Origin: a virus
IMG/VR virus record: IMGVR_UViG_3300019763_000074
Coordinates: 1-29,074 of that record
DNA length: 29,074 nt
Reading direction: 5' to 3' (one strand)
In this document: one piece after another, positions 1 through 29,074 of the stretch
How the letters are laid out: every line of letters begins with the position of its first letter
Position numbering within the stretch: position 1 is the first letter of the stretch
Notes under the pieces: model-generated
Databases searched by the model: none
Seen by the model: only the letters and a program-made list of their open reading frames with translations
What the model was told of the DNA's origin: nothing
Program-made: the position numbers and the translations under genes

Positions 1-1018
1 ATACAGGCCAAGACAATGTAACCTTACCAGTGTCAATATGATTTTGATTAATTCTATATTGTTCAACTTCCTTTGAAGTCGATGTAACATTTGTCCATTC
101 GTCTGGGTAATATTCTGACTCAAACAATACAGGATATGAAATTGATACTTCATCACCTATAACCAATTGACCATCTAACCCCAACTCAGACCACGTAAGA
201 ACACGTCTATTCGTGTACAGTTGATCAAAGTCAACAAACTTTGTAGTAGTTATTCCATTTACAGTTAATTTAATATCAGATTGTACATTGGTATCAAACT
301 TATCACTGTAATCAATACAAGGTGTGTGTTTCAACACCAACGACTTATTCAATATATTATTAGTAGTGATTGTTACATCCTCTACTACCGTTTTAACTTC
401 CTTGAGTACATCCTTCCATTCTGGTTTATATGTCGGCAGAGTAGATCCCTGTAACACATATGATCGTAATAATACATATCCCGGAGAATCAAAGACATAT
501 TCCTTCGGTAACCCTGTGTCATCATCATTTCCCCACCTATAAACCATACTCTCATTCAATGGTGGTGCTGGATTAATCTCAAGTTGATTTGTTGATCTAT
601 GGTATTTCCAATTATATCTGGATGGTGTATATTTTTCTAATGTCTTTAGGAAATCCAATGCTATATGATAACTTACCAAATCAGGTCCACCACTTATCAT
701 GTTCCCAAACATACCTTGTCCAAACATATAGTTCTCTATTGTGAACAGGGTATTAATACCACCACTACGAATCGCATGATCATCATACTCAATAACCTCA
801 CAAACCCCAGCAGGCAAATCATATAAGGTTTTTCCTCCTTGTAACATAATCGTAAAGTATGCTTCTTGTGTCGCGTTACCAATCGCCCACTTGATCCATT
901 TCTGTCTGGCATAATCAATGTGCTCGCTTATCTGGTCATCACACATTTCAACCTTGACCATCGGTTCACCTAAACGATTACGAACTTTTTGTATTAATTG
1001 ACTTCTTGAGATCGCCAT
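1..1018 (-). CDS. Putative virion structural protein, partial (3' end outside window)
   Basis: An open frame runs from an ATG at 1018 to the window edge without a stop (339 codons seen). The N-terminus (MAISRSQLIQKVRNRLG, then 'CDDQISEHIDYARQKWIKWA') resembles the start of virion or neck/tail-associated proteins annotated in many large tailed phages, where a short helical domain precedes beta-rich sequence. That match is from memory of the family and gives no precise function. The start codon overlaps the stop of the preceding gene by one base (TAATG), so the two are probably translationally coupled. It follows terL in the late direction, which suits a head-tail or neck role. No catalytic motif was seen. 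Confidence 0.6.
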   Translation of the reverse strand, partial: MAISRSQLIQKVRNRLGEPMVKVEMCDDQISEHIDYARQKWIKWAIGNATQEAYFTIMLQGGKTLYDLPAGVCEVIEYDDHAIRSGGINTLFTIENYMFGQGMFGNMISGGPDLVSYHIALDFLKTLEKYTPSRYNWKYHRSTNQLEINPAPPLNESMVYRWGNDDDTGLPKEYVFDSPGYVLLRSYVLQGSTLPTYKPEWKDVLKEVKTVVEDVTITTNNILNKSLVLKHTPCIDYSDKFDTNVQSDIKLTVNGITTTKFVDFDQLYTNRRVLTWSELGLDGQLVIGDEVSISYPVLFESEYYPDEWTNVTSTSKEVEQYRINQNHIDTGKVTLSWPV

Positions 1019-1338
1019 TATTCAGATCCTCCATCACCATTATAATTAGGGTCAACATCTGCCTTATTTGGTATTTTATCAAGGACTTCTTGTAGATCCG
1101 TATTAATAGACTCACCTAATTTCTGTGACATCTTTTGTATCTTCTCTTTTAAATTTATAATGTTCTTTTTTAAATTAACAATGCCTTCTTTCTGTCTCCT
1201 ACGTCTTTCGTTATCCTCATCAGGCTTTTCCCCCTTTGCATACTCCAAATCACCCAGAGCAACATTCAAATCGAAAATAGCCTTCTTGTATTCTCTAACC
1301 ATTTCATAATCTTCTTTTATATATCCAAAAAATCTCAT
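1018..1338 (-). CDS. Small charged coiled-coil protein, unknown function
   Basis: This 106-residue protein is very rich in Lys, Glu and Arg. Residues about 15-90 form a likely long helix or coiled coil (for example 'NLKKNIINLKEKIQKMSQKL'), ending in a short acidic, Gly-rich tail. The start is ATG 1338, with a GAGGTG ribosome-binding sequence at 1344-1349. A late-promoter-like box (GATAAATA, 1355-1362 on the complement) overlaps the terL stop just upstream. It lies between terL and a probable structural gene. No family is recognised. A small virion, chaperone or scaffold role is only a guess from composition and position. Confidence 0.7.
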   Translation of the reverse strand: MRFFGYIKEDYEMVREYKKAIFDLNVALGDLEYAKGEKPDEDNERRRRQKEGIVNLKKNIINLKEKIQKMSQKLGESINTDLQEVLDKIPNKADVDPNYNGDGGSE

Positions 1339-1354
1339 ATTTACACCTCAATGA

Positions 1355-1362
1355 TATTTATC
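1355..1362 (-). promoter_or_regulatory. Possible T4-type late promoter (variant GATAAATA)
   Basis: Reads GATAAATA on the minus strand, one base off the T4 late consensus TATAAATA. It lies 17 bases before the start of the coiled-coil gene at 1338. The position matches the exact boxes elsewhere in the window, but the first base differs, so activity is uncertain. Confidence 0.35.
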
Positions 1363-2443
1363 ATTTACTGGCCAACCAAGACCAATCCTCTTCCATTGCA
1401 CCATCCCCAAAATCTGCCAGAACTCCCCACGCCTCATCCTCATTCTCTTCTGCGACAAATTGATATGATTCATCAAACACTTCTTGTTCTAATACAAATA
1501 TTGCCCAGTACAATGCAGATACAAGGTCATCAGCGATATTAACACCAGCATACCTACCGTTACCTACATCTTGAAAGTCGGCTAGTTGTTCAACGGTTCT
1601 TGGGTCAATAATCTCAACACATTTATCTTCAAGTATCTTTTTCATCAAAAGAACTGCCAGTGTTTTTGATTTTGTTGTAGCTCGTATACCCAAATCTCGT
1701 TCTTTACTACCTGTATTTATAAGATTTTCGTTCTCGTATTCCCACCACAGTCTATTTACTACCGGAGCACCCTCTCCATTATTCTCACACATTATATGAG
1801 CATCATTATAATAGTATGAAGTTCGGTTAACAATTGACGCAAAACTGTATACATCTGTATAGTTATCTTCCCATACAGCAACCTGTGTCATCGTTACTGG
1901 TGTGATACTATCAATCCTAAGTATCTGAATAACTGATGAGTTTTCTCCTGTACCTTTGGCTGTATCAACTCCCATTACATAAGTACAACCAGACTTTGGT
2001 TTCTCCCAAATTCTGAACTTACCTAACATATCAAGGAACTCTGGCTCTTTTCTTCGTTTAAATAATCTCTCAATACAAACAGAATCTATAACTGTATTAC
2101 TTGAACCGATAAACTCACAATTGTGGTGAACGAAACCATCACCGTAATACACATCACCACCAGTGACACCCAATAGATCATATACATCTGACCCACCAAG
2201 ATTAATTATCTTTTTTATCTTGACCTCGCCATAATGTCTATGTATGATGGTATCGTTAACAGATAGGTCATCCGCAAACACTTCACCAGAAAGAGTGACA
2301 AATCGGTGACCAACAGAAACTTCACAATACAATCCATTGTCACATTCAAATCTATAACCCTCTTTTTCCAACTTCTGTACACCAACAAAACTTTGAAATC
2401 CTGTAGGTGTCAACACTTTATATTTTGTATTTCCTTTCAACAT
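1361..2443 (-). CDS. 17: Large terminase, C-terminal half: split-intein C-fragment plus nuclease domain
   Basis: 360 residues. Residues 1-108 are a split-intein C-fragment: it opens MLKGNTKYKVLTPTGFQSF, has a block-B-like S-V-G-H at 43-46, and ends in His107-Asn108 before Cys109 (the +1 nucleophile). Residues 109-360 are the gp17 C-extein, starting CEFIGSSNTVID. This is the RNase H-like packaging nuclease, with likely metal ligands Asp160 (GVDTAKG), Glu220 (MCENNGEG) and Asp306 (NIADDLVSA). The intein part closely resembles the C-fragment of AceL-TerL (about 104 residues, similar opening) as I remember it. After splicing with the protein at 3112-3957 it would give a continuous TerL of ordinary size. 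The start, ATG 2443, lies 26 bases inside the endonuclease gene upstream, so coupling is likely. Confidence 0.93.
   Translation of the reverse strand: MLKGNTKYKVLTPTGFQSFVGVQKLEKEGYRFECDNGLYCEVSVGHRFVTLSGEVFADDLSVNDTIIHRHYGEVKIKKIINLGGSDVYDLLGVTGGDVYYGDGFVHHNCEFIGSSNTVIDSVCIERLFKRRKEPEFLDMLGKFRIWEKPKSGCTYVMGVDTAKGTGENSSVIQILRIDSITPVTMTQVAVWEDNYTDVYSFASIVNRTSYYYNDAHIMCENNGEGAPVVNRLWWEYENENLINTGSKERDLGIRATTKSKTLAVLLMKKILEDKCVEIIDPRTVEQLADFQDVGNGRYAGVNIADDLVSALYWAIFVLEQEVFDESYQFVAEENEDEAWGVLADFGDGAMEEDWSWLASK
2120..2443 (-). other. Split intein C-fragment (108 residues) in TerL
   Basis: Encodes residues 1-108 of the TerL C-terminal half. The visible splicing residues are His46 in block B, the penultimate His107 and terminal Asn108. 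The C-extein begins with Cys109, encoded TGT at 2117-2119. The fragment carries nearly the whole intein fold, including block B, which is the mark of the atypical AceL-TerL type of split. Confidence 0.9.
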
Positions 2444-3068
2444 TTTTCCACACCTTACCCTTTATGATCCGTTCAATTTGTTGTGGTGTAACACCATATT
2501 CACCTGCAAACTTCAAACTGAACGCCCTAATGTATGACATTGGTCTTCCATTCTTCATGACTTGACCAACACCTTCTATATATGGCTGGTCTTCAAACAT
2601 TTCAATGATTTGTATAACAATTGATTCTGTCAACTTTGTATTTGGTGGAAGAATCCCCTTACGAGTATCACACCACTTTTTACGCTGTTCTTCGGTGTGA
2701 TTACATCCTTTAAATGGGATACCATCACGTTCCACTCTCTTCTTTGCTGACTCACTCATCTTCTGTCTTGATTCTTCTGTATAAATATATCCTCTGGTTG
2801 TAAAATCATGACAAAGATGGTTACCCTTACCGTCAATTGATTCATTCAATCCATTATTGTAAGTATCATACAACTCTATATAATATTCCTCTCTGACACC
2901 AATATGAGAATAATCATCACTTCTTTCTAATATATCAAATTCAAATGAAAATCCCAAGAACCTATCTGATCTGGAATGGGCTGTCATTCTTCGTTTCAAC
3001 CCTTTGTCAAATGTTGTTCCTATATAAAGTTGACCATCACTTCTGGTTATTTTATAAACTATGTACAT
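2418..3068 (-). CDS. Free-standing GIY-YIG homing endonuclease inside the split terL gene
   Basis: The start is ATG 3068 (216 residues: MYIVYKITRSDGQLYIGTT), because GGAGGAAATT immediately precedes it. An ATG at 3080 is in frame but lacks such a site. The first ~90 residues are a GIY-YIG nuclease domain: a variant YIVYKI / LYIGTT core, the Arg region LKRRMTAHS and a catalytic-Glu helix (REEYYIELYDTYNNGLN). Next come a NUMOD3-like DNA-binding motif (YTEESRQKMSESAKKR, HTEEQRKKW) and a C-terminal helix-turn-helix-like part (YGVTPQQIERIIKGKVWKN). It sits exactly between the two terL halves and has its own exact late promoter. Such enzymes usually cut copies of the gene lacking the insertion and so spread it; that role is inferred from the family. 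Confidence 0.9.
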   Translation of the reverse strand: MYIVYKITRSDGQLYIGTTFDKGLKRRMTAHSRSDRFLGFSFEFDILERSDDYSHIGVREEYYIELYDTYNNGLNESIDGKGNHLCHDFTTRGYIYTEESRQKMSESAKKRVERDGIPFKGCNHTEEQRKKWCDTRKGILPPNTKLTESIVIQIIEMFEDQPYIEGVGQVMKNGRPMSYIRAFSLKFAGEYGVTPQQIERIIKGKVWKNVERKYKI

Positions 3069-3088
3069 AATTTCCTCCATATATACAG

Positions 3089-3096
3089 TATTTATA
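3089..3096 (-). promoter_or_regulatory. T4-type late promoter TATAAATA before the homing endonuclease
   Basis: An exact TATAAATA on the minus strand, 21 bases before ATG 3068. It is followed by the GGAGGA ribosome-binding site. The position lies in the short gap after the terL N-half stop, so the endonuclease can be transcribed separately late in infection. Confidence 0.7.
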
Positions 3097-3111
3097 AAAT
3101 CCTATGAATTG

Positions 3112-3957
3112 TCAACCGAAATTATCATACAGATCCGAAATCTTTATGTCCTGTATAATTCCTGTCGATTCATCCTTTATTGTCACCAAAGAATTTTCAC
3201 CCAAGCAACCAAACTCTTGATTAAATTTGACTTTACCAAGGTTAGACATCTGTTCTGCCGCCCACTCTTCATCCCTTCCGGGAACTGCACGATAATCAAA
3301 ACGAGCGTGTTTAAATGTATTCTTACCTTCTTCCGCCTTTGAATAAATTTCATGGAACTTATTATACAATCCATTTGGTGTGGAAATTATAATAATCTTT
3401 GATTCTTTTGACGCTGAAATTGTTGGGTAGTTTGATGCCCAAAATTCATCTGCTTTCCATGAAGGTTCAACGAAAGCAAACTCATCACAAATCAACATTC
3501 CCATCGGCTCACCACGAAATGAATCTTTTGATGTCGCCGCAATATAAATCTTTGTATGGTTGTCAAACTCTATGGTAGTCTGTGCCCATCCCGGAACTCC
3601 GGGTTTTAACCAAACTGGTAATAATTCATACATGTATTTCAGTCGTGCCAAAAAGTTCTTTGCGGCATCAGCTTTGTTGGATACGATACCAATATTCTTA
3701 TGACTGTGAAAACATGCAAACCATAATGCGTATGCAGCAACAATGGTTGATTTACCTGACTGTCGTGATAACAAACATACATTAAAACGATTGTCTATAA
3801 AGTTTTGTATTAGTTCTCTCTGATAGTCGTATGGTTGAAATGTTTCAACACCACTATCTTGACTAACTATTTTTATATAATGACTAATAAAGTATAATAC
3901 ATCATTCTTACACCTATTAAGTTCTCTAACTTCCGTTGGAGTATAATCATATTCCAA
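3112..3957 (-). CDS. 17: Large terminase, N-terminal half: ATPase domain plus split-intein N-fragment
   Basis: 281 residues when counted from TTG 3957. Residues 1-250 are the packaging motor ATPase of T4 gp17. Walker A is SRQSGKST (64-71), Walker B is MLICDEF with Asp158 and Glu159, and there is a coupling-like motif STPNG (192-196). Cys251 then opens a 31-residue intein N-fragment (CLGENSLVTIKDESTGIIQD...) that ends at a TGA. The start is doubtful: there is no ATG in the frame, and TTG 3957 lacks a ribosome-binding site. The frame is open upstream to a TAG at 4015-4017, and the translation there (GGNVKYDDYVKAPN) looks like native TerL N-terminus. An ATT codon at 4002-4000 follows AGGGAAGG at good spacing and may be the true start. 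It works with the protein at 1361-2443. Confidence 0.9.
   Translation of the reverse strand: MEYDYTPTEVRELNRCKNDVLYFISHYIKIVSQDSGVETFQPYDYQRELIQNFIDNRFNVCLLSRQSGKSTIVAAYALWFACFHSHKNIGIVSNKADAAKNFLARLKYMYELLPVWLKPGVPGWAQTTIEFDNHTKIYIAATSKDSFRGEPMGMLICDEFAFVEPSWKADEFWASNYPTISASKESKIIIISTPNGLYNKFHEIYSKAEEGKNTFKHARFDYRAVPGRDEEWAAEQMSNLGKVKFNQEFGCLGENSLVTIKDESTGIIQDIKISDLYDNFG
3115..3207 (-). other. Split intein N-fragment (31 residues) in TerL
   Basis: Encodes residues 251-281 of the TerL N-half, beginning at the catalytic Cys251 directly after the extein sequence FNQEFG. Canonical split inteins have N-fragments near 100 residues. This one is about a third of that, like AceL-TerL (25 residues). 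The matching C-fragment is at 2120-2443. Confidence 0.88.
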
Positions 3958-4018
3958 ATTAGGAGCTTTTACATAGTCATCATATTTGACGTTACCACCA
4001 ATAACACACCTTCCCTAA

Positions 4019-4052
4019 AATGGGTGACCCCTGTATTTCAGGATCACCCATT
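4019..4052 (-). terminator. Hairpin after phoH / in terL leader
   Basis: A 9-bp stem (4019-4027 with 4044-4052) continues through an inner 4-bp stem (CCTG/CAGG) around a five-base loop. On the minus strand it ends in TTTT and then AGGG. It can terminate phoH transcription. However, the late promoter box at 4060-4067 lies just upstream, so it would also form the 5' end of a terL transcript. Confidence 0.65.
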
Positions 4053-4059
4053 CACATTT

Positions 4060-4067
4060 TATTTATA
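4060..4067 (-). promoter_or_regulatory. T4-type late promoter TATAAATA before terL
   Basis: An exact TATAAATA on the minus strand overlapping the phoH stop codon. Transcription would start near 4054, immediately before the hairpin at 4019-4052. It is the only visible promoter for terL. Confidence 0.65.
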
Positions 4068-5247
4068 AACCTGTCTCTCTAACCATATCGGCTATTGGAC
4101 CTCTTGATTTGTTTCCACCAAGGACAACATGTCCATAGTTAGGTTGTCCTTTGAATAATCTAACCATCCAATTCAATCCATTATTCTCTGCATTCAAATG
4201 AATATTATCAATCTGTCGTACATCTCCTGTACAAATAACTTTTACATTATCCCCCATACGAGAAAGAACCGTTCTCATTTCATCTCGTCCAAGGTTCTGA
4301 ACCTCATCAATCAACACAATTGCATCATCAATGTTCATACCCCGTAAAAAGTTTATAGGTAACATTTCAACTGCCTTATGATTCAGTTCCAACTTGTTTG
4401 TCTCTACATCTTCCCATGCTCTGTTAGCTGGTCTAAGATCGTGTAATTTTTCCATTAAATCCTGAATAGGTCTAAAATATGGATACATTTTATCACTGAC
4501 ATCTCCGGGTAAGAACCCAAGTTCATTACCTATTTCGATGTTTGCTTTAAATATAAAAATCTTCTTGTATTTCTTTTTTTCAAATACCTGATCAAACATT
4601 GATGCTAGTGTGATAAAGGTCTTACCGAATCCTGCCTCTGATTGTATCGTCACTAAATCAATCTCTGGGTCTGTAATTAGTTCTATGGCGGCTTTCTGAT
4701 ACTGTGTCCTTGGTGATACCTTCCATACAGTATTTTCGCCAACTGCTGACTCCTCTCCATACTTGTTATTGAAATATAGTTTCCCTTCATTCCAATAAAA
4801 ACAGTTCTTTTCTAATTGTTCTCCCTCATCAACATTAACAAACCCCGTATATCGTTGTGATTCTGATTGAAATGGGTTACTATCTCTAAACTCTTCTGAT
4901 TCAATACCTAATTTCTGTGCCTTAAATCTTAGAAGATTATCGTTTGTAACAAAGATAGCATCTGTAATCTTATCTTGGTTTGATTGGATCTCTCGTAGAA
5001 TCGAATTATCGGGTGATTCGTGTTTTACCCCGTTATGTATAATTGTTACGTATTCAAAATTTTCTCTGATTACATTTATTGCTCTTGTAACTTGATGTCT
5101 TTTCTTTTGGTTTCCTTTTAGTTTATCTAACTCTTCTATAACAGTAGCAGGAATGTATATATTGTTCTCTTCTCCATTCCTTAAAATTTCAATGCAATTT
5201 TCATTATCCAGTAACACGTTAGTGTCAAGAACGTAATTTTTTTTCAT
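4063..5247 (-). CDS. phoH: PhoH-like protein with N-terminal PIN domain
   Basis: 394 residues. The PIN ribonuclease-like domain covers about 1-130, with the acidic residues of the fold at Asp8 (LDTNVLLD), Glu39, Asp96 and Asp103. A PhoH P-loop ATPase covers about 175-394: Walker A EAGFGKT (204-210), Walker B IVLIDE (310-315), and 'CTGDVRQID' after it. PIN-PhoH fusions (PhoH2/YlaK type) are ATP-dependent RNA-acting proteins in bacteria, and PhoH genes are common in marine phages. The phage role is unknown. It lies between the small and large terminase genes, downstream of gp16 with a 36-base gap. The start is ATG 5247; an AGGAG lies 11 bases upstream, rather far. Confidence 0.9.
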   Translation of the reverse strand: MKKNYVLDTNVLLDNENCIEILRNGEENNIYIPATVIEELDKLKGNQKKRHQVTRAINVIRENFEYVTIIHNGVKHESPDNSILREIQSNQDKITDAIFVTNDNLLRFKAQKLGIESEEFRDSNPFQSESQRYTGFVNVDEGEQLEKNCFYWNEGKLYFNNKYGEESAVGENTVWKVSPRTQYQKAAIELITDPEIDLVTIQSEAGFGKTFITLASMFDQVFEKKKYKKIFIFKANIEIGNELGFLPGDVSDKMYPYFRPIQDLMEKLHDLRPANRAWEDVETNKLELNHKAVEMLPINFLRGMNIDDAIVLIDEVQNLGRDEMRTVLSRMGDNVKVICTGDVRQIDNIHLNAENNGLNWMVRLFKGQPNYGHVVLGGNKSRGPIADMVRETGL

Positions 5248-5283
5248 ATTAGGGAAACTCCTGTATTTTTTAATTTTTATATC

Positions 5284-5868
5284 TTATTCACTTGTTTCTG
5301 TACTATCATCGATGGGATCATCAATGGTTTCCACACACACCTCCCTTTGTATTTCATCAGCGTGAATCATATCCAACAGATCTTCTCTGGTCATAACCAT
5401 TACAGTATTATTTGTATCTGTACCTGTTCCTGAAACTCTACTCCCAGCTTTCTCTGCGGCTAATGCGGCTTTGACAGCCACTTCTTTTTCCTTTACTTCT
5501 ACCATCTTCATATTGTATTCATGTTTCCATAATCCAAACGATGAGTTTTGTACGGATGTTGCTGCTGATGTGATTGAATTGATTAATTGACCACACACTT
5601 CATACATTCGTGCGTTCGTCTCACCACCATTAAGAATAGCGTTCTGTGCGGTGTCTAATAGGGTGTTGGCTCTCTCAATATTTGTTAAGAGTATGATATC
5701 AGGGTCTTGATCTTTTTGACCTCTTATAACCTCTGCCAGTTGATTTCTCATATCCCTTATTTCTTGGATTTGTTGTTCGTTCTCTTCTGTTGTATCTATA
5801 TCAAATTCTTGTTCAAGTATATTTGTGTTTACTTGTGAATTAGCTCTGTCTTCATCATACTGAGACAT
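5284..5868 (-). CDS. 16: Probable small terminase subunit (gp16-like)
   Basis: 194 residues from ATG 5868 (MSQYDEDRANSQ), chosen because AGGAG lies about 10 bases upstream. The frame is open to 5976, but that extension has no such site. The N-terminus is acidic. The helical centre reads 'DIILLTNIERANTLLDTAQ' and 'TNARMYEVCGQLINSI', followed by a Lys/Glu/Ala helix and an acidic tail. The central pattern (IERAN.LLD, N.R..EV..Q.INSI) is what I recall for gp16 in marine T4-like phages. Its place before phoH and terL agrees. The small subunit recognises DNA and regulates the gp17 motor. The assignment rests on pattern and position, not on a strong motif. Confidence 0.7.
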   Translation of the reverse strand: MSQYDEDRANSQVNTNILEQEFDIDTTEENEQQIQEIRDMRNQLAEVIRGQKDQDPDIILLTNIERANTLLDTAQNAILNGGETNARMYEVCGQLINSITSAATSVQNSSFGLWKHEYNMKMVEVKEKEVAVKAALAAEKAGSRVSGTGTDTNNTVMVMTREDLLDMIHADEIQREVCVETIDDPIDDSTETSE

Positions 5869-5890
5869 ATATTTTATTCTCCTGTTTACA

Positions 5891-5898
5891 TATTTATT
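5891..5898 (-). promoter_or_regulatory. Possible late promoter (AATAAATA) before gp16-like gene
   Basis: AATAAATA on the minus strand, one base off the T4 late consensus, 23 bases before ATG 5868 and upstream of its AGGAG. The spacing is the same as for the exact boxes elsewhere in the window. Confidence 0.45.
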
Positions 5899-6030
5899 GG
5901 AATGATTTAGACTAAGGTTATTAACCGCCGAGGGTAATATGATATATACTACTACACTATCTGTACCAAGTTTCATCCCTATACATTTTATTTCTTCTAA
6001 TTGTATTTATGTATTTTATATAGAAGATAG

Positions 6031-6070
6031 AAGAAATATTTACACTGGTTTCTTAGTGTAAATATTTCTT
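6031..6070. repeat. Perfect 16-bp inverted repeat, possible terminator or operator
   Basis: Arms AAGAAATATTTACACT (6031-6046) and AGTGTAAATATTTCTT (6055-6070) are exactly complementary around an 8-base spacer. It lies in the 289-base gap between divergent genes, 20 bases upstream of the sigma70-like promoter for the plus-strand gene. There is no clean U-tract on either side, so a protein-binding site is as likely as a terminator. The remaining gap sequence shows no gene. Confidence 0.75.
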
Positions 6071-6090
6071 TATCCGTAGGATGATTATAC

Positions 6091-6119
6091 TTGTAATGGT
6101 TAAACCTATTTGATATAAT
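6091..6119 (+). promoter_or_regulatory. Sigma70-like promoter for the plus-strand small gene
   Basis: A -35-like TTGTAA (6091-6096) and a perfect -10 TATAAT (6114-6119) are separated by 17 bases. Transcription would begin near 6126, about 32 bases before ATG 6158. This is a host-type promoter, unlike the late boxes of neighbouring genes, and suggests early expression. Confidence 0.7.
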
Positions 6120-6157
6120 CTTTTTGTTGGTTGACAAAACCCTTGAAAGGATAACTT

Positions 6158-6421
6158 ATGAAAACTGTAACAAAGAAGTTTTTATCAGATGACAATCACG
6201 GATGGCTTTCAGTTAAGAAGAAAGAGTTGTTTGATTTAGGTATTTCACAAGAGATTAGTGGATGGTCATATATGAAAGGTCAATCAGTTTACTTGGAAGA
6301 GGATGCTGATGCTGATATTTACATTAAAGCCCAAAGAAGTATTGGGGTCACTGTGTTGATCATTCGTGGTAAACAATATAAGACTTCTCCAATTCGTAAA
6401 TATTCAGGATATAGTGTATAA
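6158..6421 (+). CDS. Small phage protein, unknown function
   Basis: 87 residues, the only plus-strand gene in the window. It starts MKTVTKKFLSDDNHGWLSVKK, continues 'LFDLGISQEISGWSYMKGQSVYLEEDADADIYIKA', and ends 'TSPIRKYSGYSV'. Small phage proteins with this pattern (HGWL.V, LGI...IS..SY..G..VYLEED, SPIR.Y) are familiar to me from diverse phages, but no function is established. AAAGGATAACTT lies just before the ATG. It is expressed from a sigma70-like promoter and ends against the gp23 terminator, in the middle of the late gene block. No signal peptide or membrane segment is visible. Confidence 0.88.
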   Translation: MKTVTKKFLSDDNHGWLSVKKKELFDLGISQEISGWSYMKGQSVYLEEDADADIYIKAQRSIGVTVLIIRGKQYKTSPIRKYSGYSV

Positions 6422-6425
6422 AAAA

Positions 6426-6451
6426 AGGGATACACAATTAAGTGTATCCCT
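6426..6451 (-). terminator. Rho-independent terminator of gp23 (bidirectional stem)
   Basis: A perfect 10-bp stem, AGGGATACAC / GTGTATCCCT, with a 6-base loop. On the minus strand it is followed by seven T (6420-6426, the last overlapping the stem base), so it ends the gp23 message. The same stem faces the 3' end of the plus-strand gene and can block convergent reading. Confidence 0.9.
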
Positions 6452-6477
6452 AAATTTAACTTATATCAACTTACCGA

Positions 6478-7773
6478 CTAAGGTAGGTTTTGTGCCGCTA
6501 CATTGATGTAGTAGTTTTCAGCACCAAAGATGTGTTGATGAATTGCATAACGACTCATCAAACCAACTGTTGGGTTGAAACTATCCTCAAACACAGCCTT
6601 GGAAACCAATAACTGAATGTAAGGAAGATAGATGATACCAGTATCATACTCACTTGGGCCTTTGTAACCAATTACAACATCATCTTTAGTTGCGAAAGTG
6701 TCACGATAAACAGTCATACGACCATCAAGTGAACCAATTTTAGCAACACCAGTTACAGCCGCAGTTACGTCAGTAGCAACTGGTTGGATTGTAAATGAAG
6801 ATGTTGTTTCAAGTGCTGCACAAATACTAGGTGCGGAAACAACAAAGTTACCAGCTCCACGACGAGTGTCAACTGCGATACGGTTAGCCTTACGAATCAA
6901 GAGGTTGTAGAAGTTACGATATTTCTCAGCTTCCCAACGACCATCAGCAGTAGCATAATCCCATGTAGTTGAAGAAGCGTTATTAGCAGATACACTTCTC
7001 ATTGTGTTGATAAGTTCACGGTCAATCTCTGCAGTGATTTCATATGCAAGAACGTCCATCATTTCTTCTTCAAGATCAAGACCATGCATTGCTTTCAAAT
7101 CCTGTGCAACCTCAAGTGACCAACGGCTTCTCAACTTACGAGTACCTGCTTCAACTTGAGCTTTTTCAACTGTCATGCTTAGTTCTTTGATTTGTTTACC
7201 ACTACCGATACCCAAACCACGATCACCAACACCCTCACCAGCTTGACCTTGTTGTAGATACCCATCAGCCGAAGTTGATGCTGCGGTATTAGAACCAAGT
7301 TCTTCACCAGAAATTGTATCCATAGCACGACTGTCTTGGTTATCACCAGTGTAATAAGGATCAATTGTGTTGTAACCTACTTCTGATCCAGTTTGACCAG
7401 CATACTCTTGGTCAGCACGGAAACGGAGTGCAAATGCAAGACCAACAGGACCAGTCATTGGCTGAACACCGACGATATCATGAGCGATTAACTCAGGAAA
7501 TGTACGACGAACCATTGGGATTGCAATTTTGTGAAATTCTGCATTGGAGTGATAGTTACCACTACCTGCATATTGATCATTACCAGCGTCAGGTGCGATG
7601 GTACCACCGATGCTTGATGTTTCGTTCATGCTTGGAGTCTTACCAGTTAAATAGTTCATCTGGTTTTCAAGCATAACCGCTGTTGCTCTTTTTACTTTGC
7701 GATTGGTAATTTCCTCACCTTCACAAAGAATTTCATCCCACTTAGTTGTGAGATTTTCTACGTATTTACTCAT
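6478..7773 (-). CDS. 23: Major capsid protein (gp23-like)
   Basis: 431 residues. Recognised as T4 gp23 class from the order of conserved segments: an N-terminal helical part ('RATAVMLENQMNYL'), 'RRTFPELIAHDIVGVQPMTGPVGLAFALRF', the long 'AQVEAGTRKLRSRWSLEVAQDLKAMHGLDLE' helix, the 'EITAEIDRELI' segment and 'IYLPYIQLLVSKAV' near the end. It is shorter than T4 gp23 (521 residues), as is usual for marine relatives. It forms the hexamers of the head, and the N-terminal part is probably removed by the gp21 protease. ATG 7773 has a strong AGGAGGA site. It is the last gene of the gp20-gp23 run and ends at a terminator. Confidence 0.96.
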   Translation of the reverse strand: MSKYVENLTTKWDEILCEGEEITNRKVKRATAVMLENQMNYLTGKTPSMNETSSIGGTIAPDAGNDQYAGSGNYHSNAEFHKIAIPMVRRTFPELIAHDIVGVQPMTGPVGLAFALRFRADQEYAGQTGSEVGYNTIDPYYTGDNQDSRAMDTISGEELGSNTAASTSADGYLQQGQAGEGVGDRGLGIGSGKQIKELSMTVEKAQVEAGTRKLRSRWSLEVAQDLKAMHGLDLEEEMMDVLAYEITAEIDRELINTMRSVSANNASSTTWDYATADGRWEAEKYRNFYNLLIRKANRIAVDTRRGAGNFVVSAPSICAALETTSSFTIQPVATDVTAAVTGVAKIGSLDGRMTVYRDTFATKDDVVIGYKGPSEYDTGIIYLPYIQLLVSKAVFEDSFNPTVGLMSRYAIHQHIFGAENYYINVAAQNLP

Positions 7774-7800
7774 TAGAATATTCCTCCTATTTTATTATGA

Positions 7801-8598
7801 TTAATCAAACTTGTTTTCACGAATCATTCTTTTCCATTCTTTCATCATTGGACTAGAACTCTCGCTAACTACTTGTGTTTCTTCTTCCGTAACAACTTCT
7901 GTAACCGAAGTTTGTGTTTCTTCTTCATTGATAATAGTTGATGTCTCGGTATCAACATCAGACTCAGCAATAACTTCTGAGGTTTCTGAACTAATTGATT
8001 CAAGAACAACATCAAATTTCTTTTCAATTTCTTCTTGACTTGAACCTTCAAGAATATTCATTACATTAGTTTTCTGACTTTCGGTTAGACCATCACACTT
8101 CTTACGGAGTAAAATATGTGTTGCCATTTCCTTAGCATCTTGTTCAAGTTGTAGTTTGGCACCAGTTGCCTCATTAACTTGATCACGTAATGATTGAATT
8201 TCACTTTTAGCTTCTTTCAACATACCTTTAACTTCTGTATCAAGTAGCCCTTCATCAATTGCAAGACGAACTTTGAATTGGTCAATGAGGTCTTCATATA
8301 ATTCACCCAAACGAGCATATCGTACGATTTTCTCAGGAATAACCATTTCTTCTTCCAGAATACTATCAACAAAGTTTGAAAATTTGGATGTTACATCCTC
8401 TTTATAATCCTCAAATTTTGTTTCAAATTCTTCTACAAGCTTTTCCTTCTCTACAACTAATTGTTCATCTACTTTACTTCCAACAAGTTCTTGTGACTTG
8501 GTTTCGATAATAGTAGTAAGCATTTCCTTGATTTCTGTTTGTTTGGATTCATCGATCTTCCCCACACCCAGCATTTCAAGAACCTTTTCAATATCCAT
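7801..8598 (-). CDS. 22: Prohead core scaffolding protein (gp22-like)
   Basis: 265 residues from ATG 8598 (MDIEKVLEMLGVGK), chosen because GGAGGA lies just upstream; the frame stays open to 8661. The protein is almost all helix and very rich in Glu, Lys and Gln ('EKLVEEFETKFEDYKEDV'), with an acidic Ser/Thr/Val/Glu-rich linker near the C-terminus and a short basic end (MKEWKRMIRENKFD). That composition and the gene position between protease and capsid fit gp22, the internal scaffold that is degraded during head maturation. There is no enzyme motif. The identification is by synteny plus composition. Confidence 0.88.
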   Translation of the reverse strand: MDIEKVLEMLGVGKIDESKQTEIKEMLTTIIETKSQELVGSKVDEQLVVEKEKLVEEFETKFEDYKEDVTSKFSNFVDSILEEEMVIPEKIVRYARLGELYEDLIDQFKVRLAIDEGLLDTEVKGMLKEAKSEIQSLRDQVNEATGAKLQLEQDAKEMATHILLRKKCDGLTESQKTNVMNILEGSSQEEIEKKFDVVLESISSETSEVIAESDVDTETSTIINEEETQTSVTEVVTEEETQVVSESSSPMMKEWKRMIRENKFD

Positions 8599-8651
8599 TC
8601 TGTGTTCCTCCTTCACTTTATTTTTAGGCAGTAAAACCTTTTTCTTACATA

Positions 8652-8659
8652 TATTTAGC
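8652..8659 (-). promoter_or_regulatory. Weak late-promoter-like box (GCTAAATA) before gp22
   Basis: GCTAAATA on the minus strand, 54 bases before ATG 8598, two bases off the T4 late consensus. It lies in the 131-base gap between gp21 and gp22, which otherwise shows no gene or hairpin that I can support. Confidence 0.25.
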
Positions 8660-8729
8660 AATATATTAAGTCATTTGCACCGACTATGAATATTACCTTT
8701 AATATCAACAGTTTATAATTGCGCGTTTC

Positions 8730-9359
8730 TTACAAGTTCTTCATTATTTTTTGGATATTTTCCATAATGTAATTGTAATACTCATCTTTTGCGTCACTCT
8801 CTGACATTATTTGTGAAACTTCATCTTTAACTTCTTGTTCAACATCTGAACCTAATTCCCAAGTCTTTCCTTCAAAAATGCCGTTAACCCACGACGGACC
8901 ATTTGATGGATCTGTTACTAAATCCCATGTAAGTAAATTATAATCTTCGTTAACAGTACCGTCTTCCGATACAGTTCCAAGACCTCTTGAAGAAATACCA
9001 ATCATCCCTTCTTTGACAAGAGTCTTTGCGATCTTACCTTGTGGTGTATCTAATATTTTTGCTTTCCCGTACAAGTCTTTCCCGTTCCATTCCAGTGATT
9101 CAACTTTGATGGCGATTTTGTCTGGATTAACTTCTGGGTTAGGTGGATGACCTAATTCACCCCACAGACATTTCTTTTCGATCTTTTCCATGATCTTGTC
9201 AACTTCACGTTTCATTGTAGATTCTTCGTACACACGGTTGTTATTGTTACGTCTATCGTATGAGGAGAAGATACCAGTTACATACAGATCTCCTCCCTTA
9301 CTAGATTCGTTAATTTCAATGTCGTGTGAACATTCTGTAATCAATAATCCTTTCTTCAT
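8730..9359 (-). CDS. 21: Prohead maturation protease (gp21-like)
   Basis: 209 residues from ATG 9359 (MKKGLLITECSH), preceded by GGGAG at good spacing; a GTG at 9368 is less likely. It belongs to the T4 gp21 / herpesvirus-assemblin-like serine protease fold. The active-site segments are 'GELGHPPNPEVNP' with His71 and 'GMIGISSRGLGTV' with Ser123/Ser124. 'WDLVTDPSNGPSW' follows, a conserved stretch of this family. It cleaves scaffold and capsid proteins during prohead maturation. It lies between the gp67-like core gene and gp22, the standard T4 order. Confidence 0.94.
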   Translation of the reverse strand: MKKGLLITECSHDIEINESSKGGDLYVTGIFSSYDRRNNNNRVYEESTMKREVDKIMEKIEKKCLWGELGHPPNPEVNPDKIAIKVESLEWNGKDLYGKAKILDTPQGKIAKTLVKEGMIGISSRGLGTVSEDGTVNEDYNLLTWDLVTDPSNGPSWVNGIFEGKTWELGSDVEQEVKDEVSQIMSESDAKDEYYNYIMENIQKIMKNL

Positions 9360-9372
9360 TTTATTCACTCCC

Positions 9373-9380
9373 TATTTATT
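9373..9380 (-). promoter_or_regulatory. Possible late promoter (AATAAATA) before gp21
   Basis: AATAAATA on the minus strand overlapping the stop of the gp67-like gene, 14 bases before the gp21 ATG at 9359. It differs from the T4 late consensus in one base. The leader would be only a few bases long, so its use is doubtful. Confidence 0.3.
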
Positions 9381-9594
9381 CAGAGTCTCCTTCACCACCA
9401 CCATCAACCTCAGTTTCGGTTTCAGTTGGTGTTTCTGTTGGAGGATCTAAATCTCGTTGTAAGTCTAGTTTCTCTTTAAAGTAATCGGTGACAGCACCGT
9501 GTATCTCTTGTTTTAGTGTATCCTTGGCACTTAAAAAATCATCATTTTCAAAATCATCCAAAGCACTCTTAATTTTTTTATCATCTACTGGCAT
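9376..9594 (-). CDS. 67: Prohead core protein (gp67-like)
   Basis: 72 residues, highly acidic. A helical N-terminal half (KIKSALDDFENDDFLSAKD...FKEKLDL) is followed by a Pro/Thr/Glu tail and a Gly/Glu end. T4 gp67 is a small acidic internal core protein encoded exactly here, between portal and protease, and is cleaved to internal peptides. The sequence is too simple for a family call on its own. The assignment is by synteny, size and composition. Confidence 0.72.
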   Translation of the reverse strand: MPVDDKKIKSALDDFENDDFLSAKDTLKQEIHGAVTDYFKEKLDLQRDLDPPTETPTETETEVDGGGEGDSE

Positions 9595-9626
9595 TTCACA
9601 TTCTCCTTGTCACATATTTAATTTAT

Positions 9627-11201
9627 TTAAAATCCGAACCCACCCTCATCATCAGGTAACAATTCTTTGTCTTTCTTAAATCCTTCAGCATTCGCTTGAA
9701 TATCATCATCAGTCCATTTCAAGAACTTCTTTTGTAAATAGTATTTAGAAAATTCTTCATTATTTGATAATGAATTGTAGTTATTAAAACTTGTTTCTAA
9801 TAATCCTTGTCTCATATGATCCCTGTATTGATTAGGGGATGTCATTGTCATACGCAATTTATCTTCATCAAGTCCGTATTGTTTCTTTAATCCTTTTAAA
9901 TCCAAGTGAACTAAGAACATATTTAACAGTTCCCAACAGAATCTTGTTTGTTGTCTCTCAAGAAACTTAGCCCATTTGATTTCATCACGGGTTATTTCTC
10001 CCATTTGACCTGATCCAAAGAGTATGTCACCCTCTGTACGGTCTTGTAATGATGATACCCTTGACATAGGATACTTCAACGCCTTATACATCTTACGTTG
10101 GAAATAATACAAGTCATCCAATTCAGCAAAACCAGATGGGTTACCACCAACAGAATCAACCTGTGAACCACGACCATCAGCAGACTGAGGCAAGAAAAAG
10201 TTTTCTAGTATTGAGAACACTTCTGGATCGTGTGTCAATTTACCTGTCTGTGAATCATATGTTTGTTTCTTGGTAAACTTCTGTTTAATTTTTTCTACAT
10301 ACTTCATTGCCTTATCCTTAGGCATATTTCCAGTATCAATACGGAATACAAACCTTTCAGGGGCACGAATCATTCTGTAAATAACGACAGATGTTTCTAA
10401 CAATCTCAGATTATTATATGGTTGTTTAACCTTCTCTAAGTAACCAAGAAAGTCACGTTTCGTGTCACCTTGATATCCATAGTGAACTAATGATATTTGG
10501 TCAGGATAAAAGACAATAATATTAGGGTCTTTCTTCGCATCCTCAACTGTAGGTGGTTTTTGTCTTGGCTTTAATGACAAATACTGGTAATATGCCAGTG
10601 TATTGCCCGTCATAGGGTCATATTCAAAATCCATAGTTTCACATGGTAATTTCTTAATATCTATGATACCTTGTTTTGGTCTGTTCTTATTAATAACGTG
10701 TTCAAAATAAACCTTACCATCAACAAAATAACTGTACATCAAATCCCACATTTTCCATTTGATCTTTAGTTTTTTGTAGAATAGTTCATTAAACTCATGG
10801 TGAATATTTTTTGCAATATTGGAATTAGATGATAGTTCGTCATCAGTAATTTCAAGTTTTAATAGTTTTCCTTCGTAATCTTCTTGTGTTGACTCCATAG
10901 TGGCATCTTCAATAACATCAGAAACCTCTGGATACTGAGACATTTCACGGTAATATTTGAGTCGATCCAATTCACTTTGGAACGATTGATTAACGTATGT
11001 CTTATAGAAATTATTAAACCCAAGGGAGTTGTACTGTCCCTGTAAAAGAAAGTCAATGTCCTCAAGACCTTCACCTTGTTTCGCTTTCTTTGTGGTTTCA
11101 CGTTCCTTTTTTGGTCTAAATGATTCAATGTGCTCGTCAATCCTTTTCATAGGTTGTTCGTACATTTCACCTAAACCGAACCATTTTCTTTTCTTTTCCA
11201 T
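9627..11201 (-). CDS. 20: Portal vertex protein (gp20-like)
   Basis: 524 residues, the size of T4 gp20. Recognisable portal segments are 'YREMSQYPEVSDVIEDATMES' near the N-terminus, 'SYFVDGKVYFEHVI', 'LRLLETSVVIYRMIRAPERFVFRID', 'AMKYVEKIKQKFTKK', 'DDLYYFQRKMYKALKYPMSRV' and 'EITRDEIKWAKFLERQQTRF'. It forms the twelve-subunit ring through which DNA is packaged and starts the head assembly run gp20-67-21-22-23. ATG 11201 has TTGGAGAT upstream and an exact late promoter at 11226-11233, so the head module has its own transcript start although the operon before it has no visible terminator. Confidence 0.96.
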   Translation of the reverse strand: MEKKRKWFGLGEMYEQPMKRIDEHIESFRPKKERETTKKAKQGEGLEDIDFLLQGQYNSLGFNNFYKTYVNQSFQSELDRLKYYREMSQYPEVSDVIEDATMESTQEDYEGKLLKLEITDDELSSNSNIAKNIHHEFNELFYKKLKIKWKMWDLMYSYFVDGKVYFEHVINKNRPKQGIIDIKKLPCETMDFEYDPMTGNTLAYYQYLSLKPRQKPPTVEDAKKDPNIIVFYPDQISLVHYGYQGDTKRDFLGYLEKVKQPYNNLRLLETSVVIYRMIRAPERFVFRIDTGNMPKDKAMKYVEKIKQKFTKKQTYDSQTGKLTHDPEVFSILENFFLPQSADGRGSQVDSVGGNPSGFAELDDLYYFQRKMYKALKYPMSRVSSLQDRTEGDILFGSGQMGEITRDEIKWAKFLERQQTRFCWELLNMFLVHLDLKGLKKQYGLDEDKLRMTMTSPNQYRDHMRQGLLETSFNNYNSLSNNEEFSKYYLQKKFLKWTDDDIQANAEGFKKDKELLPDDEGGFGF

Positions 11202-11225
11202 ATAATCTCCAAGTGTATTCTCTAT

Positions 11226-11233
11226 TATTTATA
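11226..11233 (-). promoter_or_regulatory. T4-type late promoter TATAAATA before portal gene
   Basis: An exact TATAAATA on the minus strand, 25 bases before ATG 11201. It overlaps the last codons of the deacetylase gene upstream. It marks the start of the head module transcript. Confidence 0.75.
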
Positions 11234-11783
11234 TATTTTCTACTGGTATTCTTTCCTTTCCGAAAAAAAGATCTATTCCTTCCCTCGTTAGTAGTTGTTT
11301 ATATACAAAAAAGTTTTCATTAAAAGGGAAACAAAAACTAGAAATGTTAATGTTATGGGAACGGAAACTGTTCATCATACACTCACATTCATCTTTCGCT
11401 TTATTGTAACCATCCACAACCTTTTTATATTTTATTTTTGGATGGGTGTGACTGTGACCACCTATGAAACAATTATCTGTGTTATATAGTTCTTTGATCT
11501 GTGACCATTTCATATAATTTGATCTGTCGTTATCTTCTCTATATCGTCTGTGTGATTCGGAACAAGAAACAACATCTTTATTCTGTTCTATATATAATGG
11601 ACATACGATATCCGTGGTAATAAAAAAATATAATGGCTTGTTATATTTTAAAAAGTGTGAGATATTAGTATACTGAGAGTAGAGTCCATCGTCAAATGTG
11701 ATGATATCAAAATCCGACAAATCTTTTGATAAAACATCATCGGTCACCTCATGTATCATTACAACTTTTAACATATCCTCCAC
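11229..11783 (-). CDS. Polysaccharide deacetylase (NodB-like)
   Basis: 184 residues from GTG 11783; ATG 11774 (MLKVVMIHEV) is an alternative with a GGAGG that lies very close. It has the NodB fold of carbohydrate esterase family 4. Motif 1 is TFDDG (29-33) with both Asp, and motif 2 is HSHTHP (110-115), giving the metal-binding His110 and His114. It would remove N- or O-acetyl groups from a sugar chain or sugar nucleotide. No signal peptide is seen, so it acts in the cytoplasm, unlike cell-wall deacetylases. It is the last gene of the 21-gene operon, overlaps the PIG-L gene, and gives that pathway a second deacetylase of unrelated fold. The substrate is unknown. Confidence 0.85.
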   Translation of the reverse strand: MEDMLKVVMIHEVTDDVLSKDLSDFDIITFDDGLYSQYTNISHFLKYNKPLYFFITTDIVCPLYIEQNKDVVSCSESHRRYREDNDRSNYMKWSQIKELYNTDNCFIGGHSHTHPKIKYKKVVDGYNKAKDECECMMNSFRSHNINISSFCFPFNENFFVYKQLLTREGIDLFFGKERIPVENI

Positions 11784-12394
11784 ACATCCCTCAATAATTC
11801 AATATAACCTATTCCATATAATATACCGTCACCACGATTAACATTCCTTATACCAATAAGAGAATTTGGTTTATACCCATCATCACACAACTCAGTTTGA
11901 TATAAACAACACATTTCAATTTTCTCATTAATCACCCCTGTTATATCAACAGCAATATTGAATGTATCATCACCTGAACTACAAGGTATCTTAAATTCTT
12001 GTAAAACTTTAACATTAGATTTATAAGGTCTACATGCGATACGAGTTGCTTTTGATGTTATAACATGATCTTGGTGTATATCACTAATACTATTTGTTAT
12101 AACTCTTTCTGGTTCAAACTTATCAATTTCTTCTTTAATTTGATCTGATAATACATGCAATGGTTTATCAGGTAACGATAAATCATCGTAACCCAATACA
12201 CTACAACTACACCCCAATTTATTCATGTTATTCATAAAAGATGTCTGTCGTTCTATCTTATTTTCAATATCCCTTCCGTTACAAATGGATAACACCTTCA
12301 CTTGTGTTGGATCTTCTTGACACAATCTTATAAGTGTCCCACCTAATCCAAATGACTCATCATCCATGTGTGATACCACTACTAAAGTTTTCAT
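11768..12394 (-). CDS. PIG-L / LmbE family deacetylase
   Basis: 208 residues. The zinc-binding motif SHMDDE (8-13) replaces the usual AHPDDE, keeping His9, Asp11, Asp12 and Glu13. The second metal site is HQDH (107-110), preceded by 'VITNSISD'. The family removes N-acetyl groups from GlcNAc-type sugars, as in GPI-anchor, mycothiol and bacillithiol synthesis and in some antibiotics. The exact substrate here is unknown. The start overlaps the epimerase gene by four bases (ATGA). The ATG 12394 start gives the canonical N-terminus MKTLVVVSHMDDE. Confidence 0.9.
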   Translation of the reverse strand: MKTLVVVSHMDDESFGLGGTLIRLCQEDPTQVKVLSICNGRDIENKIERQTSFMNNMNKLGCSCSVLGYDDLSLPDKPLHVLSDQIKEEIDKFEPERVITNSISDIHQDHVITSKATRIACRPYKSNVKVLQEFKIPCSSGDDTFNIAVDITGVINEKIEMCCLYQTELCDDGYKPNSLIGIRNVNRGDGILYGIGYIELLRDVWRIC

Positions 12395-13308
12395 ATGTTT
12401 TTAAAAATATCCTCTAAACTATATTTACATTCATAATATTGTTTAATCTTGTTGGTGTTGGGATACCTGACGAATATCTCACCGAAGTTTTCATGAGTGG
12501 TCGGTTCGTATCGTATACTTGATTTCGATTCTAGTGTTCCAATACAAATATCAGCCAGTTCTTTTATGGTACACTTATTTTTGTCGTTACCGATATTATA
12601 GATCTCACCATCATGTTTTTTGTCAATAAGAATTTTTAACATATCAACAGCATCCCGTATGTCACAGAAACTCCTAATCTGTGTACCAGAACCATTAATT
12701 ATTAAATCAGATCCTCTTTTTGCACTCCGTACAAACCTTGGTACCACATGACCGTAATATGGTAGTTGTGTTGGACCTACTATATTAAAGAACCTTACGA
12801 TGGTGCTAGGGAATGTATAAGACCGAATCATAAACTCTGACATGAGTTTAGAACACGCATAACCACCTCTAATTTTATATGGTGATAATATCTCTAACTT
12901 GTCTGTCTCCACAGAACCACTAACAAACTTTGTCTCACCGTAAACCTCTGATGTACTTGCGAAAATTACCTTCTTCTGGTACAATTCAAATAAAGGAAAT
13001 AAATGATTACTGATATTTATGTTGTTTTGTAATGTGATATTTGGATTTGATTGTATCAAATCAACACCTATACTTGCTGCAAAATGATATACAAGATCAC
13101 ACTCTTGTATTAACCGTTCTGCTTCAATATTAGAATAATCAGAAGTGTCACCTAAATGTATATTGTGACATTTGATACAAGGATCAATGTTTGACTGTTC
13201 ACCTGTGGAAAAATTATCTATTAATACAACATCATGTCCATCATCCAATAGTGATTTTGATAATGAACTTCCAATAAACCCAGCACCACCAGTAATAAGT
13301 ATTTTCAT
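12391..13308 (-). CDS. NAD-dependent sugar-nucleotide epimerase/dehydratase (extended SDR)
   Basis: 305 residues, full length for the family. The Rossmann motif is GGAGFIG (7-13), with 'DNFSTG' after the second strand binding the NAD ribose. The catalytic Ser/Thr region is 'FASTSEVYG' (116-124), and YxxxK is Tyr150-Lys154 (YACSK). Later segments 'VRFFNIVGPTQ' and 'RSFCDIRDAVDML' are typical of UDP-glucose 4-epimerases and related enzymes of nucleotide-sugar synthesis. The exact reaction cannot be told from sequence. It overlaps its neighbours on both sides by four bases and follows a shorter relative. Confidence 0.93.
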   Translation of the reverse strand: MKILITGGAGFIGSSLSKSLLDDGHDVVLIDNFSTGEQSNIDPCIKCHNIHLGDTSDYSNIEAERLIQECDLVYHFAASIGVDLIQSNPNITLQNNINISNHLFPLFELYQKKVIFASTSEVYGETKFVSGSVETDKLEILSPYKIRGGYACSKLMSEFMIRSYTFPSTIVRFFNIVGPTQLPYYGHVVPRFVRSAKRGSDLIINGSGTQIRSFCDIRDAVDMLKILIDKKHDGEIYNIGNDKNKCTIKELADICIGTLESKSSIRYEPTTHENFGEIFVRYPNTNKIKQYYECKYSLEDIFKNI

Positions 13309-13874
13309 TTAATATATCTTTCCTTTATTTGAGATATTGTATTTTTACTGTAATCACCAGTATACTGTAATGTACCGTATTCGTCAATATTAGATAAGAA
13401 CCATTTTTTGAAAACTTCTATGTCTATATATTCAATCTCGTTTTCATAATCATTGATATCAACTTCATTCATTCTTAATTGTTTCATAAGACCTTTTGTT
13501 CTTTTCTCCCCATAAACTCTAGGGATACGATAGATCAAATGGTTGTCAGTAAGACCTTGTATATAACGTTCAAAGAATAATTTGTATATACCATAATCAT
13601 TATCTGGATGTTCTGCTGCCTCTGAGCTGGCGAATATAAATTTCGCATCGTTATATATGGATTGTTTGAGTATTGATATACTATAATTAACCATAGAAAA
13701 TGCCATGTTACTCTTATTTTCAAATTCATACTTATCATTGGGGCTAGCAAAATGTATTACAGTGTCAATGTTGTAATATTGTTTACCGAAATCATAGTGT
13801 ATAATTTCTCCTTCCAATTCATCAAGACAATGTGATAGAAGGAACCCTTTTTCACCAGAAACTAAATATCTCAT
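13305..13874 (-). CDS. Short SDR-type epimerase/dehydratase-like protein
   Basis: 189 residues. The N-terminus keeps a GxxGxxx nucleotide-binding loop (GEKGFLL, 7-13), 'TVIHFASP' (38-45), a catalytic-like 'IFASSEA' (80-86) and YxxxK at Tyr94-Lys98 (YGIYK). It is about 110 residues shorter than a standard extended SDR, lacking much of the C-terminal substrate domain. It may be a reduced reductase working with the full-length enzyme at 12391-13308. An active site appears present, so it need not be a remnant. ATG 13874 has GGAG upstream. Confidence 0.78.
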   Translation of the reverse strand: MRYLVSGEKGFLLSHCLDELEGEIIHYDFGKQYYNIDTVIHFASPNDKYEFENKSNMAFSMVNYSISILKQSIYNDAKFIFASSEAAEHPDNDYGIYKLFFERYIQGLTDNHLIYRIPRVYGEKRTKGLMKQLRMNEVDINDYENEIEYIDIEVFKKWFLSNIDEYGTLQYTGDYSKNTISQIKERYIK

Positions 13875-13889
13875 ATATACTCCGACGCA

Positions 13890-14684
13890 CTATCTCCCCA
13901 TATGATTAATGAAAGATAATATTCTATTTTTGATTATGGGTGTTAGTGAACCAAAATCATACAACCCATTTTGTATGAAATAGTTGTGTCTCATTTTACA
14001 GTAAGTTATAAAATCACAGTAAAACTCAGTGATGTTATTGTATTGTGTTAATCTAGGATATATATAAGATTCAACAAACAACTTAAATTCCGATATATCT
14101 GATACATCAAACCGTGACTTCTTGTATGGACGTTCAATGAACCATTCATATAAAAATGAATCATATCTATGTCTACTCTCAACCATAAAAATAGAATCCA
14201 AATCCATCATCAACAGGTTAGATCCATCGTCATATATATTTGTAGGATTCGTATCACAGTGAACCAATATACAATCATCTTTGTCATAATATGAAGTGTT
14301 ATCACCAAACATCACATAATATTTATTTGACGTGTTTATATGGTTTATATGTTCTGTTACAATATCAAAGAATATTAATGTTTGATAGGGGGTGATGGTT
14401 GGTACAGTAATATTAGGTATGTATTCATATTTCGTGACTAGAATATTATCGTGAACTGTTATATCATAAGGTGTTAATAATACTTTACTATTTTCTAACA
14501 TCAACAGAGAATATAACTCTTCTATGTATTTAAGATGTGATAAGTCATTGAAATGTAACAACTGAACATATACATCAATATCTCCTGTAATTACAGCAGA
14601 AGACTTATCCCATGTATCATTAGAACCTATACATAAATCATACGACATGTTTGGATATAACTTCTCCAACACATCAACAAACAT
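13890..14684 (-). CDS. Kinase-fold phosphotransferase (choline/aminoglycoside kinase-like)
   Basis: 264 residues. The recognisable part is the catalytic loop 'ILVHCDTNPTNIYDDGSNLLMMDLDS', with the Brenner-type HxDxxxxN (His142, Asp144, Asn149) and the metal-binding Asp161 or Asp163. The N-terminal lobe is divergent. This fold phosphorylates small alcohols such as sugars, choline or aminoglycosides. In this context a sugar or sugar-alcohol kinase is likely. It starts one base inside the transketolase C-half stop (TAATG), so the two are probably coupled. The substrate is unknown. Confidence 0.75.
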   Translation of the reverse strand: MFVDVLEKLYPNMSYDLCIGSNDTWDKSSAVITGDIDVYVQLLHFNDLSHLKYIEELYSLLMLENSKVLLTPYDITVHDNILVTKYEYIPNITVPTITPYQTLIFFDIVTEHINHINTSNKYYVMFGDNTSYYDKDDCILVHCDTNPTNIYDDGSNLLMMDLDSIFMVESRHRYDSFLYEWFIERPYKKSRFDVSDISEFKLFVESYIYPRLTQYNNITEFYCDFITYCKMRHNYFIQNGLYDFGSLTPIIKNRILSFINHMGR

Positions 14685-15139
14685 TAGTGGTCACTTCCTA
14701 ACTGTATGTAATATATACCAGTTTTTTGTTTATTGATATGATCTAATACATATTCAAAGTCATATAGATCAACTGGTTGGTAGGTTTGTATATTCAATAT
14801 GTTCATTATTTTGATATCGTCGTCTAATGAATGACCAGCACCGAACTTATCATATCCATATTTTCCAGCATTACATATTATTATCTTTCCATATTTACTT
14901 CCAAATTGACAACAACTAAATTTCAATTGTTCGTATCGGTGAATTATGAATCCAGCAACACCATATACATACACGGTTTTACCTGTCTTTGATAACCCAC
15001 CAGCTATATTAAGTAAATTAGATTCCCCTAGACCAACGTTGACAATGTTGGCACAAGTCGGGAACCTGTTATCATCAAACATATCTGAGTGTAAAAGATA
15101 GTCTGTTGATGACATGTAACTACCTAACTTCTTTCTCAT
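14684..15139 (-). CDS. Transketolase-like protein, pyrimidine-binding subunit
   Basis: 151 residues, corresponding to the central (PYR) domain of transketolase encoded as a separate subunit. Key region: 'NIVNVGLGESNLLNIAGGLSKTGKTVYVYGVAGFIIHRYEQLK', with Glu39 in the place of the glutamate that activates thiamine diphosphate. 'FGAGHSLDD' (99-107) matches the family's G-x-x-H..D segment. The usual third (C-terminal) domain is absent. It pairs with the gene just upstream, which overlaps by four bases. Two-subunit transketolases are known in archaea, some bacteria and secondary-metabolite clusters. Confidence 0.85.
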   Translation of the reverse strand: MRKKLGSYMSSTDYLLHSDMFDDNRFPTCANIVNVGLGESNLLNIAGGLSKTGKTVYVYGVAGFIIHRYEQLKFSCCQFGSKYGKIIICNAGKYGYDKFGAGHSLDDDIKIMNILNIQTYQPVDLYDFEYVLDHINKQKTGIYYIQLGSDH

Positions 15140-15813
15140 ACCTCTCCTAATTTATCGGAAATACTTAAAGTTTCGTTTTCAATTGGTTTGTAATGCCAAT
15201 ACGTAGGGTTGTTCTCCATTTCAATGACACCATCACCTTTTTTTGTGTGAACAAAATATACAACTGGTTTGTCATCAAAAAGTTCATAATTTAATGACTT
15301 TACATCATAGACTTCAACCACCTTCCATCCGTTATTCTCAAACATTGATATATCAGAATCAATATTTGTTAAAAGATTTGATGTTAATTGTTGTTTGTTA
15401 TAATCAATAGTCAATACAATTTTTTGTTGATGTCTCCCTATAAATTGTATTGATTCAAGAATTGATCCCATCTGTAGTTGTGAGTCGGATATATTAACAT
15501 ATGTCTTCTTGCCATTTCCTATCACCATTCCACTGGCAACACCAAGGGCATTACCTAATGTCTCATCACTGAAATCCACCCAATCAATTTCATATTCTTT
15601 CACACCAGCACTATATGTCTGGGAGTCAATGTAACCCATTTTATCCCAGACATAATAGTAAGCACAACTCCCAAAAGGTTTTCCTATAACTATATTATGT
15701 TCGTATGGAACAACTAATTTATTACAAAATATTTCATTTATGTAATAGAGTTGTGACAATGCTGATGGTATATGTCCGTATCCATGTTGTTTTGTGTAAT
15801 CAATAAAATTCAA
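15136..15813 (-). CDS. Transketolase-like protein, thiamine-diphosphate/metal-binding subunit
   Basis: 225 residues, the N-terminal (PP) domain of transketolase. His14 lies in GHIPSALS, 'ETLGNALGVASGM' (84-96) matches the family's S-L-G-x-x-L stretch, and 'HTKKGDG' plus 'WHYKP' occur near the end. The diphosphate-binding GDG-like motif reads ISDSQLQMGS (108-117), so both Gly are replaced while Asp110 remains; Asn139 (DYN) is kept as the second metal ligand. The start is TTG 15813 with only a distant AGGG site. It would transfer two-carbon units between sugars with its partner at 14684-15139. The altered motif may lower or change activity. Confidence 0.85.
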   Translation of the reverse strand: MNFIDYTKQHGYGHIPSALSQLYYINEIFCNKLVVPYEHNIVIGKPFGSCAYYYVWDKMGYIDSQTYSAGVKEYEIDWVDFSDETLGNALGVASGMVIGNGKKTYVNISDSQLQMGSILESIQFIGRHQQKIVLTIDYNKQQLTSNLLTNIDSDISMFENNGWKVVEVYDVKSLNYELFDDKPVVYFVHTKKGDGVIEMENNPTYWHYKPIENETLSISDKLGEV

Positions 15814-15816
15814 TTT

Positions 15817-16683
15817 TTATCTTATATCCCTTAAAAATTTACGAATGTCATCCAACAAATGATCGGATGTATTTTCTCTACCAGCTAATTTAAATGATGT
15901 GAATCCCAAATCAAGTGCTCGTGAATACATTTCATCGTTATAATCCATACCCAATTTAGGTCCGTACTCCTCAATTTGTTCAGGACTTCCTTTATCTGGG
16001 TCAAACTCTGGGATGAAACATTCTTCTGTATCAAAACATTGTTTGAACCCAACTTCTTCCCAAGGTTTATTGGATACTCGGTTTAAGTTTGCAATGGCTT
16101 CAAAATGTTCTCTGAAATAAGGACACGCATAACTACATGTGTCATTGGTCAAAAGTTCATATTTGGATCTATCTACTCTTGAGTACCATTTCTCTTCAAA
16201 TACTACTTCAAATTTAGGTACTATCATATCATACTTTGTCTCTAATTCCAAATACCTATTAATTAATCCTTCCGTTATTTCCACATCACTTGGATGACCT
16301 GTTACACTGTACACTAAAGTAAAGTCATACCTATTTCTGATATATTTACGTAATTCATCGTTAACCAAAATTATTTTATTTCTAATGTTATATTTCTTGC
16401 CATAGAAATTTAATAGTTCCAGTAATTCATTGCCAACTTTATCATCAAGTTCTATTATAGGGTTAGTGAATGTTAGTGCCACCTTTATACCCAGCTTATT
16501 GTACATTTCAATCATTCTTGGTTCTAGTACAATATCTCTATTTACTCTTCCACCATTCCATCGACATAAATTAGGTCCGTCATATACCGTAAAGTTTATA
16601 TCCTTATTCTTTGATCTCACCTTTAATATATTTACAATCAACTCATCAAAGTGTGTTACTGCTCCTGCTATATTTAAATTCAT
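15817..16683 (-). CDS. U32-like TIM-barrel protein with a likely Fe-S site
   Basis: 288 residues. The pattern 'ALTFTNPIIELDDKVGNELLELLNFYG', 'NKIILVNDELRKYIRNRYDFTLVYSVTG' and the ending 'GFTSFKLAGRE' suits a TIM barrel of the U32 peptidase / UbiU-UbiV type. Four Cys in two pairs, Cys183-Cys187 (TCSYACPYF) and Cys216-Cys222 (KQCFDTEEC), resemble the [4Fe-4S] site of U32-related hydroxylases. A radical-type enzyme of another class is possible. It has a strong GGAGGA site before ATG 16683 and sits between the radical SAM genes and the transketolase pair. The function is not established, and the family call is by pattern only. Confidence 0.6.
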   Translation of the reverse strand: MNLNIAGAVTHFDELIVNILKVRSKNKDINFTVYDGPNLCRWNGGRVNRDIVLEPRMIEMYNKLGIKVALTFTNPIIELDDKVGNELLELLNFYGKKYNIRNKIILVNDELRKYIRNRYDFTLVYSVTGHPSDVEITEGLINRYLELETKYDMIVPKFEVVFEEKWYSRVDRSKYELLTNDTCSYACPYFREHFEAIANLNRVSNKPWEEVGFKQCFDTEECFIPEFDPDKGSPEQIEEYGPKLGMDYNDEMYSRALDLGFTSFKLAGRENTSDHLLDDIRKFLRDIR

Positions 16684-16705
16684 CGTTCCTCCGTTTTTAT
16701 AATTG

Positions 16706-17470
16706 TCACATTAAAAAGCATTGATCGTTTGGACAATCATTGTTATTTTGTCTGTAGTTACACGTATATTTATGTAAAGATGCGTCAAACAACACATACT
16801 TGTCCTTGTATATACACACGTCCCCTTTATAACTAATTTCACCTTTCATCTGTCGTTCCCACTTGAAACTTCTATCACCTTTTTCGAATCTATATACTTT
16901 ACCTATAACTGTTTTCTTTAAACGATTGAATTCAAATAAATGGTTGTTACACACATCATCTAAATTGAAATCCGCTATTGGGGTGACATACAATATGTCC
17001 CTGTTATCCAGTATCGGTAACACCTGTTTGTATAAATCTAATGATTGTTGACCATCATACATAACATCAATACGCCTGATTATGTGTTGTAGGTCTGATA
17101 TATCATATATTAGTTTAGGTATATCAACGATCTCTGTGTCGTGTAAACTTATCTGTATTTCAAATTGTTCGTTGTCTAATATTCTTCTAATTTTATCAGT
17201 CAATGAAAAATTGGTCTGGATTATATAGTTCAATCCTATCTCGTTCATATGGTGTATGATCTCACCGATAAATGGGTGACAGAATGGTTCCCCGCCAAAT
17301 ACGAACAGTTCATCGTCTGGGTAATGTAATTTGATGTCATCAAGAAATTTAAATACCTTTGTCTTATCTTGTTCGTGTGGTATTGATTCATCCAACATAT
17401 CATTTCTACCATTACCACAATAAAAACATTTATAATTACATTCTAATATACATTCCCATTCAATAATCAT
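16706..17470 (-). CDS. Radical SAM enzyme G
   Basis: 254 residues. The SAM-binding cluster motif CxxxCxxC is Cys11, Cys15, Cys18 (CNYKCFYC), and the SAM-contact GGEP is at 59-62 (VFGGEPF). A C-terminal group of Cys (219, 237, 246, 251) may bind a second iron-sulfur cluster, although the spacing is not a classic SPASM. It overlaps radical SAM enzyme F by four bases (ATGA), which suggests equal synthesis and related roles. The substrate is unknown: it could be a sugar or a peptide. Confidence 0.92.
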   Translation of the reverse strand: MIIEWECILECNYKCFYCGNGRNDMLDESIPHEQDKTKVFKFLDDIKLHYPDDELFVFGGEPFCHPFIGEIIHHMNEIGLNYIIQTNFSLTDKIRRILDNEQFEIQISLHDTEIVDIPKLIYDISDLQHIIRRIDVMYDGQQSLDLYKQVLPILDNRDILYVTPIADFNLDDVCNNHLFEFNRLKKTVIGKVYRFEKGDRSFKWERQMKGEISYKGDVCIYKDKYVLFDASLHKYTCNYRQNNNDCPNDQCFLM

Positions 17471-18402
17471 ACCCGTTCCTTGTGGATCTTCATTAAACCA
17501 TCACAACTACAGAATTCATGTGGACAGATTCTCGGATCTATGTGTTTAATATTCTTGAAGAAATCAGTTGGAATGTTGATTGAATTTCTGTCAAAACACT
17601 GGTCCGATATTTTACAATTATTATCAATTTCAAAATTATTCTGCCAACATTTCCATCCTTTGAACTGGTTGTATTCATTACTAAATATTTCATAATCACT
17701 GAATATATATTCATCTGATTCGGTATTGAACACAAATTCCTTGACCCTCTGTGACTCTAGGAACTTAAAGAACTTGAAGAAATCCTCAGTATAATCAACA
17801 TCTTGGTTGAATCCTCCATATATGAAATGGGGGTGTAATATTGCATACTCAAGTTTGTTGAGTTTTTCGTACCTGTGTTTCGTCACATCCCAATACTTAG
17901 GATCAGGGTGAAGCATAAGGTTTATCTTGGTTTTGTACCCCTTGTTGTGCATTAAAACAATATTATTATAGAATTGTTCAAATTCCTCACCACCAACTGA
18001 TTCAGGGTGAAGACTCCAAAGCATATAAGTCTTACCATCACTCTCAAGGTGTTTTTCAAAAAACGATGTGTCCTTGTGTCCATTGGTGGTTATATAAAGT
18101 CTTGAATCTTCATGAGTCAGAACCTTTTCTCTAATTATATCAAGTAGTTTGAAGTATCTTTGGTGTAGTGTTGGTTCTCCACCCAACAACCCTAGAAACA
18201 CAGGCAATTCACTTTTTGACAATTCATCTATAACATGTTGTTGTTTTTTCCATAGAGCAGGTATACCCCATCTATCACCATATTGTTTTCTGGCATAACA
18301 ATATGAACATTTGTATTGACACATTGTTGTGATGTCCCAGTGAACATATAGTCGTTGGATATAGTGATCAACCCCTTGAGCCGATATAAAATCATTTTTC
18401 AT
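17467..18402 (-). CDS. Radical SAM enzyme F with C-terminal Cys cluster
   Basis: 311 residues. CxxxCxxC is Cys28, Cys32, Cys35 (CQYKCSYC), and GGEP is at 74-77. The C-terminus carries Cys252, 263, 269, 293, 298 and 300 (CWQNN, NNCKISDQC, ICPHEFCSC), enough for one or two auxiliary iron-sulfur clusters. 'WSLHPESVGGEEFEQF' (129-144) replaces the usual 'SlDg' strand, so the substrate pocket differs from the classic peptide maturases. It follows the small enzyme E with a four-base overlap and precedes enzyme G in the same way, forming a tight trio. Confidence 0.92.
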   Translation of the reverse strand: MKNDFISAQGVDHYIQRLYVHWDITTMCQYKCSYCYARKQYGDRWGIPALWKKQQHVIDELSKSELPVFLGLLGGEPTLHQRYFKLLDIIREKVLTHEDSRLYITTNGHKDTSFFEKHLESDGKTYMLWSLHPESVGGEEFEQFYNNIVLMHNKGYKTKINLMLHPDPKYWDVTKHRYEKLNKLEYAILHPHFIYGGFNQDVDYTEDFFKFFKFLESQRVKEFVFNTESDEYIFSDYEIFSNEYNQFKGWKCWQNNFEIDNNCKISDQCFDRNSINIPTDFFKNIKHIDPRICPHEFCSCDGLMKIHKERV

Positions 18403-18986
18403 AATATGATCCTATCAATATCCCTTGACCCATACTCCAACACCAGTTGTAAGTTTTCTTTTGTCATATACCCCTTGTATTTTATGATGATCTTTGTTAT
18501 GTTCTTTTTACTCAAGTAATCTCTTCGTTCACTGTATGTTGCTGGTGTGATTGTAATGTAAATATCATCATGTTTTTCTATAAATGGGTCTAAGTTGTGG
18601 AAATTTAGATCAGATGCCACAACTATATATTCAGTTTTTTCTTTATAGTCTTTGTTTACTATATCATCAATTTCCATGTCCATAGAGCAATGGTAATAGA
18701 TTTCATCAACCATTTCAACTACTTCCTTGTGGTCAAAAATTCTACCGTTTGACGCAATGGCAACTTTACATCCCTTGTCTTTTAATATAGACACAACTTC
18801 AACCAATCGTTCGGTTTTTAATATTCCGGGTTCTCCGCCAGACAAAACAACATGTGAGTTCTCTGGTATCCCTTGTGCCTTTGATATAATTTCACCAAAT
18901 GGTATATCTTTTTTGTAAATACGTGATAAACAATAAGAACATGTCCAGTCACAAGAGTGTGTCATTAGTATGCAATATTTTTCCAT
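18399..18986 (-). CDS. Small radical SAM enzyme E (paralogue of enzyme C)
   Basis: 195 residues from ATG 18986, chosen for the AAAGGAGT just before it (the frame is open to 19013). CxxxCxxC at Cys12, Cys16, Cys19 and GGEP at 50-53. There is no C-terminal Cys cluster. It aligns without gaps over the first ~110 residues with enzyme C (20623-21219): the same Cys and GGEP positions, 'YHCSM-M-IDD' at 98-108, and later 'YMTKENL'. At ~200 residues it has only a minimal barrel, like NrdG or QueE, but it lacks features that would name either. It sits right after the GT2 gene, one base apart. Confidence 0.9.
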   Translation of the reverse strand: MEKYCILMTHSCDWTCSYCLSRIYKKDIPFGEIISKAQGIPENSHVVLSGGEPGILKTERLVEVVSILKDKGCKVAIASNGRIFDHKEVVEMVDEIYYHCSMDMEIDDIVNKDYKEKTEYIVVASDLNFHNLDPFIEKHDDIYITITPATYSERRDYLSKKNITKIIIKYKGYMTKENLQLVLEYGSRDIDRIIL

Positions 18987-18987
18987 G

Positions 18988-19626
18988 TTACTCCTTTCGT
19001 TCCCATCTCCCATCAGTATTTAAGTATGGAAAACTTATATTGTCACCACCGTCAGTGGTTTGTGTGAACATAAATCTATTTATTTTTCTAAAAGATCCTT
19101 CTAATAATTTGAATATTACAAAATCATTCTGTATATAATTATCGTCAGGAAAGTCATTCACATCCAAACATTTCTTTTTAAAGCAAATCTGCCCAAACTG
19201 AAAGTTGTGGTTGTTGTATCCCACCATAAAATCATCTTTGGTGCAGTCACCGATTGTCTGTTTAAAAAATGACAAGAAGTTGGTTGACCATTTATACGGT
19301 ATGTAATTAAAGTAGAATATGTCTTCTGTATAACCATCCAATACTTCAAAGAAATCGATGCTAAGAATATCATCATCCTCTAAAAAATATACATAACCAT
19401 CACCAGATTGTTTGTATAAATCCAAGTATAGGTCACATAAATTATCAGATGTCTTGTATTGGTATTTTATCATATCAGTATACACTTCTGTTATGTCATT
19501 ACTATCATTATTAACAGTAATACACAAATCTACATTGTAATGATGGAATGCATCAATAACCGAATCAATACATCGTTTGAAAAGTGTTGGTCTGTTATGG
19601 GTTAATATCAACACATGTATTTTCAT
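18988..19626 (-). CDS. Glycosyltransferase family 2-like protein
   Basis: 212 residues. It starts MKIHVLILTHNRPTLFKRCIDSV, the classic opening of GT-A (family 2) glycosyltransferases. The nucleotide-sugar/metal-binding motif is EDDD (83-86, YVYFLEDDDILS). The C-terminal half is short, and an acceptor-binding region 'NDFVIFKLLEGS' (167-178) carries a possible catalytic Asp168. No membrane segment is present. ATG 19626 has AAAGG upstream and lies 32 bases inside enzyme D. It probably adds a sugar to the product or protein modified by this operon. Confidence 0.88.
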   Translation of the reverse strand: MKIHVLILTHNRPTLFKRCIDSVIDAFHHYNVDLCITVNNDSNDITEVYTDMIKYQYKTSDNLCDLYLDLYKQSGDGYVYFLEDDDILSIDFFEVLDGYTEDIFYFNYIPYKWSTNFLSFFKQTIGDCTKDDFMVGYNNHNFQFGQICFKKKCLDVNDFPDDNYIQNDFVIFKLLEGSFRKINRFMFTQTTDGGDNISFPYLNTDGRWERKE

Positions 19627-20626
19627 ACAAACCTTTCCTGTAATAATTCACTTGTTTTATTTTTTCACCATCAACAGGTCGCACTTCTTGAATAATATCA
19701 TTTTCTATGCCATCACATATATAAAAATACTTACATTTTATACATTCAGGTTGCTTTTTGTAACTATTAATACGATCCTTTTTTGCGTCATTAAATAGAG
19801 ACTTTAGTTCATTTCCGATATATTTCTCTGGTTTCAATCTCCCACTATAAACTGACATGTTCCAATCGTATATGTCATAGATATGTTGGTATACATTACA
19901 CACGTATTTCTCGTATCCGACCATAAAACAATAAGGGGTATACCTTACGTTGATAATGGGGACAAAATCCAACCTGTCTATACAGGGTTTGATGTAATCA
20001 GTGATTTCTTCATATGATATGTCAGTGATGACACCAGTATTACCCCACTTATTCAATGTTAGAAAATTAACCTCATATGGATTCAATTCTCTTATTATGC
20101 CCGAAAACTTGTCAAGATGTTTGTAGTTCATATGACTAACAACACAGTTAATACGAACCAACAAACCCAACTCATTAGCATTGTTTATAGATTTGATAAT
20201 CCATTTATAATTACCAAATCCACCTGTCATTTTATTGTGTCGGTCACTGTCTCCATGTAGACTAAACAGTATCTCTTTAAGTCCGTGTTCTACAGACTTC
20301 TTTAGGAAATCCATATCAGAAAACATGACACCATTACTTAAAGTGCTTATTGACATCCCTTTGGAAACACAATAGTCTAATATCTCAAACCAATCTTCGT
20401 GTAATGAACTTTCCCCTCCACTCAAATCAACTTCTTTGATACCACATGACACCAAATAATCAACACGTTCCTTAATCACTTCAAGGGGTGTTATTTCAGT
20501 AAGACTACCTTGATAATAACAGAACCAACAATTCTGGTTACACATAGTACCTGTGTCTAGCTTGGCTCGTTTGCAATATGGTTCTGTGTAATCGATTTCT
20601 ATAGCCGTACTGATACCATTGATCAT
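19595..20626 (-). CDS. Radical SAM enzyme D with SPASM-like C-terminus
   Basis: 343 residues. CxxxCxxC is Cys29, Cys33, Cys36 (CNQNCWFC), and a GGES (70-73) replaces GGEP. 'ILFSLHGDSDRHNKMTGGFGNY' (119-140) is typical of the GGES-type enzymes related to MoaA. 'RYTPYC...VC' (229-243) and a C-terminal CxxCxxxxxC (Cys295, 298, 304; ECIKCKYFYICDGI) suggest an auxiliary cluster. It overlaps the small enzyme C by four bases. The substrate is unknown. Confidence 0.92.
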   Translation of the reverse strand: MINGISTAIEIDYTEPYCKRAKLDTGTMCNQNCWFCYYQGSLTEITPLEVIKERVDYLVSCGIKEVDLSGGESSLHEDWFEILDYCVSKGMSISTLSNGVMFSDMDFLKKSVEHGLKEILFSLHGDSDRHNKMTGGFGNYKWIIKSINNANELGLLVRINCVVSHMNYKHLDKFSGIIRELNPYEVNFLTLNKWGNTGVITDISYEEITDYIKPCIDRLDFVPIINVRYTPYCFMVGYEKYVCNVYQHIYDIYDWNMSVYSGRLKPEKYIGNELKSLFNDAKKDRINSYKKQPECIKCKYFYICDGIENDIIQEVRPVDGEKIKQVNYYRKGLYENTCVDINP

Positions 20627-21219
20627 ATAAACTCACCACATGATTCAGGGGAAAATGATAATAATAGTTTTAGGTTCTCTTTTGTCATATATTCTCTATA
20701 AGACCGTATCATTCTTATGATGTTACCGTGACTTAAATTTTCTGATGGATCATTTAATATATTTCCTTTTCCGGGGATTAATGATATCTTAATGTCATTA
20801 TGTTTCTTCAAGAATCCATCCAAGTTATTGAAATTATTGTCTGTTACAACCACCATATATTCTATGAATATATCACCCACGTTCTTTACAACGACATCAT
20901 CTATGTCCATATTCATAGAACAGTGGTACAATATATGTTTGGTTACCTCAAGAACTCGTTTGTGTTTGAATATCTCCCCATTAGAACATATAGTAACAAC
21001 ACAACCCTTTTCCTGTAAGATGTTCATTAGTTCTAATAAATCATCTTCTTTTAATGTTCCGGGTTCTCCCCCACTAAGTGATACTTCTGAGTTTGGTTCT
21101 ATGGTAAGAGCAGCATCTAATACATCACGGAAATTTCTGTGTTTGTTGTTAGTAATACGAGGACAATAAGGACAATCCCAATTACAATTATACGTGGTTA
21201 TTATACTATATTCTTTCAT
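20623..21219 (-). CDS. Small radical SAM enzyme C (paralogue of enzyme E)
   Basis: 198 residues. CxxxCxxC is at Cys12, Cys16, Cys19 (CNWDCPYC), and GGEP is at 50-53. No auxiliary cluster Cys are seen at the end. It shares with enzyme E (18399-18986) the exact motif positions and the block 'YHCSMNMDIDD' (98-108). Each small enzyme is followed, with a four-base overlap, by a larger radical SAM enzyme with extra Cys, which hints at working pairs. It starts one base inside the stop of the glycosyltransferase-like gene. Confidence 0.9.
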   Translation of the reverse strand: MKEYSIITTYNCNWDCPYCPRITNNKHRNFRDVLDAALTIEPNSEVSLSGGEPGTLKEDDLLELMNILQEKGCVVTICSNGEIFKHKRVLEVTKHILYHCSMNMDIDDVVVKNVGDIFIEYMVVVTDNNFNNLDGFLKKHNDIKISLIPGKGNILNDPSENLSHGNIIRMIRSYREYMTKENLKLLLSFSPESCGEFI

Positions 21220-22109
21220 TATTCTATTATCCCCTTAATAATATTGATGATTTCGTCACCATCATTCAGAAACAACCCTTTGAAATTGTGTTCAATGTCA
21301 TATCTACGCCAGTACAATCCCTTATCAGTTGTGTGATAATCTATCTCGTACACAACCTCTTTGTTATAATACTCACATTCGGTGACAAATCTAGGACTAC
21401 AATCTTTCTTGTTCATTGTTGGTGTGTATATATAGACACCAAACTTTTCAAATAAATTCTTAATGGGCATTGGTTCTTGTATGAACCTATCCGATAGATC
21501 CATATGTTCGTTTGTCACCAACAGAAAATTACCTTTATATTTTTCTTCTATGGATTGAAGGTATTGTTTATTCAGTTTGCGTGAGTTTGTGGTGGCATAT
21601 ATAAGATTGTTGTCAACAGAATCCCCTATATCCTTGTATCTACTGAACAATATCTTCTTGATATAGTTTATGGTGTTACTTCCTTCCCCATAGATCCTGT
21701 TATCTTGTAGGACAGTGATGTTATCCATTGATTGGAATGTCAGATCATTACAAGGGAATGCCATTATATTATCAAAGAATAATGATTTATCAGAAAGGTT
21801 TTTGAAGTTACCGTCAACAACAAGAAGATTCTTGCCCTTGACGATTTTTGGTTGATCAGCAAACACAATATCAGACAACAGTTCATCTATTTCATCAGAT
21901 GTGAAGTCGTATTTCTCTTGTACAACAGTTCGTATTGTATTAGGAACCATTTCGTCACATATCAATATACCAACTTTGATGTGATTTTTTAATATAGAAT
22001 AATACTCAATCATTTCAAATAGATGTCCGTTCACGCCCTGTTTGGACCTACTCCCACACCAAGACGAACATAAAAATAGATCATATGAGGTGTCAAGAAT
22101 TACAATCAT
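21219..22109 (-). CDS. Glycosyltransferase-like protein (probable GT-B type)
   Basis: 296 residues. The C-terminal region 'LFEKFGVYIYTPTMNKKDCSPRFVTECEYYNKEVVYE' followed by 'DKGLYWRRYDI' matches a pattern I recall from phage and bacterial glycosyltransferase-like proteins. There the Pro-Arg-Phe-x-x-E-Cys turn binds the donor and the fold is GT-B-like. No DxD motif is needed for this class. The N-terminal half is divergent. Its start lies 17 bases inside the related upstream gene. Donor and acceptor are unknown. Confidence 0.65.
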   Translation of the reverse strand: MIVILDTSYDLFLCSSWCGSRSKQGVNGHLFEMIEYYSILKNHIKVGILICDEMVPNTIRTVVQEKYDFTSDEIDELLSDIVFADQPKIVKGKNLLVVDGNFKNLSDKSLFFDNIMAFPCNDLTFQSMDNITVLQDNRIYGEGSNTINYIKKILFSRYKDIGDSVDNNLIYATTNSRKLNKQYLQSIEEKYKGNFLLVTNEHMDLSDRFIQEPMPIKNLFEKFGVYIYTPTMNKKDCSPRFVTECEYYNKEVVYEIDYHTTDKGLYWRRYDIEHNFKGLFLNDGDEIINIIKGIIE

Positions 22110-22902
22110 TTAGAAAATCCCTTATTAGTTTGTCATCATCAGACAAAAACAACACATCTGGATCACCGTTGCATATAATATCATGTCGTTCTTTGATACT
22201 ATCATTCTCATTGCCATTTAAATATACCTTGATTGGTATATCATGTAAGTATGATTCGGCCACTATTCTATTGTTTTTGTCTAGTTGTCCTGTGTGCCAA
22301 TATATAATCTCGTTGATATTTTCGAACAGTTTTTCATTGTGTTGTAAATATTTCTTGGTATATACTTTGTTTTCATCAAGACCCAATTTTAATACTATAG
22401 AATCATTATCCTTTTGTGGTGAGGATAGAAAAATACTATCACCCTTAGTATTATATGTTATATGAACTTCTTTGTATAACTTCAACCGTTCTTTTATATT
22501 AAATATTTGGTATGGATACCACCCATAGAACGTGTGATTGGGTTTCGTGTTTATGAATTTGTGTGTATCGTTACTATAAATCCTAACGTTATCAACCTTT
22601 GATAAAAAATACCTTACCTTTGTGTAGGTATTAATATCAAGAATCAATAAGTTTTTAATATCACTTCTGGCGATATCCGTTAGTTTAGGTATCAACACAA
22701 AATCTTCTAAGAATTTATGGTCAAATGTATATTTTTCCTTAAATACTGACTTGAACATTTCAAAATTGTCCAAGTCAGCGTTAAGTATGAAATATTTTAT
22801 ATCTGGTTGGTATTGTTTTATATACAAAAAATATTCAAAGCAATAAAAAAGTGTGCCGTTTATAGTCTTATGATTATTTGAATTGTATAATATTACATTC
22901 AT
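22093..22902 (-). CDS. Possible glycosyltransferase-like protein (relative of 21219-22109)
   Basis: 269 residues, no clear named domain. Both this protein and the next have a similar layout: an N-terminal 'YSNNHKTINGTLFYCFEYFLYIK' / 'NGHLFEMIEYYSILK' segment, a middle Rossmann-like half, and a C-terminal segment here reading 'NRIVAESYLHDIPIKVYLNGNENDS', corresponding to 'SPRFVTECEYYNKEVVYE'. A GT-B-like fold with a donor-binding E near residue 219 is plausible. AGGAGAT precedes ATG 22902, which overlaps the previous stop by four bases. It is less conserved than its partner and may have lost activity. Confidence 0.5.
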   Translation of the reverse strand: MNVILYNSNNHKTINGTLFYCFEYFLYIKQYQPDIKYFILNADLDNFEMFKSVFKEKYTFDHKFLEDFVLIPKLTDIARSDIKNLLILDINTYTKVRYFLSKVDNVRIYSNDTHKFINTKPNHTFYGWYPYQIFNIKERLKLYKEVHITYNTKGDSIFLSSPQKDNDSIVLKLGLDENKVYTKKYLQHNEKLFENINEIIYWHTGQLDKNNRIVAESYLHDIPIKVYLNGNENDSIKERHDIICNGDPDVLFLSDDDKLIRDFLNDCNS

Positions 22903-23480
22903 CTCCTTTTATCAAAATCATCAACCAAAGCATCAAGTTCTTCCTTATTTTTGCAGTTCAATGCATCTTTTTCAAATTTTCGTGTTTTGTGGTACGTATA
23001 TGAAATATGACTTAGTTTATCCATAGACTCTAAATACAATTCCAAATCTGATATCAATTCTTCGTCACCAGTTTCGATAATTTCAAGATATTTTTCCTCT
23101 CTATTATCATCAGTTATAAAATAACCCAATGAAGCAAGTTTACTAAAAACAGTCAGATAATCAAAATAATTAATGGCACCAACATTAAATAAACCGTAAT
23201 CCATTTTACGATATACATCAGATAACGCAATCATTATATCTTTCGTCAAACCATCAACTTCGGTTATGACAACATCCATACTTGTCAGCTCACCCTGAAC
23301 ACCTTTCGGCAAAAAAACCATTTTGTTTTTTGATATAGCATCTCTGATAGCATCACCAGCTGCATTAGAACATTTAATATAATGCTCGTCATTCTTCATT
23401 AGTGAGTTCTCATAGGTATCCACAAATCTTGCTCTATATTTGTCTCCTACATCCCTTACCGCCACAACGTCAAATTTCAT
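22899..23480 (-). CDS. Phage protein of unknown function next to the Cys-rich protein
   Basis: 193 residues from ATG 23480, chosen for the GGGGGA just upstream. It begins MKFDVVAVRDVGDKYRARFV, has 'HYIKCSNAAGDAIRDAI' and 'DYGLFNVGAINYFDYLTVFSKLASLGYFITDDNREEKYLEII', then a charged helical C-terminus. I recall similar proteins in other phages, but none with a known role. No membrane segment or catalytic motif is visible. It lies directly after the Cys-rich gene (26-base gap) and before the glycosyltransferase-like pair, so a recognition, adaptor or chaperone role for the modified protein is possible. Confidence 0.75.
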   Translation of the reverse strand: MKFDVVAVRDVGDKYRARFVDTYENSLMKNDEHYIKCSNAAGDAIRDAISKNKMVFLPKGVQGELTSMDVVITEVDGLTKDIMIALSDVYRKMDYGLFNVGAINYFDYLTVFSKLASLGYFITDDNREEKYLEIIETGDEELISDLELYLESMDKLSHISYTYHKTRKFEKDALNCKNKEELDALVDDFDKRR

Positions 23481-23506
23481 TTTATTCCCCCACAAGTTTT
23501 ATTGTT

Positions 23507-24001
23507 TTAATAGTTACATCCACAGTCATTGTGGCAGTCGCACCATGTATTACCACCACAATCAGTGTTACATAAACAGTTGGATCTTAACGAATCTATC
23601 TTTGTTCTTGCTTCTATAAGTTTACTTGCACTAATTGGTATACCAGATCTTGTATAATACGTCACATAACCAGAATATATTTGGTTGATTGATAGTTTAA
23701 TTTGATCCATTGTGGCCGAACTCGGATGAGTCCCACCACCTTCATCACTACCACTTACATCAGTAAATGAAAATGAACCGATCCCTCTTCTCGCACGTTC
23801 ATCATTTATCGATCCCGCCAATCTATCTATATTTTCATCATGACATTTTGACCCTGCTCCTGTTGGAAATATCGCACTAGAAGCGGTTGGTGTTACAGCA
23901 AACCCACCACCGTTATAGTTCCATACCTCATTCGGGGGCACATAGGCACTACATGTGTCTGTCGTGCATTGTGTTTGACAATAATCTAATGGTTGTGTCA
24001 T
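23507..24001 (-). CDS. Cys-rich protein, candidate substrate of radical SAM enzymes
   Basis: 164 residues with 11 Cys in three groups: Cys8, 12, 17 near the N-terminus, Cys53, and seven in the last 23 residues (142, 144, 148, 154, 156, 160, 162; NCLCNTDCGGNTWCDCHNDC then GCNY). The middle (54-140) has 'HDENIDRLAGSINDERARRG' and 'ISASKLIEARTKIDSLRS', a helical pair pattern I associate with small phage virion proteins. It starts one base inside the stop of SPASM enzyme B, with GGAGGTAGGTA before the ATG. The layout is that of a radical SAM-modified (RiPP) precursor with a Cys-rich tail as core. A metal-binding or disulfide-rich virion protein is the main alternative. Confidence 0.8.
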   Translation of the reverse strand: MTQPLDYCQTQCTTDTCSAYVPPNEVWNYNGGGFAVTPTASSAIFPTGAGSKCHDENIDRLAGSINDERARRGIGSFSFTDVSGSDEGGGTHPSSATMDQIKLSINQIYSGYVTYYTRSGIPISASKLIEARTKIDSLRSNCLCNTDCGGNTWCDCHNDCGCNY

Positions 24002-25140
24002 TACCTACCTCCTATAATATCTCTCAAAGAGATACTAACCTTACTGAATTCTCTATACATATCACAGAGTTTTGTCTGGCATGACAAATCATACCACCTT
24101 TCTATAAATGTTTCCTTGTCACTGTATTCATATTTAACCACGTTACACGTAACACAATTAACAGCCATACAATTTTTACATTCTTCTGATTTTTCTGGTT
24201 CTATGAAGAAATAAAAATTATTTTTTATCTTGTCAACAATATCATCATCTGATATGTGACCAAATTCAAAATTGGATGATTCGGGAGAATACCCACATCC
24301 ATGACAATTCACCATTTTTCCATTAGTATTTATAGAAAACCCACATCTAAAAAAACTACAAGTCTTTGGTTGTGTGGATTCAAACCATGTGAACAAAAAA
24401 TATTTATGTTGTGAATAAAAATCAATTTCTTTTTTTGCTACATCAATGAACGATTTTTTAAATAAACCCATATCAATAACATCAGGCACATTAAAATAGT
24501 CAATAGTGATACTGTATCTCATATTATCACCTAAATCATCATTGATCTTTTTTATGTCATCCCAACAATCAGACATATACTGGATGGTGTCATACGTCAC
24601 TGTCGATTTTAATGATACTTTATATCCATTTTCGTGTAACTTATATATATTCTTTTTGACCCTTTCTGACGTTGGTTTATTTCCGACGGTTAATCTCTTT
24701 ATGTCATGTATACGAGCACCATCATATGACACTTGAATACTGATGCGGTCTTTAATTGGTTTAAATATATCAATCATTCCATCGACAACATATCCATTTG
24801 TGTATATATTAAAACTAATAAAGTCATTATTTTTATATTTATCGACAAACAGTTTCAAAATATCTGGTCGTAATGATGGTTCTCCACCCCAAAAACCAAT
24901 ACGAATACCACCAAAATTTTGTAAGAACCATTCATCATTCATCATTCTTTCGATTCCGTCAAATACATCATCAACACAATCTAAAGTAGTGGTTTTTGTA
25001 CACTCATCACCTTCAAAACAATATTTGCACCTGAAATTACACTCATCAGTTAATGTGATTTCAATATTATAATTACCTTTGGGTTTTATTTTATCACTCA
25101 TGTATTTGATATCACTACCAAAATCGTCTATACTACCCAT
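24001..25140 (-). CDS. Radical SAM/SPASM enzyme B (peptide-maturase-like)
   Basis: 379 residues. CxxxCxxC is Cys34, Cys38, Cys41 (CNFRCKYC), and GGEP is at 85-88 (FWGGEPS). The middle 'IQVSYDGARIHDIKR' is the usual SPASM-family strand. The C-terminal SPASM-type Cys set is Cys261, 266, 279, 282, then Cys321-x2-324-x4-329-x2-332 and Cys354/359. This layout is that of enzymes that modify peptides or proteins, including anaerobic sulfatase maturases and sactipeptide or thioether synthases. The gene overlaps the 66-residue gene before it and the Cys-rich gene after it, which is the most likely substrate. Confidence 0.93.
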   Translation of the reverse strand: MGSIDDFGSDIKYMSDKIKPKGNYNIEITLTDECNFRCKYCFEGDECTKTTTLDCVDDVFDGIERMMNDEWFLQNFGGIRIGFWGGEPSLRPDILKLFVDKYKNNDFISFNIYTNGYVVDGMIDIFKPIKDRISIQVSYDGARIHDIKRLTVGNKPTSERVKKNIYKLHENGYKVSLKSTVTYDTIQYMSDCWDDIKKINDDLGDNMRYSITIDYFNVPDVIDMGLFKKSFIDVAKKEIDFYSQHKYFLFTWFESTQPKTCSFFRCGFSINTNGKMVNCHGCGYSPESSNFEFGHISDDDIVDKIKNNFYFFIEPEKSEECKNCMAVNCVTCNVVKYEYSDKETFIERWYDLSCQTKLCDMYREFSKVSISLRDIIGGR

Positions 25141-25333
25141 CAGATAAAATCTCCTTCTTGATATCTTCTATTTCAGATTGTACATCATCGGGTAAATTAA
25201 TTCGTTCAAGTAATTCCATAGATTTTGATGCCATATCCAATAAAATATTTGAGGATTCGAAGCTAATCTCTTTCATTGTTATCGAACATTCGTATAACTT
25301 AATTGTCATTTCATATATATCTTGTTTTGTCAT
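25133..25333 (-). CDS. Small helical protein between two radical SAM enzymes
   Basis: 66 residues, all helical in pattern: 'MTKQDIYEMTIKLYECSITMKEISFESSNILLDMASKSMELLERINLPD...EIEDIKKEILSDG' in outline. It overlaps enzyme A by one base (TAATG) and enzyme B by eight. Sandwiched placement suggests a partner of these enzymes. It lacks the Cys-rich or Gly-rich core of a precursor and does not look like a winged-helix RiPP recognition element. The function is unknown. Confidence 0.72.
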   Translation of the reverse strand: MTKQDIYEMTIKLYECSITMKEISFESSNILLDMASKSMELLERINLPDDVQSEIEDIKKEILSDG

Positions 25334-26313
25334 TAGGATACTCCTTTGTTAAAATCCGTAAATATTTTGTGTATATAACAATGAATCCAAACAAAATCAT
25401 CATTTAACTCATGGTTGAATTTTATCGTCTGTTCAAATATAAATTTCTGTATTTCACATAATTTAGTGTCGATGCCATTCATCTTGACAAGTCTGTGACA
25501 TCCCTTACCACAGAAGTTTGTATATTCACAGTCAATACATTCCTCGTACAAATGATCATAATCTTCTGGTATAGTAAAATCACCATTTGTACATTTCATT
25601 GCACAAAACCCTTGTTGTCCGTTAGGCATAAGACATATATATTTTGAGTCAACACACTTTTGTTTAGGTGTTCCTTTTTTTATACCCTCATATAAGACAG
25701 ATACATCCCTGATAATATTTGGTGGGATTTTTATTCTATTGGATTTGAATTCATCGAGAATAAATCTCATATAAGATTCATATTGTATTTTGAGTTCGTT
25801 TACACTCTCGTCTGTCCATCCACTTTTGGCAAATTTGATATCAGCGGTTACACCAAAGTCTTTATAAAATAGTTGGTGTTTTCCGATTATATCCAAATTA
25901 TTAGGGGATGTTGTGACGGATACTTTATCACATAACTGTCGTATTAATCCAATTTTGTTCATATAAAGTGACAAATCATCAGATATTAGACCATCACATG
26001 ACCAATGAAATTGAATATTATTATCAGATATGTAATCAACCATTTCTTGTGTAATCAATAATCCATTTGAAAACAAGGAAAGTTCTTTAAACCGTGTGTC
26101 ATTTTTTACAGTTTCGGTTATGAACTTAATGATATCAAAATTCAGTAATGGTTCTCCACCAAAAAAATCTATGGAAAAATCTTGATTGGAAGGAAGACTT
26201 TCATAGAATTCCATAAAAGTCTCCCTTGTTAGGTATGTATTATTATTGTTCATGTAACAATACGAACAGTTTAAGTTACACTTTTCGGTAACCACAATTT
26301 GCAATTTTATCAT
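25333..26313 (-). CDS. Radical SAM/SPASM enzyme A (peptide-maturase-like)
   Basis: 326 residues. CxxxCxxC is Cys12, Cys16, Cys19 (CNLNCSYC), and GGEP is at 52-55 (FFGGEPL). 'FHWSCDGLI' (102-110) follows. The C-terminus shows a textbook SPASM spacing: Cys237, 241, then Cys259-x2-262-x5-268-x3-272-x13-286, with 'LMPNGQQGFC' before it. SPASM enzymes hold two extra [4Fe-4S] clusters and mostly modify peptides. It is the first gene of the 21-gene operon. No promoter or terminator separates it from the tail-fibre gene 15 bases upstream. AAAGGATGTT precedes ATG 26313. Confidence 0.94.
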   Translation of the reverse strand: MIKLQIVVTEKCNLNCSYCYMNNNNTYLTRETFMEFYESLPSNQDFSIDFFGGEPLLNFDIIKFITETVKNDTRFKELSLFSNGLLITQEMVDYISDNNIQFHWSCDGLISDDLSLYMNKIGLIRQLCDKVSVTTSPNNLDIIGKHQLFYKDFGVTADIKFAKSGWTDESVNELKIQYESYMRFILDEFKSNRIKIPPNIIRDVSVLYEGIKKGTPKQKCVDSKYICLMPNGQQGFCAMKCTNGDFTIPEDYDHLYEECIDCEYTNFCGKGCHRLVKMNGIDTKLCEIQKFIFEQTIKFNHELNDDFVWIHCYIHKIFTDFNKGVS

Positions 26314-26328
26314 TATAACATCCTTTTT

Positions 26329-27516
26329 TTATTTAATGATACATGTTACCAGTTTCTCACTGATTTGTAAATTATCTTCAAGAACTACAGCGAATTTCAA
26401 GAACCTATCATTTGAACTATTAATATCACCTTTACGGGCAACACCACCATCAACAGGTACTAGAAAATCACCCTTGTCAACGACGCCAATGACCCTTACA
26501 GGGATCTTTCCTGTTAATGCGATAGGTAACCCATCTGAACCTGAATTCATCACGTAGGCGGGAGAATCAGAAACAACACCAATAACCCCGTTCATAAAAT
26601 CACCTGTATATGGTTCAACTTCGTATTCTGAGTTTGGCATAACACCAACAACCGTTCCAACTGGTAGAGATTCATCACAATCATAAATCTCGGCAAGGTC
26701 AGCGTATAATGCAGATGTAGCAGTACCGTGTAGAACATTACAATATATATCAGAACTTGAATTTCTCTCCACAACTGTATTAGCTATGTTTGATGTGGTT
26801 GAATATATTGCTCTGGTTGATGGGGAATTAATGGACCAATTAGAAGATCTTACAAATCCGTTCCATGCCTCATTGGTTCGGTATAAAACTCTTGTTCCCA
26901 AACTATCATCAGTCAAAGAATACCAATCATCATAAGAAGTATTGTTTGCGGCAGTTGCGTTCTGAGTCGCTCTACGTACAAACATCTGATCAATTTCCAC
27001 ATCAGACCACCTATTAGACTCAGATACGTTTATAGCAGATGTTAGATCACCAGTTGTTGCTATAATCGCATTTGAATATCCACCACCATTCAATGTCCAT
27101 AATGATGTAGAACCATTGTAAAACAATGATATATCATCATTATCACTTCCCGGATCACCAGATTCTATTTTAATACCAACTTGTCTTGTTCCAATTGGAT
27201 TGTTATCTGATAATTTCACCCAATCATCAGAAATTCGTAAGTGGTTGGAACCGTCACCAGAATATGTTGATGATATAAATGCATTTGATGTAGTTCCACC
27301 CAATGGATGATATGTAACATCCAAATCATCATATAATGTTTGAGGTAGTGGTTGACCTTCCATTACAAATCTAATAAATTTTGTATCTGTACCCAACAAA
27401 GTATAACCTGTGTTTGTATCAATCAAAAATCTTCTTTCGTCGGTTGAATTCCAAGTAGGGGATGCAAACTCCTCCATCAAATATTTTCCTTGCATATCTA
27501 TACCATGAAACTTCAT
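26329..27516 (-). CDS. Tail fibre protein with ADLAE-type C-terminal domain
   Basis: 395 residues. The N-terminus (MKFHGIDMQGKYLMEEFASPTW) is followed by low-complexity Ser/Thr/Asn/Gly-rich beta sequence. The C-terminal region 'GTATSALYADLAEIYDCDESLPVGTVVGVM' with 'VEPYTGDFMNGVIGVVSDSPAYVMN' and 'IPVRVIGVVDKGD' is a domain common at the ends of phage fibre and adhesin proteins. It likely forms a trimeric fibre contacting the host. GGAG lies before ATG 27516. It lies directly upstream of the radical SAM operon. Confidence 0.85.
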   Translation of the reverse strand: MKFHGIDMQGKYLMEEFASPTWNSTDERRFLIDTNTGYTLLGTDTKFIRFVMEGQPLPQTLYDDLDVTYHPLGGTTSNAFISSTYSGDGSNHLRISDDWVKLSDNNPIGTRQVGIKIESGDPGSDNDDISLFYNGSTSLWTLNGGGYSNAIIATTGDLTSAINVSESNRWSDVEIDQMFVRRATQNATAANNTSYDDWYSLTDDSLGTRVLYRTNEAWNGFVRSSNWSINSPSTRAIYSTTSNIANTVVERNSSSDIYCNVLHGTATSALYADLAEIYDCDESLPVGTVVGVMPNSEYEVEPYTGDFMNGVIGVVSDSPAYVMNSGSDGLPIALTGKIPVRVIGVVDKGDFLVPVDGGVARKGDINSSNDRFLKFAVVLEDNLQISEKLVTCIIK

Positions 27517-27561
27517 AATCCTTTCTCCTTTATTTTTTATTCCTTTCTATCTCTAATCTGT

Positions 27562-27595
27562 GTTCCCTTACCCAGAAAGGTTTGGGTAAGGGAAC
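27562..27595 (-). terminator. Strong hairpin between two fibre genes
   Basis: A perfect 12-bp stem (GTTCCCTTACCC / GGGTAAGGGAAC) with a 10-base loop in the 117-base gap. No T-run follows on the minus strand, so complete termination is uncertain. It may attenuate transcription or protect RNA ends. Confidence 0.55.
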
Positions 27596-27633
27596 CTGAA
27601 TTTAATCAGTCAGTCATTAGAGTGTAAATATAA

Positions 27634-28896
27634 TTAAACCAGTTTGTAAAGGTAAGCTTTTCCTCCATCTAATCCAGTAGCGTCATCCTCTTTCCATGAA
27701 CCGATTACAGCGTAATCCCCGTCACATGCTACAGACCATGAAAACCAATCCTGTGTACCAGTTCCATAAGGATTTGGGTTTATTATAGAGTGTAATAAAT
27801 TACCGGTAACAATATCAAAAATATAAGCTGCTCCACTGTATGTCGAACCAGTTTCGGATACTTCACCCGACGCACCAACTACAACATAAGTATCAGAACA
27901 TGATATAGTACGACCAAAGGTATCACCCTCAGTTGTTCCTAAAGCATTTGGATCATCTAGTGTATGTAATAGTTCATATGTATTGACATCGAATATATAA
28001 GCAAGTCCACTATTCCATGCCAAAACAGCCACGTCATCTTCACCAGAAGCACCGACTGTTATATAGGATTCTGAACATGATACATCAGACCCAAACTTAT
28101 TTTCCATCGATACGTTGGGGTCTGAGATCGTCTGTATCAACGAACCAGTTGCATTATTAAAAACATAAACACACCCAGCATTAGTTTGACCAAGATCTTC
28201 ATTAGGATTACCTACTACAGTAATTGTCTCGTTACAGTCAACAAATTTACCAAACTGATCACTTGACGCTACATCCGACGCATTAGGGTTGATAATGGAG
28301 TGTAGAAGTTGTCCTGTTACAACGTTGAAAATGTAGATCGCCCCACTTTCATTTCCACCATCATCCTCGGCATAAGCTCCTACCACAGCGTGTGTTTCTG
28401 AACACGCCACAGATGAACCAAAGACATCCCCAGTAGGTACATTATAAGCATTAGGATTATCTAATGTATGTAATAAGTTACCAGTTGCGTTATCAAAAAT
28501 ATACGCTTTACCTGAATTACCACCAGTATCTTCATCTTCCCACTCGGCACCAGCTATAGTATAAGTCACTGAACAATCCACACTATAACCAAAATGGTCA
28601 TATGCATCAGTATTATATGCATTTGGATTTGATAGGGTGTGTAACAAAGAACCAGTTGAATTGTTGTATATATACACGACACCTGCATTAGTACCGTTAG
28701 CATTATCCTCTTGATATGCCCCAACCGCTGTGTATGATGGTGAACAACCCACAGCAAATCCAAAATAATCCGTTTCAGTTGTCCCAAAGGAATTTGGATT
28801 ATCTAGTGTAAATGTTGGTGAACTAAGGTCCACCGGCCCTGATGATGGTGTTGAGTTTAACTCATTGATCGACCTACGTAATTTGGTAGATAACAT
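27634..28896 (-). CDS. Seven-bladed FG-GAP-like beta-propeller, putative tail adhesin
   Basis: 420 residues from ATG 28896 (MLSTKLRRSINELN), preceded by GGGAG; the frame is open to 28947. Seven ~55-residue repeats have the core D-x-FG-x-S/A-V-x-C, then VVGA, a ..EDD.. acidic turn, 'SG-AYIF', 'TG-LLHT' and 'NPNA'. The repeat starts read DYFG, DHFG, DVFG, DQFG, NKFG, DTFG and DWFS. The acidic turns suggest Ca2+ sites as in FG-GAP/integrin propellers. It is encoded between two fibre genes (TAATG overlap with the one before), so a receptor-binding role is likely. A conserved Cys in each blade is notable. Confidence 0.85.
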   Translation of the reverse strand: MLSTKLRRSINELNSTPSSGPVDLSSPTFTLDNPNSFGTTETDYFGFAVGCSPSYTAVGAYQEDNANGTNAGVVYIYNNSTGSLLHTLSNPNAYNTDAYDHFGYSVDCSVTYTIAGAEWEDEDTGGNSGKAYIFDNATGNLLHTLDNPNAYNVPTGDVFGSSVACSETHAVVGAYAEDDGGNESGAIYIFNVVTGQLLHSIINPNASDVASSDQFGKFVDCNETITVVGNPNEDLGQTNAGCVYVFNNATGSLIQTISDPNVSMENKFGSDVSCSESYITVGASGEDDVAVLAWNSGLAYIFDVNTYELLHTLDDPNALGTTEGDTFGRTISCSDTYVVVGASGEVSETGSTYSGAAYIFDIVTGNLLHSIINPNPYGTGTQDWFSWSVACDGDYAVIGSWKEDDATGLDGGKAYLYKLV

Positions 28897-29074
28897 TACG
28901 ATACACTCCCGACATATGCTCCATATAGTGTACCATTTATGTTCCACAAGTCAATAAAATCTGATGATGTTAGTGTTGGTTCAACACCACCAACCCAAGA
29001 TATTGTAGGCCATGTAACAGCATTAACATCACCATTATGTAGTAATAATACTATTGATTGACCAGACACAAAAG
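28896..29074 (-). CDS. C-terminus of a fibre-like protein (5' end outside window)
   Basis: The last 58 codons of a gene entering from the right edge: FVSGQSIVLLLHNGDVNAVTW, then 'WVGGVEPTLTSSDFIDLWNINGTLYGAYVGSVS' in outline, then TAA overlapping the next start (TAATG). Endings of the form 'sgq...L...g....tWp...W.gG..Ptlt......i.lW...g.lYGa.vG' are common in phage fibre or tail proteins. Only the end is visible, so the full function is not known. Confidence 0.75.
   Translation of the reverse strand, partial: FVSGQSIVLLLHNGDVNAVTWPTISWVGGVEPTLTSSDFIDLWNINGTLYGAYVGSVS

What the first reader, a model, noticed from the sequence alone, without database searches (positions are those of the whole stretch)
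1361..4002. Large terminase is rebuilt by an atypically split intein of the AceL-TerL type
The terL gene is in two pieces. The first ends with a 31-residue intein N-fragment starting at Cys251; the second begins with a 108-residue C-fragment ending in His-Asn before Cys. Canonical split inteins break near residue 100; this one breaks near 30, as in AceL-TerL (25 + 104). The opening of the C-fragment (MLKGNTKYKVLTPTGFQSF) is like that of AceL-TerL as I remember it. The phage depends on protein trans-splicing for its packaging motor.
Basis: partly seen in the sequence, partly recalled or inferred. Interest (0 to 1): 0.85.

Follow-up and report, generated by a model that had tools for sequence, protein, structure and literature searches.

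The report
Phage packaging motor with split intein
A T4-like phage encodes its DNA-packaging motor in two pieces that a very unevenly split intein should join as proteins, and the gap between them holds a homing endonuclease gene; this is a new example of a kind already seen in other phages, with relatives that suggest how such uneven splits arise.

Summary
On the minus strand, terL is broken into an N-half (4002-3112) ending in a 31-residue IntN (Cys1) and a C-half (2443-1361) starting with a 108-residue IntC ending HHN before Cys+1. The intein matches the solved atypically split intein Cat (built from TerL inteins; 6dsl) and a profile of other phages' TerL inteins far above shuffles. IntN, IntC, endonuclease and extein are all under purifying selection. 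Most likely mechanism: protein trans-splicing restores TerL, and the endonuclease drives the element into intein-free terL. Intein-free terL exists in close relatives; in one sample an intein-free junction and an intein-bearing contig share 126 identical bases up to the insertion codon. The arrangement is known: Aeromonas phage PX29 was annotated this way. Relatives keep the same break but carry different nuclease classes, and a near-identical Campylobacter phage pair shows the intein contiguous in one and interrupted by an endonuclease at that position in the other. Verdict: a well-supported new member of a known kind. Splicing and homing are inferred, not shown.

The parts
3112..4002 (-). 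terL N-half: TerL ATPase domain (N-extein, 265 aa) plus IntN, 296 aa, probable ATT start at 4002 with an AGGGAAGG Shine-Dalgarno-like sequence upstream
   Evidence: Terminase_6N E=2.5e-20; phrog_5989 E=9e-64; orthologues start at the same point with ATG (L042) or GTG (L052)
3112..3207 (-). IntN, 31 aa, CLGENSLVTIKDESTGIIQDIKISDLYDNFG, then stop
   Evidence: HMM of other TerL inteins E=3.3e-5; aligns weakly with CatN 6dsl_A (E=0.72)
2418..3080 (-). homing endonuclease gene (GIY-YIG-like, NUMOD3), 220 aa, or 216 aa from the ATG at 3068 behind GGAGGA; overlaps the start of IntC by 26 nt
   Evidence: phrog_314 homing endonuclease E=1.4e-18; TIGR01453 group I intron endonuclease E=3.8e-10, below its cut-off; NUMOD3 at its cut-off; N-terminal beta-beta-alpha-beta-alpha in the model; pN/pS 0.20, dN/dS about 0.06 against L003
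2120..2443 (-). IntC, 108 aa, MLKGNTKYKVLTPTGFQSF...VSVGH...FVHHN
   Evidence: PDB 6dsl_B CatC E=3e-8; HMM E=2e-22; relatives L003 75%, L004 66%
1361..2119 (-). terL C-extein (nuclease domain, 252 aa) starting Cys+1 CEFIGSS
   Evidence: Terminase_6C E=3e-4, just below its cut-off; PHROG terminase hits; contiguous with the N-extein in intein-free relatives L033-L042
4063..5247 (-). context: PIN-PhoH protein gene upstream of terL
   Evidence: PhoH E=2.7e-43, PIN_4 E=2.3e-21
5284..5976 (-). context: probable small terminase gene
   Evidence: phrog_445 E=1.8e-5

Best explanation
The locus is a fractured terL gene: a mini-intein at a conserved TerL site (FxQEFG | CEFxGS) is broken after about 30 residues by a free-standing GIY-YIG-like homing endonuclease gene. 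The two terminase halves are translated separately, IntN and IntC associate, and class-1 protein trans-splicing (Cys1, block-B His, terminal His-Asn, Cys+1) releases a continuous 517-aa TerL. During co-infection the endonuclease would cut intein-free terL, so that repair copies intein halves and endonuclease together into the rival genome. Shown here: anatomy, homology, selection, and existence of intein-free alleles. Inferred: splicing, DNA cleavage, homing.
For: Intact intein landmarks and homology. dN/dS 0.16 for IntN, 0.16 for IntC, about 0.06 for the endonuclease, 0.10 for the C-extein, window against L003. Homing endonuclease family hits. Precise empty sites in relatives with 78-84% identical TerL, e.g. 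L042 ...VKFQQEFG|CEFIGSSNT. In sample 3300026546, intein-free contig L052 and intein-bearing contig L056 share 126 bp at 100% ending exactly at the TGT codon, and L052 then continues into L056's C-extein sequence. Same layout in PX29, Serratia 92A1, Providencia PSTRCR_127. No Rfam self-splicing RNA in the region.
Against: No splicing or cleavage data. The AlphaFold model of the C-half was useless (pLDDT 29) and the endonuclease model is weak (pLDDT 54, no PDB match below E 0.4). Pfam's GIY-YIG model itself does not hit the window endonuclease; the class rests on TIGR01453, PHROGs and NUMOD3. L052 extends only 11 nt past the TGT codon, so the co-existing empty allele rests on a short overhang.
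Confidence: 0.9

Rival explanations
1. Genes in pieces without splicing: the two TerL polypeptides associate and work as a two-subunit enzyme, as reported for a phage ribonucleotide reductase split by a homing endonuclease, and the intein pieces are dead remnants.
For: The precedent of a gene split by a homing endonuclease that keeps function without splicing is cited in PMC10448857.
Against: Both intein pieces keep catalytic landmarks and are under purifying selection (dN/dS about 0.16); close relatives encode one contiguous TerL; the ends fit a scarless insertion exactly.
Confidence: 0.04
2. An RNA-level intron carrying the endonuclease joins the halves of a contiguous intein before translation, as the IBB_35 authors proposed for part of their terL.
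For: The window endonuclease resembles group I intron endonucleases (TIGR01453), and a real RNA intron splits terL in phage ICP1 (PMC10448857).
Against: No group I or II intron in Rfam even at E 5. The gap is almost wholly coding: 43 nt before the endonuclease ATG, then a 26-nt overlap with IntC. IntC has its own ATG.
Confidence: 0.03
3. Sequencing or assembly artefact, or a decayed terL with a functional copy elsewhere.
For: The record is a 29-kb fragment, so the rest of the genome is unseen.
Against: 100% identical contigs from sample 3300019764 and a 73% identical relative with the same layout; no extra stops or frameshifts; purifying selection on every part.
Confidence: 0.03

Closest known systems
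AceL-TerL / GOS-TerL / Cat atypically split inteins (PMC11766414; PDB 6dsl)
   Same: TerL host protein, Cys1 and Cys+1 as in AceL-TerL and Cat (GOS-TerL has Ser1), IntN of 25-37 aa and IntC of 104-115 aa (here 31 and 108), detectable sequence homology over all of IntC
   Different: Comparison was with the engineered Cat; native AceL-TerL and GOS-TerL sequences were not compared directly, and the gene order of their native loci was not examined
Aeromonas phage PX29 gp17A/17B (GU396103)
   Same: Same TerL site, IntN on the first ORF, GIY-YIG endonuclease and IntC after it; annotated so in GenBank
   Different: In PX29 the endonuclease (Pfam SegE_GIY-YIG plus NUMOD3) is fused in frame to IntC; in the window it is a separate ORF with different family matches (TIGR01453, phrog_314)
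Serratia phage 92A1 and Providencia phage PSTRCR_127 terL loci
   Same: Three overlapping ORFs: TerL-N/IntN, free GIY-YIG gene, IntC/TerL-C
   Different: Distant intein and a SegE-like endonuclease; split not annotated
Fractured genes (Dassa et al. 2009; known here from citations and memory, paper not held)
   Same: Split intein whose halves flank a free-standing homing endonuclease gene
   Different: From memory those inteins break at the canonical position near residue 100 and the endonucleases are Vsr-like; not tested here

Membership tests
Atypically split TerL intein (AceL/GOS/Cat type) | IntN of about 25-37 aa on a separate ORF, IntC of about 100-115 aa beginning the second ORF | tested here: met
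   31 + 108 aa; published lengths in PMC11766414
Atypically split TerL intein (AceL/GOS/Cat type) | Sequence homology to the group | tested here: met
   6dsl_B CatC E=3e-8 over residues 1-107; HMM of other phage TerL inteins E=1.4e-28
Atypically split TerL intein (AceL/GOS/Cat type) | Class-1 residues: Cys1, block-B T/S-x-x-H, His-Asn end, Cys+1 | tested here: met
   CLGEN..., SVGH, VHHN|C
Atypically split TerL intein (AceL/GOS/Cat type) | Trans-splicing activity | not testable with these tools
   needs co-expression
Intein with free-standing homing endonuclease in the gap (fractured gene) | Endonuclease ORF between the intein-bearing halves | tested here: met
   ORF 2418-3080(-), phrog_314 E=1.4e-18
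Intein with free-standing homing endonuclease in the gap (fractured gene) | Empty (intein-free) alleles at the same site in relatives | tested here: met
   L033-L042, L052
Intein with free-standing homing endonuclease in the gap (fractured gene) | Endonuclease cuts the empty site | not testable with these tools
   needs cleavage assay
GIY-YIG homing endonuclease | GIY-YIG catalytic domain | tested here: inconclusive
   TIGR01453 hit below its cut-off, phrog_314/5123 and NUMOD3 hits, YIVYK...LYIG motif and expected secondary structure, but no Pfam GIY-YIG hit and no confident fold match

The most novel reading that the evidence does not exclude
Atypically split inteins arise when homing endonuclease genes of unrelated classes repeatedly enter, or replace each other at, one fixed spot near residue 30 of contiguous TerL inteins. 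Support: the same break at several TerL insertion sites; GIY-YIG, DUF559/Vsr-like, TnsA-like and MobE-annotated nucleases in the gap; the Campylobacter pair CP21 (contiguous) and IBB_35 (same intein, same flanks, endonuclease inserted at that position). The element in this window group may still be polymorphic in nature. The direction of change (gain or loss of the endonuclease) is not yet polarised.
Probability: 0.5. Interest if true: 0.65.

Novelty: new member of a known kind. Interest (0 to 1): 0.45.

Why it matters
Short-IntN split inteins are rare, valued tools for protein labelling, and only a few natural ones have been characterised. This locus adds a natural 31 + 108 pair under purifying selection, with a relative carrying the same endonuclease (L003), one carrying a different endonuclease (L004), and intein-free homologues. 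That set, with the CP21/IBB_35 pair, makes the origin of atypical splits and the homing of a split intein directly testable.

Tried and rejected
RNA intron: Rfam scan of 1000-4300 at E up to 5 gave only two sub-threshold snoRNA matches. Second terL in the record: none. Structure of the C-half: AlphaFold with three sequences failed (pLDDT 29), not used. Endonuclease model: weak, and Foldseek gave nothing below E 0.4; a few low-ranked hits (Slx1-Slx4, UPF0213 proteins, which I know as GIY-YIG-type folds) appear but are not counted as evidence. TTG start at 3957 rejected in favour of ATT at 4002 because orthologues start there with ATG or GTG and a ribosome-binding-like sequence precedes it. AceL-TerL was not compared directly; Cat (6dsl) was used instead. 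Intein tree: site groups cluster, but deep branches are weak, so independent origins of each split are not claimed from it.

Full report
Observation. On the minus strand of the window, small terminase (5976-5284), PIN-PhoH (5247-4063) and terL follow one another. terL is in two ORFs. The N-half carries the terminase ATPase domain (Terminase_6N, E=2.5e-20) and ends with 31 residues beginning at a cysteine. The C-half begins with 108 residues ending VHHN, followed by CEFIGSS and the nuclease domain. The N-half most likely starts at ATT 4002: relatives start at the same codon with ATG (L042) or GTG (L052), and AGGGAAGG precedes it. The two exteins join to 517 aa, 59.2 kDa.

Between the halves lies an ORF of 220 aa (216 aa from the ATG at 3068, which sits behind GGAGGA). 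It matches PHROG 314 'homing endonuclease' over its full length (E=1.4e-18), the NCBIfam group I intron endonuclease model TIGR01453 (E=3.8e-10, below cut-off) and NUMOD3. Its N-terminus reads YIVYK...LYIG and is modelled as beta-beta-alpha-beta-alpha, as expected for GIY-YIG, though Pfam GIY-YIG and Foldseek are silent. The gene overlaps the first 26 nt of the IntC ORF, also in L003.

Intein identity. IntC hits chain B (CatC) of PDB 6dsl, the consensus engineered atypical intein, at E=3e-8 over residues 1-107. PMC11766414 states that Cat was designed from GOS-TerL and AceL-TerL and gives fragment lengths 30+104, 37+115 and 25+104; the window has 31+108. IntN alone hits CatN only weakly (E=0.72). 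An HMM made from 15 TerL inteins of other phages and sites scores the window's IntN+IntC at E=1.4e-28 and IntN alone at 3.3e-5, while the best of 500 shuffles scores 0.37.

Function under selection. Between the window and L003 (73% DNA identity over the region), dN/dS is 0.16 for IntN, 0.16 for IntC, 0.06 for the endonuclease and 0.10 for the C-extein (dS is near saturation, so ratios are approximate). Endonuclease and intein have diverged about as much as the extein, which fits joint descent since these two phages split. In L004 the IntC is 66% identical, but the ORF in front of it is a different nuclease (DUF559/MTES_1575, Vsr-like). So related inteins carry different endonucleases at the same break.

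Mobility. Twenty-six viral loci encode this TerL; many are intein-free, the nearest with 78-84% identity, and the site reads QEFG|CEFIGSS without a scar. In metagenome 3300026546, contig _000172 (L052) ends in an intein-free junction while contig _000139 (L056/L003) has the intein. They share 126 bp at 100% ending exactly at the TGT codon, and the next 11 bases of L052 equal L056's C-extein. The simplest reading is co-existing empty and occupied alleles; because L052 stops 11 nt past the TGT codon, a chimeric assembly tip is not excluded.

Mechanism. Best reading (0.9): separate translation of the halves, IntN-IntC assembly, class-1 trans-splicing to TerL, and endonuclease-driven homing of the whole insert into empty terL. 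Splicing is inferred from anatomy, homology and selection; homing from the endonuclease class and empty alleles. Neither was measured. A two-subunit TerL without splicing, an RNA intron, and an artefact are each unlikely (see rivals).

Comparison with known cases. Aeromonas phage PX29 was annotated in GenBank as 17A 'contains putative N-intein' and 17B 'contains putative GIY-YIG endonuclease and C-intein'. Serratia 92A1 and Providencia PSTRCR_127 have the three-ORF layout at the same TerL site. At the Walker-B site (IDE|CAF), Tequatrovirus HY03 and Yersinia TG1 have a nuclease ORF in the gap (TnsA-like by Pfam in HY03), and Thanatos-2 and G2494 have a similar segment fused to IntN. Vibrio 1.244.A fuses a GIY-YIG domain to IntN, while Va1 fuses a DUF559 nuclease to IntC. 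IntN is 31-41 aa in all cases where it ends at its own stop. The window is therefore a new member of a known kind.

A natural comparison pair. Campylobacter phages CP21 and IBB_35 are 91-93% identical at DNA level around terL. In CP21 the Walker-B intein is contiguous; in IBB_35 about 980 bp carrying the ORF annotated as MobE homing endonuclease replace 19 bp at the position corresponding to the atypical split. IBB_35's IntC also has a 1-nt insertion relative to CP21, either a sequencing error or decay. The IBB_35 authors described 'an intein and an intron' (PMC3322345). Whether the endonuclease was gained by IBB_35 or lost by CP21 is open, but the pair shows that the endonuclease and the atypical split coincide.

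Scores. Specialists would not be very surprised by one more member; the set of related states makes the origin of atypical splits testable. Interest 0.45.

Noticed in passing
L010 3001-4326 with L018/L080 (Campylobacter phages CP39, NCTC12673, CP81, QDYZ): Fletchervirus TerL is split at the Walker-B site by a 31 + 100 aa intein whose halves are encoded about 22-26 kb apart on opposite strands. No paper in the held library mentions Fletchervirus together with intein; CP81 labels the C-half 'terL1'.
   Followed up: partly
L024 532-4818 and L025 505-5775 (Campylobacter phages CP21, IBB_35): TerL carries inteins at three sites (Walker A, just before the Walker-B strand, Walker B); one is split by a T5orf172-type nuclease in CP21, and a second is also interrupted in IBB_35.
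   Followed up: partly
L023 1887-4173 (Vibrio phage EniLVp02): IntN and IntC ORFs overlap by 32 nt with no endonuclease between them: either a split intein that lost its endonuclease or a frameshifted contiguous intein.
   Followed up: partly
L022 828-3044 (Vibrio phage VP-1): One TerL reading frame holds a contiguous intein at Walker A and a second IntN fused to a GIY-YIG domain further on.
   Followed up: no
window 4000-4002: The N-half of terL appears to start with ATT, a rare start codon, also possible in L033; orthologues use ATG or GTG.
   Followed up: partly
L029 2486-4570 (Salicola phage SCTP-2): The large terminase ORF begins with an IntC-like segment followed by a second intein-like segment; its N-half was not located.
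   Followed up: no
window 12391-13308: A nucleotide-sugar epimerase-like gene (phrog_540, E=1.9e-56) lies in the same minus-strand gene array as the head and packaging genes.
   Followed up: no
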